DNA from: Pseudomonas lijiangensis
Lineage (GTDB): Bacteria > Pseudomonadota > Gammaproteobacteria > Pseudomonadales > Pseudomonadaceae
Length of the DNA stretch: 64,000 nucleotides
Reading direction: 5' to 3'
Assembly (NCBI RefSeq): GCF_018968705.1
Contig: NZ_CP076668.1
Location: forward strand, 4,351,001 to 4,415,000
Shown: positions 1-64,000 of the stretch, piece by piece
Layout: the number at the start of each line of letters is the position of its first letter
How positions within the stretch are numbered: the stretch's first letter is position 1
Notes under the pieces: model-generated
Seen by the model: the letters and a program-made list of their open reading frames with translations, nothing else
Database searches by the model: none
What the model was told of the DNA's origin: nothing
Position numbers and translations under genes: made by a program

Positions 1-85
1 GCAGCTTGCTGGCGACGTGGCCTGTGAAAACAGCACATTTGTATCGCCGGTCACATACCATCGCCAGCAAGCTGCCTCCCACAGG
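1..85. repeat. REPIN, family I (left end cut by window)
   Basis: Two inverted REP arms face each other across a short spacer. The right arm reads TCGCCAGCAAGCTGCCTCCC at about 60-79 and the left arm, GCAGCTTGCTGGCGA, starts at base 1, so its outermost bases lie outside the window. The same doublet recurs at 7595, 11291 and 18879, which defines a family. REPINs of this kind are moved by RAYT transposases; none is encoded in this window. Confidence 0.85.
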
Positions 86-121
86 TACTGCATTCCAGAC
101 CCAGCTTGAACATCCGGAACA

Positions 122-856
122 ATGCCGCACATGACTCCACCCCCGACATTCCCCACCTGTTGCTCCATCCCCACCCAACACTGGCCACTGCCACGGGCAG
201 TGCCGGGGGCGGTGTTGGTCAGCAGCCATTTCGATCCACAAAAACTGGCCGAAGGTGATTTTCAGCGTTGCGCCATCGCGCCGCCTGCCAGCATCCAGCG
301 CTCGGTCGCCAAGCGTCAGGCAGAATTCCTCGCCGGTCGGCTCTGCGCCCGTGAAGCCCTGCACCAACTCGATGAGCGTCTGTACGTCCCCGCCATTGGC
401 GAAGACCGTGCGCCGATCTGGCCCGGCGATATCAGCGGTTCCATCACCCACAGCACCGGCTGGGCAGCCGCCATCGTTGCTTCCCGACAGCAATGGCGCG
501 GGTTGGGGCTGGATACCGAAAACATGTTGAGCACCGATCGCGCCACGCGACTGGCCGGGGAAATCCTCACCGCCGATGAACTGGCCGCCATGGCAGCCGG
601 ACCGGAAGAAGACATCGCGCTGCGGGTCACCCTGACCTTCTCGATCAAGGAAGCGCTGTTCAAGGCCCTCTACCCTATCGTGCAAAAGCGCTTCTATTTT
701 GAAGACGCGCAACTGCTGGAATGGTCTGCCGATGGTAGCGTGCGCCTGCGCCTGTTGATGGACCTGTCCAGCGAATGGCACAGCGGCAAGGAACTGGAAG
801 GCCAGTTCAGCCTGCACGATCAGCACTTGTTGAGTCTGGTGAGCATCGCCGCCTGA
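122..856 (+). CDS. pcpS: 4'-phosphopantetheinyl transferase
   Basis: This enzyme moves the phosphopantetheine arm of CoA onto carrier proteins, and in Pseudomonas one enzyme of this type serves both fatty acid synthase ACP and NRPS/siderophore carriers. The 244-residue protein has the EntD/PcpS layout: RQAEFLAGRLCAR near residue 66, GSITHS near 107, the metal-binding segment GLGLDTE near 128 and FSIKEALFKALYP near 173. It resembles P. aeruginosa PcpS along its whole length. The ATG at 122 has a weak GGA upstream; an ATG at 131 is an alternative. It converges on the fhuF-like gene with almost no gap. Confidence 0.93.
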   Translation: MPHMTPPPTFPTCCSIPTQHWPLPRAVPGAVLVSSHFDPQKLAEGDFQRCAIAPPASIQRSVAKRQAEFLAGRLCAREALHQLDERLYVPAIGEDRAPIWPGDISGSITHSTGWAAAIVASRQQWRGLGLDTENMLSTDRATRLAGEILTADELAAMAAGPEEDIALRVTLTFSIKEALFKALYPIVQKRFYFEDAQLLEWSADGSVRLRLLMDLSSEWHSGKELEGQFSLHDQHLLSLVSIAA

Positions 857-857
857 A

Positions 858-1544
858 TCAGCCCGGCAACGGGCAATGCTCGCAGCGCCCTACCCATGCC
901 ACCTGATAACTCAGGCAGCAGGTGCGGCGCTGACGACGCTGACCGACATGAGTGACCGCCTGAAACAACGGGTTGCGTCTGCCGTCCGGGCGCACTCGCA
1001 CAGCCAGCAAGGCCTGCCCGGCCTCCAGCGACACCTCGCTGCACTCACCCAGTTGCACCAGACAACGTTCCAGATACTCCCCGGCGCTGCACCACAACAC
1101 GCTGCTGGCAAGGCCGCCATAAACGCTCAGTGTGTCAATGAAGGGTTGCAGGTTATCGTCCAGCAGACCGGCGAAACGCTCGAAGGGATCGACCGGCAAC
1201 ACTTGATAAGCAGCGCCCTCGCCCAGCAATTTCACTCCTGTCGGCACGCCCCGCTCATCCAGTGCCAACGCCACCTGTTCCAGATGCAAAGGCCAGTGCC
1301 AGCGATAAACAAGGCTGGCCACCACCTGCGGCGCAATCACCTGCATGAAGTAATACTTGGCCCATTGCGACACCAGCACCGGCAAGTGATCGGTCATCAA
1401 TTGCGGCCCATAAAGCCCGGTCAGCAGCGCATCCAGGGATTTCTTCTGCAGCAGATCCGGCAAGGTTCTGACCGGCCCGGAATGATCCACCGCCAGCAGC
1501 GCCTGCCCAAACCGCTCCAGGGGCCCGGCAAACAATGCACTCAT
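858..1544 (-). CDS. FhuF-like siderophore-iron reductase
   Basis: FhuF-family proteins reduce ferric siderophores in the cytoplasm to release iron. The roughly 228-residue protein ends in the family's [2Fe-2S] cysteine pattern: a CC pair, then about ten residues, then CEHC. An upstream in-frame start at 1568 exists, but ATG at 1544 overlaps the sensor kinase stop by four bases (ATGA), which is typical translational coupling, so I prefer it. The gene is therefore probably the last cistron of a regulator-regulator-reductase operon. No Fur box was seen. The substrate siderophore cannot be told from sequence. Confidence 0.85.
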   Translation of the reverse strand: MSALFAGPLERFGQALLAVDHSGPVRTLPDLLQKKSLDALLTGLYGPQLMTDHLPVLVSQWAKYYFMQVIAPQVVASLVYRWHWPLHLEQVALALDERGVPTGVKLLGEGAAYQVLPVDPFERFAGLLDDNLQPFIDTLSVYGGLASSVLWCSAGEYLERCLVQLGECSEVSLEAGQALLAVRVRPDGRRNPLFQAVTHVGQRRQRRTCCLSYQVAWVGRCEHCPLPG

Positions 1545-3151
1545 CGCGATTCCTGAGTCCGCGGCCACACCAGAGTGAAGCAGGCGCCGCCCAGGCTCGG
1601 GCTGCGGTCAATGGAGGCACGGCCTTCGTGCCAGTTGATGATCCGTCGCACAATGGACAACCCCAGCCCGTGCCCGCCGGACGCCCGGGTGCGGCTGTCG
1701 TCCAGGCGCATGAATGGCGTGAAGATCTGCTCCCAGGCACTTTCCGGTACACCGGGGCCATCGTCTTCCACATCGAGACGACAGCAGCCCGGCTCAAGCC
1801 GATAGCTGATGCTGACCTGGGATTCGGCATGGCGCATGGCGTTGCTCACCAGATTCTGCACGGCACGGTGCAAGTAGCGCGGCTCGGCATCGACCCAGGC
1901 CGATTCGCCCTCACCGATAATCACGCACTCCCCACGCCCCACCCGGACATTGGCGCGCAAGGGTGCCAGTTCGGCAATCACCTGATTGATCAGCAGATCC
2001 AGATCGATACGCTGGAAATTCAGGGTCGGCGCGCCCTGCTCCAGTCGCGCATAGGTCAGCATCTCGTCCACCAGCTTGTCGAGGTCCTGGATGTCGCTGT
2101 CCATACCGGTCATGTATTTGTTGCGCGCTTCGGGGGTCGTGGCGTCGCGGATCATCTCCAGGCCGAAACGCAGACGCGATACCGGGGTGCGTAGCTCATG
2201 GGACACCGCACGCACCAGCTCCCGCTGAATCATCAGCGAACGCTGCAAGTGCTCGGCCATGCTGTTGAACGCAGTCGCCAGACGCCCGATGGAGTCGGAG
2301 CCCTCGGTGGGCACCCGGGTTTGCAGGCTGCCTTTGGCGATCAGGGTCGCGGCGGCTTCCAGCGCCTGAACCCGTCGCTCAAGAGGCCGCACCAGCAGGT
2401 AAACCACCACGCCGATAAAGCACAGCCCCAACAGCGCAATCAGCACCAGCAGTTGCGGCGGATAAGGATTCATCTGGTATAGCGGGCCGATTTCCAGCAC
2501 CCAGTTGGTGTCAACGATCCCGGACAATACACGGATGGAATCTCCGCCCTTGCCCAGCGCCATGACCGTGTCGCCTTCATAGACACGCCGCCGCTGATCG
2601 TCGTCCAGATCGGCCTGATCCAGGGCAAGTAGTTTCAGGTCGAAACCAAAGCCCTTGCTCACCTGCAAGGCTTGCAGCCGGGCCGGTTGCTCATCCACCG
2701 GCAGGCGCACCAGTTCGTCGATCAATAAATAGATGGTCGCCCGCGCCAGTTGCTCGGTGATCTGCTGCACCTCGCCGGTCAGCAACAGATGCTCGTTGTC
2801 GCTGAGCTGACGATAGACCCTGGCCGCGTGCGGGCCGATCTGCTCGACCACCACCTGCCCACGCTGCAAGCGACTGCGGGCGCTGCTGTCCAGGTTCGCC
2901 TGCTCGACGCTCTGCAAGCTCAGCGGAATGCCCAGCAAGCGTTCCCATACCGCCAGCGCACGACGACGCTCGATGTCGTTCAGGGGAATCAGGTTATCGG
3001 CCATCACCGTAAACGTGCCGTGTGCCAGACGCTCGCGGTATTGCCCGCTGCGCTCCTGATTGAGCAGGTGCAGCGCCAGCACACCCAACAAGGCCACCAG
3101 CACCAGCACGCCCAGCATGCCGCCATAGATGCGCAGGAAAATGGAGTTCAT
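1541..3151 (-). CDS. Sensor histidine kinase, RstB-like
   Basis: Inner-membrane sensor of a two-component system, 536 residues. A transmembrane helix lies near residues 5-30, a periplasmic region of about 200 residues follows, a second helix lies near 233-254, then a HAMP linker, the H-box SHELRTP with the phosphorylated His at 318, an N box with NLVSNAMRHA, and DDGPGVP and GLGLSIV ATP-binding motifs. The gene starts three bases after the response regulator stop. RstB is the closest family by H-box and layout; the inducing signal is unknown. In P. aeruginosa a related pair also sits beside nrdA, so the location is conserved. Confidence 0.9.
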   Translation of the reverse strand: MNSIFLRIYGGMLGVLVLVALLGVLALHLLNQERSGQYRERLAHGTFTVMADNLIPLNDIERRRALAVWERLLGIPLSLQSVEQANLDSSARSRLQRGQVVVEQIGPHAARVYRQLSDNEHLLLTGEVQQITEQLARATIYLLIDELVRLPVDEQPARLQALQVSKGFGFDLKLLALDQADLDDDQRRRVYEGDTVMALGKGGDSIRVLSGIVDTNWVLEIGPLYQMNPYPPQLLVLIALLGLCFIGVVVYLLVRPLERRVQALEAAATLIAKGSLQTRVPTEGSDSIGRLATAFNSMAEHLQRSLMIQRELVRAVSHELRTPVSRLRFGLEMIRDATTPEARNKYMTGMDSDIQDLDKLVDEMLTYARLEQGAPTLNFQRIDLDLLINQVIAELAPLRANVRVGRGECVIIGEGESAWVDAEPRYLHRAVQNLVSNAMRHAESQVSISYRLEPGCCRLDVEDDGPGVPESAWEQIFTPFMRLDDSRTRASGGHGLGLSIVRRIINWHEGRASIDRSPSLGGACFTLVWPRTQESR

Positions 3152-3154
3152 GGG

Positions 3155-3892
3155 TCAGCCGCTGAAGACAAAGCTGTTCATGTCCTGCGCCGCTTCGGGC
3201 ACGAACAGATAGCCCTTGCTGCGCACCGTCTTGATCAGGCGCGGGTGAATCGGATCGTCACCAATGCGCGGGCGGATGCGCGAGATGCGCACATCGATGG
3301 AACGGTCCTGGCCGTCATAGCCGACGCCACGCAAGGCGGTGAAGATTTCCTCCCGCGACAGGGTGCGCCCGGCATTGGCCACCAGCAGCCACAGCAGATC
3401 GAACTCGGCACCGGTCAACTCGATGCTCTGGTCCCGAAGCCAGGCCTCGCGCAAAGCGTTGTCCACCACCAGCGGGCCGAACACCAGACGGCGCAATTCG
3501 GCGGCCGGCACTTGCGGTGCTTCGCTGCGCCGCAGCAAGGCGTGGATACGCGCCAGCAATACCCTGGGATGAACCGGCTTGCAGACAAAATCGTCAGCAC
3601 CGGTATCCAGGCCCTGGATCTGGTCGGAGTCGTCGGTACGTGCGGTAAGCATCAGGATCGGCCCGTCATAACGATCACGAACCTTGCGGCAGATGCTCAG
3701 GCCGTCTTCGCCGGGAAGCATCAGGTCGAGGATCACCAGATCAGGCTGCTCATCAATGATGCGCGCTGCCGCCAGAGCGCCATTGCCCTCGATGGTGACG
3801 CTCAGGCCGTTGCTCTGCAGATAATCGCAGGTCAGTTCGGCCAGTCGCTGGTCATCTTCGACGATCAGCACCTGCCAGTTTTCTTGCTCCAC
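3155..3892 (-). CDS. OmpR-type response regulator, RstA-like
   Basis: DNA-binding response regulator, about 245 residues. The receiver domain shows acidic residues VEDD near 11-14, the phosphoacceptor Asp at about 56 (LVILDLMLPGEDG), the switch Thr in LTAR and the conserved Lys in CKPVHP. The C-terminal winged helix is OmpR-like (GAEFDLLWLL, SIDVRISRIRPRI, VRSKGYLF). I chose the GTG at 3892 because AGGAGG lies seven bases upstream on the minus strand; an in-frame ATG at 3985 would add an unconserved tail. It is the first gene of the operon with the kinase and FhuF-like genes. Confidence 0.92.
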   Translation of the reverse strand: MEQENWQVLIVEDDQRLAELTCDYLQSNGLSVTIEGNGALAAARIIDEQPDLVILDLMLPGEDGLSICRKVRDRYDGPILMLTARTDDSDQIQGLDTGADDFVCKPVHPRVLLARIHALLRRSEAPQVPAAELRRLVFGPLVVDNALREAWLRDQSIELTGAEFDLLWLLVANAGRTLSREEIFTALRGVGYDGQDRSIDVRISRIRPRIGDDPIHPRLIKTVRSKGYLFVPEAAQDMNSFVFSG

Positions 3893-4144
3893 AAGCGGCC
3901 TCCTGATTGTTGTTATGCAAGGCGTTTTTATCGCATCGGTGCGAGCGATTGTAGCAAGCGCGGGGACAAGCACACGACATGCCAAAGCGGCCTTGCATCA
4001 TATGTTTTTTGTGATAGGGTTCGCGCCCGCAAAAATCCGCTTCGAGTCGCACATCAATGTAAAAAACGATGACAAACGGTCCGGCTCAGTAGTTATGCGG
4101 CCTACACGCGATATGGGCGATTCATACACAAACTACGCACAAGC

Positions 4145-4153
4145 TTATCCACA
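4145..4153 (+). promoter_or_regulatory. DnaA box upstream of nrdA
   Basis: The bases TTATCCACA match the DnaA consensus exactly. It lies 28 bases before the first NrdR-like box. In E. coli, DnaA links nrdAB transcription to replication; a similar role here is inference. Confidence 0.6.
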
Positions 4154-4180
4154 GGCTGTGCGTTGCAATTGCTACCGCAA

Positions 4181-4196
4181 ACGCATTATCTTGTAG
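4181..4196 (+). promoter_or_regulatory. NrdR-like box 1
   Basis: ACGCATTATCTTGTAG agrees with the NrdR palindrome ACACWATATATWGTGT at 11 of 16 positions. It starts exactly 32 bases before box 2, the usual three-turn spacing of paired NrdR boxes. Confidence 0.6.
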
Positions 4197-4212
4197 CCCG
4201 ATCCGAAGCGAC

Positions 4213-4228
4213 ACCCTACATGTAGGGT
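4213..4228 (+). promoter_or_regulatory. NrdR-like box 2 (perfect palindrome)
   Basis: ACCCTACATGTAGGGT is a perfect 16-base palindrome and agrees with the NrdR consensus at 12 of 16 positions. Together with box 1 it suggests ATP/dATP-dependent repression of nrdA by NrdR. Confidence 0.65.
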
Positions 4229-4574
4229 TTTGTGGAGAAACACCAGCACGACTCAATCGAGAAATTCAAGCATTTTTCTTGAGCCTGCAAGGTTGAACTT
4301 TAAGACGTGTTCAATAGCCCAAGCGACCGCGCCAGCCTTTGGCAAGCCGGTACACGTCTTGCAACATCAAACCAGCAATCTTCATCAGATTTTCAAGGGA
4401 GCGGAGCCATTGAACCGCTCCCCTTTCGACTTCAAAGCCCGGAAGTGCCGACCAAGCGCTCCCAGCTCCGTTTTGAAGTCCTTTGCAGTCGCCCCATTTG
4501 GCGGCTGAATGCCTCAAGACGGATCGGTGGGTGGCCTGGCTGCCCGAACAAACTTAAAGAACGTGGAGACACCC

Positions 4575-7487
<2,913 letters not shown>

Positions 7488-7519
7488 CACTCAGGTAACA
7501 AAGCACTGAAACACCATCA

Positions 7520-7546
7520 ACCCTCTGCTCATGCAGGGGGTTTTTG
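7520..7546 (+). terminator. Intrinsic terminator after nrdA
   Basis: An 8-base-pair stem (CCCTCTGC / GCAGGGGG with one G-U pair) with a TCAT loop is followed by a T-run, 33 bases after the nrdA stop. Confidence 0.85.
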
Positions 7547-7594
7547 GTTTATGGCAGCCTGAAAAACGCGATCCGTCAGGGTCATAAATCACTT

Positions 7595-7684
7595 TGTGGG
7601 AGGCAGCTTGCTGGCGACGCTTCTGTGTACAGACGCAGAGTTTCTGCCGGCTCACAGGCCCTTTCGCCAGCAAGCTGCCTCCAA
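7595..7684. repeat. REPIN, family I
   Basis: Inverted arms GGGAGGCAGCTTGCTGGCGA and TCGCCAGCAAGCTGCCTCC flank a spacer of about 50 bases. It lies between nrdA and the convergent LysR gene. Confidence 0.9.
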
Positions 7685-7700
7685 CAAGTTTTGTTTGGAC

Positions 7701-7719
7701 CTTAATTGATCGGTGTTAA
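7701..7719 (+). repeat. Recurrent short motif, copy A
   Basis: CTTAATTGATCGGTGTTAA is a near copy of a motif (best copy CTTAACTGATCGGCATTAA at 11394) that recurs five times in the window. It ends one base before the stop codon of the minus-strand LysR gene. Function unknown. Confidence 0.6.
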
Positions 7720-7720
7720 A

Positions 7721-8599
7721 TCAGTTGCTGCCGATCCGTGCCCAGAACTCTTCGGCAGATTGGCTGAGTGGCGCTGCCGGGCGGGTCAGATGGATTTCCA
7801 GAGGTATATCCCAGCTTTCGTCGAGGGCTCTGACCAGACGCCCATCGAGTATTTCCTGCTCGGTAAGGCTTTTGGGCAACCACGCCACGCCTTTGCTTTC
7901 CAGGGCCATGGACATCAGCACCGCCGCGAGGTGGGTGCTGAAAAGCGGTTTGAGGTGCAGGTAATCTTCCTTGCCACGCAGGCGGTGAGCGACGATGCGC
8001 CCCAGACCCGACTCATGGGTGTAAGCAAGGTAAGGTAACGCCGCTGGAGATGTACCGAAATTGGCAGAAGCACTCGCCAGCGGCACGAGCACGTCCTCAC
8101 CCACTTTCTTGCCGATGAACTGATCAGGTGCCAGCAAAGGCGGTACATCGGGGTGGCGATGGCAGAGCAGAAACTGCACCTGTCCATGTATCAGCATCTG
8201 CTCACAGACCGCCATGCTGTCGGAGTGCAGTTGCACCGACTCGATGGGGGCACCGTTTTCCGAGCTGCGAAGCCACTTGGGGAAAAATGTAAACGACAGG
8301 GAGTGAGTGGCCGCAAATTGCAGGGACCTGGCGGCCACACCCGCTAGCTCTTGAGCCTCGTTGCGTATCCGGTACAAACGCCTGGCAGCCTCCTGGACAG
8401 CGGGCAGAATCTGCCTTCCCGCCTCTGTCAGAAACGCTCCCTGAGGTGTGCGCACGAACAGCTCAACCCCCATCCAGTTTTCCAGCGAACGAACTCTGCG
8501 GCTGAAAGCCGGCTGAGTGACGTGGCGTGCTTCAGCGGCACGGACAAAGCTGCCGTACTCCGCAAGCGCTGAAAAGTCTTCGAGCCAGACGAGTTCCAA
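7721..8599 (-). CDS. LysR-family regulator, probable tarD-dctA activator
   Basis: DNA-binding regulator of 292 residues. The N-terminal helix-turn-helix is clear (FSALAEYGSFVRAAEA, then TQPAFSRRVRSLE), followed by a substrate-binding domain of two lobes. The TTG at 8599 is the best start because AGGAGG lies eight bases upstream; a TTG at 8605 would sit only two bases from it. It is divergent from the tartrate dehydratase gene with a 99-base gap, the usual place for a LysR regulator to control its neighbour. The effector is inferred to be tartrate or a related hydroxy acid. Confidence 0.88.
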   Translation of the reverse strand: MELVWLEDFSALAEYGSFVRAAEARHVTQPAFSRRVRSLENWMGVELFVRTPQGAFLTEAGRQILPAVQEAARRLYRIRNEAQELAGVAARSLQFAATHSLSFTFFPKWLRSSENGAPIESVQLHSDSMAVCEQMLIHGQVQFLLCHRHPDVPPLLAPDQFIGKKVGEDVLVPLASASANFGTSPAALPYLAYTHESGLGRIVAHRLRGKEDYLHLKPLFSTHLAAVLMSMALESKGVAWLPKSLTEQEILDGRLVRALDESWDIPLEIHLTRPAAPLSQSAEEFWARIGSN

Positions 8600-8698
8600 G
8601 GGCAATGCCTCCTGTGCATAGGGCGCGGCATTAATAGCATTGGGCGGGTGTCATCGCAAAGCATAACGTGGGGTCATCAACAACAAGAGGAACCCGCC

Positions 8699-9868
8699 AT
8701 GCGTATCGTGGACATTCGTGAAAAAACTGTCTCTATTGCTTCCCCTATCGCCAACGCCTACATCGATTTCTCGAAGATGACCTGCTCGGTTGTCGCCGTG
8801 GTCACGGATGTGATCCGCGATGGCAAGCCTGTCATTGGTTACGGTTTCAACTCCAATGGCCGTTATGGCCAGGGTGCCCTGATGCGCGACCGGTTCCTGG
8901 CGCGTATCACGGAGGCGGATCCCGACACCCTCATCGATCATGAGAACAACAACCTGGACCCGTTCGCCATCTGGAAAACCCTGATGACCAACGAAAAGCC
9001 AGGCGGCCACGGCGAACGTTCGGTTGCCGTGGGCACCATCGACATGGCGGTATGGGATGCCGTCGCCAAGATTGAAGGCAAACCGCTGTATCGCCTTCTG
9101 GCCGACCGCTACCGTAACGGCGTGGCCGATGACAAGGTCTGGGTCTATGCAGCGGGCGGCTACTACTATCCCGGCAAAGACCAGAGCAAGCTCAAGGCAG
9201 AAATGCAGAGCTATCTGGATCGTGGCTACGACGTCGTCAAGATGAAGATTGGTGCAGTGCCACTGGACGAAGATATCCGTCGTATCGAAGCGGTGCTTGA
9301 AGTGGTTGGGGACGGTCGTCGACTGGCGGTCGATGCCAATGGCCGCTTCGATCTGCAGACCGGTATTGCGTACGCCGAAGCCATCAAGAAGTACAACCTC
9401 TTCTGGTACGAAGAGATTGGCGATCCGCTGGACTATGCACTGCAGGCCGAGCTTGCCAATCACTACGAACTGCCCATGGCGACGGGTGAAAACCTCTTCT
9501 CCCACCAGGATGCCCGCAACCTTCTGCGCCACGGCGGCATGCGCCCGGATCGCGATTACCTCCAGTTCGACTGCGCCCTGTCGTACGGGCTGGTGGAATA
9601 CATGCGTACCCTGAAAGTGATGGAAGACATGGGATGGTCGTCGCGCCGCGTGGTGCCCCACGGTGGTCACCAGATGTCCCTGAACATCGCAGCGGGCCTT
9701 CACCTGGGCGGTAACGAATCGTATCCGGACGTGTTCCAGCCTTTCGGCGGCTTCGCTGACGGAATCCGCGTGGAAAACAGCTTTGTAGGCCTGCCGGATA
9801 TTCCAGGTGTCGGCTTCGAAGCGAAGTCCGCCTTGTATGCCGTCATGCGCGAGCTGGGCGAAGGCTGA
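8699..9868 (+). CDS. tarD: D(-)-tartrate dehydratase, enolase superfamily
   Basis: Mandelate-racemase-type member of the enolase superfamily, 389 residues, expected to dehydrate D-tartrate to oxaloacetate. It resembles Bradyrhizobium TarD along the whole chain (for example AYIDFSKMT, GYGFNSNGRYGQG). The catalytic set is in place: KxK at 181/183, metal ligands Asp212, Glu239 and Glu264, and the general acid/base His at 321 in PHGGHQM, all within a residue or so of the TarD numbering. The ATG at 8699 has AGAGGA eight bases upstream. It probably forms an operon with dctA. A close homologue acting on another acid sugar cannot be excluded, but the match is specific. Confidence 0.9.
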   Translation: MRIVDIREKTVSIASPIANAYIDFSKMTCSVVAVVTDVIRDGKPVIGYGFNSNGRYGQGALMRDRFLARITEADPDTLIDHENNNLDPFAIWKTLMTNEKPGGHGERSVAVGTIDMAVWDAVAKIEGKPLYRLLADRYRNGVADDKVWVYAAGGYYYPGKDQSKLKAEMQSYLDRGYDVVKMKIGAVPLDEDIRRIEAVLEVVGDGRRLAVDANGRFDLQTGIAYAEAIKKYNLFWYEEIGDPLDYALQAELANHYELPMATGENLFSHQDARNLLRHGGMRPDRDYLQFDCALSYGLVEYMRTLKVMEDMGWSSRRVVPHGGHQMSLNIAAGLHLGGNESYPDVFQPFGGFADGIRVENSFVGLPDIPGVGFEAKSALYAVMRELGEG

Positions 9869-9879
9869 TCCCTCTATCT

Positions 9880-9902
9880 GCGGCCCCTGTCCAAGAGGCC
9901 GC
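9880..9902 (+). other. Hairpin between tarD and dctA
   Basis: GCGGCC and GGCCGC form a 6-base-pair stem without a T-run 11 bases after the tarD stop. It may tune expression between the two genes or stabilise the tarD end; it is not a convincing terminator. Confidence 0.4.
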
Positions 9903-9961
9903 GGATCAATCTCCAGACCTCAAGCCACATGCCCATCACAACAATAAAATGAGGTGCTTCC

Positions 9962-11269
9962 GTGGAAATCTCCAAGTCCCGCTGGTACAGCCAGCTGTAT
10001 GTGCAGGTGCTGATCGGCATCGTGATCGGTGCCGCAATCGGTTACTTCGTGCCCGATATCGGAGCCAAGCTCCAACCCTTCGCCGATGGTTTCATCAAGC
10101 TGATCAAGATGCTGTTGGCGCCCATCATTTTCGGTACGGTCGTCGTGGGTATCGCAAAGATGGGCAGCATCAAGGAAGTCGGACGCATTGGCGTGAAAGC
10201 GCTGATCTACTTCGAGATTCTTTCGACCATTGCCCTTGTTCTCGGCCTTGTTGTAGTCAACATCGTGAAACCTGGCGTCGGGATGAACATCAACGCCAGC
10301 GCGCTGGATGGAAGTGCGATCAGCAAGTACAGCCAGGCGGCAAGCGAGCAAGGCGGCACCATTGAATTCTTCCTCAACATCATCCCCCATACCTTCCTGG
10401 GCGCATTCTCCAACGGGGTCATGCTTCAGGTCATTCTGCTCTCGGTCCTGATGGGGGTAGCTCTGGTTCAGATGGGCGAAACCAGCAAGCCGCTGATCAA
10501 CACCATTGATCTGTTCCTGCAAGGCCTGTTCAGGATCGTTGCAATGGTCATGCGCCTGGCTCCGCTCGGTGCCGGTGCCGGCATGGCGTTCACCATTGGC
10601 AAGTACGGGATTGGTACCCTGCTTTCACTGGGCCAGTTGCTGGTCGCGCTCTACATCACGACCCTGATTTTCATCGTGGTCATACTGGGTGCGGTTGCAC
10701 GGTGGTCGGGCATGCCCCTCATGCAGTTTCTGCGTTATTTCAAGGATGAAATCCTCATCACCCTCGGAACCTGCTCCACTGAAGCCGTGCTGCCGCGAAT
10801 GATGGTGAAACTTGAAAAGCTCGGCTGCAAGAAATCCGTGGTGGGGATGGTGCTGCCAACGGGGTACACCTTCAATGCCGACGGCACCTGCATCTATCTC
10901 ACCATGGCCGCCATCTTCATCGCCCAGGCGACCAACACGCCCCTGACCTTCATGGATCAGATGATTCTGCTGGGGGTATTCCTGCTGACCTCAAAAGGCT
11001 CGGCCGGCGTGGCGGGTGCGGGCTTCGTGACACTGGCGGCAACGCTCACCACCATCCACTCCATTCCTCTGGTAGGCCTGGTCTTGCTCCTGGGCATTGA
11101 CCGGTTCCTCAACGAAGCCCGAGCCGTGACCAACCTGATCGGCAATGGCATCGGCACCCTCGCCATTGCCAAGTGGGACAACTCGTTCGACGTAGAGGCC
11201 TGCGAGCGTGAAATCGCTGCCATGAAGCACGACAAGGCAGCAAGAAAGGCATTACTGACGCAAAAGTAA
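9962..11269 (+). CDS. dctA: C4-dicarboxylate:cation symporter DctA
   Basis: Inner-membrane symporter of the DAACS family, 435 residues, importing succinate, malate, fumarate and, in this setting, probably tartrate. Family marks include the N-terminal SLYVQV-like helix (here SQLYVQVLIGIVIGA), FIKLIKMLLAPIIF, the TLGTCSTEAVLP segment and PTGYTFNADGTCIY, which contribute to substrate and cation binding. GTG at 9962 has TGAGGT six bases upstream. It follows tarD by 93 bases, so uptake and dehydration are probably co-expressed. It may be an extra DctA besides the housekeeping one. Confidence 0.93.
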   Translation: MEISKSRWYSQLYVQVLIGIVIGAAIGYFVPDIGAKLQPFADGFIKLIKMLLAPIIFGTVVVGIAKMGSIKEVGRIGVKALIYFEILSTIALVLGLVVVNIVKPGVGMNINASALDGSAISKYSQAASEQGGTIEFFLNIIPHTFLGAFSNGVMLQVILLSVLMGVALVQMGETSKPLINTIDLFLQGLFRIVAMVMRLAPLGAGAGMAFTIGKYGIGTLLSLGQLLVALYITTLIFIVVILGAVARWSGMPLMQFLRYFKDEILITLGTCSTEAVLPRMMVKLEKLGCKKSVVGMVLPTGYTFNADGTCIYLTMAAIFIAQATNTPLTFMDQMILLGVFLLTSKGSAGVAGAGFVTLAATLTTIHSIPLVGLVLLLGIDRFLNEARAVTNLIGNGIGTLAIAKWDNSFDVEACEREIAAMKHDKAARKALLTQK

Positions 11270-11290
11270 TCGGCAAGGCACACACAAACG

Positions 11291-11381
11291 TGTAGGAGGC
11301 AGCTTGCTGGCGAAAAAGACTTCAAAACCGACAGATATTCTGTGTCTGTACTGAAGTCGCCAGCAAGCTGCCTCCCACACA
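11291..11381. repeat. REPIN, family I
   Basis: Inverted arms AGGAGGCAGCTTGCTGGCGA and TCGCCAGCAAGCTGCCTCCC flank a spacer of about 40 bases in the gap between dctA and the convergent tetR gene. Confidence 0.9.
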
Positions 11382-11393
11382 GTGATGTATGGC

Positions 11394-11412
11394 CTTAACT
11401 GATCGGCATTAA
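11394..11412 (+). repeat. Recurrent short motif, copy B
   Basis: CTTAACTGATCGGCATTAA, the fullest copy of the recurring motif. It ends three bases before the 3' end of the minus-strand tetR gene and follows a REPIN. Confidence 0.65.
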
Positions 11413-11415
11413 AGG

Positions 11416-12006
11416 CTACGCATCGTCCTTTTTCAGGCTTTGAGGGCTGCCGGCGCATAGACCATCCATCACCAGATTCATCAATCTGGCCAGGCGTGGG
11501 CGCCATTCGCTCTGGGAATCTATCTGCCATATGCCGGCAATGGCCAGGAAGAAGTCGTCATTGGTCACCCCGCAACGAATCGTTCCGGCCTTTTCATTCG
11601 CCTTCAAAAGCAATTCGGCTGCTGACTGGATTGGCGCGTACCCCGACTTCCCCGGAAATTCATATGCAGAGGCGGCCTGTCGTATCGCGGTCGCAAGCCC
11701 GGCCTTTGTCATTGCGTATTCAGCGAGGCAGCCCATCCATTCCCGCAGGGCCTCCTCAGGTTTTTTTGTCGCGAGCAGCTGTTCTGCCAACGCGGCCACC
11801 TGCTGCATTTCGAATTGATAGACCTCGAATACCAGGCTCTCCCTGGTCGCGAAATGACGATAGAACGTGCCCTGCCCTACCCCGGCCTTTTTCGCAATCG
11901 CGCTCAGCGCAACTGCAGGATCGAGTGTCAGCTCGACCACCGCGACCTCCAGGATCCGCTCCCGGTTTTTCCGGGCGTCAGAACGCATCACCAATTCGTC
12001 ACTCAT
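11416..12006 (-). CDS. TetR-family repressor
   Basis: Repressor of about 196 residues. The helix-turn-helix is seen as LSAIAKKAGVGQGTFYRHFATRE near residues 35-60; the C-terminal half is a TetR ligand domain (SBT1-like). ATG at 12006 is chosen because the conserved region starts right after it; AAGGA lies 12 bases upstream, a loose fit. The gene is divergent from a short-chain dehydrogenase and the gap holds two GGAC-GTCC palindromes, so it probably represses itself and that gene. The ligand is unknown. Confidence 0.88.
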   Translation of the reverse strand: MSDELVMRSDARKNRERILEVAVVELTLDPAVALSAIAKKAGVGQGTFYRHFATRESLVFEVYQFEMQQVAALAEQLLATKKPEEALREWMGCLAEYAMTKAGLATAIRQAASAYEFPGKSGYAPIQSAAELLLKANEKAGTIRCGVTNDDFFLAIAGIWQIDSQSEWRPRLARLMNLVMDGLCAGSPQSLKKDDA

Positions 12007-12038
12007 GAACAAAGTTTTTCCTTCATCGCCTTGCAAAG

Positions 12039-12052
12039 CGGACAACTGTCCG
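12039..12052. promoter_or_regulatory. Probable TetR operator 1
   Basis: CGGACAACTGTCCG is an inverted repeat (arms CGGACA/TGTCCG) in the gap between tetR and the dehydrogenase gene. A related element lies 29 bases further on. Confidence 0.55.
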
Positions 12053-12067
12053 ATAGCTTCCACAAGT

Positions 12068-12079
12068 GGACAATCGTCC
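12068..12079. promoter_or_regulatory. Probable TetR operator 2
   Basis: GGACAATCGTCC has GGAC/GTCC arms like operator 1, about 28 bases before the dehydrogenase start. Two similar palindromes between divergent genes suit binding of two TetR dimers. Confidence 0.5.
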
Positions 12080-12106
12080 GAATAAACACCATCATTGGAT
12101 TTTACT

Positions 12107-12865
12107 ATGAACAGCACTGGCAATACGATTCTGGTCACCGGCAGCACCTCAGGCATAGGCCTCGGCCTGGCGCTCGGGCTTCACAAGGCGGGCAACACCG
12201 TCATCATCGCGGGACGTCGCAAAGCGCTGCTCGACAAGATCGTATCGGAACATCCGGGCATCGAATCCGTAGTGCTGGACGTCTGCGATCCGCAGTCCAT
12301 TCAGCGCACCAGCGAAGCGCTTGCGATCAGTCACCCGAACCTCAACGTCCTCATAAACAACGCTGGCATCATGCACTGGGAGGATCTGACCGCCCCGCAA
12401 GACCTGAGCACTGCCGAAGACATCGTGACGACAAACCTGCTGGGCACGATCCGCATGGTGTACGCATTCATCCCTCAACTGATCAAACAGCCCAAGGCAA
12501 CGATCATCAATGTCAGTTCGGCCCTGGCATTCGTCCCGCTGCCTGCCACACCGACCTACAGCGCAACCAAAGCAGCCGTTCATTCGTTCACTCAAAGCCT
12601 GCGGGTTCAACTGGAAAGCTCGTCGGTCGAAGTGATCGAGCTTGCGCCGCCGGGTGTGCGCACCACGTTACTCGGCCAGGAAAACGACGAACACGCCATG
12701 CCCCTGGACGAGTTTCTGAATGAGATATTCGACCTGCTCAAGGTCACTCCGACCCCGAGCGAACTGGTCGTCGAGCGCGCCAAGCCGTTACGGTTTGCTG
12801 AAGCAAGCGGCTCACATGCTGATGTACTGAAAATGCTTTCGGGATACAAACCACCGGCAGAATGA
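12107..12865 (+). CDS. Short-chain dehydrogenase/reductase, DltE-like
   Basis: NAD(P)-dependent oxidoreductase of the classical SDR fold, 252 residues. The nucleotide-binding motif TGSTSGIG is at about 12-19, NNAG near 83, and the catalytic YSATK with an upstream Ser (NVSSAL) near 137-155. It belongs to the group often called DltE in databases, whose substrates are mostly unknown. ATG at 12107 has GGA seven bases upstream. Its divergent tetR and shared palindromes suggest induction by the repressor's ligand. Confidence 0.88.
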   Translation: MNSTGNTILVTGSTSGIGLGLALGLHKAGNTVIIAGRRKALLDKIVSEHPGIESVVLDVCDPQSIQRTSEALAISHPNLNVLINNAGIMHWEDLTAPQDLSTAEDIVTTNLLGTIRMVYAFIPQLIKQPKATIINVSSALAFVPLPATPTYSATKAAVHSFTQSLRVQLESSSVEVIELAPPGVRTTLLGQENDEHAMPLDEFLNEIFDLLKVTPTPSELVVERAKPLRFAEASGSHADVLKMLSGYKPPAE

Positions 12866-13560
12866 TGCTGACCCGCACCTGATGCCATCGGTGGTCGGGC
12901 GACATCGCCTTGATGTAAACCGATGGCACTCGCTAGTCTGAATACTGGCCATTCGTCGATTTACCGACAGCAAAACCGACAGCATTCAGGCGCCTGAAAT
13001 TTTCGCATTCCTCTGAGAGCCACTGTCTACGGGCAGGTGCAACTCTTGACCCAGGTCATGCTCTAACCAAACGCTCGAACATCGTTGCCAATGAGCCATT
13101 GCCGGAAAAGCCGAGGCACTATATCCTGCGTTTCTGATTGTAAAAAACACTACATAAGGGATTTCCGCTTCGTTTGCCGCCCATTTTCGGTGCAATGAAA
13201 ATGAACGTGCAAACCTGAAAAAAAGCGCGAAATCACACAGCAAATTCAATGACGGATGAACAAGCTGCGGAGAAAAATCTGTATACTCCCGCGCTTGCTC
13301 CAGGGCACTCAAATGACCATTTGCAAATGCAAAGCTGGCTCACCTGAAAGCAACCCCGAAAACCCGTATTGCTCGCGTGTGAGCCGACCTCACAAGCGCA
13401 CTGAACGACCGACAATTTCATAGATCGGCGATCACTAAAGACTCCGAGTAAACCTCGAACATTCACTGCCAGCGTGCACCTGTCGCAACGCTGGCGATCC
13501 ACAATTGAAAATCCAACCGCGGTTGCCGCAGGCACCCTCACGCACAGGAGCTTTACCACC
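12866..13560 (+). promoter_or_regulatory. Long nrdB upstream region
   Basis: Almost 700 bases without a credible gene. A TGTATACT element near 13278 may be a -10 box. In the leader, GCCAGCGT (13468-13475) and ACGCTGGC (13488-13495) form an 8-base-pair stem. One half-site like an NrdR box (ACACTACATAAGGG, 13147) has no partner at the right spacing, so I do not call it. Confidence 0.5.
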
Positions 13561-14808
13561 ATGCTGAGCTGGGACGAATTCGACAAAGACGAAGGCGAAG
13601 TAGCCTCCAAACCCAACCAGGCTGCACAGGCTCACGAAGCCACGATGGATCGCCTGGACAGCGCCGGTGGCGCTGCCGCACTGGAAGCCCGCGCAATTAC
13701 CGCCAGCGACTCTGCCGCCCTGATCCGCGCCAAGAAAGCACTGGACGCTCTGGACGTTGCCGAAGGTCTGGCTGAACTGGAAGGTGCTTCGGCCCGTGTC
13801 GCTGTCGATGAAAAGCGCATGATCAACTGCCGCGCCGACCTCAACCAGCTCGTGCCTTTCAAATATGACTGGGCCTGGCAGAAGTACCTGGACGGTTGCG
13901 CAAACCACTGGATGCCGCAAGAAGTCAACATGACCGCCGACATCGCCCTCTGGAAAAACCCGGAAGGCCTGACCGACGACGAGCGCCGCATCGTGATGCG
14001 CAACCTGGGCTTCTTCTCCACCGCCGACTCGCTGGTTGCCAACAACCTCGTGCTGGCCGTGTACCGCCTGATCACCAACCCCGAGTGCCGCCAGTACATC
14101 CTGCGCCAGGCCTTCGAGGAAGCGATCCACACCCACGCTTACCAGTACTGCATCGAATCGCTGGCCATGGATGAAGGCGAGATCTTCAACATGTACCACG
14201 AGATTCCATCGGTCGCCAAAAAGGCAGCCTGGGGCCTGAAATACACCCGCTCGATCTCCGATCCGAAGTTCGAGACCGGCACCGTCGAAACCGACAAGGA
14301 ACTGCTGCGCAACCTGATCGCCTACTACTGCGTTCTGGAAGGCATCTTCTTCTATTGCGGCTTCACCCAGATCCTCTCCATGGGTCGCCGCAACAAGATG
14401 ACCGGCGTTGCCGAGCAGTTCCAGTACATCCTGCGCGACGAATCCATGCACCTGAACTTCGGTATCGACGTGATCAACCAGATCAAGATCGAAAACCCGC
14501 ACCTGTGGGATGCCGAGATGAAGGAAGAAGCCACGCAGATGATCCTGCAAGGCACCCAGCTGGAAATCGAATACGCCCGCGACACCATGCCTCGCGGCGT
14601 ACTGGGCATGAACGCTGCGATGATGGAGGACTACCTCAAATTCATCGCCAACCGTCGCCTGTCGCAGATCGGCCTGAAAGAAGAATACCCGGGCACCAAC
14701 AACCCGTTCCCATGGATGAGCGAAATCATGGACTTGAAGAAAGAGAAGAACTTCTTCGAGACTCGGGTTATCGAGTATCAGACTGGCGGTGCGTTGAGCT
14801 GGGATTGA
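13561..14808 (+). CDS. nrdB: Class Ia ribonucleotide reductase, beta subunit
   Basis: Small subunit that houses the diiron centre and the tyrosyl radical needed by NrdA, 415 residues. Ligand-bearing helices are visible: YEFIEA-like segments such as [27 protein letters not shown] and [14 protein letters not shown]. Start ATG 13561 has AGGAG ten bases upstream; an upstream in-frame start at 13474 lacks one. nrdB is monocistronic here and is separated from nrdA by the tartrate and TetR/SDR genes. Confidence 0.97.
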
Positions 14809-14829
14809 TCGGTTCTTCTTCTCCCCCTC

Positions 14830-14901
14830 TTCGCGAATGAATTCGTTCCCACTTCATGTGTGCACAGTGTGTGTATGTGTGGGAGCGAATTTATTCGCGA
14901 A
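14830..14901. repeat. Inverted repeat, family III
   Basis: TTCGCGAATGAATTCG and CGAATTTATTCGCGAA face each other across a spacer of about 40 bases, 22 bases after nrdB. It may also act as an mRNA 3' end. The same family occurs at 32689, 38275, 48105 and 59193. Confidence 0.85.
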
Positions 14902-14977
14902 AACCCAGGAACATCCATCACCCGCGGATAAAGCCGCACCTCTCCCTGAATTTGATGTACGCCTTACGTGGCTGAGA

Positions 14978-15214
14978 TCAGGGCAGCTCCCCTCCCAGAT
15001 AACTGCGATGCGTTTTACCGATACGCTCAATAGACGCTTGAGCGACCCCGGCTTGCGCCGCATACAAGGGCCATTGCATTACGGCATCGTGTACCTGCCG
15101 GATGACCTTACTAGCATCCATACCTCGAACCAGCCTTGCGACAGACAATAGATCGTCGAGGGTGAAGGCATCGCGCTTCCCGTTAATGGTCATTTGGTGA
15201 ACATTCCAGTTCAA
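14978..15214 (-). pseudogene. HipA-type toxin kinase, C-terminal remnant
   Basis: About 78 residues match the last part of HipA-like Ser/Thr kinases: HQMTINGKRDAFTLDDLL, then a helical end with WPLYAAQAGV. The kinase core and any HipB partner are missing, and an in-frame stop lies about 55 bases upstream of the TTG. Upstream fragments in other frames show no clear HipA sequence. I read it as a decayed fragment, not a functional gene. Confidence 0.7.
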
Positions 15215-15635
15215 AGCGCCAACATAGACGTCCCTTTGCCATCTGGATCGGACTCGCCCGAAGTACAGCTATCACATTCTATTAGGAGATCACCCGGTGC
15301 CGCGCTGTCGCGCTCCTACATTAAGCTTGCAATTCATGATGTTGCGTTATTTTTGATGAGAGCAATCCATAAAAATGTATAGCGCCTGCATTTCTAGGCA
15401 CAAACACCAATTCACGACTATAACGCCTATAAATCTATGCATTAAACACCGCAAACCCGAGACAGCAGGATTTACGATTCCGACTCCCTGAAAAATTGAG
15501 TCAAGCTGCCCGATCTACATGGGGCAGTTTGGTGATGAGTTACTGATTCACCTTTGAATACTCACCAGTCGTGGTGAGTGAAAGATTGCCCAACAGCTTC
15601 ACGCCGTCGAGAAAGCGGTGTGTCAGGCAAAGTGA
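15215..15635. other. Non-coding, AT-rich stretch with two hairpins
   Basis: No gene is seen. Two small hairpins are present: CTGCCC/GGGCAG (15506-15527, then TTT) and ACTCACC/GGTGAGT (15560-15579). This looks like the scar around the lost hipA. Confidence 0.5.
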
Positions 15636-15697
15636 GGCTGAAAATGTGTTGCCTGTCACTGGGTCGTCGCGGCCAAGGCCCCTCCCACAAGTGACAG
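15636..15697. repeat. Half REPIN, family II
   Basis: One REP arm (TCGCGGCCAAGGCCCCTCCC) with the conserved spacer core GCTGAAAATGTGTTGCC but no opposite arm. The full doublet is seen at 43499, 48140 and 61946. Confidence 0.85.
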
Positions 15698-15703
15698 TTA
15701 TGA

Positions 15704-15720
15704 CTTAACTGATCAGCTCA
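15704..15720 (+). repeat. Recurrent short motif, copy C
   Basis: CTTAACTGATCAGCTCA matches the recurring motif over its first eleven bases and then diverges. It overlaps the stop codon of the minus-strand TPP enzyme gene. Confidence 0.45.
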
Positions 15721-17319
15721 CGGCACAAACGGCGGCGCCTCGTTGATTTCGATGATCAGCGGGCGGTCATTCGGGGCTTGGCGTAGCAGGGTTTTCAGGT
15801 GGGTATGGTCGCGGGCGCGTTCTGCGGCGCAGCCGAAACCTCGGGCCAGGGTGATGAAGTCCGGGGTGTAGATGTCCACGCCCAGCGGCGTGATGTCACG
15901 ACGTTCCATGTAGCGCTTGATCTCGCCATATCCCTGGTTGTTCCACAACAGCACGATGATCGCGATTCCCGCTTCCACGGCGCTGGCCAGTTCCGGCAGG
16001 GTGAACTGGATGCCGCCATCCCCCATCAAGCTGATGACCGTTCGTTCAGGCTCTGCCAGTTTTGCGCCCAGGGCAGCAGGCAGGCCGTAGCCCAGCGTGC
16101 CGTAGCCGGTGGACGCGTTGAACCAGCGGCGCGGGCTGTCCAGTTCGACCAGATGATTGCCGCTGTATACGGTCTGGGTCGAATCACCGACAAAACGCGC
16201 ATCGGGCAACACCTCCAGCACGCACTCGAACAGCCGCCGGTAATGCGCCCAGCCGCTGAAGTCTTCGCTCAATTGTTCGCGCACCGCTGCCGCCCGTTTT
16301 GCCCCAGGGCTGTCGGCGCTTGCCGCACGAACGGGCAACTCGGCCAACAAAGCGCGCATCGCCTGACGGGCATCGCTGAGGATGGCCAGGCTCGGCGCAT
16401 GGTTGCGGGTCAGTTGTTCGGCATCGATATCGATACGGATCAACTCGCCGCCCATCCGGAAATTACCATCGAACACCACGTCATAATCGGTTTCACCCAA
16501 TTCAGTGCCAATCGCCAATACCACATCAGCCTCCAGCGCCAGTTGCCGCACCGGCACCAGCGATTGGTTGCTGCCCAGCAATAACGGATGATCCCCCGGC
16601 AACAGGCCTTTGGCATTGATGGTCAGGGCCGTGGGCGCGTCGAGACGTGCAGCCAGCTCACGGGCCTCGTCCATGGCCGCGACGCAACCGCCGCCCAGCA
16701 GCAAGAGCGGGCGCTTGGCAGCGCGCAAGCGTTCTGCCGCTTGATGAATGGCCGCCAGATCCGGCGACGGTCGAGCGATGACCTGACGAGGCATCAGCGC
16801 CAGGTGGTCGGCAGACGCGGTGATGATATCCAGCGGCAACTCGATGTGTACCGGCCTCGGGCGCTGGCTGTCGAACACTGCAAAAGCACGGAGCAGCACC
16901 GCGGGCAGTTCATCAACGCTCATCAGTGTATGACTGAAAGCACTGACCCCGGCGACCATCGCACGCTGGTTCGGCAGTTCATGCAGATAACCGTTGCCCT
17001 GCCCCAGCCGCGCCCGCTCGTTGACACTGGAAATCACCAGCATCGGAATCGAGTCGGCGTAGGCCTGACCCATGGCGGTGAGTATATTGGTCATCCCTGG
17101 CCCGGTAATGATGAAACAGACACCCGGCTTGCCGCTGACCCGCGCATAGCCGTCCGCCATGAAACCCGCGCCCTGCTCATGACGCGGCGTGACATGGCGA
17201 ATGCCGCTGCCCGGCAGGCCGCGATACAGCTCGATGGTGTGTACGCCAGGAATGCCGAATACCGTATCGACACCCCAGGCCTGCAATTGCTTTACGAGGA
17301 ATTCGCCACAGGTACTCAT
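15718..17319 (-). CDS. Thiamine-diphosphate decarboxylase, AruI-like (2-ketoarginine decarboxylase candidate)
   Basis: TPP enzyme of the acetolactate-synthase fold, 533 residues. The catalytic Glu is in RHEQGAGFMADGYAR near 46-60 and the TPP/Mg motif is GDGGIQFTLPEL with NNQGYGEIK near 435-465. It groups with 5-guanidino-2-oxopentanoate decarboxylase rather than IlvB: there is no FAD-type regulatory partner, and it lies in an operon with guanidinobutyrase. P. aeruginosa also has such a gene near gbuA. Expected product is 4-guanidinobutyraldehyde. The ATG overlaps the transporter stop by four bases. No aldehyde dehydrogenase for the next step lies in the window. Confidence 0.8.
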   Translation of the reverse strand: MSTCGEFLVKQLQAWGVDTVFGIPGVHTIELYRGLPGSGIRHVTPRHEQGAGFMADGYARVSGKPGVCFIITGPGMTNILTAMGQAYADSIPMLVISSVNERARLGQGNGYLHELPNQRAMVAGVSAFSHTLMSVDELPAVLLRAFAVFDSQRPRPVHIELPLDIITASADHLALMPRQVIARPSPDLAAIHQAAERLRAAKRPLLLLGGGCVAAMDEARELAARLDAPTALTINAKGLLPGDHPLLLGSNQSLVPVRQLALEADVVLAIGTELGETDYDVVFDGNFRMGGELIRIDIDAEQLTRNHAPSLAILSDARQAMRALLAELPVRAASADSPGAKRAAAVREQLSEDFSGWAHYRRLFECVLEVLPDARFVGDSTQTVYSGNHLVELDSPRRWFNASTGYGTLGYGLPAALGAKLAEPERTVISLMGDGGIQFTLPELASAVEAGIAIIVLLWNNQGYGEIKRYMERRDITPLGVDIYTPDFITLARGFGCAAERARDHTHLKTLLRQAPNDRPLIIEINEAPPFVP

Positions 17320-18833
17320 GCAGTCACCTCCTGCTCCAGACCAATGAAGCGGCGTACACGCGGATCACCTTCACTGCGGATCGATGCAGGCGAAGCGTCG
17401 GTCACTACATGGCCGTTTTCCATGAATACGATACGGTCGGAAATCGACAGTGCAAAATCCATTTCATGGGTCACGATCAACATGGTCATGCCTTCCCCGG
17501 CCAGACCACGAATCACATTGAGCACCTCGCCCACCAGCTCCGGGTCCAACGCCGAAGTGGGTTCATCGAACAGCATGATGTCCGGCTCCATGGCCAGAGC
17601 ACGAGCAATCGCCACCCGTTGTTGCTGACCGCCGGACAACTGATGCGGGTACTTGTCGGCATGAGCCAGCAGTCCGACCCGATCCAGCAGCGCATGCCCC
17701 TTGCGACGCAACTCGGCGGAACCGGCCAGCCCGTGATAACGCGGCGCGAGGATGACGTTGTCGAGAATGGTGCGATGCGGGAACAGGTTGAAGTTCTGGA
17801 ACACCATGCCAATGCGCCGGATGCCCTGGCGGATGACCGGTGCATCGTCACGCTTGCCAGCCTTGATGAAGTCATTGCCGAACAGCACGATCTCGCCACG
17901 ATCAATGCTTTCCAGGCTGTTGATGGTGCGGATCAGCGACGTCTTGCCCGAGCCGGACGGGCCGATGATGGAAATCACCTCACCGGGTTTGACCGCAAGG
18001 TCGATGCCCTTGAGGACTTCGTGATTGCCATAGCGCTTATGGATGTCGCGCAACAACAAGGCATCGGGTTGTCCGGGCGCTGACTCGTTACGTTTCTTGC
18101 CGGCACTCGCCGGTTGGCGCAAGGCCTGAGCCTGGGTGTCATCGAGGGTCCGGGCGTTCTTGCGTGACAGGTCCAGATGACGCTCGGCCCACTGCAGCAG
18201 CCAGCCGAACAGCGTGACGATCAACACGTAATAAATGGCCACGGCTGCCAGGGTTTCCAGCACCAGGAAGTTCTGCGCATAGAGGCGCTGGCCGACCAGC
18301 AGCAACTCGCTCAGGGAAATCACCGACACCAGCGAAGTGAGCTTGACGATGGTCACGTATTCGTTGGTCAGCGTCGGCAAGGAAATACGAATGGCCTGGG
18401 GAATGATCACCAGCCGCTGCGCGCCAACCCCGCGAATGCCCAGCGCCTTGGCGGCTTCCCGCTGGCCCTTGAGCACCGACAGCAAGCCGCCGCGATGGAT
18501 CTCGGCCATATAGGCGGTTTCGGTCAGCACCAGGGCGATAAGCCCGGAATAGAACGGCTGCGACAGCACGCTGCCGGTCACGGGAAACAGTTGCGGCAGG
18601 TTGTAGACGAACACCAGCAGCACCAGTAACGGGATGCTGCGAAACAGCCAGATATACAGACTCGCCGGCATGCGCAACCAGGCATGAACGGACAGTTTGG
18701 CGCTGGCCAGCAGAAAGCCCAGCACCAGACCGATAAACCAGGACAGAGTGCTCAACTGAACCACGGTAAGGCAGGCTTTCCAGAAGGCGGAGACAGAAAA
18801 CAGCGAGAAGAAATAGGCCCAATCGAATGCCAT
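17316..18833 (-). CDS. Polar amino acid ABC transporter, permease-ATPase fusion
   Basis: One 505-residue chain joins a HisM-type permease (about 1-225, with the EAA-like loop EAAKALGIRGVGAQRLVIIPQ) to an ABC ATPase (about 262-500). Walker A is GPSGSGKT, the signature LSGGQQQR, Walker B IMLFDEP and the His loop VTHEMD. In most amino acid importers these are separate chains; as a homodimer this fusion would supply both permease and both ATPase parts. GAGG lies six bases before the ATG at 18833. Cargo is inferred to be arginine-like or another guanidino compound from its neighbours. Confidence 0.92.
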   Translation of the reverse strand: MAFDWAYFFSLFSVSAFWKACLTVVQLSTLSWFIGLVLGFLLASAKLSVHAWLRMPASLYIWLFRSIPLLVLLVFVYNLPQLFPVTGSVLSQPFYSGLIALVLTETAYMAEIHRGGLLSVLKGQREAAKALGIRGVGAQRLVIIPQAIRISLPTLTNEYVTIVKLTSLVSVISLSELLLVGQRLYAQNFLVLETLAAVAIYYVLIVTLFGWLLQWAERHLDLSRKNARTLDDTQAQALRQPASAGKKRNESAPGQPDALLLRDIHKRYGNHEVLKGIDLAVKPGEVISIIGPSGSGKTSLIRTINSLESIDRGEIVLFGNDFIKAGKRDDAPVIRQGIRRIGMVFQNFNLFPHRTILDNVILAPRYHGLAGSAELRRKGHALLDRVGLLAHADKYPHQLSGGQQQRVAIARALAMEPDIMLFDEPTSALDPELVGEVLNVIRGLAGEGMTMLIVTHEMDFALSISDRIVFMENGHVVTDASPASIRSEGDPRVRRFIGLEQEVTA

Positions 18834-18878
18834 GATGACCTCGGTGAATCAGGTGAATACAAAGACGCAGAACGGAAG

Positions 18879-18935
18879 TGGGAGGCAGCTTGCTGGCGAC
18901 TGCCACTGAAGTCGCCAGCAAGCTGCCTCCCACAG
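18879..18935. repeat. REPIN, family I, inside the operon
   Basis: A compact doublet (GGGAGGCAGCTTGCTGGCGA / TCGCCAGCAAGCTGCCTCCC) with a spacer of about 17 bases. It lies between the binding-protein gene and the permease-ATPase gene of the same operon. Confidence 0.9.
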
Positions 18936-18987
18936 GGCCAGTGAAGCCGACATATCGATGTCGTCTGGCCCGGTAGAAACAGGCGTG

Positions 18988-19785
18988 TTACGCCGGATCC
19001 AGGTTGTACTTCTTGAGCAACTGGGTGTACTCGTCGCTCTTCTTGTAGGTTTCAACCGCGCTGCGCATTTTTTCCAGCAGCTCGGTGTTGCCCTTCTTCA
19101 CGTAAACGCCCAGGGTCTGGGCATACAGCGACTTCTGCGAACTGATAACGATGCGGCCACGGGCCTTGTCGATGATCATCTGTGCGGCAGCGGAGATTTC
19201 CAGGTGGGCCTGGATATTGCCGGACATCAGCGCCTGGGACGCTTCAGCCGTGGTCGGGAATTCGCTGATCAGGATCTCGCCCTTGTTCTGCTTGGCGCAG
19301 TAATCGCTGGACACCGCCTTGAGCTGGTTGATCCAGTTGGTGCCCTGCTGCAGACCGACTTTCAGGCCGCACAAATCTTCAGGCTGCTGCGGTTTGGCGG
19401 TGCTGTCGCTGCGCACCATGATCGCTGCGCCCACCTGCGCGTAAGGAATGGCTTCCGCCTGTTTGGTGCGCTCCTCGGTGATGTACATGCCCGAAATGAT
19501 GGTGTCGAAGCGGTTGGCATTCAGGCCCAGAATCAGGTTCGGGAAGCGTGTGTCGACGAACTCGACCTTCAGGCCACCGATCTGCTTGGCCAGCGCGGCG
19601 GACACTTCGGGGTCGAAGCCCACAACCTTGTCGCCGTCATAGGACTCGAACGGCGGATAGGAGATTTCCATACCGACCTTGAGCGTGCCGGGCGTGGCAG
19701 TCGGTGCCGCCTGGGCGCTGCCCGCGAACAACAGAGACAGGCCGAGCACAGAAGTGGCAAGACGCGAAAGCGTGGAGTTTTGCAT
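18988..19785 (-). CDS. Periplasmic amino acid-binding protein
   Basis: Solute-binding protein of the polar amino acid family (SBP_bac_3), 265 residues. A signal peptide ends at SAQA-AP near residue 24. The mature domain has GMEISYPPFE, GFDPEVSAALAKQIG and the FDTIISGMYITEERTKQ segment that contacts ligands in this family. ATG at 19785 is preferred over 19794, which would touch its own GGA. The protein should deliver cargo to the downstream fused transporter. Confidence 0.92.
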   Translation of the reverse strand: MQNSTLSRLATSVLGLSLLFAGSAQAAPTATPGTLKVGMEISYPPFESYDGDKVVGFDPEVSAALAKQIGGLKVEFVDTRFPNLILGLNANRFDTIISGMYITEERTKQAEAIPYAQVGAAIMVRSDSTAKPQQPEDLCGLKVGLQQGTNWINQLKAVSSDYCAKQNKGEILISEFPTTAEASQALMSGNIQAHLEISAAAQMIIDKARGRIVISSQKSLYAQTLGVYVKKGNTELLEKMRSAVETYKKSDEYTQLLKKYNLDPA

Positions 19786-19817
19786 AGTCGTCATTCCAGG
19801 TTGAGGGAAAAGGCAGA

Positions 19818-20855
19818 TCACAAAGTCACGCTCTGGTTTTTCAGGTGCCCGAAGCTTGAAGGCTTTCTGGCGCGTTCCGGCAAGGCAATCTGCCCACTGG
19901 CCACGCGCTGGCGAAGGTATTGATACGTCTGCAAGGCCTGGGCCCACATGTGCTCACCAATGGCGATGGGCTCATAACTCTGTTCAGCAGCCGCGAACTG
20001 CGGTAACGGTTTGATAAGGGTGTGGTAGTCGCAGGCATAGAACAGCGGGAACGAATAGCGCTCCTGCCTGACCTTGCGCACTCGATGGGCCGTGGCGACA
20101 AAAGCACCGGCGGTCATCACTTCCAGCATGTCGCCGATGTTCACCACAAAGGCATCGCCCAACGGTGGTGCGTCGATCCACTCGCCCTGCTCGTTCATCA
20201 CCTCCAGGCCCGGCTGATCAGCCTTGAGAATGGTGAAGCACTCGTAATCGGTGTGAGCGCCAATGCCCGGAGCATCCTGCGCTTCGCCGTCGTAGGGGTA
20301 ATGGATCAGGCGCAGCTTCGAGGGCGGGAAACAGGCCATGTCATCAAAGGCATGCTCATCCAGCCCGAGGGCCAGGGCAAAGCCGCGAAACAACTGATGC
20401 CCCAACGCGAACACGGCCTTGTAATACGCCTGCACCGACGCCTGAAAACCCGGCAGGCTCGGCCAGTCATTGGGCCCCAGCAGCGGCGTACCGGCGAGCA
20501 CCAGCGGGTTGTCGGCGGGGACTTCAAAACCGATATCGAAGGCTTCCTTGTGATCCGGCTTGCCGGTGCCATACACCTCTTCGCCTTCAGGCACGAAACC
20601 CTTGTGGCTCTGGGACGTACCGATGTAATGACGCATCTTGGCGTCCAGCGGCTGGGCGAAATACTGCTCGGCGGCGCGGTGCAGGTTGTCGACCAACTCG
20701 GGGGCGATGCCATGGCCGGTGATGTAGAGAAACCCCACATGCCGGGCCGCTTCGCCAAGGGCCTGAGCCACGGCCTGGCGGTCCTCCAGGCGCTCGCTGA
20801 ACAGGCCGTGAATATCGACCACGGGAATCCGGGTGAAAGCTGAACGTTCACTCAT
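19818..20855 (-). CDS. Fe(II)/2-oxoglutarate oxygenase, IPNS-like; possible guanidino-substrate hydroxylase
   Basis: Non-heme iron oxygenase of 345 residues with the DIOX_N fold, then the 2OG-Fe(II) jelly roll. The iron triad is His201, Asp203 and His257, and the 2-oxoglutarate anchor RxS is at 266-268. It belongs with isopenicillin-N-synthase-like proteins such as P. aeruginosa PA4191 and plant 2-ODD-C23 enzymes, some of which hydroxylate homoarginine and release guanidine. The ATG at 20855 overlaps the isomerase stop by four bases. With gbuA and a ketoarginine-decarboxylase-like gene in the same operon, an arginine-like substrate is likely but unproven. It is not the classic ethylene-forming enzyme by sequence. 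Confidence 0.85.
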
Positions 20856-21712
20856 GGCTGCTGGTTCTCTGGACGGTTGGAAAAGGCATTGAAATGGTCG
20901 CGCTCGGTGCGGCCCATCCAGGCATTGAGGCCCCACAGATCGGCCACCGGCACATCGGTGAAAGGCAGATGATGCAGATAACCATCGGGACCGAACTCGG
21001 GCGTCAGGGTGGTCCCGGTAAAACCGCGGGCCTGCTGCGAACGCCAGATCGCTTCCCAATGCTGCTGATGAAACGCCAGCGCCGCAGCGTATTCCGGTGC
21101 CGCCGGGTGCGGCACCTGCGGGCCCTGGTCGTAACCCACCCGTGCCTGAATGTGATGCACGCGCTCGACAAAGGCACTCAAATCATCGGCCGGGTCGTTC
21201 AGCAGCCGCTCGCAGGTCACCACCCAATGGCTGATATCGCTGGTGAAACGCAGGTCCGGCACTTGCTCGATCAGTTGCAGGGTCAGCCACGGATTGAACA
21301 GCGAACGCGCCCGATGCGTCTCGAAACTGCACATCAAACCGCTGCGCGCCCCAATCTCCAGCGCCTCGCCAAAAAAGTCCACCTGCTGCGCCAGCGGCCA
21401 GCGGTCGTTACCGGCCAGCACGTTGACAAAGCGCGGCTCCAGCTCGGCGGCCAGCTGCAACTTGTGCCTGAAATCCGCCAGATGCTCAGCCGGGGTAGCC
21501 GACTGCAAAGGCAGCACCGGCGTGGAGGTGAACAGAATCGCGATATAGGGCACCCGGTTGTCACGCAAGAACGCCGCAAACGCCGCCCGCTCGGCAGGCT
21601 GCTCGGGGATACGCGCCTCGAAGCCATCGAAACCGGCGACATGCGCCTCATCCAGCGCCTGCTGCCAGGTGCCGCGATAGCCCCACAAGGTACGAAAGAT
21701 TTCCAGCTTCAT
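20852..21712 (-). CDS. Sugar phosphate isomerase/epimerase-like TIM barrel
   Basis: Xylose-isomerase-like TIM barrel of 286 residues (AP endonuclease family 2). Conserved barrel strands include [10 protein letters not shown] near 27, NVLAGNDRW near 97, [10 protein letters not shown] near 126, [10 protein letters not shown] near 156, HHIQARVG near 186 and TPEFGPDGY near 237, giving the Glu/Asp/His metal set. It is translationally coupled to the oxygenase. No sugar pathway gene is nearby, so it may act on a hydroxylated product of the oxygenase; this is inference. ATG 21712. Confidence 0.82.
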
Positions 21713-21749
21713 GGGCTGCTCCAGCGCCTGTCACGGTTGGTCAGTAGAG

Positions 21750-21763
21750 TTAATGCCGATCAG
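21750..21763 (-). repeat. Recurrent short motif, copy E
   Basis: TTAATGCCGATCAG is the reverse complement of the motif core CTGATCGGCATTAA. It lies between gbuA and the isomerase gene without a REP next to it. Confidence 0.5.
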
Positions 21764-21797
21764 CTGAGGCCCACAAAGTCATTCATGACCCTCGGCG

Positions 21798-22757
21798 TTA
21801 CCGACGCACCACACCCGGCAACACACACAGCATTTCGTACAACAGATTGGCCCCCAGCAACGAGGTATTGCCGGTGGTGTCATAAGGCGGCGACACCTCC
21901 ACCAGATCGCAGCCAATCAGATCCAGCCCCTGGCACCCGCGAATGATCTCCAGCGCCTGAATCGTGGTCAGTCCGCCGACTTCCGGCGTGCCGGTGCCCG
22001 GCGCCCAGGCCGGATCGATGCCGTCGATATCGAACGACAGGTACACCGGCCCGCCGCCCACCTTCTCGCGCACTTCGGCCATCAGCGGCGTCAGCGACTG
22101 GTGCCAGCACTCCTCGGCCTGCACCACACGAAAACCCTGCTTGCGACTCCAGTTGAAATCCTCGGCGGTATAACCCTGCGCACGCAGGCCGATCTGCACC
22201 ACGCGGTCACTGTCCAGCAGGCCCTCTTCCTGAGCGCGGCGGAACGTGGTGCCGTGGGCGATCTTCTCGCCGAACATGTGATCGTTGACGTCGGCATGGG
22301 CATCGATATGCACCAGCCCGACCTTGCCGTGCTTCTTGTGAATGGCGCGCAAAATCGGCAGCGTCAGGGTGTGGTCGCCGCCTAGGGTCAGCGGGACGAT
22401 GCCGTGCCCGAGAATCCGGTCGTAGGCCTCTTCGATGATCCGCACCGCATCGAGCAGGTTGAAGGTATTGATTGCCACATCGCCAATGTCTGCCACGTTC
22501 AACGAATCGAACGGCGCTGCGCCCGTGGCCATGTTGTAAGGACGGATCATCACCGACTCGGCCCGAATCTCCCGCGGCCCGAAACGGGTACCGGAACGCA
22601 GCGACGTCCCGATATCCAGCGGAATACCCACAAACGCGGCATCCAGACGCTCAAGCTCTTCAGGGGCCTGCACATGAGGCAAGCGCAGCATCGTGGCGAT
22701 ACCACCGAAACGGGGCATCTCATTGCCGCCCAGGGGCTGGTGGAAAGTCTTGTCCAC
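21798..22757 (-). CDS. gbuA: Guanidinobutyrase
   Basis: Ureohydrolase that splits 4-guanidinobutyrate into 4-aminobutyrate and urea, the last step of the arginine transaminase/decarboxylase routes. The 319-residue protein is very close to P. aeruginosa GbuA (HQPLGGNEMPRFGGIATM, SGTRFGPREIRAES, GYTAEDFNWSRKQGF). Mn ligands are His129 (GGDHT), Asp152, His154, Asp156 (DAHAD) and Asp243/Asp245 (DIDGIDP). GTG at 22757 has GAGG six bases upstream; the in-frame start at 22835 would add an unconserved tail. Probably the first gene of the operon and regulated by the divergent LysR protein. Confidence 0.95.
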   Translation of the reverse strand: MDKTFHQPLGGNEMPRFGGIATMLRLPHVQAPEELERLDAAFVGIPLDIGTSLRSGTRFGPREIRAESVMIRPYNMATGAAPFDSLNVADIGDVAINTFNLLDAVRIIEEAYDRILGHGIVPLTLGGDHTLTLPILRAIHKKHGKVGLVHIDAHADVNDHMFGEKIAHGTTFRRAQEEGLLDSDRVVQIGLRAQGYTAEDFNWSRKQGFRVVQAEECWHQSLTPLMAEVREKVGGGPVYLSFDIDGIDPAWAPGTGTPEVGGLTTIQALEIIRGCQGLDLIGCDLVEVSPPYDTTGNTSLLGANLLYEMLCVLPGVVRR

Positions 22758-22903
22758 GGGAGGCCTCACCTTGTTCACATTGAAAGTGGGGCCATTCTGG
22801 AGAGCCGCGCCAACCGGACAAATCGCTGCCAGCAAATAATTACTTCAGAGATTTCTAAACTATCGCCAGATACATACACTGGCACACCAGCACGACTCAC
22901 CCC

Positions 22904-22927
22904 TGTGGGAGGCAGCTTGCTGGCGAC
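22904..22927. repeat. Single REP arm, family I
   Basis: TGTGGGAGGCAGCTTGCTGG and three more bases, without a partner arm. It lies in the gbuA-gbuR promoter gap, 21 bases before gbuR. Confidence 0.85.
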
Positions 22928-22947
22928 AGCCATCCACAGGAGCCCCC

Positions 22948-23838
22948 ATGTCCTCAGCCCTGCCCGACCTGAAACTGCTGCGCATCTTCGCCAGCGTGGT
23001 ACGCCATCAGGGCTTTGCTGCCGCCCAACAGGAACTCAACCTCTCCACCTCCGCCATCAGCACTTACATGAGCCAGCTCGAAACCCAGCTCGGCCTGATC
23101 CTGTGCCACCGAGGCCGCGGCGGCTTCAGCCTCACCAGCAAAGGCGACCTCTTCCACCAGGAAACCTTGCGCCTGCTGGCCGAACTCGAAGGCTTCGAGC
23201 GCTACAGTGCCGCCCTCAAAGGCGAACTGCGCGGCACCCTCAACCTCGGCGTGCTCGACACCACCGTCAGCGACCCGGCCCTGCCCCTGGCCGACGTCAT
23301 CGGCGCCTACAGCAAAGAACACCCCGCCGTACACCTGCACCTCTCGGTACTCAGCCCCGCGCAACTGCAACTGGGCCTACAGGAAAACCGCATCGACCTC
23401 GCCATCGGCGCCTTCTCCATCCGCATGAACGGCCTCATGTACCAAGGCCTGTACCGCGAACAACACTGGCTCTACTGCAGCGACCGCCACGAACTCTTCG
23501 ACCAGCGCCGCATCCCCGCCGAAGTCATCACCCGCCAGCGCATGGTCGGCCGCGGCTACTGGAGCCAGGCCGAACTCGCCCGCCACGGCTTCAAACACAG
23601 TGCAGCGACAGTCGAGTCGATGGAGGCGCAGTTGATACTCGTGCTGTCCGGCGCATACATCGGCTACTTGCCGGAGCACTACGCGCAATTCTGGGTGGAT
23701 CAGAAACGCCTCAAAGTGTTGCTGCCAACGACCTTCGGCTATCAGGCCCCGTTTTCGTTGGCGTTGAGACGCGGGAGATCGAAGGAGCCGCTGATAAAGA
23801 GCTTTCGGGATCGGTTGAAGGGGTGTTTTGAGGAATAA
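22948..23838 (+). CDS. gbuR: LysR-family regulator of the guanidinobutyrase operon
   Basis: Regulator of 296 residues with the N-terminal helix-turn-helix (FASVVRHQGFAAAQ, then LSTSAISTYMSQLETQLG) and a LysR ligand domain. It is divergent from gbuA, as GbuR (PA1422) is from gbuA (PA1421) in P. aeruginosa. ATG at 22948 has AGGAG seven bases upstream. The expected inducer is 4-guanidinobutyrate. The coding sequence is followed at once by a REP and then the AT-rich island. Confidence 0.87.
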   Translation: MSSALPDLKLLRIFASVVRHQGFAAAQQELNLSTSAISTYMSQLETQLGLILCHRGRGGFSLTSKGDLFHQETLRLLAELEGFERYSAALKGELRGTLNLGVLDTTVSDPALPLADVIGAYSKEHPAVHLHLSVLSPAQLQLGLQENRIDLAIGAFSIRMNGLMYQGLYREQHWLYCSDRHELFDQRRIPAEVITRQRMVGRGYWSQAELARHGFKHSAATVESMEAQLILVLSGAYIGYLPEHYAQFWVDQKRLKVLLPTTFGYQAPFSLALRRGRSKEPLIKSFRDRLKGCFEE

Positions 23839-23852
23839 CGAACTCATCTCCC

Positions 23853-23880
23853 GTGGGAGGGGGCTTGCCCGCGACAACGG
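23853..23880. repeat. Single REP arm, family IV
   Basis: GTGGGAGGGGGCTTGCCCGC and flanking bases, a variant of the Pseudomonas REP consensus, 14 bases after gbuR. It marks the left edge of the accessory island. Confidence 0.7.
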
Positions 23881-24376
23881 AAATCCAGGCAACAAATTCC
23901 TCACTCAAAATCCCGCAGCAGCCAGCACACCAGAATTAATCAGCGCTTTTGATACACCTCTAACGTCTCAAGCTAGCCGCGGCTGCCAAAGCACATGTCA
24001 TTTCGCCTGAAACTCGCCTTAAGACTGGCTTTCATTGGGGTAGAGTCAAAACATCAACACACGCTTCGCAGTGACCAGAGCGGCTGATCCACAACCCCAA
24101 ACAGACCTTGGTTACCGGACAGGACTTAGGCTGTAATTGACGCACCAACTGGTGGATACGCAGCATCAGCGCCGTCCTCGCACCCTCATGCGGGGGAGAC
24201 AGGTCGAAGAGCTCCTTGCGCCTCAGGGATTTCTACCAAATCAGATGATTTTTTGCTCGAAAGGGCTCTCAGCTACGCCAGACGATTTTTTCTTCAAGCT
24301 GGTATTATGTTATCTGTTTTGAACATGAAAATAGCACATACTGTACATCCATACAGAGGGCTACAGAGGTATCACC
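23881..24376. other. Left flank of the accessory island, no gene
   Basis: Base composition shifts to AT-rich toward the right. I see no gene. Two imperfect direct repeats (CAGATGATTTTTT near 24242 and CAGACGATTTTTT near 24280) and two ACAGAGG copies just before the methyltransferase start may be promoter elements. No integrase or attachment site was recognised. Confidence 0.4.
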
Positions 24377-25330
24377 TTGGATTCGATCGAAATTTGCGCC
24401 GGTGCAGGTGGTCAAGCTTTAGGCCTTGAACAAGCGGGCTTTGACCATCTCAATTTGGTGGAAATAGAACCGTCGGCATGCGCAACCCTCCAGTTAAATC
24501 GCCCTAACTGGGTTGTTAAAGAATGTGATGTTAGGGAATACAGTGCTATTGCTTTTCATGGTATCGATTTGCTAGCAGGCGGAGTGCCATGTCCTCCATT
24601 TTCCAAGGCAGGAAAGCAGCTAGGGGATGCAGATGAGCGTGATTTGTTTCCAGATGCCTTGCGACTTGTTGACGAGTGTCGGCCAAGAGCCGTAATGCTG
24701 GAAAATGTCAAAGGATTACTGGATCCAAAATTTGCAGAGTATCGTCAAAAAATCGTTGAAGAGCTTAAAAAGCACGGCTACTTTGCTGAGTGGAAGTTGT
24801 TAAACGCTAAAGATTATGGTGTTCCACAACTTCGTCCAAGGGCTATTTTGATAGCACTTCAACCAGACTTAATAGATTTTTTTGAATGGCCAACACCACA
24901 TCCAGAAGCAGCACCGACAGTAGGAGAGGCACTCTATGATCTTATGGCTCTACATGGATGGAAAGATGTAGACCATTGGAAAGAGCTAGCTTGTCAAATT
25001 GCGCCAACTCTGGTGGGAGGAAGCAAAAAGCACGGTGGTCCAGATCTGGGACCAACAAGAGCTAAAAAAGCATGGGCGACTCTTGGCGTTAATGGTATGG
25101 GAATTGCCAACTCTGAGCCCGAAATGGATTTCGTAGGCTTTCCAAAACTCACCGTCAGAATGGCGGCACGAATTCAAGGCTTTCCAGATAGTTGGCAATT
25201 CAGCGGAAAAAAAACCGCTTCATATAGGCAAGTTGGAAACGCATTCCCACCACCAGTTGCTCGTGCTATAGGAGAGCAAATAAATCTTGCACTTACAGCA
25301 TCAGCAAAATCAAAACTCAAACGAGCTTAA
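24377..25330 (+). CDS. C5-cytosine DNA methyltransferase, NaeI-type
   Basis: Protective methyltransferase of a type II restriction system, 317 residues. Conserved motifs are in order: I (AGAGGQALGLEQAGF near 8-22), IV with catalytic Cys72 (GGVPCPPFS), VI (ENVKG at 109-113), VIII (QLRPRAI) and IX-X (IQGFPDSW, QVGNAFPPPVARAIG). The variable region between VIII and IX that reads DNA is short. The start is TTG with AGAGG just upstream; its weak codon may limit expression. Low GC compared with flanks indicates transfer. With the NaeI-like nuclease behind it, the target is probably GCCGGC. Confidence 0.93.
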   Translation: MDSIEICAGAGGQALGLEQAGFDHLNLVEIEPSACATLQLNRPNWVVKECDVREYSAIAFHGIDLLAGGVPCPPFSKAGKQLGDADERDLFPDALRLVDECRPRAVMLENVKGLLDPKFAEYRQKIVEELKKHGYFAEWKLLNAKDYGVPQLRPRAILIALQPDLIDFFEWPTPHPEAAPTVGEALYDLMALHGWKDVDHWKELACQIAPTLVGGSKKHGGPDLGPTRAKKAWATLGVNGMGIANSEPEMDFVGFPKLTVRMAARIQGFPDSWQFSGKKTASYRQVGNAFPPPVARAIGEQINLALTASAKSKLKRA

Positions 25331-25567
25331 TAAAATATTCACTATAACAAGTATAAATTTTAAATATTCTACGCCCTAATATAGCCCTCATAAAGAATCA
25401 CAGGGGGCTTTACATAAAAGATACTCCTTCCTGTTACGAACAGCCAAGATCACCAAACCAAAAGTCTACCTCATTAGGCTGCTAATATCCTTTAACAGCC
25501 AACCAGCAAATCTTGCATTCCTCCTAGCATGGCCTCATGATATCAAAAAAATCATGAGGGCAGTACC

Positions 25568-26374
25568 TTGACAGAACAGACTTTTTTTGAGCCTGATGTT
25601 GCACTTGAATCCGTTGCTGACTTTCTCATAAAGAAAAAGGATCTACACAAGGTTATCTCGCAAGGGCTTCGTCAATCTTTTGACGAAGTAATAGATGGAG
25701 CACGCACCGGTAGATACAGCATCGCACAACTAGAAAAAACAGAAAAAACTTATATAGGAACAAAAGTAGAAATAATTATAAGAGACAAACTATCGCTTGA
25801 ACGAGGCCGTATTCTAGATAATCTAATATGTAACTATGAAGTTGACACAAAATTCTCACTAACCGGCAACTGGATGATTCCAAGAGAAGCGATAGGTCAT
25901 CTATGCATTCTTGTAAGTGGCAGTGATGATAGTGAGAAATTTAGCATGGGGTTACTAAGAATGACTCCAGAAAACCTCACAGCTGGCTCAAATCAAGACG
26001 GGAAAAAAAGTGTTTCATCGGCTGGGAAAAACAGAATCTTTTGGTTAATCAATAATGCACCAATGATTCCAAACTTTCTAATGAAACTCCCTCCAGAAAT
26101 ACGCCAATCAATCATGTCCAAAGAAAGTGGCGTACAAAGAATAAGGGCGTTATTTACCAACGTAACAAGCCAAATAATTCCTCGAACAGCCATAGAGCAA
26201 GTCGCACAACAAAAAGATCCTCTTAAACGAGCAAGAGAGGCAAAGGATATTCTTGCACCAGAAGGATATAAAGTACTGTGTGCAACTTACGATGTAGATC
26301 GGCAACACTTTATCAACAATGGGTTCACAAACTTTAAGGAAGGTGATTGGCTTTCACTAAAGACTCAACATTAA
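25568..26374 (+). CDS. NaeI-family type II restriction endonuclease
   Basis: Restriction enzyme of 268 residues. The N-terminal half resembles R.NaeI (DGARTGRYS, LEKTEKTYIGTKVEI, WMIPREAIGHLC). All four NaeI catalytic residues are present at identical spacing: Glu68, Asp84, Asp93 and Lys95, equal to Glu70, Asp86, Asp95 and Lys97. NaeI is a type IIE enzyme that needs a second site bound by a C-terminal Topo domain; this protein is about 50 residues shorter than NaeI at the C terminus. The start is TTG with GAGGG upstream. Predicted to cut GCCGGC; the 237-base gap after the methyltransferase holds no controller gene. Confidence 0.88.
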   Translation: MTEQTFFEPDVALESVADFLIKKKDLHKVISQGLRQSFDEVIDGARTGRYSIAQLEKTEKTYIGTKVEIIIRDKLSLERGRILDNLICNYEVDTKFSLTGNWMIPREAIGHLCILVSGSDDSEKFSMGLLRMTPENLTAGSNQDGKKSVSSAGKNRIFWLINNAPMIPNFLMKLPPEIRQSIMSKESGVQRIRALFTNVTSQIIPRTAIEQVAQQKDPLKRAREAKDILAPEGYKVLCATYDVDRQHFINNGFTNFKEGDWLSLKTQH

Positions 26375-26622
26375 AGCCGACAACCAAAACACTGCACTTA
26401 CTGCGCCCGAACATGTTACCAGAGCATGGCAAGAAGCTAGCCGCAGCCCACTCTTGAGAAAATAAGCCAACACAACCGCAGCAATACATCAGATAGAAAT
26501 CTGGTGTATTGCACCCTGGCCCTAACAAACAAAATAAACACCAACTACCACCACCAAACAACCAAAATACTGGCCAACTTTTCAAACATAGAATATTAAA
26601 AGGAAATATTAATAATTAAAAA
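26375..26622. other. Non-coding gap between restriction gene and mcrC
   Basis: AT-rich, no gene seen. It separates the plus-strand nuclease from the convergent mcrC gene. Confidence 0.5.
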
Positions 26623-26657
26623 CTTAAAACTTAAAACTTAAAACTTAAAACTTAAAA
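26623..26657 (+). repeat. Perfect heptamer array (CTTAAAA)x5
   Basis: Five exact CTTAAAA units. The TAA stop codon of minus-strand mcrC lies within the last unit (26652-26654), so unit gain or loss could alter the end of the gene by a few residues. Confidence 0.9.
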
Positions 26658-27914
26658 ACTCAGCCTGAGAAAGCCACATAACACCCCCGCATTCAAATCA
26701 AAAGGTACAACATATAATTTCATTCCTGCCGAATACTCAAATTTTGCCAACTCCTCCTGAAACCCTTCCCGCTTCGGATAAATCAACACCAAATCCCCCT
26801 GCCCACCAAGATATTTATGGCCATACGCAAAAAGCTGATAAAAATCCTCCTGGCTCAGCCCATAATTTTTAACTCCAGGTCCAGTATCCAAACACTTCCA
26901 TTTAGTATCCAAAACCCAGCGTTTATCCCCTTGAGTGATCATCAGGTCAGGCCGGAGCTGAAAGACTTTCCTACCTTTATGCTCGCAGAGGTATTCGTTT
27001 TTGACCTCAATATCCAAGGTTGCGTCCGATGGCAGAGAATCCCGCAAGCATGCTGCGACGTAACGCTCGAATAGCTTTTCCATTGGGAACAGCAAGCTCA
27101 TGCCTTTCCATTCACCCAAAATCGCCAAAGGTGTCTGTTGCTGAATGATCAGCTCGCACCAAGGTTTGACCGGTTGGTAATGGGCCATAAGCCGGTCGTT
27201 TCGCCATTGTTTGAAGTCGGCAATGGTGTCGCGGCTAGGTGAGACTTCCAGCAGCATTGATCGCAATTCATGGGATAAGCGCCAATTGCTAGGGTCTTGA
27301 GTGGTTTTGCAGACGATATCCAATGCCGTTTTGAGAAGACGATTCTCAGGGCGATCAGGGAGGAAGATATCGTGACGAATCTGGAAGTGGTGTTGTCGCC
27401 CAGGCGGCTGGCGCATTTGTCGTGCAGTGTTGAGTTGGCCGCGTAGATAGCGTTGTTCTTCTTCAACCCGTTGGTAGTCGAAACGCAGGCCACGCTTGAT
27501 CAAATGGTCGAGCGTTTCGAGAAAGCTACCCATCACCCATTCAGTCAGTGGTGCATCAAAACGTTGCAGTGCGGTGACGCCAACCTCACGGGTGGGAAGA
27601 TTCAATGACTTTTGAATCATGCGTCGGAGCAATGCACGGCTCTGCTGAATGCAGTCACCTTTATCAAAATGCTTAGGAAGAATTTCGATGCGAGTGCCAC
27701 AAGGGGTTTCCAAAACGCCCACATAGTTATCGAGCTTGAGCCAACGACGATCCTCGATCTGGACCAGTGCTGCGCCGACTTTGCTGAACTTTGAGCTCTG
27801 CTCGCATAACCAATCGAAAGCCGAAGCTGAAACTTGCGCCCTATCAAGGCTTGGGTTCAGGACATGACTCGTTGTGAGTCGGGCATACTCACGAACTGTA
27901 AGGGTGGTTTTCAC
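26652..27914 (-). CDS. mcrC: McrC nuclease subunit of McrBC
   Basis: Nuclease subunit of the type IV system that cuts modified DNA, 420 residues. The N-terminal part carries the McrC adaptor fold; the C-terminal PD-(D/E)xK core is visible as LRPDLMI followed by WVLDTKWK. It needs the McrB motor for activity. GTG start at 27914 overlaps the mcrB stop by four bases. Lower GC than the core genome. The substrate (5mC, 5hmC or N4mC) is not readable from sequence. Confidence 0.9.
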   Translation of the reverse strand: MKTTLTVREYARLTTSHVLNPSLDRAQVSASAFDWLCEQSSKFSKVGAALVQIEDRRWLKLDNYVGVLETPCGTRIEILPKHFDKGDCIQQSRALLRRMIQKSLNLPTREVGVTALQRFDAPLTEWVMGSFLETLDHLIKRGLRFDYQRVEEEQRYLRGQLNTARQMRQPPGRQHHFQIRHDIFLPDRPENRLLKTALDIVCKTTQDPSNWRLSHELRSMLLEVSPSRDTIADFKQWRNDRLMAHYQPVKPWCELIIQQQTPLAILGEWKGMSLLFPMEKLFERYVAACLRDSLPSDATLDIEVKNEYLCEHKGRKVFQLRPDLMITQGDKRWVLDTKWKCLDTGPGVKNYGLSQEDFYQLFAYGHKYLGGQGDLVLIYPKREGFQEELAKFEYSAGMKLYVVPFDLNAGVLCGFLRLSF

Positions 27915-29464
27915 CTTTTTCTCTCATCGAGAGCTTTGATGACTCTTCTGCCCAGATGACGCGTATTGAGTTTTGAGCCAGAACCGAACTCAACAGAAAT
28001 ATTGTATTTTTCTGCGAATTCCCGCAGCACTGGCAAAACTGGACTAACACGAACACCTTCACGAAGAACCACGATCGAACCACTGGCTAAAAGCTGCACG
28101 GTGACCCCATCTTCACTGGCTTCCTTTACCACCAGCGGCTGCGATATTTGAGAGGTATGGTCGATAATTCCAAGATAAGCCTCAACCAGCCCAAATGCCT
28201 CAACGTTCAGCTCCCAACCCTCGTTACTCTGGTTGATCGCAACCGAATCTCCAAATAAAGCACTAAGGTCTTGATTAGGCTGAAGGAGAAAACGATTTTC
28301 GACGGCCTTACGTTGGTCATTCAAAACCCATTGAATTCTCTGCCAATCCTCAAAGAAGTACTCTTGAAGCAGCGGGAGAATTTGCTGCCGGAATATATCC
28401 TCCAAGCGCTCCAACGTGGGTTCAGATTTGAGGGGCATGAAGTATGCGTGACCGAGGCAATGGTCCCGATCAAGCAATACTGCGATTCGCTGGTTCATAA
28501 CGTCTAGGAGTCTGTCGATAGCGATGCCTTCAACCATGACGTTATGAAGTAATTCAGGATTCGGCGGGACTTCGGTGAAGGTGAAGCGTCGACGAAGAGC
28601 GATGTCCAAAGCAGCCAGCGAACGGTCAGCGGTGTTCATGGTGCCAATCAGATAGACGTTATCAGGAACACTGAAACGCTTTTTCGAGTAGGGCAAGGTG
28701 ACCTCTAGCGCTTCAGACGCACCAGCACGCTTAGATGGCTCGATAAGCGTAATCAGTTCGCCAAAGATGCGAGAGATATTGCCGCGATTGATCTCGTCAA
28801 TGATGAGGACTTTAGCGCTGTTGCTTGAGGTAGAACCCGGTTCAAAAGAAAGCTGGTCAGCGTCGTGACCTGCAGCGTCCACAATATGAGCAACCAAAGA
28901 GGGAATCAGGTTTTTATAACCATTGACTAAGAAAGGTTCGAGTGTCGAACCAACTGCTTTCTTGTCCCATTCGCCATTTCGAAGATCATCCACCGTAAAC
29001 GTGCCCGCTTTGACGTGGTCAGCAAGGTCGTTAAGCAGGCTCATGCCAATCGGCAGGTACTTACCCTGAGGCTTTTCAAGCTCAACAACATCCACTGTCG
29101 AACGAAGGACTTTGTAGCCCGTGCCGTACTTATCCCCGATCTTGAAAGGTCCAGGAGCATCCAACTGCTGTGAACACAGTCTCTTGAAAATACCCGGCAC
29201 TACCGCATAGCGCAGTTGACCATAATCATCACTTTCAGCTCGCAAACCTTCCACAAAGTCTTCGTAGCTGAAGCTTTGGTGAAACGTCACAAAATGAACG
29301 TCCCCTGACTCAGCGAGCTCATCAAATCGTTTTTTCAACGCACTGCGCTGGCCTTGATGAGCAGCCAAGTAAGCAGGATCAAGAATCTCCAACGTCGCCT
29401 CAATGGTCGCGTAGGTTTTCCCCGTTCCGGGTGGGCCGAAGAAAATCTGGTTGAGCGAAGGCAT
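27911..29464 (-). CDS. mcrB: McrB-type AAA+ GTPase
   Basis: Motor subunit of a McrBC system, about 517 residues from the ATG at 29464; in-frame starts up to 29692 add unconserved residues. Walker A (GPPGTGKT) begins at residue 10, so the usual N-terminal modified-DNA reader is absent. The core has FHQSFSYEDFVEG, IIDEINRGN (Walker B), GTMNTADRSLAALD (GTPase signature) and RRRF. An insert of about 100 residues lies between FHQSFSYEDF and Walker B, and about 90 extra residues at the C terminus (VQLLASGSIVVL, DUF4357-like) may read DNA. The missing N-terminal reader makes the target unclear. Confidence 0.88.
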   Translation of the reverse strand: MPSLNQIFFGPPGTGKTYATIEATLEILDPAYLAAHQGQRSALKKRFDELAESGDVHFVTFHQSFSYEDFVEGLRAESDDYGQLRYAVVPGIFKRLCSQQLDAPGPFKIGDKYGTGYKVLRSTVDVVELEKPQGKYLPIGMSLLNDLADHVKAGTFTVDDLRNGEWDKKAVGSTLEPFLVNGYKNLIPSLVAHIVDAAGHDADQLSFEPGSTSSNSAKVLIIDEINRGNISRIFGELITLIEPSKRAGASEALEVTLPYSKKRFSVPDNVYLIGTMNTADRSLAALDIALRRRFTFTEVPPNPELLHNVMVEGIAIDRLLDVMNQRIAVLLDRDHCLGHAYFMPLKSEPTLERLEDIFRQQILPLLQEYFFEDWQRIQWVLNDQRKAVENRFLLQPNQDLSALFGDSVAINQSNEGWELNVEAFGLVEAYLGIIDHTSQISQPLVVKEASEDGVTVQLLASGSIVVLREGVRVSPVLPVLREFAEKYNISVEFGSGSKLNTRHLGRRVIKALDERKR

Positions 29465-29816
29465 TGCTGAACATCCATGTAGGAAAATTCCCTCAACAGT
29501 ATCTAGATTGCCAGCATGGGTAAAGTCGGGCTTGTGTTGCTGATGACAGAGGTGCTGCTCTTCTGACGAATACGCCATCGAAACGTCTGACAAAAACGCT
29601 AGCCCTCCTCTGATATCGGCAGCACAGCAATGCCCGTATCGTTCACGCCGGTGCCTAAGAAACACCCAACGTAAAGTCGTCACCCCAAGCAAAAGCTGAG
29701 TTTCATGCTGCTCGAAGGAGCAGGTGATTCTCTAGCTATCGGGTTGGCTAGTTGGGGTTTCTTGCCCCACCTCTACGTTGGTCCGAAACATTTCAGCTAA
29801 CCGGTAGAGGCCAATA
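29465..29816. other. Divergent gap between mcrB and the Bro-N gene
   Basis: No gene is supported. It probably holds the promoters for mcrB and the antirepressor-like gene, but no clear boxes were seen. Confidence 0.4.
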
Positions 29817-30389
29817 ATGCTAAACGAATCACAAACAGTCAGTAATCCAAAGCGCCATATAGAAACCTTCCACCCCACCACCTTCCTCCGCTACAACCGC
29901 CAACTCCGCGCCCTCCTCCTTGAAACCCAGGCCTGGTTCTCTGCCCGTGACCTGAGCAAGCTCATTGCCTGGCCGCTCAACGAGCGCACCACGAGCAAGC
30001 TTGATGCGGACCAGCGCCGCACGCTCTGGCTGGAGAGTCATGGGCGGACTGAGGAGGCGTTGATGATCAGTGAGTCGGGGTTGTATGCGTTGCTGGTTCA
30101 TCACCATCATCCCGAGCATCGCAGCTTGCGGCACTGGATTACCAATGAGGTGGTCGCGGCGTTGCGGGATGCGCAGGAGCCGCCGGTGGAGAGTATGCCG
30201 AGTCTGAGTCTGCTGCAGTGGCCGGGGATGTCGTTGAGCATGTTGCACTGGCAGAACGAGCCGTGGATCCGGTTGCGGGATGTGCCGCAGGTGTTGCCGT
30301 GGCCTGGGCCGGGGTTTGAGGAGCCTGCGGGGCGGTTGGGTGGGTCGTGGTTTCAGGGGGCTGCGAGGTTTTTTTCGGGGGCGTCATGA
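29817..30389 (+). CDS. Bro-N domain protein (phage antirepressor-like)
   Basis: A 190-residue protein with an N-terminal Bro-N DNA-binding domain (about 16-125: FLRYNRQLRALL, WFSARDLSKLI, LDADQRRTLWLES, MISESGLYALLV, HWITNEVVAALR). The C-terminal 65 residues are Pro/Gly/Trp-rich and unlike known antirepressor tails. In phages such proteins lift repression; Pseudomonas also has many chromosomal copies of unknown role. GC is clearly higher than the genes on both sides, so it has a separate origin within the island. ATG 29817. Confidence 0.75.
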   Translation: MLNESQTVSNPKRHIETFHPTTFLRYNRQLRALLLETQAWFSARDLSKLIAWPLNERTTSKLDADQRRTLWLESHGRTEEALMISESGLYALLVHHHHPEHRSLRHWITNEVVAALRDAQEPPVESMPSLSLLQWPGMSLSMLHWQNEPWIRLRDVPQVLPWPGPGFEEPAGRLGGSWFQGAARFFSGAS

Positions 30390-30562
30390 AGTGACGCCGG
30401 TAGCCGGTTGATTGCATGGTCCGTTCATTATCATGGATGAACGGACCACGGCCCTCCCTATTGCACTTATATGCATGGACGAACTCAATCTCGGAATAGT
30501 CCTACATACTCATTAAAAACCCACCAATAAACTGGCTAGCCATTTATCAGGTTGATCGTTAT

Positions 30563-31045
30563 ATGGCTAACCACGGTTACATGACCATCCAGGGGAAGAT
30601 CCAGGGTTCTATCTCTGCTGGTTGTTCCAGTGAGGAATCCATTGGCAAAAAATGCCAGATGGGGCATCGGGATGAAATCATGGTGCTGTCCTTTGCTCAT
30701 CATATGAGTAATGTCGGAAACATACGGCACGCTACCCATCGCCCGGTTGTCATCGTCAAGAATGTTGATAAATCCTCACCTTTGCTGGCTCAAGCCTTGG
30801 CCAATCGAGAGCCTGTTGACTGCATCATCGACTTCTATCGTACGTCCTCCAATGGCCTTCAGGAGAAGTTTTATACGGTAGAAATAAAAGACGGGCTTAT
30901 TTGCGACTTAATGCTGGATATACCGCACTCTATCTTGCAGAGCGGCGCAGAAGCTCAAGAGCATATGTCCATTCGTTACAGCGAAATCATCTGGACTCAC
31001 CACTTGGCAAGAACCCGCGGCAGCGCTTTCTGGAGCGGGGAGTAA
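30563..31045 (+). CDS. hcp: Orphan Hcp, type VI secretion tube protein
   Basis: Hcp forms the tube rings of type VI secretion and carries small effectors in its lumen. The 160-residue protein is of the Hcp1 type (IQGKIQGSIS, SIGKKCQMGHRDEIMVLSFAH, FYRTSSNGLQEKFYTVEIKDG). No type VI apparatus gene (tss, vgrG, paar) is in the window, so it must use one elsewhere. It is followed after four bases by a DUF4225 gene, the usual layout of Hcp-delivered effectors. ATG 30563 with a weak ribosome-binding site. Confidence 0.9.
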   Translation: MANHGYMTIQGKIQGSISAGCSSEESIGKKCQMGHRDEIMVLSFAHHMSNVGNIRHATHRPVVIVKNVDKSSPLLAQALANREPVDCIIDFYRTSSNGLQEKFYTVEIKDGLICDLMLDIPHSILQSGAEAQEHMSIRYSEIIWTHHLARTRGSAFWSGE

Positions 31046-31049
31046 ACCG

Positions 31050-31760
31050 TTGAGTACAAAGGAAACCTCAAAGAATCATGAGCTTTGGGAAGTCAGTCAG
31101 GCCGCAACACTTTTAGCAGGACAAGCCTGCACCGTAGCGGCGCGGCATATCAACGACGGCATACTCCGGCTTCAATTCAATCGGGAAGTGGCTTATTACG
31201 CCAGGAGCATTGTCAGGGATGTGGAACAGGGAAACAAAACTTCTGAGCAAGGCTTGAAGGCAATAGAGGATGAGCAGAAAAGCTTGCTTAGCCAGTCTTT
31301 TGAAATTGGCCAAAAAGGAATCGGCGTAATCGCGGGTGGATTTCAGGTAGCAGGAGGCGCGGGGGTTTGTTATGTATCAATGGGTGCGTTATGTTTATTC
31401 TTCGGATTTCCACTGATGGCTCATGGGACGAATAACGTTTACGAAAACGGGCGTAATCTCGTAACGGGACGTTCTGATACAGAGGGCCCCTTACGCAAGG
31501 GATATCAGAAACTTGCAAGAATCAGCGGGTATGATGACTGCATAGGGAATGTAGGTTACGGATTAAGTGACTTGATGCTTTCTGGCTACGGTCTTGGAAG
31601 ATTAGTATTAAAGCCTGACTCATGGCGACTTTTCAAATATATCCACACAGACTACATAAGGGCTTACCAAATAACCCCACCCAAAGTCTTTGCCATTGAA
31701 AGAATAGCAGACAGCATTACACTAGAAAGTACAATAGAACAGTGGAAGTGCAAGAAATGA
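31050..31760 (+). CDS. DUF4225 protein, candidate Hcp-linked toxic effector
   Basis: A 236-residue protein of the DUF4225 family, often found behind Hcp genes in Pseudomonas. The first 90 residues are helical and polar; residues about 95-135 form a Gly-rich hydrophobic hairpin (GIGVIAGGFQVAGGAG, SMGALCLFFGFPLM) that could insert into a membrane. TTG at 31050 has GGGGAG eight bases upstream, and the gene is coupled to hcp. No catalytic motif is seen, so a membrane-damaging role is inference supported by the two small membrane proteins that follow. Confidence 0.75.
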   Translation: MSTKETSKNHELWEVSQAATLLAGQACTVAARHINDGILRLQFNREVAYYARSIVRDVEQGNKTSEQGLKAIEDEQKSLLSQSFEIGQKGIGVIAGGFQVAGGAGVCYVSMGALCLFFGFPLMAHGTNNVYENGRNLVTGRSDTEGPLRKGYQKLARISGYDDCIGNVGYGLSDLMLSGYGLGRLVLKPDSWRLFKYIHTDYIRAYQITPPKVFAIERIADSITLESTIEQWKCKK

Positions 31761-32062
31761 TTGAGCTGCTTATCTATCCAGCATTTTTAATCTGCTCCCT
31801 ATTACTTTACGCACTTTCACTCTTGGCTAAATATTATTTTTCGGGGAAAAATTTCTCATCTTTAAAATTTTGGCTTGTCATGGCATACAACATTACTTTA
31901 GGGAACCTACATTTTAAATTTGTAGCATTCAGCACCCTCCCCTTCGTCGGGGTGATAGACAACTCTATTCTTGGCTGGCTGTCCTATTTATTTGCTTTTG
32001 CTCATGCCTTTACATTGCCATCACCAAAAGAGAAAAACTCAAATCCCAACATAATAAAATGA
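31757..32062 (+). CDS. Small membrane protein, candidate immunity protein 1
   Basis: About 101 residues with three or four hydrophobic segments. ATG 31757 overlaps the DUF4225 stop (ATGA) and has GGAAG eight bases upstream; a GTG at 31742 is less likely. It shares STLPFVG, DNS and GWLS with the next gene, so the two are paralogues. Tight coupling to a probable toxin suggests an immunity role in the inner membrane. Very low GC. Confidence 0.65.
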   Translation: MIELLIYPAFLICSLLLYALSLLAKYYFSGKNFSSLKFWLVMAYNITLGNLHFKFVAFSTLPFVGVIDNSILGWLSYLFAFAHAFTLPSPKEKNSNPNIIK

Positions 32063-32086
32063 CGCCCCATACATGAAAGAATAATA

Positions 32087-32407
32087 ATGAATGAAGCTAT
32101 TATACTCACATCATTCACGCTACTCACCCTTGCAGCTTATGCGCTTTCGTTGTGGGCCAGCATCACCTTTTCCGGAAACGACTACTCCCCCACCAAAAAC
32201 TGGATTTTAACCGTCTACAACGCTGTTATTATTTTTATACACATGTCTTTCATCATGACCAGCACACTTCCCTTTGTAGGAAAGCAAGATAACTCCATCT
32301 TTGGCTGGCTTTCTTTTGCCATGCTCTTTTCACACGCTTTTACCCACATCACACCACAGGCACATCGGATCAGGATCGTAAGAAAAAAACCATATAAACT
32401 GCATTAA
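32087..32407 (+). CDS. Small membrane protein, candidate immunity protein 2
   Basis: A 106-residue paralogue of the previous gene (YALSLWA, FSGNDYS, STLPFVG, DNSIFGWLS, FAMLFSHAFTH). It ends in a basic tail (RIRIVRKKPYK) that the first copy lacks. It starts 25 bases after its paralogue without a clear ribosome-binding site. Two immunity copies often reflect changing toxin variants; that role is inferred from position. Confidence 0.6.
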   Translation: MNEAIILTSFTLLTLAAYALSLWASITFSGNDYSPTKNWILTVYNAVIIFIHMSFIMTSTLPFVGKQDNSIFGWLSFAMLFSHAFTHITPQAHRIRIVRKKPYKLH

Positions 32408-32688
32408 TCATCTATCCATTCCACCTCCTTTCATATGGACAACGCTATCCTTACTTAGCATCCATACTCATGAGCCTTGCATTTTATTTGCCTTCACTTT
32501 GAGAACAATCTGCGTTCTCTGGAAAAACTTCTAAAGGATAAAGCTCTGGGCAATCATGGCATAAAACATTTTCTTCACTTTTCTTCATATGCGCTTTATA
32601 GAAAAAGGAAAGCTCCCTTTTTACGGTACTCAAGACAACTCAACACTGTCAGCGTTGAAGATCATTACTTGTGAATCAGAGTTATTTT
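32408..32688. other. Right flank of the accessory island, no gene
   Basis: AT-rich stretch after the immunity genes. A 65-codon open frame at 32477 has no ribosome-binding site or similarity that I recognise, so it is not called. Confidence 0.4.
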
Positions 32689-32712
32689 TTCGCGAATGAA
32701 TTCGCTCCTACG
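32689..32712. repeat. Single arm, repeat family III
   Basis: TTCGCGAATGAATTCGCTCC and flanking bases, with no partner arm. It marks the change back to core-like sequence. Confidence 0.75.
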
Positions 32713-32732
32713 GGGTAGGCTGGCATTTATAT

Positions 32733-32800
32733 TCAGGCGCTGAAAATGTGTTGCCCTCAAGCAGGTCGTCGCGGCCAAGGCCCCTCCCACAAGTGACAGG
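32733..32800. repeat. Half REPIN, family II
   Basis: Spacer core GCGCTGAAAATGTGTTGCC followed by the arm TCGCGGCCAAGGCCCCTCCC; the opposite arm is missing, as at 15636. Confidence 0.85.
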
Positions 32801-32806
32801 TGTGAC

Positions 32807-32823
32807 CTGACTGATCGGCATTA
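32807..32823 (+). repeat. Recurrent short motif, copy D
   Basis: CTGACTGATCGGCATTA matches the recurring motif core exactly over GACTGATCGGCATTA-like bases. It follows the half REPIN by six bases, as copy C does. Confidence 0.55.
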
Positions 32824-32872
32824 CCCTGTAAAGAGTCTGGTATCTGGTTAATCAGTGGCGGCTGGGGTGTTG

Positions 32873-32896
32873 CTGTCGCGGGCAAGCGCGCTCCTG
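32873..32896. repeat. Single REP arm, family IV (divergent)
   Basis: TGTCGCGGGCAAGCGCGCTC resembles the reverse complement of the REP at 23853 with several changes. Confidence 0.5.
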
Positions 32897-32914
32897 CATG
32901 GTTCTGCGTCTGGT

Positions 32915-32950
32915 CGGTATTCCGTTCACGCAGTGGTGAACGGAATACCG
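32915..32950. terminator. Perfect 15-base-pair hairpin after the chemoreceptor gene
   Basis: CGGTATTCCGTTCAC and GTGAACGGAATACCG form a perfect stem with a six-base loop, seven bases past the minus-strand chemoreceptor stop. It lacks a T-run, so it may be an mRNA-stabilising 3' hairpin more than an intrinsic terminator. Confidence 0.65.
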
Positions 32951-32956
32951 TTGCTG

Positions 32957-34522
32957 CTATCGGTTGAAACGCTCCGCAAGACTGTGCAGGTATTCGGCCA
33001 TTTCTTCCAGCTCTTTGCTGATCTGTGAGCCTTGTTGGGCCTGGCCGGCGCTCTGGTCGCAGAGTTGGGCGATGCGGGTGATTTGCTGGCTGATATTTTC
33101 TGCCACGTGGGTCTGTTCTTCCGAGGCGGAGGCCATTTGTTGGCTCATGCCGGTAATCCGGGTGACGGACTGGCTGATGCCGTCGAGGGCCTTTTGTACG
33201 GCTTCGACGCTGGCGACGCTTTCCTGGGAGATCTGTTCGCCCTTGCTGGCGGTTTGTACGGCCCGGTCGGCACCGTCGCGCAGGGAGGTGATGATTTGCT
33301 GGATCTGCTCGGTCGAGGACTGGGTGCGAGAAGCCAGCGAGCGAACTTCATCGGCGACCACGGCAAAACCGCGACCCTGTTCGCCAGCACGGGCGGCTTC
33401 GATGGCGGCGTTGAGGGCCAGCAGGTTGGTTTGCTGGGCGATGGCGGTGATCACGTCCACGACGCTGCCGATGGATTGGGTGGCGCTGGCCAGGTCACCA
33501 ACGGCGGTGCCGATTTCGGTCACCGAGTTGGCCATGTGACGAATCGCCAGCAGGCTGTCATCGGCCAGGTTGCGACCTTCCTGTGCCAGTTTGTCGGCCT
33601 CTGCGGCGGCATGGGCTGTGCTCTGGACGTTGTGGGTGACTTCCTGAATGGTCGCCGCCATCTGGTTGATGGCCGTCGCCGACTGGTCGGTTTCACTGCG
33701 CTGCTGATCGAGGGAGCGCGCCTGCTGAAGCGACAACTGCGCCGACTGCCCGGCGTGCTTTCTGACGCTTTCGCCAGTGTCCACCAATCGGGTCAAGGCG
33801 GTTTGCAGGCGGGCTTCTTCGCTGAGCAAGGCCAGGTCGAGTTGCGCCTGAGGGCCGCGGTTGTCGCTGTAGGTCAGGGCCACCAGGGCGCTGGTAAAGG
33901 CCTTGGGGTGAGCGTCGAGGGTTTTCTGGATGCTGCTCCGCTGACGGACTTCCAGGTAACCACCCAAGGCGACCAATACCACCAGGATCATGGCGAAGGA
34001 TGCATTGTCGTCCAGCAGGTACACGCCCACCATCAAGGCCAGTGCACAGAGCACCATCGGCAGTTGCCGCAGCAGGTGATACCGGGCGCTGCTCGCTTGG
34101 GAAACGGCGGATTTGCCGGCACGCAGCCGCGCATAGAGGGCTTCGGCACGGCGTACCTGATCGCGGGACGGGAGCGAGCGCACCGACTCATAGCCGACAA
34201 TGCGACCGTTTTCGTATACGGCGGTCACATAGGCGCTGACCCAGTAGAAGTCGCCCTGCTTGGAGCGGTTCTTGACCACGCCCATCCAGGGTTTGCCCTG
34301 TTTGATGGTCTCCCACATATGGGCGAAGACCGAAGCGGGCATGTCGGGGTGACGAACCAGATTATGTGGCTGGCCGATAAGCTCTTCACGGGTGAAGCCG
34401 CTGAGCTCCACGAAGGCGTCGTTGCAGTAGGTGATACGGCTATCGAGATCAGTGGTAGAAATCAAACGCTCAGAAGCGGGAAAGGTTCTCTCGTTCTGGG
34501 TGACAGGCATGTTTACACGCAT
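32957..34522 (-). CDS. Methyl-accepting chemotaxis protein with PAS domain, Aer-like
   Basis: Chemoreceptor of 521 residues. A PAS domain at about 12-120 ([41 protein letters not shown]) is of the Aer/BdlA type and may bind FAD or haem; a short double membrane segment lies near 150-190; the rest is a coiled-coil signalling rod with the hairpin tip [16 protein letters not shown], which docks CheA/CheW. No periplasmic sensor domain is present, so the signal is internal, probably redox. ATG 34522 has GAGAGG eight bases upstream. No chemotaxis kinase genes are near. Confidence 0.92.
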
Positions 34523-34871
34523 CTAGAAGACCTCTCCCTGATAAAATCTTCACAAATACCGGGTACCTTGGAAGGTTTAGCACAGTCTTCAAAAGTGACA
34601 ACCGGAATCGCATTGGCATATATATCGACCCTCTCGTGGGGGTCGTTAATGAGTGTTTTGCAGTTTTTTCAATCGCTTGCTGCATCCATGGCTTTATAGG
34701 GCTTTGCAAGCGTGAACAAGTAGAAGCTTGGGCGTGCGAAAGAGTCACTACTTGCCTGCTCCGTTTGTTTGCACACCTCCTGCGTCATTGTTTAGCCGCA
34801 CTGGCAGTGCCGCTTGCCCGCACGCTTGAGAGGCCAAAAATCCTTTGCGTCATCTCCGTGTTCTCTGCACC
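34523..34871. other. Gap with chemoreceptor promoter, no gene
   Basis: About 350 bases without a supported gene. A short hairpin (CGACCC...GGGTCG near 34625-34647) is visible. Promoters for both flanking genes are expected here. Confidence 0.4.
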
Positions 34872-35303
34872 ATGAGCGTCCATTTCCAAGCGAATCGCCC
34901 CGGCAACGCCATGTCACGCAAACCCTCTTCACGCCTTGAAGCCCTTGTCCATATGGCTTCGAAGCTACCCGGCTGGCTGAGCAAGCCCCTGATTTCGTGG
35001 CTGGCCAGGCGCAAACCCCGCGACGTGCCAGAATCCCCTGCGACTGCAAAACCTCATGTGCAGCAACCCGTTGAGCCGGTGGAAAAAACACCCACTGCTC
35101 CGGTTATTGCAGTACGTGAATCTGTTAAAAAACCAGCGCCTCCCAAGCCGGTCATAGAGCCTGTAGCGCCCAAATGCCCGCACTGTAAAAAGACCATGAT
35201 CATGAAAGTAGCCCGTACCGGTGGTAATGCCGGTGGAGACTTCTGGGGATGTAAGGATTATCCAAAGTGCCGGGGAATGCGGGGTATATTCAGGACATCA
35301 TGA
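34872..35303 (+). CDS. Topoisomerase-type C4 zinc-ribbon protein
   Basis: A protein of about 143 residues. The last 40 residues are a topoisomerase I C-terminal zinc finger (CPHC, then 18 residues or so, then CKDYPKC; motif GGNAGGDFWGCKDYPKC). The middle is Pro/Val/Lys-rich and looks disordered. Such short proteins without a topoisomerase core probably bind single-stranded nucleic acid. The start is unsure: ATG 34872 and ATG 34911 both lack a good ribosome-binding site. Confidence 0.7.
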   Translation: MSVHFQANRPGNAMSRKPSSRLEALVHMASKLPGWLSKPLISWLARRKPRDVPESPATAKPHVQQPVEPVEKTPTAPVIAVRESVKKPAPPKPVIEPVAPKCPHCKKTMIMKVARTGGNAGGDFWGCKDYPKCRGMRGIFRTS

Positions 35304-35381
35304 ATACGCTCCACCTTTAACTTTGTGTATGTTTTTAAACAGCTTTTTAAACTTTCAGCCATTGATCAACGAGGACATCCC

Positions 35382-35969
35382 ATGCAGTCGTTCAGCCTTA
35401 AAGCCGTGATGTTGTGCGTTGCATTGGCCAGTTGCCAAGGCATTGTGAGTGCTCAGGCAGCGACAAAGCCCACTGCCGAAAAGCAGGCTGCTGCCAGCCA
35501 GAAAGCTTCGCTGCTCGATGGCAAGCTGGCGTTCACTCTGCCAGCCGGTTACGTGAAGGGCGAGATGCCTGAGATCGATGCGAAGGCCATTACGCAAGGC
35601 GTGAGTGGCGCGCTTTACACCAATCAGGCGCAGAAGCGGGTGTTGATCGTCACGGAAACCCCGATCCCGATGGATATGCAGGCCAGCGATAACGACCGTC
35701 TGGTGCTGGATGGCTTGGTGGCCGGGACATTGACCCAGCAGCGTTCCAGTTACAAGGATTTCAAGGAGCTGGGCGAGAAGACGATCGTCAAGAAGAACGG
35801 CCTGGGCGTTCGCCAGATCGATGCCTCTGCGACCATGAGCGGCGCGAAGGTGTTGAGCACGACCGTGGTGGCCGCTTCCGGGAGCCGGTCGGCGATTCTG
35901 AATGTGATTTCCAATGCGAAGAATGCGGCGGAGCATGAGCAGATGGTGAAGACGGTTGTGGGGCAGTAG
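35382..35969 (+). CDS. Secreted protein of unknown function
   Basis: A 195-residue protein with a signal peptide ending near AQA-AT (residue 26). The mature part (LDGKLAFTLPAGYVKGEMP, LIVTETPIP) is weakly like DcrB-type periplasmic proteins, but I do not claim that family. ATG 35382 has GAGGA seven bases upstream; the longer frame from 35325 is rejected. A hairpin follows the stop. Confidence 0.75.
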   Translation: MQSFSLKAVMLCVALASCQGIVSAQAATKPTAEKQAAASQKASLLDGKLAFTLPAGYVKGEMPEIDAKAITQGVSGALYTNQAQKRVLIVTETPIPMDMQASDNDRLVLDGLVAGTLTQQRSSYKDFKELGEKTIVKKNGLGVRQIDASATMSGAKVLSTTVVAASGSRSAILNVISNAKNAAEHEQMVKTVVGQ

Positions 35970-35978
35970 GAGTTTTAA

Positions 35979-36045
35979 GCTACAAGCTGCAAGCTTTAAG
36001 CGGTAAGTCAAAAGCTTGCGGCTTGTAACTTGCCGCTTGCAGCTA
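35979..36045. terminator. Long inverted repeat between convergent genes
   Basis: AGCTGCAAGC...AAGCGGTAAG on the left pairs with CTTGCCGCTTGCAGCT on the right. It lies between the convergent secreted-protein and LysR genes and probably ends both transcripts. Confidence 0.6.
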
Positions 36046-36049
36046 TTTC

Positions 36050-36955
36050 CTACACCCGCAGGGATTGCGCAAGCAGCTCGATCAACGCCTGCACTTTGGG
36101 CAATGCCTCTCGGCTGCGGGGCCAGGCGAGGTGCAGGGGCAGGCCTTCGGTGCTGAGGTGCGGGAGGATTTCTACCAGTTCGCCGCGCTGCAGTTGGTCT
36201 TCAATCAGCCAGGTTGCCAGTTGGGCGATGCCGCAGGCTGAGGTCGCGGCGGCCACCAGTGCTTCGCCGTTGCCCACCACGATGCGGCCTTCGATGGCGC
36301 GGGTTTCGGGTTGGCCCTGGGCATCGACAAACAGCCATGGGCTGGTGCTGCCATCGCCTCTGCCGAACTGGATGCAGTCATGCCCGGCCAGTTCTTCGGC
36401 GCTGTGGGGGGTGCCGTGGCGTTTGAGGTAGGCCGGCGCGGCGCAGAAGATCACTCGCTCGGTGCCCAGACAACGATGCCCCACGCCCGCTGGCCAGACG
36501 TTCGGCCCGCCAATGCGCACCGCCAGGTCGATGCCCTCTTCCAGCAGGTCGACGAAGCGATCCGTGAACGTGACGCGAGGGCGCAATCTGGGGTGCTGCT
36601 CGGCAAATTTCAGAATCAGAGGCAGCACGTTCAGTCGCCCGAATGTGGCTGGCAGGTCGATGCGTAATTGCCCTGCCGGTTCGGAGCGTTGCGCCAGCAG
36701 TGCGGTTTCCGCCTCTTCCAGTTCCGCAAGAATGCGCAGACAGACGCCGTGATAGGCAACGCCCTCCTCCGTCAACGCCAGGGTGCGGGTGGTGCGCTCG
36801 AACAGGCGCATGCCCAGGCGGCTCTCCAGTCGGGCCACGCTTTTGCTGACGGCAGAATTGGTCAGGTTCAGACGCTCGGCAGCGGCGGTAAAGCTGCCTG
36901 CATTGGCAACGGCGACAAAGGTGGTGATGCCTTTGAGTCGATCGGGAGAGAACAC
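36050..36955 (-). CDS. LysR-family regulator
   Basis: Regulator of 301 residues: helix-turn-helix (FVAVANAGSFTAAAERL, then NSAVSKSVARLESRLG) and a CrgA-type ligand domain (LRIDLPATFGRLNVLPLI, DLAVRIGGP). GTG at 36955 has GGAAG about six bases upstream. It is divergent from an MFS efflux gene, which is its likely target; an inverted repeat lies just upstream of its own start. Confidence 0.88.
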   Translation of the reverse strand: MFSPDRLKGITTFVAVANAGSFTAAAERLNLTNSAVSKSVARLESRLGMRLFERTTRTLALTEEGVAYHGVCLRILAELEEAETALLAQRSEPAGQLRIDLPATFGRLNVLPLILKFAEQHPRLRPRVTFTDRFVDLLEEGIDLAVRIGGPNVWPAGVGHRCLGTERVIFCAAPAYLKRHGTPHSAEELAGHDCIQFGRGDGSTSPWLFVDAQGQPETRAIEGRIVVGNGEALVAAATSACGIAQLATWLIEDQLQRGELVEILPHLSTEGLPLHLAWPRSREALPKVQALIELLAQSLRV

Positions 36956-36967
36956 GCTGAGCTTCCA

Positions 36968-36987
36968 ATTGTGGAAATAATTTCAAT
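36968..36987. promoter_or_regulatory. Probable LysR binding site
   Basis: ATTGTGGAAATAATTTCAAT is an imperfect palindrome with outer arms ATTG/CAAT and an inner GAAAT-A-ATTTC. It lies 13 bases before the LysR start, where autoregulation is common. Confidence 0.5.
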
Positions 36988-37066
36988 AGTGCCTCGAAAA
37001 ACCGCCAAAGATAAGAACTCTTTTCCGTAATAAAATGACACACTCCTTGAATTCCGGTTGGGTGTC

Positions 37067-38272
37067 ATGTCGTATTCAGAATCTGCTTCCAGTGCCGCTG
37101 CCAGCGGCGAACGTTCCACGGGCACGGGTGTGTCCATTGCCATTCTGGCGCTTGCGGGCTTTGTGATTGTCACCACCGAGTTTCTGATTATCGGCCTGTT
37201 GCCTGCTCTGGCGCGGGATCTGGGTATTTCGATCTCGGTGGCGGGCTTGTTGGTCACGCTGTTTGCCTTCACGGTGATGCTCTTCGGCCCGCCGCTGACG
37301 GCGATGCTTTCGCACCTGGACCGCAAACGCACGTTCATCGCGATTCTGCTGATCTTTGCCGCTTCCAATGCCCTGGCAGCGGTGTCGAGCACTATCTGGG
37401 TGCTGGCCGTCGCTCGTTTCATCCCGGCGCTGGCGTTGCCTGTGTTCTGGGGAACGGCCAGTGAAACCGCCAGTCTGCTGGCAGGCCCCAAAAACGCTGG
37501 CAAGGCCGTGGCGCAGGTTTATCTGGGGATTTCCGCCGCCATGCTGCTGGGTATTCCGTTGGGCACGGTGTTTGCCGATGCCGTGGGCTGGCGCGGTGCG
37601 TTCTGGGCGCTGACGGTGCTTTCCGGGTTGATGGCCTTGCTGCTGGCACTGTCGATGCCGCACCTGGCGCCTACCGAGAAGGTCGGCCTGGCCCAACAGG
37701 CCAGAATCCTGCGCGACCGGTATTTCATGATGAACCTGCTGCTGTCGATTCTGCTGTTCACGGCGATGTTCGCGGCCTACACCTATCTGGCCGACACGCT
37801 TGAGCGTATCGCCCACGTGGCGCCAGCTCAGGTCGGGTGGTGGTTGATGGGCTTTGGTGCCGTGGGTTTGATCGGTAATGGCCTGGGTGGACGTTATGTC
37901 GATCGCAGCCCGCTGGGCTCGACCATGGTGTTTGCCTTGCTGCTGGCGCTGGGCATGAGTGCCAGTGTGCCGATGGCCGGTTCATTGCCATTGCTGGCGG
38001 TGGTGCTGATGGTGTGGGGCATCGCGCACACGGCGCTGTTCCCGATCTGCCAGATCCGAGTGATGAAGGCCGCCCCTCAGGCCCAGGCGCTGGCTGGCAC
38101 CTTGAATGTGTCGGCAGCCAATGCCGGGATCGGGCTGGGCTCGATCATCGGCGGCGCGACCATCGAGCATCTCGGGCTTGAATCGGTGGGTCATGTGGCA
38201 GCCGGGGTTGCGGTGCTTGCCATTGCGGTGGCGTGGTTGACGCTGCTTCAGGGGCGTCGGGCAAAGGGCTGA
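37067..38272 (+). CDS. MFS efflux transporter, DHA1/AraJ-like
   Basis: Inner-membrane exporter of about 401 residues with twelve predicted helices. Family marks: TTEFLIIGLLPALARDLGI in the first helices, the LDRKRTF loop between helices 2 and 3, and PVFWGTASETASLL. Members include sugar and drug exporters (AraJ, SotB, CmlA types). ATG 37067 is used although its ribosome-binding site is weak; TTG 37058 is an alternative. Substrate unknown. Confidence 0.88.
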   Translation: MSYSESASSAAASGERSTGTGVSIAILALAGFVIVTTEFLIIGLLPALARDLGISISVAGLLVTLFAFTVMLFGPPLTAMLSHLDRKRTFIAILLIFAASNALAAVSSTIWVLAVARFIPALALPVFWGTASETASLLAGPKNAGKAVAQVYLGISAAMLLGIPLGTVFADAVGWRGAFWALTVLSGLMALLLALSMPHLAPTEKVGLAQQARILRDRYFMMNLLLSILLFTAMFAAYTYLADTLERIAHVAPAQVGWWLMGFGAVGLIGNGLGGRYVDRSPLGSTMVFALLLALGMSASVPMAGSLPLLAVVLMVWGIAHTALFPICQIRVMKAAPQAQALAGTLNVSAANAGIGLGSIIGGATIEHLGLESVGHVAAGVAVLAIAVAWLTLLQGRRAKG

Positions 38273-38274
38273 GG

Positions 38275-38480
38275 CTTGTTCGCGAATGAATTCGCTCCCA
38301 CAGAAGTGGTTATGGCCAAGTAGGAGTGAATTTATTCACGAAAAGGCCAGCAGTGATATGTCGTTTTCACCGCTTGTTCGCGAATAAATTCCCACACAAA
38401 TCACAATCAGAATTGGTTTATGGCGGGGTAGGAGTGAATTCATTCACGAAAAGGCGACAGCAATATGTCGTTTCTACCCT
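38275..38480 (+). repeat. Tandem pair of family III repeat units
   Basis: Two head-to-tail units of about 100 bases (38275-38372 and 38373-38480). Each has CTTGTTCGCGAAT near its start, GTAGGAGTGAATT mid-way, ATTCACGAAAAGGC, and ATATGTCGTTT at the end. The units differ by small indels (one has lost GCT in CGCTCCCAC), so the duplication is not recent. Confidence 0.85.
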
Positions 38481-38597
38481 AATTTGAGAATTACGGGCAA
38501 AAGGCTCTTCCCATGGTGCCGCCATCAGGGGAAACTCTTGCCCTTCGGTCAAACACAAGGGTTGCTGGCCGGGTCTTACAACAGTCCGGTAAGCGCT

Positions 38598-39674
38598 ATG
38601 AGCACACGACAAGGCAAAGGTCTTTCATTTGCCAAGAGAATTTATGCACCACGCACCCTCGGCGTGGGCATAGGTTTCTTCACTGTGATCGTGTCGCTGT
38701 ACCAATTGAACGCTGCGCAGTGGTTATGGTGGCTGGCACTGGCCAATGCCTTTATCTGGCCGCACATCGCGTATCAACTCGCAAAACGCTCACCTCAGCC
38801 CTACAAGACGGAATGGCGCAACCTGCTGACCGATTCCCTTGCGGGCGGTTTCTGGGTCGGTGCGATGGGGTTCAGTCTGCTGCCCAGCGTCACGGTGCTG
38901 GCGATGATGGCCATGCACAATATTTCGGCATGTGGCCCGCGGCTGATGCTTCAGGGGTTTGTGGCGCAGTTACTGGGGGCGATACTTGCGCTGGTGCTGG
39001 TGTCACCGGTGATCAATACCGAAAGCACCACGATGCAGATCTACGCCTGCCTGCCGGTGCTGCTGATTTACCCGATTTTCATTGGCTGGATGAGCCATCA
39101 GCTTGCACTCAAGCTGTGGGAACACCGCAATGTCCTGAGCGAGCTCAGCCGCACCGACAGCCTGACAGGCCTCATCAATCACGGTTCCTGGAAAGACCTG
39201 CTCGAAGCCCAGTTCATCAGGAGCCGCAAGCAAGAGCTGCCCTGCGCCATCGCGCTGATCGACATCGATCATTTCAAGTCCATCAATGACACCTATGGCC
39301 ACATCATGGGCGACACGGCGCTCAAGAACATCAGCGAAGCATTGTCTGAAAACCTGCGCGATACCGACCTGGCAGGCCGTTATGGCGGCGATGAGTTCTG
39401 CATCATCCTGCCTGCCACCGGCGCCAGACAGGCCAGCGAGATCCTTGAGCGCCTGCGCAGAGTGGTCAAGGAAAACATCGATACCTTGCTTCCTGACCTC
39501 AATATCAGCCTGAGCATCGGCATTGCGGCCTATCAGCCGCATATCACGGATGCCGCCATGTGGCTGAACGAGGCGGACAAGGCACTCTACATGGCCAAGG
39601 CCAATGGCCGTAACCGGGTGGTCAGCATTCAGGATCAGTCACCGGACCTGATGCGCCTGACAGTACAAAGCTGA
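38598..39674 (+). CDS. Diguanylate cyclase, MASE2-GGDEF (AdrA/DgcC-like)
   Basis: Makes cyclic di-GMP from two GTP. The 358-residue protein has an N-terminal MASE2 membrane domain of about five helices (FIWPHIAYQLAK, TEWRNLLTDSLAGGFWVG) and a C-terminal GGDEF domain with an intact YGGDEF active site. RDTD five residues before it is a full product-inhibition I-site. ATG at 38598 has GGTAAG upstream; the frame extends to 38484 without conserved sequence. MASE2 cyclases such as AdrA steer cellulose and biofilm formation. Confidence 0.92.
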   Translation: MSTRQGKGLSFAKRIYAPRTLGVGIGFFTVIVSLYQLNAAQWLWWLALANAFIWPHIAYQLAKRSPQPYKTEWRNLLTDSLAGGFWVGAMGFSLLPSVTVLAMMAMHNISACGPRLMLQGFVAQLLGAILALVLVSPVINTESTTMQIYACLPVLLIYPIFIGWMSHQLALKLWEHRNVLSELSRTDSLTGLINHGSWKDLLEAQFIRSRKQELPCAIALIDIDHFKSINDTYGHIMGDTALKNISEALSENLRDTDLAGRYGGDEFCIILPATGARQASEILERLRRVVKENIDTLLPDLNISLSIGIAAYQPHITDAAMWLNEADKALYMAKANGRNRVVSIQDQSPDLMRLTVQS

Positions 39675-39692
39675 CACCCCGGCATTGGCCGC

Positions 39693-40412
39693 TCAGTGAG
39701 AATTCCCCGCCAGCCCGCACAGGTTTTCCAGCAGCCATTCGGGGGTGCGGGTTTCCAGAATCACGCTCAGTGGCTGAGTCAGGTTGAGCTTGCCGTAAAT
39801 GCCCTCCTCATGATCGAGATGACGCTGCTGGACCGCCCGATAGTTGATCGGGTAGATGCTCTGTTCGACGGGCAGCAGGCCATCGAAATGCTCCAACAGA
39901 CCGTGGAAAACAATCCGCCGCTCGACCGTGTCACGGGTGGTGGCAATGAGCTTGGCGAAATACTCGCTGTCGCGCTGGCGCAGCGCCTCGCCTGCGGCAT
40001 AGCGCTCGGCCTGGGTATAAGGCGCCGCTTCGTCATAGACGACGCAGCACAGAAACTCCCGGGACATGCCAGTGAAAGGGTTCTGCTCAACCTGTCGCCG
40101 ACGGTAGCGCCCAAGGATGAAACGCACGGTCTTTTCTGCCAGCAACTGGTGCTCGCGATCATTGATCTCATAGAGGTCTTCAAAGACCGTGGCCTGCCTG
40201 CCCAACAGCGGCACTTCCCGGGAAAACCTGGCGAACAGTCCTCTGGGGCCCAGCAGGTTGGCCTGCTGCTCACTGAGTTGCGCCATGGACAGGGCTGACT
40301 GCCTGGCCGCAAGGTGTTGAAAGTCCATCAGGACAGTGATGCCTGACGCATGAGGGTCCAGCCGCATCGGTGGGTGGGGCTGGTCCTCATTCTGAATAAA
40401 ACAGACCGTCAT
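39693..40412 (-). CDS. Conserved protein of unknown function
   Basis: A 239-residue soluble-looking protein that I do not recognise. Segments such as RFILGRYRRRQVEQNPFTGM and the end LLENLCGLAGNSH stand out; no signal peptide or membrane helix is seen. ATG 40412 has AAGGAG eight bases upstream, much better than the earlier in-frame start at 40490. It is convergent with the cyclase. A small LuxR-type regulator gene follows on the same strand further upstream. Confidence 0.75.
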   Translation of the reverse strand: MTVCFIQNEDQPHPPMRLDPHASGITVLMDFQHLAARQSALSMAQLSEQQANLLGPRGLFARFSREVPLLGRQATVFEDLYEINDREHQLLAEKTVRFILGRYRRRQVEQNPFTGMSREFLCCVVYDEAAPYTQAERYAAGEALRQRDSEYFAKLIATTRDTVERRIVFHGLLEHFDGLLPVEQSIYPINYRAVQQRHLDHEEGIYGKLNLTQPLSVILETRTPEWLLENLCGLAGNSH

Positions 40413-40679
40413 GGAATAACTCCTTTTTATTGTTTGCTCTTTCGTTGTGCCCAAGTGTTCAAAGCCGGTGTTGGTCGTCTTTGCGCACACGTGAAGGAGC
40501 GCCGAAGTTCAGTTGCTGGTTCCGCGCTCAAGTTTCATCCGGCAAAGTAAAGCCACGACAGTCTCCCCAACTGTCATGCCCTGACTTCAAGGCCGCCGGA
40601 CACTTTATTTTTGATTGAATAAACCGAACGCAGCCAGCGGCCTGATCACACTAACCCGCCACATTCCGTATAAAACGAA

Positions 40680-40928
40680 TTATGTGCAGTCTGCCTCGTT
40701 GCACAACCCGACAGATGTAGGGGGTTGTGCGTTTCTTCTTGTCATCAGCCGGGCCACGTAACGTGCAATAAGCTCGGTACGGGTCTTCACCTGCCCTTTT
40801 CTGAGCAGCGAGGAAACGTGATCGCGTACGGTATAGCCGCTGATACAGAGCTGCTGTGCTATTTCCTTGTTGGTGCAGCCTTGCAATAGCAGCCCCAACA
40901 CCTCTCGTTCTCTGATTGTCACCCACAT
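40680..40928 (-). CDS. Small LuxR-type HTH regulator
   Basis: An 82-residue protein that is almost only a LuxR/GerE helix-turn-helix (REREVLGLLLQGCTNKEIAQ, then CISGYTVRDHVSSLLRKG) with a short tail. There is no receiver or autoinducer domain. ATG 40928 has AAGGAG eight bases upstream. Standalone domains of this sort (GerE, BsmA types) act as dimers without a fused sensor. It may regulate the unknown gene downstream at 39693. Confidence 0.85.
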   Translation of the reverse strand: MWVTIREREVLGLLLQGCTNKEIAQQLCISGYTVRDHVSSLLRKGQVKTRTELIARYVARLMTRRNAQPPTSVGLCNEADCT

Positions 40929-41357
40929 GTTGTTTCTCCTTGTGATTAGCTTGCCTACACAAAAACTGTAGGAAGTGTCTTACGCGCACCGTCCGTGGCA
41001 TCAGTAACAAATCGGCACACTGGCAAATTCATCTGGAACTATTTCTAACACCGCGCGCCGTACAAAAAATAAATAAAACCCAAATAAAGGAAACCGCTCA
41101 AAAACTTTAACTTCAAAGAAAATTCCTACACTACTGCCAGAACACTCCCAACTAAATCATTTAAAACCCCCATAGAGAAAACGTTCCACCCGGAATTTCA
41201 CTACTGGGTAAATAGAGTTAACGGCATGAGTAACGGATTGCATGCAGGAAGCGAAAGATAAACTTGCCCAATGAGAATTACAATCAGTTGTTACAATTGG
41301 ATCCACTGACTGACACATATTCAAACACACGTCACAACAATGTATGTCACACCCCCT
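40929..41357. other. AT-rich non-coding gap
   Basis: About 430 bases with no supported gene. A 71-codon frame on the minus strand (41157-41372) has many Cys but no ribosome-binding site and runs into a hairpin; it is rejected. Promoter for the LuxR-type gene expected near 40980-41100. Confidence 0.4.
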
Positions 41358-41388
41358 CAACCCGTCTGCCAACGGAGCAGACGGGTTG
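41358..41388 (-). terminator. Hairpin after the SnoaL-like gene
   Basis: CAACCCGTCTGC and GCAGACGGGTTG form a perfect 12-base-pair stem with a seven-base loop, five bases beyond the minus-strand stop. No T-run on the minus side. Confidence 0.7.
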
Positions 41389-41393
41389 AATAT

Positions 41394-41834
41394 TCAGGGT
41401 TTGAGGTCGAACAGCGCCTTGCCGCTCTGCATGTCGAAAGGTGCGGAAAAGTGCTCATGGATAGCTTTCCAGCCTTCGGCAGTCATCAGGTAGCCGGCGC
41501 TGGCCCTCATCCATGAGCCTTTCATCTCGCCGCTTTCATCGGCGGCGCCGCAATGATTCAGCCAATGGGCAAAGGCCACATCGCCATCGGCATGGATGGT
41601 GAGGTCCTGCATTTCAAACAGCATGGGGCCCTGGCACATGCCCAGGCAGTGTTGCCAGTGCTCGCGATAGGCTTCGATGCCTTTGAACTGCAACTGAATG
41701 ATCGCATCGTAAGCGACCACTTGCGGGTGGTAATAAGCGGTGATTGCGTCCAGGTCCTTGTTGCGCACAGCCATGGCCCATCTTTGCAGCGATGCCTGAA
41801 TCTGCTCTCTGGCATTGTCGTCATAGGTGCTCAT
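41394..41834 (-). CDS. SnoaL-like / NTF2-fold protein
   Basis: A 146-residue protein of the SnoaL_3/NTF2 fold (RWAMAVRNKDLDAITAYYHPQ, AYREHWQHCLG, AFAHWLNHCGA, GWKAIHEHFSAPFD). The fold is used by small isomerases, hydrolases and stress-linked proteins, so no reaction is assigned. ATG 41834 has AGGAG eight bases upstream. It stands alone with a hairpin after it. Confidence 0.82.
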   Translation of the reverse strand: MSTYDDNAREQIQASLQRWAMAVRNKDLDAITAYYHPQVVAYDAIIQLQFKGIEAYREHWQHCLGMCQGPMLFEMQDLTIHADGDVAFAHWLNHCGAADESGEMKGSWMRASAGYLMTAEGWKAIHEHFSAPFDMQSGKALFDLKP

Positions 41835-42112
41835 GAAAACGCTCCTGGCCGTTGTCGGCCCGGTTTCGTCAGATGCGGCACGTGCAGGCTGTTGCAGGTT
41901 CAAGGTCTTGGCACAACCGACACATGCTGCAGGAATATGGGTCTCCGCCTGTAGGGCTTCTGGTGGAATGCCCGGTTTCTTCAGGTAGAAACCCGCCCGT
42001 TGCTCCCGCGCCTGTCACGACGCTCCCGCAGAAGGGTTGCGCAATGCCGGGAGGCATTAGCAAGCGTAGCTTCCCGGCAGAGAAATGAAGGATCTGGCGA
42101 CTGAATGCAGGC

Positions 42113-43426
42113 TCAACCCCGGCAGGTAAGCCCGTCATCCACGGCCATGCCCTTGTGCAGGCCGAAGACCGCAGCGGTGAGCAAGCCGACACAGCCCATG
42201 ACCACGCCATAGGCGACGCAGACCCACGGGCTCCAGGGCATCAGGGCGATCAGCATCAGCGGCGTGGTGCTGGCCCAGAGTGCGTAGGCGATGTTGTAGG
42301 TGAAGGAGATGCCCGATACCCGGATGCCGGGCGGGAACAATCCCACCATGACCGACGGCACGACCCCGACAATGCCGCAGGCCAGACCGGCCATGGCATA
42401 GGCGACCGTCAGCGGCAGCCATTGCAGGACAAGGCTGGCGTACAACACGCCGATGCCCAGCGGCAGCAACAGGCTATAGACGATCACGCCCCGCCAGGCA
42501 CCGATGCGATCCACCAGCATGCCGGCCAGCACACAGCCGATATTGAGAAAGACAATGCCGACAGCGCTCAGGGCAAAGGTATCGCTGGCGCTGATGCCAA
42601 AGCTTTTCTGCATGACGGTCGGGGTAATCACCACCAGCACCACCACGGCGGAGGTCAGCACACAGGTGAGCAAGGCCGCAGGCAGCAGCGACTGGCGATG
42701 TTCACGCAATACCTGGCCCAACGGCAGGCCCTGCCTGTTTTCGCGCTGTGCCTGCATGGCAACGAATACCGGGGTTTCGCTGAGCCAGCGACGCAGCCAG
42801 ACACCCACCACGCCAAATACACCGCCCAGCAGGAACGGAATGCGCCAGGCGTAATCCAGGACTTCCGCAGGTGTGAACACCCGGGCCAGCCAAGTGGCGG
42901 TCAGCGCGCCCAGCAGATACCCGAACGTCAGTCCGGCCTGCAAAACCCCGAGGGCATAGCCGCGATGCCCCGCAGGTGCATGTTCGGCGACGAACACCCA
43001 GGCGCTCGGCACCTCCCCGCCCACGGCGGCACCTTGCAGGATGCGCAGCGCCAGCAGGGTCAGCGGCGCCCAGTAACCGATCTGCTCGTAGGTGGGCATG
43101 ATGCCGATCAGCAGGCAGGGTAACGCCATCATCAGGATGCTCAGGCTGAACATCCTCTTGCGGCCCAGACGATCGGCAAAATGCGCCATCAGGATGCCGC
43201 CCAGCGGACGGGCCAGATAGCCGGTCACGAAGATGCCGAAGCTTTGCAGCAGGCGCAGCCATTCAGGCATGTCTGGCGGGAAAAACAGCTGGCTGAGGGT
43301 CAGGGCGAAGAAAACGAAGATGATGAAGTCGTAGATCTCAAGAGCGCCGCCCAGAGCGGCAAGGCTCAAGGTCTTGTAGTCGGCCCTGGAGAATGGCTGA
43401 GGGCGTGGTTTAACAATGGCTGTCAT
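42113..43426 (-). CDS. MFS metabolite:H+ symporter (MHS family)
   Basis: A 437-residue transporter with twelve predicted helices. MHS marks: GGALEIYDFIIFVFFA in helix 1, ARPLGGILMAHFADRLGRK in the helix 2-3 loop, LRILQGAAVGGEVPSAWVF in helix 4. Relatives import citrate, shikimate, proline/betaine or alpha-ketoglutarate. ATG 43426 follows GGGGG at five bases. Substrate not readable. Confidence 0.9.
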   Translation of the reverse strand: MTAIVKPRPQPFSRADYKTLSLAALGGALEIYDFIIFVFFALTLSQLFFPPDMPEWLRLLQSFGIFVTGYLARPLGGILMAHFADRLGRKRMFSLSILMMALPCLLIGIMPTYEQIGYWAPLTLLALRILQGAAVGGEVPSAWVFVAEHAPAGHRGYALGVLQAGLTFGYLLGALTATWLARVFTPAEVLDYAWRIPFLLGGVFGVVGVWLRRWLSETPVFVAMQAQRENRQGLPLGQVLREHRQSLLPAALLTCVLTSAVVVLVVITPTVMQKSFGISASDTFALSAVGIVFLNIGCVLAGMLVDRIGAWRGVIVYSLLLPLGIGVLYASLVLQWLPLTVAYAMAGLACGIVGVVPSVMVGLFPPGIRVSGISFTYNIAYALWASTTPLMLIALMPWSPWVCVAYGVVMGCVGLLTAAVFGLHKGMAVDDGLTCRG

Positions 43427-43498
43427 GAAGCCCCCGTAAACATGTCTGAAAAGAACGCCTGCGCGCGCAGGGCGCGAAGGATAGCAAAGCTGGCATTT

Positions 43499-43590
43499 GT
43501 GGGAGGGGCCTTGGCCGCGACGACTTGCTTACAGGCAACACATTTTCAGCGCCTGAAAGCTGGCTGTCGCGGCCAAGGCCCCTCCCACGG
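43499..43590. repeat. REPIN, family II (complete)
   Basis: Arms GTGGGAGGGGCCTTGGCCGC and GCGGCCAAGGCCCCTCCCAC, with spacer AACACATTTTCAGCGCC, the inverted form of the core seen in the half copies. Confidence 0.92.
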
Positions 43591-43625
43591 ATTGTGATCC
43601 AGCCCCTGTTTTTTGATGTCCGGCT

Positions 43626-45797
43626 CTAGAAATTGACCGACGCCGACAGCGTCGCTGTTCTCGGTGCGCCCATGAACAGGTAGTCGTCGCCCAGGTATTC
43701 CCCGGCATCGCGCCAGTAGCGCTTGTCGAACAGGTTGTCCACGGTCAGGCGGAACACGGTGTCGTAGTCGCCCAGTCGGGTGCTGTAGCGGCTGCCGATA
43801 TTGAACAGAGCGTAGTCGTTGACCTTCACCGTGCCCTCGCGGTTCGCATATTTGCTGGCGCTGTATTGCATGCCACCCAGCAACGCCAGGCCACGGATCG
43901 GCAGGCTGTAGTCCGCCTGAACACTGGCGCGGTATTTCGGGACATTGAGCGCCTGATGGTCTTCATAAGCCGCCGTGCCACTGTCTTCAACCCGCGCCCG
44001 GATCGCCGCTGCACTGGCCGATATTTGCAGACGCTCAGTCACCCAGCCATTGGCGCCCAGTTCCAGGCCCGTATTCTTCTGCTCGCCCTGCTGAACGTAG
44101 GTAAAGGTGCCATCGTCGTTGGGCTTCGAATACTGATAAGCCTGACGTGCCTGAAACAGAGCCGCGGTGAAGCTCATGCGCTGCCAGTCGTACTTGATGC
44201 CCGCTTCCAGTTGCCGCGAGACGGTGGGCGCAAGAATTTCGCTGGCATTGGTGGTGAACCAGGCCGCCGTACCGCCCAGCGACAGGCCTTTGCTGTAGCT
44301 GGTGTAGAGCGAGATGTTTTCCACCGGTTTGTAGATCAGTGCCGCCTGGGGCAGGAAGATCGAGCGCTGGGTATGGCGCTGTTCGCTGCCATCTTCGGCG
44401 TAGGCGTACTCGTCGAGACGTACCTGACGCCCGCCCAGAACGGTCTGCCAGTGTTCGTTGAAGCTGATCCGGTCCGTCACGAACAGCCCGTACTGGCGGC
44501 TGTCCAGGCGGCGCTCGCTATCCGGCAGCGGCAAGTTCGAAGGCGAGACAGCGTCAGGGGTTGAATCGATGTTGCCCGAGCCGACCATCTCGTTGAAGGT
44601 GCCACGGGTATCGACGGTACGACGAAACGCGCTGGTGCCGAAGGTCAGCTCATGTTTGAGCGAGCCGGTGTCGAAGGTGCCGGTCATGGCCGCTTCGACT
44701 TCATCGTTGCGGCGGGTATCGTCAGGGCTGCGGAAATCGTAGATGTCGTAGCCACCTTCAGCGCTGAAATGATTGGGCACCGCCTCGGCAGCGCAACTGG
44801 CCGAGCCGTAACAGCCCCAGGCGAAGGCGCTGTAGTCGTCGATCACCACACGACTGCGCGAAGCACTGAGGCTGCCCTTCCAGGCGTCGTTGAACCGGTA
44901 CTCGAAGCGGCCATTCATGTTCAGCGAGTCGATGCCCACCGGGTTCGACCAGCTCTGATAGCCCAGCAGCCTGCGCGGCGAGGCGTTATGAGGCAATGCA
45001 GTGCCGCCAAGCAATTGATAACCCGGCACCGAACGCTGCTCTTTGGTCTGGTATTCGACGTCCAGTTGCAGCAGGGCGCGGTCACTGATGTTCCAGTCGA
45101 ACGCCAGGGAAGCGAAATCACGCTGGCCATCGGCATGGTCGACGTAGGAGCGCAGGTCTTCATGGGCAAGGTTGGCGCGCAGACCGAACTGATTTTCGCT
45201 GCCGAACCAGCCGCCGACGTCGGTCGCGATATAGCGCCCGCCGTGCTCATTGGTGGAGACCGTCACAGAGCGCACATCCTGGGCACGTTTGGTCTGGTAG
45301 TTGATCAGACCGCCCGGCGAGGCGACACCGCTCTGCAGCCCGGACAGGCCTTTGAGCAGTTCCACCTGCTGTTTGTTTTCCAGCGCCACGTTCTGCTCGC
45401 CCGCGATGGTGCGCCCGTTGATGCGATAGCTGTTGGCGGCATTCAGGGAAAAGCCGCGCACCACGAAGTTCTCGTAATAGCCCACCGGGGCATAGCCCTC
45501 GCCCACCGAGGCGTCATTGCGCAGGATTTCGCTGAGCAATCTGGCCTGACGGTCCTTGATCAGGGCATCGGTGAATACCGAGACCGACGCTGGGTTGTCC
45601 AGCAGAGCCGTCTCGCCAAAGCCGCCGACCGACGCTTCGCGGGCCTGATAATCCGGGCTGGACGCTTCGGCAGTACCCGACACTTTCACAGCCTCCAGAT
45701 TCACCGTTTCTGCAGCCAGCAGCGGTGAAGTGACAGCCATGCCAAAAGGCAACAGACACGAAACCAGACGCGCAGCAGGTCGGCGTGACGTACTCAT
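43626..45797 (-). CDS. TonB-dependent siderophore receptor
   Basis: Outer-membrane receptor of 723 residues. A signal peptide ends near LLA-AE (29), a TonB-box-like VKVSGT follows, then the plug (SVSVFTDALIKDRQ, VVRGFSLN, YRINGRTI, VELLKGLSGLQSGVASPGGLINYQ) and a 22-strand barrel ending in aromatic Phe (SASVNF). No signalling extension for an anti-sigma factor is seen. GGAG lies nine bases before the ATG. No Fur box was found upstream, which is unusual for this class. Probably takes up a hydroxamate or catecholate xenosiderophore; ligand unknown. Confidence 0.9.
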   Translation of the reverse strand: MSTSRRPAARLVSCLLPFGMAVTSPLLAAETVNLEAVKVSGTAEASSPDYQAREASVGGFGETALLDNPASVSVFTDALIKDRQARLLSEILRNDASVGEGYAPVGYYENFVVRGFSLNAANSYRINGRTIAGEQNVALENKQQVELLKGLSGLQSGVASPGGLINYQTKRAQDVRSVTVSTNEHGGRYIATDVGGWFGSENQFGLRANLAHEDLRSYVDHADGQRDFASLAFDWNISDRALLQLDVEYQTKEQRSVPGYQLLGGTALPHNASPRRLLGYQSWSNPVGIDSLNMNGRFEYRFNDAWKGSLSASRSRVVIDDYSAFAWGCYGSASCAAEAVPNHFSAEGGYDIYDFRSPDDTRRNDEVEAAMTGTFDTGSLKHELTFGTSAFRRTVDTRGTFNEMVGSGNIDSTPDAVSPSNLPLPDSERRLDSRQYGLFVTDRISFNEHWQTVLGGRQVRLDEYAYAEDGSEQRHTQRSIFLPQAALIYKPVENISLYTSYSKGLSLGGTAAWFTTNASEILAPTVSRQLEAGIKYDWQRMSFTAALFQARQAYQYSKPNDDGTFTYVQQGEQKNTGLELGANGWVTERLQISASAAAIRARVEDSGTAAYEDHQALNVPKYRASVQADYSLPIRGLALLGGMQYSASKYANREGTVKVNDYALFNIGSRYSTRLGDYDTVFRLTVDNLFDKRYWRDAGEYLGDDYLFMGAPRTATLSASVNF

Positions 45798-46060
45798 CGA
45801 TGAACTCCAGGGTAACGGGAACCAGGGCAGAGGCGAGCACCATCTGGCCGGGGCAACCTTTTACGTTCACCGCCGTTTTTTTACAACCTCTGCCTGCTCG
45901 CGCCGCGCAATGACCCGCAGACCGTTTTCAGGCAAAACAAGCCGTTTCGCATATTTAAGGATGAATTAAGTAAGGCGCATTAATCTGGCTTCAACAAAAC
46001 AGTTGAACGAACCAACTGGTCAAGCATCCATTTAAGCAGTCCCATCAGAAGGAATACACC

Positions 46061-46366
46061 ATGAAACTTATGCCTGCTCTTTTTACCGCTTTTGCCCTGA
46101 CCACTGCTGCCGGTATGGCACAGGCTGATATTGGTCCTGACGAAGTGATTCGTCTGCAGAAGTCCGGCGCGGTCGGAGACTTTGAACAGTTCAACAAACA
46201 GGCTCTGGCCAAACACCCAGGCTTCCAGATCCACGACACCGAGCTTGAAAGACAAGCTGGCCGTTACGTGTATCAGATCGAGCTGAAAGACGCCAAGGGC
46301 GTGGAGTGGGACTTCGAAGTCGACGCCAAGACAGGCGAAGTGCTGCGCGACGCTCAAGACCGCTAA
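46061..46366 (+). CDS. PepSY-domain periplasmic protein
   Basis: A 101-residue protein: signal peptide to about AQA-DI (22), then one PepSY domain (LAKHPGFQIHDTELE, YVYQIELKDAKGVEWDFEVDAKTGEVL). PepSY proteins often inhibit peptidases or assist redox and metal systems. It is divergent from the siderophore receptor with a 260-base gap, and ends at a shared terminator. Start ATG 46061. Confidence 0.9.
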   Translation: MKLMPALFTAFALTTAAGMAQADIGPDEVIRLQKSGAVGDFEQFNKQALAKHPGFQIHDTELERQAGRYVYQIELKDAKGVEWDFEVDAKTGEVLRDAQDR

Positions 46367-46396
46367 GGGCTCTTCCCAAGCGTTCCAGGCTTGAAA

Positions 46397-46430
46397 AAAC
46401 TCCCGCATGACGCGTTCATGCGGGAGTTTT
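46397..46430. terminator. Bidirectional intrinsic terminator
   Basis: ACTCCCGCATGA and TCATGCGGGAGT form a 12-base-pair stem with A-run before and T-run after, serving the PepSY gene and the convergent dehydrogenase gene. Confidence 0.92.
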
Positions 46431-46433
46431 TAT

Positions 46434-47606
46434 TTACTGTTGCAAACCGACTTTAAGCAACTTTCCTTTATCGTCATCGGTCAGCAGATACAAGTAACCA
46501 TCCGGGCCCTGACGTACATCGCGAATACGCTGTTTCATATCGCCCAGAAAGCGTTCTTCATGAACAATGCGGTCGCCTTCAAACTGCAAGCGGATCAACT
46601 CTTCGGTGGCCAGTGCCCCGATAAACACGTTGTGGTCCCAGGCTTTGAAAAGGCCATTGCTGTAAAACGCCATGCCGCTGATACCCGGCGATTTTTCCCA
46701 CACATGGAACGGCACTTTGGTGCCTTCGACAAACTTGCCCTTGGCTTCCGGGATCGGTTGACCGGAATAGTTGATGCCATGGGTCGCCAGTGGCCAGCCA
46801 TAGTTCTGGGCACGTTCGATGATATTCAGTTCATCGCCACCCTTGGGACCATGCTCGTTGGTCCACACGGTTCCACTCCAGGGGTTGAGGGCCGCGCCCT
46901 GCTGGTTGCGGTGGCCGTAAGACCAGATTTCCGGACGCACGTTGTTCTGCCCGACAAAGGGGTTGTCTTTGGGGACATTGCCATCGGGGTAGATACGCAC
47001 GACCTTGCCCTGCAGCTTGTCCAGATCCTGGGAGGTGGCGCGGTCGTTGTTTTCACCCAGGGCGATAAACAGGTAGCCGTCGCGGTCAAAGACCATCCGC
47101 GAGCCGAAGTGGTTACCCACCGACAGTTTTGGCTGCTGGCGGAAAATCACGGTGAAATCTTCCAGTTTGGTCAGGTCGGCCGACAGACGACCACGGCCGG
47201 CAGCGGTGCCTGCGGTTTCGCCTTCGGCAGCCGTCTTGCCACTGCCTTCGGAGTAGGTCAGGTAGACCATACGGTCCTTGGCGAAATCAGGGGACAGCAC
47301 CACGTCCAGCAAGCCGCCCTGCCCTTTGGCCCAGACTTGCGGAACACCCGAGATCGGGCCGGAGAGCTTGCCGTCCGGCGAAACGACGCGCAGATTGCCT
47401 GAGCGCTCGGTCACCAGAATGCCTTTCTTGTCCGGCAGGAACGCCAGCGCCCAAGGATGATCCAGCCCGCCTGCCACTTCGCTGACACTGACAGTGCCCA
47501 GTTCGCTCTTGTATTGCTTCACGGCCTCGTCGGCCGCGCTGGCAGTCAACGGCAGGCTCGACATCGCCGTGGCACACATTGCCGCGATCAGGGTTTTTCT
47601 AAACAT
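46434..47606 (-). CDS. PQQ-dependent aldose sugar dehydrogenase, YliI/Asd-like
   Basis: Periplasmic soluble glucose-dehydrogenase-fold enzyme of 390 residues that oxidises sugars using PQQ. Signal peptide to about SAA-DE (25). Propeller signatures: LDHPWALAFLPD, GGLLDVVLSPDF, NHFGSRMVFDRDGYLFIALG, WSYGHRNQQGAALNP, NEHGPKGGDELN. ATG 47606 has AAGGA seven bases upstream. PQQ synthesis genes are not in the window. Its stop is six bases from the terminator. Confidence 0.9.
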   Translation of the reverse strand: MFRKTLIAAMCATAMSSLPLTASAADEAVKQYKSELGTVSVSEVAGGLDHPWALAFLPDKKGILVTERSGNLRVVSPDGKLSGPISGVPQVWAKGQGGLLDVVLSPDFAKDRMVYLTYSEGSGKTAAEGETAGTAAGRGRLSADLTKLEDFTVIFRQQPKLSVGNHFGSRMVFDRDGYLFIALGENNDRATSQDLDKLQGKVVRIYPDGNVPKDNPFVGQNNVRPEIWSYGHRNQQGAALNPWSGTVWTNEHGPKGGDELNIIERAQNYGWPLATHGINYSGQPIPEAKGKFVEGTKVPFHVWEKSPGISGMAFYSNGLFKAWDHNVFIGALATEELIRLQFEGDRIVHEERFLGDMKQRIRDVRQGPDGYLYLLTDDDKGKLLKVGLQQ

Positions 47607-47656
47607 GGGCGATTCCTTATGCATTGAGTAGAGGTCCCGACTACTGCGGGGATGGG

Positions 47657-47971
47657 TTATGGGCGTTTGGGAGTCGTGTTCTGGTTGTTCTGGATGGTCG
47701 GGCTGGGCTGTGGCTGCCGGGTTGGATAGCCATTGCGGATCCCGCCGTTTTCCAGTGTAGGTTGGCGAGGTGCGGGGACGATGTTGGGTTGCACCTGCGG
47801 CGTGCTGGGCTGGGTGCCCTGGCGACTGTTGGGGTTGGAGCGGTGGATCGGGCTGTTATAGGGGTTGCTGGTAGCCCCGTTGCGGCCCGGCTGATCCTGC
47901 GCCTGGGCAACGCCGATACCTGAAAGGCCCACCAGCATCACCATTGCGAGGTTTCGCACAAAACTGTTCAT
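47657..47971 (-). CDS. Small secreted Pro/Asn/Gln-rich protein
   Basis: A 104-residue protein with a signal peptide ending near AQA-QD (25). The mature part is low-complexity, rich in Pro, Asn, Gln and Arg, with repeated SNP/NPYNSP-like bits and no fold that I recognise. ATG 47971 has GAGG seven bases upstream; a GTG one codon earlier is possible. It lies 50 bases upstream of the dehydrogenase gene on the same strand, perhaps co-transcribed. Confidence 0.65.
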   Translation of the reverse strand: MNSFVRNLAMVMLVGLSGIGVAQAQDQPGRNGATSNPYNSPIHRSNPNSRQGTQPSTPQVQPNIVPAPRQPTLENGGIRNGYPTRQPQPSPTIQNNQNTTPKRP

Positions 47972-48104
47972 CACTTGCCCTCAAGGGAAATGGTTAGGCT
48001 TTGATAGCGATTGGGTTATCAGGTTCGGCCTTGCATGGCAGATGAGCAAGTTTATAAGGAGGGAGTTTGTAACAAGGATGGTCTGAATGCGGTGTCTGAG
48101 GGCC

Positions 48105-48123
48105 TTCGCGAATGAATTCGCTT
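48105..48123. repeat. Single arm, repeat family III
   Basis: TTCGCGAATGAATTCGCTT without its partner, 16 bases before a complete family II REPIN. Confidence 0.75.
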
Positions 48124-48139
48124 AGGCATACGCATCACT

Positions 48140-48230
48140 TGTGGGAGGGGCCTTGGCCGCGACGACCCAGCTTACAGACAACGCATTTTTCAGTACTTCA
48201 TGAAGCTGTCGCGGCCAAGGCCCCTCCCAC
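48140..48230. repeat. REPIN, family II (complete)
   Basis: Arms GTGGGAGGGGCCTTGGCCGC and GCGGCCAAGGCCCCTCCCAC, with a somewhat degraded spacer (ACGCATTTTTCAG). Confidence 0.92.
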
Positions 48231-48269
48231 GGATTACCTTGCCACCTCTCATTTCCCCTACCAAACGAA

Positions 48270-49439
48270 TCAGGCTCGCTGCGGAATACTCGCGGTAAAG
48301 GTCGTGCCATGTTCGGGGTTGGAGAGGACGATCACTTCACCCAGGTGCGCCCGGACAATTTCCCGGACAATGAACAACCCCAGCCCGACACTGCGACTTT
48401 CGGTGTCACTGGCGCTATGCACAGCGGGCTCGAACAGGCTCTCGATCTGCTCGGGCGGTATCGGCTCACCGAAGTTATGCACCGAGAGGCGCATCAGGTG
48501 TGGCTCCAGAGTCGAGGTCACCACGATTTCGCCATCTGCCGAACCGTAGTTGTTGGCGTTGACCACCAGATTGCCGATGACCTGCCCCAGGCGATCAGCA
48601 TCGGCATGGCATGGGCCTTCGCCTTCACGGCGATGAGTGATGACATGGCCGGGGAATGACTGGCGCAACTCTTCGACACTGCGCTCCGTCACGGCATGCA
48701 GATCAATGGCCTGAGGCGTGACCGAAATCCCGCGTCCGACCCTGGCATCGGTGAAGTCCAGCAGGTCGACGATCATGCGCTGGGCGCGGTCGGTCGCATG
48801 GTTGATATGGCCCAGCATGCGTTCCTGTCTTGGCTCCAGTGCGCTGCGACCCAGCAGACCGGAGGCCATCTTGATCGCCGCCAGCGGGTTGCGCAGGTCG
48901 TGACTGAAAATGCTCACCATCTGCTCGGCAAAGATTGCCCGGATTTCCGCCTCGACATGGGCCAGACGCAAGCGGTTGCGGGCCGACGTCAGTTCGGTCT
49001 GGACGCTCATCTGTTGCAGCAGCAGCTCTTCGGCAAGCTTTTGCGCCGACAGCAGCTCACGCTCGTATTTGTTGCGTTCTTCGGCGATAAAAACCGCCAG
49101 CTCATGAAAAAAGGCGCCGTCATGTTCCCGGCGTATGCCGTTGAGCATCATCGGGATGGAGCGACCGTCCGCATGAATCAGCTCAAGTTTGACTTCGGCA
49201 ACCGAACCCCGGGCATGGAGCAATGGCGCCCAGTGGGTCTGATGGAAAATCTTGCCCGCCATGTTCAGCAGGTCTTGAAACCGCCGCCCCAGCAACGCCT
49301 CACGCTCCACACCCAGCCAGACGCAGAAGGTCTGGTTGACCCGCTCGATGGTGCCGTTTTCCCGGGTCAGCAATAAACCACAGGGAGCGCCCTCGAACAG
49401 GTCGTTGCCGTCAGGCACGGCAAGCGCATCAGATGACAT
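48270..49439 (-). CDS. PAS-domain sensor histidine kinase coupled to an RsbQ-like hydrolase
   Basis: Cytosolic kinase of about 389 residues: PAS domain near 10-130 (APCGLLLTRENGTIERVNQTF), a coiled coil near 135-185, the H-box FSHDLRNPLAAIK near 200, and an HATPase with NLVVNANNYGS and GLGLFIVREI. No membrane segment and no receiver. ATG 49439 lies inside the end of the hydrolase gene (11-base overlap); ATG 49448 is an alternative. No response regulator gene is adjacent. The overlap ties its synthesis to the hydrolase, which may make its ligand. Confidence 0.88.
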   Translation of the reverse strand: MSSDALAVPDGNDLFEGAPCGLLLTRENGTIERVNQTFCVWLGVEREALLGRRFQDLLNMAGKIFHQTHWAPLLHARGSVAEVKLELIHADGRSIPMMLNGIRREHDGAFFHELAVFIAEERNKYERELLSAQKLAEELLLQQMSVQTELTSARNRLRLAHVEAEIRAIFAEQMVSIFSHDLRNPLAAIKMASGLLGRSALEPRQERMLGHINHATDRAQRMIVDLLDFTDARVGRGISVTPQAIDLHAVTERSVEELRQSFPGHVITHRREGEGPCHADADRLGQVIGNLVVNANNYGSADGEIVVTSTLEPHLMRLSVHNFGEPIPPEQIESLFEPAVHSASDTESRSVGLGLFIVREIVRAHLGEVIVLSNPEHGTTFTASIPQRA

Positions 49440-50250
49440 GTTCTGCATATCCAAAAGGTTGCAGAAACTCACTCATTGCTGCGACACAGGCCTTCGGAGC
49501 ACTCATATGAGGGTAATGACCCACGTTCTCGATCACGCGCAATGTACTGTTCTCAATGACACGGTTGAGGTATTCCCCCACCTGAACGGGAACGATCATG
49601 TCATCACTGCATTGCAGAATCAGGGTCTGGCTGGAAAAACCCTCAACGTCCTTGCGGTGGTCAGACATGAAGGTCACACGGGCAAACTGCTTGGCAATAT
49701 CGGCATTGGTGCTACAGAAACTGTCAGCCAGTTCCTCGCCCAGTTCAGGCCGGTCGGCAGAGCCCATGAGCGTCGGCGCCATGGTGCTGGACCAGCCCAG
49801 GTAGTTGCTTTCCAGGGTATGGAGCAATGAGTCGATGTCCGTACGGCTGAAACCGCCGACGTAGCCTTCATCATCAAGGTAGCGCGGCGACGGGCCGACC
49901 ATGATGTGCGCGGCAAAACGACCGGGCTCCTGAAGCTCGGCCAGCACGGCGATCATGGCGCTGACCGAGTGCCCGACATGAATCACCGGGCCGGAATTGG
50001 CGAAATCACGGACCACTTCCAGCAGATCGCTGGCATAGCCGCGCAGGGAGGCGTATTTATGCGGGATGTAAGCCGATAGCTCAGACTTGCCGCTGCCTAC
50101 CAGGTCGAACAGCACGACCTTGAAATGCTTGGCAAATACAGGCGCAATAAAGCGCCACATGTTCTGGTTGCAGCCAAAACCGTGAGCAAAAATCAATGTG
50201 GCCGGTCCGTCGCCCATGACGTTTACATTGTTGCGTCGCTGAACCGGCAT
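49429..50250 (-). CDS. RsbQ/KAI2-type alpha/beta hydrolase
   Basis: A 273-residue hydrolase of the RsbQ/D14/KAI2 group. The oxyanion segment is AHGFGCNQNMWR, the nucleophile Ser95 is in GHSVSAM, Asp217 in CSDDMIVP and His245 in GHYPHMS, nearly the same numbers as B. subtilis RsbQ (96, 219, 247). RsbQ works with the PAS phosphatase RsbP in energy-stress signalling and supplies a small hydrophobic molecule to its PAS domain. Here the partner is a PAS kinase. GGAG lies seven bases before the ATG. Confidence 0.9.
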   Translation of the reverse strand: MPVQRRNNVNVMGDGPATLIFAHGFGCNQNMWRFIAPVFAKHFKVVLFDLVGSGKSELSAYIPHKYASLRGYASDLLEVVRDFANSGPVIHVGHSVSAMIAVLAELQEPGRFAAHIMVGPSPRYLDDEGYVGGFSRTDIDSLLHTLESNYLGWSSTMAPTLMGSADRPELGEELADSFCSTNADIAKQFARVTFMSDHRKDVEGFSSQTLILQCSDDMIVPVQVGEYLNRVIENSTLRVIENVGHYPHMSAPKACVAAMSEFLQPFGYAEHVI

Positions 50251-50332
50251 TACGGGCTCCGAGCTTCATGAAGTACTGAGCCGAGATTATCACCCTTCAG
50301 AGAGCCCGCGAAGGACTGATATCACAAAGCCT

Positions 50333-50770
50333 TTATTCTCCGATATCTTCACTCCACAGTTCGGGCTTGCTGGCGATGAAACCGTGCATCATGTGCTGGC
50401 ACGTCGCGTCGTGCAGCACATCGACTTGCACCCCGCGAGAGCGCAACAGTTCTTCCTCGCCCATGAATGTCTCGTTTTCGCCCACGATGACCTTGCCGAT
50501 GCCGTAGAGCAGAATCGCCCCGCTGCACATCGCACAGGGCGACAAGGTGGTGTAGAGCACCGAATCCCGGTAGACGCTGGCAGGCTGGCGGCCGGCGTTT
50601 TCCAGTGCGTCCATCTCGCCATGCTTGATGGCGCTGCCCTCCTGAACCCGGCGATTGTGTCCACGGCCAATGATCTTGCCATCGTGAACGATGACCGAAC
50701 CGATAGGAATCCCGCCCTCAGCCAATCCCTGTTGCGCCTCGTCAATGGCGGCCTGCATGAATAGGTCCAT
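50333..50770 (-). CDS. Cytosine/nucleoside deaminase, FCY1-like
   Basis: Zinc deaminase of 145 residues. The zinc site is His50 in HGEMDAL with catalytic Glu52, and Cys79/Cys82 in PCAMCSGAI. It resembles yeast cytosine deaminase FCY1 to its very end (LYTTLSPC, VGEN, RG-V-V, final EDIGE) more than it does bacterial TadA or GuaD. Probable product is uracil from cytosine. AGGAAAA lies close before the ATG. Neighbours give no pathway link. Confidence 0.88.
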   Translation of the reverse strand: MDLFMQAAIDEAQQGLAEGGIPIGSVIVHDGKIIGRGHNRRVQEGSAIKHGEMDALENAGRQPASVYRDSVLYTTLSPCAMCSGAILLYGIGKVIVGENETFMGEEELLRSRGVQVDVLHDATCQHMMHGFIASKPELWSEDIGE

Positions 50771-50805
50771 GGTGTTTTCCTCGCTTTCGCTGTTTCTTTC
50801 AATAC

Positions 50806-51312
50806 CTAGCGGGCGAGCGACTTCTGCGCATTGCCCAGTGCTTGGGCAACGAAGGTCTTCAGCAGTTCGGACGAACGCTCCTTCATCCGGGCGCTGACTT
50901 CGTTGTTTCTGGCCTTGAGTTTGTTCATCAAGGGCAAGGAGCCGCTGCCTTCATTGAGGGACTGCAATTCCTGCGCCGAAAAGGACTGGGCGTAGGCGGA
51001 CGCAAGGTTGCGGTCCCATTGCACCTGATAAGTGGGCTGCAGGCGTTGCAGTTCTTTCTGCACCAGATCCTGAGCCTGGATCTTGCCAATCGATTCCACG
51101 ATGCTGCCAAAGGTGACGGTGCGTGAAGCGACCTGATACCCCAGCCAGCCCAGACTGTCCCCCAGGCGACGCTCCTGAACGAACAGCAGCGCCGTCTCGT
51201 CCGCTTCATCGGCATGAGCGTTCTGGGCCAGCGCCCAACTCAACAGCAGGATGCATCCCAGGAACATCAGGCGTGTCCTGGATACAACGGGCAGACCGCG
51301 ATGGTCGTTCAT
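50806..51312 (-). CDS. DUF2059-like secreted protein
   Basis: A 168-residue protein with a signal peptide (MFLGCILLLSWALAQNAHA) and a helical mature domain (VESIGKIQAQDLVQKELQRL, SFSAQELQSL, FVAQALGNAQK) that looks like DUF2059. Function unknown. ATG 51312 has AGGAGGAGG just upstream, a very strong site. The frame is open far upstream (to 51816) but only as a shadow of the acetyltransferase gene. Confidence 0.75.
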   Translation of the reverse strand: MNDHRGLPVVSRTRLMFLGCILLLSWALAQNAHADEADETALLFVQERRLGDSLGWLGYQVASRTVTFGSIVESIGKIQAQDLVQKELQRLQPTYQVQWDRNLASAYAQSFSAQELQSLNEGSGSLPLMNKLKARNNEVSARMKERSSELLKTFVAQALGNAQKSLAR

Positions 51313-51474
51313 GGCCTCCTCCTGAGATGAATTGACAGCACTTTTGAACTTAACAGTTAATCCGCGCTTTACCAGAGTCGGCGTCGTATCCCGGCGATTC
51401 ATGCCGCTATCAGGAATATCTGTCTGCCAGGGCGATGATTTATGCTTGCCCGCCTCGAAGACCAGAGCCCGATC

Positions 51475-51888
51475 ATGTCCGACATTCAGTTCAGCACCCT
51501 GCCCGACACCTGCCGCCCTTTGCTGGACAAGTTCTACCGCGAACACAAGTCCTCCATGCGCGCTGTGCCTCGCGGAACGCTGTGGGTGGCGAAGCAAACG
51601 CAGATCGTCGGCGCTCTTTGCCTGAGCGAAGTCGCTGACGGGCATTGGCTGACGGGGCTGTTCGTGGACCCGCAACAGCGTAGCCAAGCGATTGCTCGCC
51701 GTTTGATCGGCCATGCAGTGGAACCATTGAACGGTCCGGTCTGGCTGTTCTGCCATCCGGACCTTCAGGCGTTCTATGCAGTGAGCGGTTTCGAGACGGC
51801 CCAGAGGCTGCCGCATTCACTGGGGGAAAAGTTCATGCGCTTCAGCCGCAGCAAGGCGCTGGTTGCCTTGTGCCGGACCGGCGCCTGA
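51475..51888 (+). CDS. GNAT-family acetyltransferase
   Basis: A 137-residue acetyltransferase: WVAKQTQIVGALCLSEV, LTGLFVDPQQRSQAIARRLI (acetyl-CoA loop of the form Q-x-x-x-A/G) and FYAVSGFE near the end. Substrate unknown. ATG 51475 is preferred over 51442. It converges on def with a one-base gap. Confidence 0.82.
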   Translation: MSDIQFSTLPDTCRPLLDKFYREHKSSMRAVPRGTLWVAKQTQIVGALCLSEVADGHWLTGLFVDPQQRSQAIARRLIGHAVEPLNGPVWLFCHPDLQAFYAVSGFETAQRLPHSLGEKFMRFSRSKALVALCRTGA

Positions 51889-51889
51889 G

Positions 51890-52429
51890 TCATTCGTCGG
51901 CGTTGGGGTCCATGTCCGGGAACATGACCTCGATAAAGCCGAACTTGCTGAAATCCGTGATCCGCGAAGGGTACAGACGACCGATCAGGTGATCGCATTC
52001 GTGCTGAACCACGCGGGCATGAAACCCCTGGGCGGTGCGCTGGATCGGCTGGCCGTCCGGGTCGAAGCCTTCGTAGCGAATGCTCTGGTAACGATCGACC
52101 ATGCCTCGCAGGCCGGGCACCGAAAGACAACCTTCCCAGCCTGCTTCAAGGGTCGGGCTCAAAGGCGTGATCAGCGGGTTGAGCAGGATGGTCTGGGGCA
52201 CGGCTTCGGCCTGGGGATAGCGCTCGCTGCGCTCGAAACCGAATATCACCAGTTGCAGATCGACACCGATCTGCGGTGCCGCAAGGCCGACGCCGCCGAC
52301 ACTTTCCATAGTCTCGAACATGTCGGCAATCAGCGTCTTGAGTTCGCTGCTGCCGAACATCTCGCGGGGCACGGGAGGCGCGATGCGCAGCAAGCGCTCG
52401 TCGCCCATCTTCAGAATCTTGCGGATCAT
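51890..52429 (-). CDS. def: Peptide deformylase
   Basis: Removes the N-formyl group from new proteins. The 179-residue enzyme has all three motifs: GVGLAAPQ (46-53), EGCLS with metal ligand Cys101, and HECDH with ligands His143 and His147 and catalytic Glu144. It stands apart from fmt, so it is a second, standalone deformylase copy of the kind common in pseudomonads. ATG 52429. Confidence 0.95.
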
Positions 52430-52475
52430 GATGAGTGTCGGTCTCTCGAACGAAAAGGCGATTCTGGACCCTGAT

Positions 52476-53438
52476 TCAGGATTCGTCAGCCTTTAATGTG
52501 CTGTGTACCGAATGATCGCGCCCCAGCCCCGAAACATGCTGTTTGGCGGTGGAGTCCACGCCATTGTCGCCGGCTTCTTTTTCACCGGCATCCTTGCCTT
52601 CCTGGGACATGTGCTCGATCACCGCATTCATTTCCGCCCCCAGCAGCAACACCGCGGCCGAAATGTAGAAATACAGCAACAGCACAATGATTGCGCCGAT
52701 GCTGCCGTACATGGCGTTGTAGTCGGCAAAGGTCTTGACGTAGAAACCGAACCCCAGGGAAGCGATGATCCACACCACCACGGCCAGCACGGAGCCTGGG
52801 GTAATGAAGCGGAATTCCTGTTTCACGTCGGGCATGACGTAGTAGATCAAGGCCACGGCAACCATCAGCAGCAGGATGATCATCGGCCAGCGCAATACGG
52901 TCCACAGTGTGACGATGAAGTCTTCCATGCCGATCTGCGAAGCGAACCAGCTCATGACCTGCGGGCCGACCACCATGAAACCGGCTGCGGCCAGCAGCAT
53001 GCCGGCAATGCCCACGGTGTAGAGAATCGATAGCGGAAAACGCTTCCAGATGGGGCGCCCTTCGACCACGTCGTAGGCCGCATTCATGGCGCTCATCATC
53101 AGGCGTACGCCAGCTGAAGCGGTCCACAGCGCAATGACGATACCGATGGACAGCAGGCCGCCCTTGGATTGCTGCAACTGGTCGATCACCGGGTTGACCT
53201 GTTCCAGCGCCTGGGGCGGCAGAACCAGTTCCGATTGCAGGCGCAGCCAGGAAAAGAAATCCGGCAAGTGCAGGAAACCGATCAGGGCAATGAGGAACAG
53301 CAGGAACGGAAACAGCGAGAACAGCATCTGGTAGGCCAGTGCCGACGCGTAAGTAGACATCTCGTCATCGAGAAATTCGGTGACGGTACGAACCATCACT
53401 TTGCCCAGTGGCAATTGACGCATGTGAGGAAAGATCAT
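52476..53438 (-). CDS. YihY/BrkB-family membrane protein
   Basis: A 320-residue inner-membrane protein with six predicted helices. Family marks: [21 protein letters not shown] near 32-52, [14 protein letters not shown] near 130, ASLGFGFYV and [29 protein letters not shown] in the last helices. The tail of about 45 residues is acidic and polar. Often misnamed ribonuclease BN; no nuclease motif is seen. AAGGAG lies six bases before the ATG. Confidence 0.92.
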
Positions 53439-53622
53439 GGCGTCTCCTTGCGCTAAACCCTTTTACATTATATCGCCGGGCCGACAGTTGCGATTATGCG
53501 GCTGCCCATGTGCCAACAGTGTTGCAGTGGCGTCAAATGGACTGAGCGCGCTGTAAAAGGTTTCAAGCCATGATGGATAAAGGCCATCTCGGCGATGACC
53601 TCTATCCGGTTTTCCTGTGAAA

Positions 53623-53814
53623 CTACGCTTTGTCTACGCCCTTTTTCACGGCGTCCTTGGCTTTACCCTTGAGTTGCTGGGCTTCGCCCTTGAGCTCCTG
53701 GGCTTTGCCTTCGGCCTTCAAACTGGAGTTATCGGTTGCCTTGCCGATGCCTTGCTTCACGTTGCCGATTGCTTCGTTGGCCATGCCTTTGATTTTATCG
53801 CCAGTACTACTCAT
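53623..53814 (-). CDS. CsbD-family stress protein
   Basis: A 63-residue Lys/Gly/Gln-rich protein with CsbD signature KIKGMANEAIGNVKQGIGKA and the repeated heptads KAEGKAQELKG, EAQQLKGKAKD. Members are induced by stress and stationary phase. ATG 53814 has GGGAG seven bases upstream. Confidence 0.9.
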   Translation of the reverse strand: MSSTGDKIKGMANEAIGNVKQGIGKATDNSSLKAEGKAQELKGEAQQLKGKAKDAVKKGVDKA

Positions 53815-54034
53815 GAAGTATCTCCCGGGTCTTGAAGACCGTTCTGGAATCAAATGTCGTAACCTCGACACCATGATTGACCGGGGGCAATTGAGCAGAG
53901 TTTCAATTATTTTCTGACCAAAGCATGCCGTTCGTCCGCTGATGGGCAGGCCTTGTTTACGGTGTTTGTGCGAGAATGCGCGTCGCAGTCAGTCTGTGCC
54001 CGGCACACTGAACAAACCGATTCACAGGAACGTT

Positions 54035-54415
54035 ATGAAACTCGATAAAAAGCTGGCCATCGCACGCAGGAACCAGGATCTGGGCGGCGCAGTGCTGGGC
54101 ATCAACAACACCCATTTCGCCATTCTGGACACCAAGCGCAACATCTGGTGGTTCGACCTGCCTGTGACACGCCTGCAAGTGGGCCAGTACGAGTGGCTGC
54201 ATCTGCTGCTGCACACGCCTGCGACCGATCAGTTGCTGCACCTGAAGGTGACCACCGTGTTCATGCGCGATCACATGGAAGGCCTGGAAGTACGCAACGC
54301 CGGCAAACGCAAGCCGACCGTGAGCCTGGAACTGAGCGCCGACAAGGACTCGTTCCTCAAAGACATGCGCCCCAAGGGCAGCAACCTGAGCTTTGCGGGT
54401 TTTCTGCAGAAGTAA
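54035..54415 (+). CDS. Conserved protein of unknown function
   Basis: A 126-residue soluble protein, all compact beta-rich sequence (ILDTKRNIWWFDLP, QYEWLHLLLHTPATDQLLHLKV). I do not recognise a family. ATG 54035 has AGGAA close upstream; the frame is open to 53942 without support. It converges on the DUF2177 gene with a five-base gap. Confidence 0.75.
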   Translation: MKLDKKLAIARRNQDLGGAVLGINNTHFAILDTKRNIWWFDLPVTRLQVGQYEWLHLLLHTPATDQLLHLKVTTVFMRDHMEGLEVRNAGKRKPTVSLELSADKDSFLKDMRPKGSNLSFAGFLQK

Positions 54416-54420
54416 GGCGT

Positions 54421-54822
54421 TCAGGCCAGGCGGCGTGTCGCCAGATACCCCGCCGTTGCGGCCAGGGCTGAAACCACGGTTCCCCAGGCCAGATCGACAA
54501 GGGCCAACTGTGCCGGCCAGCCTTGCAAGGTCGCCCAGTTGGTCAGATCGTAAGTGCCGTAGGCGATCAGCCCCAACAGCCCGCCATAGAGGCTGGCATG
54601 CCCAGTGCGTTGCACCTTGAGCGCGGGCAGGACCGCGAATATCACCAGCCCCGCCCCATACAACAGATAGAACACCAGCGCAGGCCCGAGCAGTGGCGTG
54701 GCCAGCATCAGCGACCCGAGCCAGTCCCGGTAGGTCGAGCCCATGAGCAATCCCAGCCAGACACCGTCCAGGATCAGAAAAGCCAGAAGCGTACCGAAGT
54801 AAGCCGTGAGGATTTTTTTCAT
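54421..54822 (-). CDS. DUF2177 membrane protein
   Basis: A 133-residue membrane protein with four predicted helices (LTAYFGTLLAFLILDGVWLG, ALVFYLLYGAGLVIFAVLPA, GGLLGLIAYGTYDLTNWATL, LVDLAWGTVVSALAATAGY). These match DUF2177, whose role is unknown. It lies 14 bases downstream of cvfB on the same strand, probably one transcript. Confidence 0.88.
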   Translation of the reverse strand: MKKILTAYFGTLLAFLILDGVWLGLLMGSTYRDWLGSLMLATPLLGPALVFYLLYGAGLVIFAVLPALKVQRTGHASLYGGLLGLIAYGTYDLTNWATLQGWPAQLALVDLAWGTVVSALAATAGYLATRRLA

Positions 54823-54836
54823 GGGCGCACCCTGTA

Positions 54837-55673
54837 TCAGGTCAGTTCGATACGGTCAGGGTGAATCACAATCTGACCTTGTTTATACAAGGCACCAATC
54901 GCTTTCTTGAAGTTCCCTTTACTGACACCGAACAAGCCGCTGATGACCTGCGGATCGCTCTTGTCGCTGACCGGCAGCACGCCGTTGCTCTCACGCAGCT
55001 TGGCGAGAATCTTGGAGTTCAGGCTGTCAGCGGCTTCAGCACCCACGGGTTGCAGGCTCAGGCTGATATTGCCATCGGAGCGGACTTCCTTGATGAAGCC
55101 TTTTTCCTGTTTGCCAGGGCGCAGGAACTTGAACACTTCGTTCTTGTGGATCAGGCCCCAGTGCTTGTTGTTGATGATCGCCTTGAAGCCCATGTCGGTG
55201 GCTTCGGCAACCAGCAGGTCGACTTCCTGCCCAGCGCTGTAATTGGCCGGTGTCTTGTCCAGGTAACGATCCAGGCGCGCAGTGGCGGTGATGCGGCGCG
55301 TTTTCTTGTCCAGATAGACATGCACCACACAATAATCACCGGCCTGCAGAGTGCGCTTTTCTTCGGAGTACGGCAGCAGCAGGTCCTTGGGCAGCCCCCA
55401 GTCCAGAAACACGCCGATGCTGTTGACCTCGACCACCTTGAGGCTGGCGAACTCACCGACCTGAACCTTGGGTTTTTCAGTGGTGGCGAGCAGCTTGTCC
55501 TCGCTGTCCAGATAGACGAAAACGTTGAGCCAGTCTTCATCTTCAGAAGGGATATCCTTGGGGATATACCGATTGGGCAGCAGGATTTCGCCATCCGGCC
55601 CACCGTCCAGGTACAGACCGAAGTTGGTGTGCTTGACCACTTGCAAGCTGTTGTAACGCCCGATTAAAGCCAT
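54837..55673 (-). CDS. cvfB: CvfB-like S1-domain RNA-binding protein
   Basis: A 278-residue protein with tandem S1-like folds (VVKHTNFGLYLDGGPDGEIL, VEVNSIGVFLDWGLPKDLLL, VAEATDMGFKAIINNKHWGLIH) and a C-terminal winged helix (ISGLFGVSKGNFKKAIGALY). This is the CvfB/YitL layout; CvfB binds RNA and affects virulence-gene expression in Staphylococcus. Its role in Pseudomonas is less known. ATG 55673. Confidence 0.9.
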   Translation of the reverse strand: MALIGRYNSLQVVKHTNFGLYLDGGPDGEILLPNRYIPKDIPSEDEDWLNVFVYLDSEDKLLATTEKPKVQVGEFASLKVVEVNSIGVFLDWGLPKDLLLPYSEEKRTLQAGDYCVVHVYLDKKTRRITATARLDRYLDKTPANYSAGQEVDLLVAEATDMGFKAIINNKHWGLIHKNEVFKFLRPGKQEKGFIKEVRSDGNISLSLQPVGAEAADSLNSKILAKLRESNGVLPVSDKSDPQVISGLFGVSKGNFKKAIGALYKQGQIVIHPDRIELT

Positions 55674-55979
55674 TTGCAGATACCCTCATTACGTGGGCGG
55701 CATTCTACCCGACTTTGCGCCTGCATTCGCGCTGCACACCGCATGCGCTGCCCGTCCGGGCCCCGCTCGTCAGTTGCCATGGTCAGCAGAAACTTTCGGC
55801 AGCCATCGCGCCTCGCCCCAACTCTTCATTAAAAACAGCCAGTTAAGCGCGTAATGACACGTCTCGATGCGTGTCGAGCCTGTCCGCTCATGCCACTCAA
55901 GCCCCAGATAAGCCAGCAGGAACCCGCCCTTTCCTGTACGATGGCTGGCCGTACGAAGTTTATGAAGGTTATGGCAGTC

Positions 55980-56159
55980 ATGCGTATCAAGGCATCCCAC
56001 ACCAAAGCAAAACCAGCTCCAGCCGTTGAAACGAGCGATTCGATCAATGCCCAGATCGCAGCTTTCCTCAAGTCCGGCGGCGAAATCCAGCAAATCGCCA
56101 AAGGCGTGAGCGGCCAGACCTTTACCCCGTCCAAGCACATCAACCTCGGCAAGAAGTAA
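55980..56159 (+). CDS. Small basic protein of unknown function
   Basis: About 59 residues: a Lys/Pro-rich start, then SINAQIAAFLKSGGEIQQIAKGVSG-type sequence and a basic end. The FL-x-x-GG-x-IQ element resembles the C-terminal part of the RNA polymerase binder SutA, which is only a hint. ATGs at 55962 and 55971 are alternative starts; AAGG lies 11 bases before 55980. The 300 bases before it hold no other gene. Confidence 0.6.
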   Translation: MRIKASHTKAKPAPAVETSDSINAQIAAFLKSGGEIQQIAKGVSGQTFTPSKHINLGKK

Positions 56160-56311
56160 TTCTCCCCGACTGCTTTGCGGTTTCTATGCGCCTTGCCAAA
56201 ACAGGGCGCTAGCTACACCTCCCGTCTCACTGCTAATCTCCTTCGGTATCTCCAAACCAAGAGCAGGAAACGCTCTGGTAGCAGACCCCTTTTGCTTTGC
56301 GGAATGCTTGA

Positions 56312-56827
56312 ATGAAGAACTGGATGCTTTTCGGCGCTCTGATTTACCTCGGTGGTTGTGCCTCGCAGCATTGCGAAAACGGCCCCAATGAAAATCCCCA
56401 CACTGACAGCCAGTGCCGTGCAGGCCACTTGCTGTATCAGCACGACATGCTTCAGGCCAAGCTGCTGATCAGCGAAGCGGATCGTGAAAACTATGAACTG
56501 GCAGAAGCCATGCTGCGACGCGCCGCCATCGACGATGCTTCCGGCGAAGCCGAGTTCTATCAGGCGATACTGCTGATTCGCGAACAGGCCGATCAGAAGC
56601 AGATCATCGATCTGTTGCAGACTGCGGCCGACAAATACAAGCATCCTCTGGCCATTGCCCTGCTCTCCCAGCAACTGAGCATGAGCGATCCGGAAAAGTC
56701 CGAACGCTATCGCGCCGAGTATGCCGAGCTGGATGTTGCCAAGAGCGGCTACCCCTCGTTCGAGCAGGCTCTGGTAGTGATTCGCGGGCTGGTCATCCCG
56801 CCCGGCGAGACAACGGCCAGCAACTGA
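56312..56827 (+). CDS. Lipoprotein of unknown function
   Basis: A 171-residue protein with a lipobox (YLGGC, Cys16) and a mature part of alpha-helical repeats like Sel1/TPR (YELAEAMLRRAAIDDASGEAEF, IDLLQTAADKYKHPLAIALL). Probably a periplasmic protein anchored to a membrane. ATG 56312. No operon partner. Confidence 0.8.
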   Translation: MKNWMLFGALIYLGGCASQHCENGPNENPHTDSQCRAGHLLYQHDMLQAKLLISEADRENYELAEAMLRRAAIDDASGEAEFYQAILLIREQADQKQIIDLLQTAADKYKHPLAIALLSQQLSMSDPEKSERYRAEYAELDVAKSGYPSFEQALVVIRGLVIPPGETTASN

Positions 56828-56971
56828 CGCTCCTGCGGATCGACGAACGGTCCGCATCCCCGGCATTTCATCGGTATGCTTGCGAGGCTCTAGCTCGCGG
56901 CTTGTGTCGGGCCCTGCGCCGATTTCGATACGCCATTATGACCACACTCCTCGACGCACAAGGAGTGAGCC

Positions 56972-57700
56972 ATGCTCAACCCTCGATTACAGATACTCGC
57001 CCTCGGCACCGTTCTGGTGTGCCAGCAGGCCTCTGCCCAGGTCCTGGAACGCAGCCTTGGCGACTTCAATCTGAAACTGGCGACGACTCCCGCCCGCAGC
57101 ATGGCCCAGGGGCTGGTGACACCCAGCGGCAGTTCCGGCTCTTTCCACGGCGGCCTGGACCTGACCCATGACAGCGGCTTCTACTTCGGCCAGTGGTCCC
57201 CGAACATGGGCATCAATGCCGATACCTCTCTTGAAGTCGACTCCTACATGGGTTTCAAGAAACCCTTCGACAACACCCTGGGTTACGAACTGGGGGTGAT
57301 TCGCTACAGCTATCCCGATACCAGCCAGATCGACAGCCATGAGTTCTATGCCGGGTTGCGCGTGCTCAACAGCCGGGTTGGCGCGGCCTTCAGTAACGAT
57401 GTCGGCACTCGCAACAGCACGGTCTTCATCGACCTGGGCGGGATTGAGCAACTGGGTCTCGGGGTTCGCATGCAATACGCCAATCACCAGTTCGACACGC
57501 CACAGGCCGGCGATGACGGTTCATTGATCAACGGCTTCAACGACTGGTCCCTGAACCTGTCGCGGCCATGGCTGGGGATCGACATGAACCTGATCTACAG
57601 CGGCTCAAGCCTCAGCGGCAGTGATTGCAGTGTCTACAGCGGCCACAATCCGTATTGCGAGGGGACGTTTACGATCAAGGCCGTTCGCTCATTCTTCTAG
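56972..57700 (+). CDS. TorF-type putative outer-membrane porin
   Basis: A 242-residue protein: signal peptide to about ASA-QV (23), then alternating beta-strands (GSFHGGLDLTHDSGFYFGQW, ELGVIRYSYPDTSQIDSHEFYAGL) and a terminal Phe typical of barrels (AVRSFF). This is the TIGR02001/TorF layout. Transport substrate unknown. ATG 56972 has AAGGAG five or six bases upstream. Confidence 0.85.
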   Translation: MLNPRLQILALGTVLVCQQASAQVLERSLGDFNLKLATTPARSMAQGLVTPSGSSGSFHGGLDLTHDSGFYFGQWSPNMGINADTSLEVDSYMGFKKPFDNTLGYELGVIRYSYPDTSQIDSHEFYAGLRVLNSRVGAAFSNDVGTRNSTVFIDLGGIEQLGLGVRMQYANHQFDTPQAGDDGSLINGFNDWSLNLSRPWLGIDMNLIYSGSSLSGSDCSVYSGHNPYCEGTFTIKAVRSFF

Positions 57701-57808
57701 GCCCTGCACGACACTTCCCGTAACCGGTTTTTCCTGAAACGTCGCGAGTAAGTTGAACTGCCACCCCCTACACTCCTCTACAGTCACTCAGCCTGTCGAG
57801 GAGTTGTC

Positions 57809-58693
57809 ATGCATCGCTTCAAAGCCTTCATTACGCTGTTGATGGCCTTGCCATTGCTTGTTGCATGCAACCAGGTGGGCCTGGCGTATCGCAATCTGGA
57901 CGTGATCATTCCCTGGACGCTCAGCGACTATCTGGACATGAGCAGCCCCCAGAAAAGCTGGCTCGACGAACGCCTCAAACAGCATTTGAGCTGGCATTGC
58001 AGCACGCAACTGCCCGACTACCTGACGTGGTTCGACCGCCTTGAGCAAATGGTGAAGACCGATAAAGTCACCCAGGCCGAACTCGAAGCCCGCACCGAAG
58101 AAGCCAAGGAAGCCCTCGCTAAAATCTCCCGCCAGGTCACGCCTTCGGCCGTCGAGCTGCTGGCCCGCTTCGACGATAAACAGGTTCAGGAGATGCAGAA
58201 CGCCTTCGCCAAGGACCAGCGCAAACAGGAAAAGAAATACCTGGACGACTCTCTGGAAAGACAGATCGCCGAACGCGCCGCCCGCATGGAAAAGCGCATG
58301 ACACCCTGGCTGGGCAAACTGAACCCGGCGCAGAAGGCACGGGTACAGGCCTGGTCGGCATCACTGGGCGAACAGAGCCGGGGCTGGGTAGAAAACCGCG
58401 CCCGCTGGCAGAACCTGTTCCTGGCGACGGTACAACAGCGTCAGGCCAAGGACTTTCCAGAACGCATCGCCGCGCTGTTGCAGAATCGCGATACCTTCTG
58501 GACCCCGGAATACCGCGAGAACTACAACAAGGCCGAACACGCCGCGATTTCCCTCATCGTGGACGTGGTCGGCCAGAGCACACCTGACCAGCGCAAATTG
58601 CTGCTGGCCAGGATCGCTGACATGCGTGAGGACTTCGCGGATCTGGATTGCCTGAAGGCCTCACAGAAGGCTGACGGGCGTCAGGCCACCTGA
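57809..58693 (+). CDS. DUF6279 lipoprotein
   Basis: A 294-residue protein with a lipobox (LVAC, Cys20), the family marker GLAYRNLDVIIPWTLSDY and a long helical body rich in Glu, Lys, Gln and Arg. Function unknown. GAGG lies close before ATG 57809. Its last 13 bases overlap the convergent gene at 58681. Confidence 0.82.
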   Translation: MHRFKAFITLLMALPLLVACNQVGLAYRNLDVIIPWTLSDYLDMSSPQKSWLDERLKQHLSWHCSTQLPDYLTWFDRLEQMVKTDKVTQAELEARTEEAKEALAKISRQVTPSAVELLARFDDKQVQEMQNAFAKDQRKQEKKYLDDSLERQIAERAARMEKRMTPWLGKLNPAQKARVQAWSASLGEQSRGWVENRARWQNLFLATVQQRQAKDFPERIAALLQNRDTFWTPEYRENYNKAEHAAISLIVDVVGQSTPDQRKLLLARIADMREDFADLDCLKASQKADGRQAT

Positions 58694-59070
58694 GCCTTGG
58701 ACGCCACCTCATCGAAGGTCGCTGGGTCGAGTGCATCGGCCTGTTCGTCCAGCACCTGACGCGGATGATCGTTGCCCGGAATGCTGCTGTCGATCATGGC
58801 CAGCAGGCTTGAGCCGCGAGGTGTCAGGATGAAGTTGGTGCCGGTACCGCCCTCGTCTTCAGGGCGCGGCTCGATGTAGCCGTGCTTGAGCAACAGCGCT
58901 TCCAGATCGGCCGCCTCGGTCTTGAGGTGATCCAGATTACCGACAGACTCGCCTTCGGCAGCCTTGGCAAGCGCATGATCCTCGGCGTATTTGCGCGGGG
59001 CAAAGGACTCGCCAGCGCTGTTCTGTACTTCATGAAGCAGACGTTCGATAAGGTCCCAGTTATAAGCCAT
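58681..59070 (-). CDS. DUF2513-like protein, possible transcription regulator
   Basis: A 129-residue protein beginning MAYNWDLIERLLHEVQNSAG, followed by a segment that looks like a winged helix (LEALLLKHGYIEPR, FILTPRGSSLLAMI). It resembles DUF2513 proteins, often called regulators on weak grounds. ATG 59070 has GGAGG ten bases upstream. Tail-to-tail overlap of 13 bases with the lipoprotein gene. Confidence 0.7.
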   Translation of the reverse strand: MAYNWDLIERLLHEVQNSAGESFAPRKYAEDHALAKAAEGESVGNLDHLKTEAADLEALLLKHGYIEPRPEDEGGTGTNFILTPRGSSLLAMIDSSIPGNDHPRQVLDEQADALDPATFDEVASKAQVA

Positions 59071-59192
59071 TTTGTAAAACCTCCGTCCAGCATGGATGAA
59101 TAGCCCATGACATCCGGCCACGGGCTTGCTACTCAGAGGGTGTGACCTGTTGCGAGGGTGGCCGTTCAGCCGGGGAGACGGGGGGTGAAGCA

Positions 59193-59252
59193 TTCGCGAA
59201 TGAATTCGCTCCCACACAGTTTTCAACCTGTGGGAGCGACTTCAGTCGCGAA
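59193..59252. repeat. Inverted repeat, family III (compact)
   Basis: TTCGCGAATGAATTCGCTCC and GGAGCGACTTCAGTCGCGAA with a short spacer, just before the 3' end of the helicase gene (4 bases from its stop). Confidence 0.85.
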
Positions 59253-59256
59253 AAAG

Positions 59257-60597
59257 TTACTCAGCCGCAGGTGCCGGAGTACTGCGTTTCTTCAACGGCG
59301 CCATGCCGTCCTTGCTCACCAGCGAATCCGACTTGGGACGGTTGACGCTCTTGCGCTTGGTCGGCCCCTTGGCGGCAACTTTTTTCTTGTCGCCCTTGGT
59401 ATCGGTCTTTTTCTTCTTGGTGCCGACAGCCTTGCCCGACGCCTTGACCTTCTTCGGTCCGCCGTAGGTGCCTTTGACTTCCTTGACGGTGCGACGCTCG
59501 AAGCTTTGCTTGAGGTAGCGCTCGATGCTGGACATCAGGTTCCAGTCACCGTGACAGATCAGCGAGATCGCCAGACCTTCAGTACCTGCACGCCCGGTAC
59601 GGCCCACGCGGTGAACATAATCATCGCCGCTGCGTGGCATGTCGAAGTTGATGACCAGATCCAGACCATCCACATCCAGACCACGAGCAGCCACGTCCGT
59701 AGCCACCAGGATCTTGGCCCCGCCCTGCTTCAGACGGTCGATGGCCGCCTTGCGGTCTTTCTGGTCCTTGTCGCCGTGCAGCACGAACGCCTTGTATTCC
59801 TGAGCGACCAGACGTCCGTACAGGCGGTCAGCCATGGCCTTGGTGTTGGTGAACACAATGGCTTTCTGGTAAGTCTCGTTGGCCAGCAGCCAGTTGAGGA
59901 TCTGCTCTTTGTGGACATTGTGGTCAGCGGTGATGATCTGCTGACGGGTGCCGCTGGCCAACTCACTGACGTTATTGAGCTGCAGGTGCTGTGGATCTTT
60001 CAGCACTTTGCGGATCATGTCCCGCAGGCCCGAACCACCGGTAGTGGCCGAGAACAGCATGGTCTGCTGACGGTCGGCACATTCGCCCGCCAGACGCTCG
60101 ACGTCTTCAGAGAAACCCATGTCCAGCATGCGGTCGGCTTCGTCGAGGACCAGCACTTCAACCAGCTTGAGGTCCAGGTTGCCAGCGTTGAGGTGTTCCA
60201 GCAGACGACCCGGAGTGCCGATCAGAATGTCCGGCACCTTGCGCAGCATCGCGGCCTGAACCTTGAAGTCTTCGCCACCGGTGATCAGGCCGGCCTTGAT
60301 GAAGGTGAACTGCGAGAAACGCTCGACTTCCTTGAGGGTCTGCTGAGCCAGCTCGCGGGTCGGCAGCAGGATCACGGCGCGGATATCCACACGCACCCGA
60401 GCCGGGCCGATCAGGCGGTTGAGGATCGGCAATACAAAAGCCGCGGTCTTGCCGCTACCGGTTTGCGCAGTCACCCGCAGGTCACGCCCTTGCAATGCCA
60501 GCGGAATAGCGGCGGCCTGCACAGGCGTAGGCTCGACAAATTTAAGCTCGGCCACAGCTTTAAGCAGGCGTTCGTGCAGGGCGAATTCGGAAAACAC
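59257..60597 (-). CDS. DEAD-box RNA helicase, RhlE-like
   Basis: ATP-dependent RNA helicase of 446 residues. Motifs in order: Q motif (FVEPTPVQAAAIP), AQTGSGKT, PTRELAQQ, GGEDF, TPGRLLEH, DEAD (LDEADRMLDMGF), SATTGG, IVFTNTK, VATDVAARGLD and HRVGRTGR. The last 75 residues are a Lys-rich disordered tail. GTG at 60597 is chosen: GAGGT lies nine bases upstream and helicase homology starts at once; the frame is open to 60861 only by chance. Homologues act in ribosome assembly, mRNA decay and cold growth. Confidence 0.92.
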   Translation of the reverse strand: MFSEFALHERLLKAVAELKFVEPTPVQAAAIPLALQGRDLRVTAQTGSGKTAAFVLPILNRLIGPARVRVDIRAVILLPTRELAQQTLKEVERFSQFTFIKAGLITGGEDFKVQAAMLRKVPDILIGTPGRLLEHLNAGNLDLKLVEVLVLDEADRMLDMGFSEDVERLAGECADRQQTMLFSATTGGSGLRDMIRKVLKDPQHLQLNNVSELASGTRQQIITADHNVHKEQILNWLLANETYQKAIVFTNTKAMADRLYGRLVAQEYKAFVLHGDKDQKDRKAAIDRLKQGGAKILVATDVAARGLDVDGLDLVINFDMPRSGDDYVHRVGRTGRAGTEGLAISLICHGDWNLMSSIERYLKQSFERRTVKEVKGTYGGPKKVKASGKAVGTKKKKTDTKGDKKKVAAKGPTKRKSVNRPKSDSLVSKDGMAPLKKRSTPAPAAE

Positions 60598-60796
60598 GGG
60601 TGCTACCTCGACGAAAAACAAAAATACAGCTGCATAGCGTAACGGTTTCGAGCGCCGGGGCCGAGTTTCTTTACCACTATGGATGGATTTTATTGCTTGA
60701 TATGGGACGCCAGCACAGGAAAACTGCGGTGAGACGCGCCTTTTTTCGCCTGCCCTCAAGGCTTCTCGGAGAAAACCCGGATGCGGAGAAACCGAT

Positions 60797-60940
60797 TTGA
60801 AAAAAAGTGAGCTGCCAGTCAAAACCTGTGCGACTTGCGGACTGCCTTTCACCTGGCGCAAGAAATGGGCGCGCTGCTGGGATGAGGTTCGTTATTGCTC
60901 GGAGCGTTGTCGGCGGCATAAACGTGCTGCCTGTCCTTGA
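60797..60940 (+). CDS. DUF2256 small zinc-binding protein
   Basis: A 47-residue protein too short for most gene finders: [14 protein letters not shown], then [10 protein letters not shown]. The four Cys suggest a zinc finger. TTG start at 60797 has GGAG nine bases upstream. The last few codons and stop fall in sequence matching the REPIN II spacer, so the repeat has replaced the native 3' end. Function unknown; DUF2256 genes often lie beside DNA photolyase or cryptochrome genes, which is not the case here. Confidence 0.85.
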
Positions 60941-60967
60941 GTCGTCGCGGCCAAGGCCCCTCCCACA
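60941..60967. repeat. Half REPIN, family II
   Basis: Arm TCGCGGCCAAGGCCCCTCCC plus flanks; the spacer core to its left is part of the DUF2256 frame. Confidence 0.85.
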
Positions 60968-60978
60968 ACGGGTCAGCG

Positions 60979-61854
60979 TCAGCCCTGCTGCCCCCGCACC
61001 AGCAAAGGCCTGGCCCCGAACCGGCTGATCCAGAGCGACACCACAATCAGCAACCCTCCAATGAACAGACGGCTCAGTGACTCGTGCTGGTTCCAGATCA
61101 ACAGGTTGACCAGCAGGCCCACCGGCACATGCAGGACGTTGAACACGGCCAGGGTCGAACCTGATACCAGGCACGCGCCCTTGTTCCACCAGTACATACC
61201 CAATGCCGTGGAACACAGCCCCAGGAACAGCAGAACGCTCCATTGCCGGGCGTCGGTGGGCACATTCTGCGGGTTGCCGAACATCAGGAAGGCCGGCAGG
61301 ACCACCGCCAGCGCACCGAGGTAGAAATAGCCGAAACGCCGATAATGCGGCAGGTCGCTCGGATGGCGCGCCACCAGATGCTTGTAGAGAACTTGCCCGG
61401 CGGCATAGGTGAAGTTGGCCAGTTGCAGCAGCAGGAAGCCACCGAGGAAGTCGCCGTCCAGCCCGTCGTAGCGAATCACCCCTGCGCCCAGCACCGCAAC
61501 GCCGGCAGCCAGCAAGGCCCATGGGTTGAAGCGCCGGTTGAGGGCGTCTTCGATCAGGGTCACGTGCAGAGGCGTCAGGATGGTGAACAGCAGCACTTCC
61601 GGCACCGTCAGCACGCGGAAGCTCAGGTACAGGCAGACATAGGTGATGCCGAACTGCAGCGCGCCGATCAGCAGCATGCCGCGCATGAACCTTGGTTCGA
61701 CCTTGCGCCAATGGGTCAGCGGAATGAACACCAGCCCCGCCAGCACCACGCGAATCAGCACGGCCAGGTAACTGTCGACATGGCCCGCCAGATAGACACC
61801 GATCAGGCTGAAAGAAAACGCCTGGATCAGCGTCACGATAAGTAGATAGCCCAT
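60979..61854 (-). CDS. EamA/DMT-family transporter
   Basis: A 291-residue inner-membrane protein with ten predicted helices in two EamA halves (FGITYVCLYLSFRVLTVPEVLLF, LFLGLCSTALGMYWWNKGAC). DMT proteins export or import amino acids, amines or nucleotides. ATG 61854 has AGGGG six bases upstream; an earlier in-frame start at 61941 would run through non-conserved sequence. Substrate unknown. Confidence 0.88.
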   Translation of the reverse strand: MGYLLIVTLIQAFSFSLIGVYLAGHVDSYLAVLIRVVLAGLVFIPLTHWRKVEPRFMRGMLLIGALQFGITYVCLYLSFRVLTVPEVLLFTILTPLHVTLIEDALNRRFNPWALLAAGVAVLGAGVIRYDGLDGDFLGGFLLLQLANFTYAAGQVLYKHLVARHPSDLPHYRRFGYFYLGALAVVLPAFLMFGNPQNVPTDARQWSVLLFLGLCSTALGMYWWNKGACLVSGSTLAVFNVLHVPVGLLVNLLIWNQHESLSRLFIGGLLIVVSLWISRFGARPLLVRGQQG

Positions 61855-61945
61855 GAGCGCCCCTTTTTTGAAGGTCGCGAACATAGCGGGTTGATGGTTT
61901 GGGTGTCCAGCTTGAATCGTGCAAAGAGGTGGCCGGGCCACAATC

Positions 61946-62036
61946 CGTGGGAGGGGCCTTGGCCGCGACAGACAGTTTCAGGCGCTGAAAATGTGTTGCC
62001 TGTCAGCTGGTCGTCGCGGCCAAGGCCCCTCCCACA
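61946..62036. repeat. REPIN, family II (complete)
   Basis: Arms GTGGGAGGGGCCTTGGCCGC and GCGGCCAAGGCCCCTCCCAC with spacer GGCGCTGAAAATGTGTTGCC, in the gap between the EamA gene and azoR. Confidence 0.92.
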
Positions 62037-62044
62037 AGTGAAAA

Positions 62045-62644
62045 TCAGGCGACTTCAGCCACCTTGGCCAGGGCCTGCTTCAGGCCTTTTTCGCTGAATT
62101 CCGGCCCCATGTTCAGGCCTTCGGCATTGATGAAGGTGACATCGTGGATGCCCACGAACGCCAGCACCTGACGCAGGTAGGGTTCCTGGTGATCCTGACT
62201 GCTACCGGCATAAATGCCACCACGGGCGGTCAGCACGAAAGCGCGTTTGCCGGTCAACAGGCCTTGCGGGCCGGTGTCGCCGTACTTGAAGGTCACGCCG
62301 GCACGCAGCACATGGTCGAACCAGGCCTTGAGGGTGCTGGGGATCGCGAAGTTGTACATCGGTGCCGCCAGCACCAGCACGTCGGCAGCGATCAGTTCAT
62401 CGGTCAACAGGTCAGAGCGCTCCAGCGCCGCCTGTTCGATGGCAGTGCGCTGCTCGGCAGGCTTCATCCAGCCGCCCAGCAGGGTTGCGTCCAGATGAGG
62501 AACGGGCTCGCTGCTCAGGTCACGTACTTTGATTTCATCGCCTGGATGAGCGCTCTTCCACTGACTGATGAATTGCTGCGTCAGTTGACGTGAAACCGAA
62601 TCCTGTTGGCGGGCGCTGCTTTCGATAACCAGTACACGGGACAT
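62045..62644 (-). CDS. azoR: FMN-dependent NADH-azoreductase
   Basis: Flavodoxin-fold NADH:quinone/azo oxidoreductase of 199 residues. Marks: SSARQQDSVSRQL phosphate loop at 9-21, APMYNFAIPSTLKAWFDHV near 94-112, and LTARGGIYAG near 138. AzoR enzymes protect against quinones and thiol stress. ATG 62644. A divergent regulator is not next to it; the LysR gene at 63163 lies past one small gene. Confidence 0.93.
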   Translation of the reverse strand: MSRVLVIESSARQQDSVSRQLTQQFISQWKSAHPGDEIKVRDLSSEPVPHLDATLLGGWMKPAEQRTAIEQAALERSDLLTDELIAADVLVLAAPMYNFAIPSTLKAWFDHVLRAGVTFKYGDTGPQGLLTGKRAFVLTARGGIYAGSSQDHQEPYLRQVLAFVGIHDVTFINAEGLNMGPEFSEKGLKQALAKVAEVA

Positions 62645-62783
62645 GACCTGTGATCTCCATCCAAGAATGTGTTGAGTTGATGGAGAGAAGGCTAAACGTG
62701 AACCTATCGATGAAAAAGCGCAAAAACCTGCTCCTATATATCTAATTATTTGTCTTATCCGCAGGAGCGCTCTACCCTCATTG

Positions 62784-63098
62784 CTATTCAGGCTCACAAG
62801 TGAGCGTGATCCGCAGCTTGATAATGCTGCGATTGAACTTGGAAGTGACATCGACGCTTTTCCCGGCGGCGACCTGAACGCGACGAGTGCGTGGCGCTTC
62901 GGGGCCGTTGCGGAACACAACCGAACACTTGGCATCGACACTGCCGTAGTTGTTCACGGTGATGGAGCCGGTGTCGTGGTAGGTGTCGTGGCTGTTGTAG
63001 TCGATCTGTACGCCCTCGTACTTCTTTTCCACCTCGATGGGGTAGGCAAAAGCACTCAAGGGCAGCATCGCCAGCAGTACGCAGCACAATCTGTTCAT
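62784..63098 (-). CDS. Small secreted protein of unknown function
   Basis: A 104-residue protein: signal peptide to about AFA-YP (18), then a beta-rich domain with two Cys (AKCSVVF, LTLTCEPE-like end) that could form a disulfide. Similar proteins in Pseudomonas carry the erroneous name 3-phosphoglycerate kinase. ATG 63098. Confidence 0.75.
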   Translation of the reverse strand: MNRLCCVLLAMLPLSAFAYPIEVEKKYEGVQIDYNSHDTYHDTGSITVNNYGSVDAKCSVVFRNGPEAPRTRRVQVAAGKSVDVTSKFNRSIIKLRITLTCEPE

Positions 63099-63162
63099 CC
63101 GACAGTCTCCAGAGAAAGGACTGTCAGATTAGGACAATAGGGATGGAAAGAGGAATAACAGA

Positions 63163-64000
63163 ATGAAAGCCCCTCGCGTGACCCTCGATCAATGGCGCAC
63201 TTTGCAGGCCGTTGTCGATCACGGTGGTTTTGCCCAGGCCGCCGAAGCGCTGCACCGTTCACAGTCGTCGGTCAGCTACACCGTGGCGCGGATGCAGGAT
63301 CAGCTCGGCGTGCCGCTGTTGCGTATCGATGGCCGCAAGGCTGTATTGACCGAGGCCGGTGGCGTGTTGCTGCGCCGTTCGCGGCAACTGGTCAAACAGG
63401 CCAGCCAACTGGAAGACCTGGCTCATCATATGGAGCAAGGCTGGGAAGCCGAGGTGCGTCTGGTCGTCGATGCGGCTTACCCCACGGCGCGACTGGTGCG
63501 GGCCTTGACCGCGTTCATGCCCCAGAGCCGTGGCTGTCGCGTGCGCTTGCGTGAGGAAGTGCTGTCCGGGGTCGAAGAAGTCCTGCTTGAAGGCACGGCC
63601 GATCTGGCCATCAGTGGCTTCAACATTCCCGGCTACCTGGGCACCGAGATGAGCACAGTGGAGTTCATTGCCGTGGCCCACCCCGAACATCCCTTGCATC
63701 AGGCCAAGCGCGAACTGACGTTCCAGGATCTGGAAAGCCAGTTGCAAGTGGTGATCCGCGACTCCGGCCGCCAGCAACCTCGTGACATAGGCTGGCTCGG
63801 CGCCGAACAGCGCTGGACCGTCGGCAGCCTCGGCACGGCAACCACTTTCGTCAGCAGCGGCCTGGGCTTTGCCTGGCTGCCCAGACACATGATCGAACGA
63901 GAGCTCAAGGAAGGCGTGCTCAAGATCCTGCCGCTGGACAAGGGTGGCAGTCGCAACCCGTCGTTCTATCTTTACTCCAGCAAAGACAAGCCGCTGGGGC
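63163..64000 (+). CDS. LysR-family regulator (3' end outside window)
   Basis: At least 279 residues before the window ends. Helix-turn-helix: LQAVVDHGGFAQAAEAL, then SQSSVSYTVARMQDQLG; the ligand domain follows (LVVDAAYPTARLVRAL, DLAISGFNIPGYLG). ATG 63163 has AGAGGA six bases upstream. LysR length is usually about 300, so only a short end is missing. Target unknown; azoR or the gene beyond the window are candidates. Confidence 0.9.
   Translation, partial: MKAPRVTLDQWRTLQAVVDHGGFAQAAEALHRSQSSVSYTVARMQDQLGVPLLRIDGRKAVLTEAGGVLLRRSRQLVKQASQLEDLAHHMEQGWEAEVRLVVDAAYPTARLVRALTAFMPQSRGCRVRLREEVLSGVEEVLLEGTADLAISGFNIPGYLGTEMSTVEFIAVAHPEHPLHQAKRELTFQDLESQLQVVIRDSGRQQPRDIGWLGAEQRWTVGSLGTATTFVSSGLGFAWLPRHMIERELKEGVLKILPLDKGGSRNPSFYLYSSKDKPLG

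Follow-up and report, generated by a model that had tools for sequence, protein, structure and literature searches.

An operon of a plant-associated Pseudomonas that probably imports a guanidino acid and begins its breakdown with an oxygenase

A stretch of 64,000 nucleotides from the plant-associated Pseudomonas lijiangensis, here called the window, contains an operon that probably serves the import of a nitrogen-rich guanidino acid and its oxygenase-led breakdown. The oxygenase falls in the clade of methylguanidine hydroxylase (MgdH), and across the loci compared it is paired either with a TIM-barrel protein or with a lyase like MgdL, and never with both; the operon order recurs outside the Pseudomonadaceae. 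All seven genes, the minus-strand set and the divergent LysR gene alike, lie where the earlier note had placed them:

22948..23838, plus strand: LysR-type regulator, divergent
21798..22754, minus strand: gbuA, putative guanidinobutyrase (arginase family), GTG start; PF00491, full-length match to 3nio
20852..21712, minus strand: iso, PF01261 TIM-barrel protein (PF01261 match)
19818..20855, minus strand: oxy, Fe(II)/2OG oxygenase of the MgdH clade; PF14226 and PF03171
18988..19794, minus strand: SBP, periplasmic binding protein, family 3; PF00497
17316..18833, minus strand: ABC, fused permease/ATPase of the polar amino-acid importer type; PF00528 and PF00005 in a single protein
15718..17319, minus strand: AruI-like TPP-dependent 5-guanidino-2-oxopentanoate decarboxylase; NF005712

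The two 4-base overlaps reported before are ATGA sequences at the iso/oxy and ABC/decarboxylase junctions. The start codon of SBP is our choice, a Met ahead of a signal-peptide-like stretch. An inverted repeat that resembles a Pseudomonas REP element occupies the gap between SBP and ABC, so that a single transcript is likely rather than certain.

What kind of locus is this? GbuA, a divergent LysR regulator and an AruI-like decarboxylase are also found in the gbuA-gbuR guanidinobutyrate locus of P. aeruginosa, to which the window adds the oxygenase, the TIM barrel and the family-3 ABC importer. The gbuA product matches guanidinobutyrase 3nio over residues 1-318 (E 8e-206), with guanidinopropionase 3nip as the second-best match (E 3e-94), and it also scores above the cut-off of the broader NCBIfam agmatinase model TIGR01230 (209 vs 174.3). 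With its arginase fold and its full-length match to a characterised GbuA, the protein appears to be a guanidinobutyrase, and its gene is the sole PF00491 match in the genome. The decarboxylase scores 864.7 bits against NF005712, '5-guanidino-2-oxopentanoate decarboxylase', for which the cut-off is 500.

MgdH and MgdL are the methylguanidine hydroxylase and the N-(hydroxymethyl)guanidine lyase of Vreelandella boliviensis, as described in PMC12508155. Against 15 MgdH-like enzymes the window oxygenase shows 49-61% identity. In this comparison MgdH is represented by the oxygenase of locus L132, taken as its stand-in on gene order and on the MgdL residues D49 and R51 of the partner. The L132 protein is 57% identical to the window oxygenase and 49-60% identical to the other 14 MgdH-like enzymes, so that the window oxygenase lies within the same range, and we place it by sequence in the MgdH clade with its Fe and 2OG sites intact. 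The HxD...H triad and RxS motif described earlier are indeed present, the residues H201, D203, H257, R266 and S268 being invariant in all 11 aligned rows. The earlier note had pointed to homoarginine-hydroxylating relatives; the methylguanidine-hydroxylase-like enzymes prove to be nearer than these or the ethylene-forming enzymes, and the proposed tie to guanidino metabolism is upheld. Among solved structures, oxy is best matched by an ancestral reconstruction (9ovh) and by 6jyv, which is presumably PA4191. In PMC12329707 the function of PA4191 is given as unknown; the same paper and PMC11018352 describe the ethylene-forming enzyme and the plant homoarginine-6-hydroxylases, which release guanidine from arginine or homoarginine and belong to the same 2OG oxygenase superfamily, though they are more distant from the window oxygenase. 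In the ethylene-forming enzyme of PK2, Arg316 belongs to the arginine-binding pocket.

The oxygenase does not travel alone. Among 113 oxygenase loci, 96 have iso and 17 have an MgdL-like lyase; none has both and none has neither. In all 96 loci with both iso and oxy, iso is directly upstream of oxy, on the same strand and within 150 bp, and not one of these 96 gave an MgdL-like match at E 1e-15. Homologues of MgdL, guanidine carboxylase and carboxyguanidine deiminase are likewise absent from the 64-kb window at E 1e-5. The partner of the L132 oxygenase is a 225-aa protein with D49 and R51, the exact hallmarks of MgdL, and an aligned D-x-R is found in 16 of 16 MgdL-like partner proteins; both residues are essential in MgdL, according to PMC12508155. 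One change of partner fits the oxygenase tree, a long-branched tree of 46 rows chosen from 115, on which the split of the iso-partnered enzymes has support of 89/77 and is not starred. Because the tree is rooted at its midpoint, it does not give the direction of the change. With the two partners so strictly exclusive, what the enzymes do could be tested directly on a pair of purified proteins.

The MgdH/MgdL system and the window have in common the oxygenase clade, a single dedicated partner encoded next to the oxygenase, and a guanidino gene neighbourhood. The partner is a PF01261 TIM barrel in the window and the beta-barrel MgdL in the other system; the linkage is to GbuA and a LysR regulator in the one, and to guanidine carboxylase genes and guanidine riboswitches in the other; and the importer is of the family-3 SBP type, whereas that of MgdH-like loci is of the NMT1 type. 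No guanidine or other riboswitch reached the gathering score in the window, and none of the nine cassette-type loci scanned, the window included, has a guanidine riboswitch (locus L142, which has them, is counted apart). Elsewhere in the host genome, about 0.2 Mb from the window, there is a guanidine-I riboswitch operon with homologues of carboxyguanidine deiminase and guanidine carboxylase.

What might the TIM-barrel protein do? Its residues E131, D159, H187 and E239 are invariant in 14 of 14 rows, and we take them to be the metal-site pattern of the PF01261-type fold. The predicted structure (pLDDT 88.6) has as its nearest folds, among the matches listed, UlaE, AsbF and psicose epimerase, at 10-17% identity, and the model points to a TIM barrel that keeps the conserved metal-site residues of the PF01261 class. 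No NCBIfam model matches iso and a single-sequence search found no relatives in the PDB; a profile search of the PDB gave a weak match to Art22 (E 8e-5). The fold matches are mostly epimerases and isomerases, so a role as hemiaminal lyase would be new. In five loci relatives of iso stand beside a membrane-desaturase-type protein, three of the five with a guanidine-II riboswitch, and from this company it is plausible that iso acts on the product of an oxygenase. Our literature search found no description of this oxygenase-TIM-barrel system, and the earlier suggestion of a possibly undescribed pathway agrees with the lack of a described role for the pair in that search.

Two proteins bear on the nature of the substrate. 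Lys85 and Lys180 are present in 96 of 96 cassette oxygenases, unlike the 15 MgdH-like enzymes, which have Ser (14) or Arg (one) at position 85 and Gln (all 15) at position 180, in groups that exclude L130 (two rows), L131 and L142. The L142 oxygenase, from a deep-branching iso-oxy pair, has neither lysine, but Arg85 and Gln180. Lysines at these positions would be expected for a substrate with an anionic tail, and are a hint of a substrate other than methylguanidine. The binding protein retains the Arg77-type and acid-11-type residues and has Ile in place of the Asp161-type residue. Among the cassette proteins, the carboxylate-type Arg and the side-chain-site acid are each found in 85 of 85, one row being gapped, and the Ile in 86 of 86; the nine kept paralogues of the host genome all have Asp or Asn at that site (23 were listed, 12 taken as loci and 9 kept, leaving out the window's own SBP, L159, and the unreliable frames L154 and L157). 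A Glu directly precedes the lost Asp in all 86 cassette proteins and might stand in for it, one residue away. The importer looks dedicated, as had been proposed.

How stable is the arrangement? Gene-order conservation across pseudomonads, which the earlier note wished to see examined, is found for part of the operon: in all 80 loci gathered by similarity to oxy, iso-oxy-SBP-ABC follow one another in the same order on the same strand, but gbuA is near the cassette in 30 of them and absent from flanks of up to 10 kb in the other 50, one of which (L107) is a contig of just 6.5 kb. All but one of the 30 gbuA-linked loci also have the decarboxylase gene close by, and a LysR homologue adjoins 29 of these 30 cassettes and none of the remaining 50. 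Of the 14 loci most similar to the window (L032-L045), 13 have an NCS1-type transporter gene between gbuA and iso; this gene is missing from the window and from P. capsici (L032). In the genus gbuA is near-core (133 of 149 genomes); it is present in 33 of 34 iso-bearing genomes and in 100 of 115 others, not a clear enrichment. The gbuA-linked loci do not form one clade, and a single origin of the linkage was rejected (AU test, p 0.003); two gains or a loss may have occurred, either being compatible with the data. One Pseudomonas cassette locus, L085, has a guanidine-carboxylase match.

Outside the Pseudomonadaceae, the order LysR/gbuA-iso-oxy-SBP-ABC-class II aldolase-hydroxyacid dehydrogenase recurs in Klebsiella and two other loci. 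There gbuA heads the operon in three of the five iso-oxy loci examined (L123, L141 and L144), all with the aldolase and a GhrA-like gene at the end. In the other two, other guanidino genes are present: an ADI/DDAH-family gene beside the pair in L140, and guanidine-carboxylase genes with guanidine-I/II riboswitches around the deep-branching pair of L142. Because the gbuA operon order recurs so far afield, the link between gbuA and the cassette looks functional, and we reject its loss elsewhere as a refutation. The case that the earlier note named against itself, homologues of oxygenase and isomerase consistently without guanidino genes, is seen in part, as the absence of gbuA from those 50 loci, and is not seen outside the Pseudomonadaceae. 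In the Klebsiella record the frames of gbuA, iso and ABC seem shortened at one end and are absent from an incomplete gene table, so that copy of the operon may not be intact. Eight records of the plasmid collection contain the oxygenase, and four of them were examined. By megablast, the Klebsiella operon matched 16 of 5,426 E. coli genomes, none over 80% of the query, and each of the five matches listed covers no more than 84 bases of the ABC gene. The window operon has neither a class II aldolase gene beside it nor a GhrA-like gene linked to its cassette; the one aldolase homologue found in the genome is 48% identical and unlinked.

How might the parts work together? The reading we prefer, with a confidence that falls just short of even, is a LysR-regulated operon for an imported N-substituted guanidino acid, which undergoes oxidative dealkylation with iso in the place of MgdL, the remainder going to the decarboxylase and GbuA. 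The compound brought in by the ABC importer would have a carboxylate and, as its cationic end, a guanidino group, and would probably lack an ordinary alpha-amino group. The oxygenase would form a hemiaminal by hydroxylating the carbon bonded to one of the guanidino nitrogens, and iso would either split the hemiaminal or process the carbonyl fragment. The leftover guanidino acid would enter 2-ketoarginine/4-guanidinobutyrate metabolism, in which the AruI-like enzyme would decarboxylate the 2-oxo acid and GbuA would hydrolyse 4-guanidinobutyrate, with GABA and urea as products; in other bacteria, the class II aldolase and the GhrA-like hydroxyacid dehydrogenase would finish the released fragment. 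Which substrate is used, that N-dealkylation takes place here, that the TIM barrel serves as a lyase and how the steps are ordered are our inferences; a fixed iso-oxy pair with a varying guanidino neighbour (GbuA, a guanidine carboxylase operon, an ADI/DDAH-family enzyme) fits such a serial pathway.

The earlier note had instead envisaged import followed by two branches. Its dedicated importer and guanidino-linked oxygenase are supported; two branches from one substrate fit the comparative data less well than a serial pathway does. In the branched scheme, GbuA would turn an imported 4-guanidinobutyrate or arginine-like compound into GABA and urea, and the oxygenase would hydroxylate the same compound beside the guanidino nitrogen, yielding free guanidine and a semialdehyde, with iso speeding the breakdown of the hemiaminal. 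An oxygenase of the MgdH clade suits this, as do the host's guanidine-I riboswitch/guanidine carboxylase operon, which could use the guanidine, and the position of the L142 pair inside a guanidine carboxylase operon. One would then have, however, two enzymes of one operon competing for one substrate, no guanidine riboswitch at any of the nine cassette-type loci, L142 apart, and no reason why the fuller operons should include an aldolase and a GhrA-like gene, and we consider the scheme unlikely.

Could iso-oxy-SBP-ABC be a module that works by itself, on a substrate that has nothing to do with guanidinobutyrate, brought next to gbuA in some lineages by shared regulation or chance? In 50 of 80 loci its four genes keep their arrangement with no gbuA nearby, and gbuA is in any case a near-core gene of the genus. 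We think this improbable, given that the gbuA link, the order and the LysR gene recur in three loci outside the Pseudomonadaceae, that the gbuA-less loci there have guanidino genes of another kind (the ADI/DDAH family in L140, guanidine carboxylase in L142), and that the oxygenase clade is MgdH's. It would be surprising indeed if the oxygenase used 2-ketoarginine itself as its oxo-acid substrate, making 4-guanidinobutyrate and bypassing the decarboxylase and an aldehyde dehydrogenase. Such a substrate and product would fit the neighbouring AruI-like enzyme and GbuA, but the decarboxylase gene is kept nearby in all but one of the gbuA-linked loci, the RxS 2OG site is intact, and iso and the aldolase and GhrA-like genes would be left with no task.

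Beyond the window, we tentatively suggest, as a guess rather than an expectation, that there is a second, independent guanidino-hemiaminal lyase. A PF01261 TIM-barrel family may have replaced MgdL once and, together with an oxygenase of the MgdH clade or the membrane desaturase type, may strip N-substituents from guanidino compounds; the gbuA-linked operons would give Pseudomonas, Klebsiella and others access to an N-substituted guanidino acid, a nutrient not described before. Where bacteria obtain guanidino compounds and what they use them for is a field still open to discovery, and few enzymes are known to release guanidine or guanidino acids from bigger molecules. If common bacteria of plants and animals share a conserved pathway with an importer of this kind, that would indicate a natural guanidino compound so far unrecognised as a nutrient.

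The seven genes that the earlier note had described in the window, with their order, their strands and two 4-base overlaps, were all confirmed, and their products belong to the following families.

gbuA: guanidinobutyrase, PF00491, matching along its full length a solved structure of that enzyme, 3nio
iso: TIM-barrel protein, PF01261
oxygenase: Fe(II)/2OG enzyme, PF14226 and PF03171
SBP: binding protein, PF00497
ABC: permease and ATPase fused in one protein
AruI-like TPP enzyme: 5-guanidino-2-oxopentanoate decarboxylase, NF005712, 864.7 bits (cut-off 500)
regulator: LysR family

The gap between the SBP and ABC genes (18834-18987) contains an inverted repeat that resembles a Pseudomonas REP element, and a stretch related to it is present in the gbuA-LysR gap (22755-22947). 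Adjoining the LysR gene, two restriction systems stand side by side (24377-29692): the one nearer to LysR consists of a C-5 cytosine DNA methylase (PF00145) plus a NaeI-type restriction endonuclease (PF09126), the farther one of a McrBC component (PF10117) and an AAA ATPase gene.

What kind of oxygenase does the operon encode? Work on Vreelandella boliviensis shows MgdH to hydroxylate methylguanidine and MgdL to cleave the resulting hemiaminal, residues D49 and R51 of MgdL being essential (PMC12508155). The gene order described there is resembled by locus L132, where gca and an oxygenase gene are accompanied by a gene whose 225-aa product has both D49 and R51; we used the L132 oxygenase as a stand-in because the MgdH sequence itself lay outside the comparison set. 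The window oxygenase, whose nearest relatives by identity (98%) and by tree are those of P. capsici and P. cichorii, is 57% identical to the L132 enzyme and 49-61% identical to 15 MgdH-like enzymes, and for the L132 oxygenase the identity to the other 14 is 49-60%. Among 113 fetched oxygenase loci, which are not independent, 80 of them coming from one similarity scan, the partner gene is iso in 96 and MgdL-like in 17; none has both and none has neither. In all 96 iso-partnered loci iso lies no more than 150 bp upstream of the oxygenase gene. On a tree of 46 rows chosen from 115, a single change of partner suffices, and the deepest branch among the iso rows is that of Paraburkholderia sprentiae (L142); the iso-partner split has support 89/77, not starred. 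Iso may have come after MgdL, a direction that depends on the midpoint root. One locus of the MgdH clade (L130, G180:C9) has two tandem oxygenases, an MgdL-like match and two NMT1-like SBP cluster genes, with no riboswitch at the gathering score.

An oxygenase scan with one genome per species gave 234 relatives, and in all of the best 80 the order iso-oxygenase-SBP-ABC is kept on a single strand. Within fetched flanks of up to 10 kb, gbuA is found in 30 of these 80 loci, an AruI-like gene in 30 and both in 29. The gbuA-linked loci differ among themselves in gene order, as the following examples show; the aldolase is so named for its 75% match with that of L141.

P. syringae group: gbuA-(NCS1 transporter)-iso-oxygenase-SBP-ABC-decarboxylase; the NCS1 gene is absent from the window and from P. 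capsici (L032)
group that we take to be P. mendocina-like: LysR/iso-oxygenase-SBP-ABC-aldolase-gbuA-...-decarboxylase
Stutzerimonas nosocomialis: gbuA-iso-oxygenase-SBP-ABC-aldolase-decarboxylase

The gbuA-linked oxygenases do not form a single clade (AU p 0.003). Across 149 genomes of the genus, gbuA was detected in 133 (E 1e-150) as against 34 for iso (E 1e-60), and 33 of those 34 also have gbuA, so that gbuA is near-core and the cassette optional. In 6 of the 34, the coordinates place gbuA no farther than about 4.5 kb from iso. The sole iso-bearing genome without gbuA (G026) gave no oxygenase match, and its iso adjoins a desaturase-type gene.

Five iso-oxygenase loci were fetched outside Pseudomonadaceae (L123, L140, L141, L142 and L144), three from unassigned Gammaproteobacteria (L053, L058, L085) being left out of this count. 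Three of the five share the order LysR / gbuA-iso-oxygenase-SBP-ABC-class II aldolase-GhrA-like dehydrogenase: L141, from Klebsiella pneumoniae, in a record labelled plasmid yet 5.4 Mb long; L123, from a different family of the window's taxonomic order; and L144, from another taxonomic order. Since family codes cannot be matched to names, we count at least two families with the gbuA-headed operon outside Pseudomonadaceae. The frames of L123 and L144 are full length; in L141 those of gbuA, iso and ABC seem shortened at one end and are absent from the record's incomplete gene table. The GhrA-like proteins of L141 and L123 score 216 and 194 bits, below the curated GhrA cut-off of 403. In Kozakia (L140) the iso-oxygenase pair is found with an importer and an ADI/DDAH-family enzyme, and in Paraburkholderia sprentiae (L142) amid genes for carboxyguanidine deiminase, guanidine carboxylase (annotated 'urea carboxylase') and allophanate hydrolase. 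Outside Pseudomonadaceae, then, the iso-oxygenase pair is constant while the guanidino-handling enzyme changes between loci. Two genomes that belong to different families have creatininase-family genes (PF02633) close to iso (L144:4120-4902 and L149:9766-10536).

Lys85 and Lys180 are present in 96/96 cassette oxygenases. The 15 MgdH-like enzymes have Ser (14) or Arg (1) at 85 and Gln (15/15) at 180, and the P. sprentiae oxygenase has Arg and Gln. SBP positions are named after those of the lysine-arginine-ornithine binding protein, with residue roles as we presume them. The cassette proteins have the Arg77-type residue and an acid at position 11 (each 85/85, one row gapped), and Ile at the Asp161-type position (86/86), which is Asp or Asn in all nine kept paralogues of the same genome. 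Taken as a whole, these residues suggest a ligand that carries both a carboxylate and a cationic end but has an altered alpha-amino site; a shifted acid is possible, because Glu directly precedes the lost Asp in 86/86.

At Rfam gathering scores, guanidine riboswitches are found in 11 of 17 MgdL-partnered loci, in one of ten iso-oxygenase loci scanned, the window among them (the positive being P. sprentiae, with two guanidine-I and one guanidine-II), and in three of six iso loci without this oxygenase (L145, L146, L148). This distribution makes it probable that the LysR protein, rather than free guanidine, controls gbuA-type operons. The window's genome has its own guanidine-I operon (G000:C1:4593179-4602962; L167:5180-14963), in which the riboswitch is followed by genes for an ABC importer, cgdB/cgdA-like proteins, and guanidine carboxylase-like and allophanate hydrolase-like enzymes.

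Might iso take over the work of MgdL? Its E131, H133, R134, D159, H162, H187 and E239 are unchanged in 14/14 aligned rows. The structure model (pLDDT 88.6) resembles PF01261-type folds, among them UlaE, the dehydratase AsbF, psicose epimerases and a C-glucosyl deglycosidase (10-17% identity in the rows listed), and with such enzymes among the matches, both isomerase and lyase chemistry are found in this fold. Relatives 42-59% identical to the window iso adjoin an FA-desaturase-type gene in five loci.

L145:7100-9956, guanidine-II riboswitch at the desaturase gene start
L146:2989-11566, guanidine-II riboswitch
L148:2710-7669, guanidine-II riboswitch at the desaturase gene start
L149:4876-10536
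L166:5884-8866

Some of these loci have NMT1-type SBP genes as well as riboswitches, and MBL-fold and EamA genes also accompany part of them. Against the model of the guanitoxin arginine hydroxylase, the L146 desaturase-type protein gives a weak match of 27.7 bits, below the cut-off of 380. Possibly these loci are another guanidino hydroxylase system.

In the titles and opening lines of abstracts searched, subscription papers being mostly outside the scope, we found no description of the cassette or of a TIM barrel replacing MgdL. We propose that an N-substituted guanidino acid would be imported and undergo oxidative N-dealkylation by the oxygenase, with iso standing in the place of MgdL; the leftover guanidino acid would pass to the AruI-like enzyme and then to GbuA, and in the fuller operons the aldolase and GhrA-like enzymes would handle the released carbon fragment. 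Oxidative N-dealkylation is the reading that explains most, its chemistry being one that we infer. That the oxygenase is a guanidino-directed member of the MgdH clade we hold more firmly than any exact substrate.
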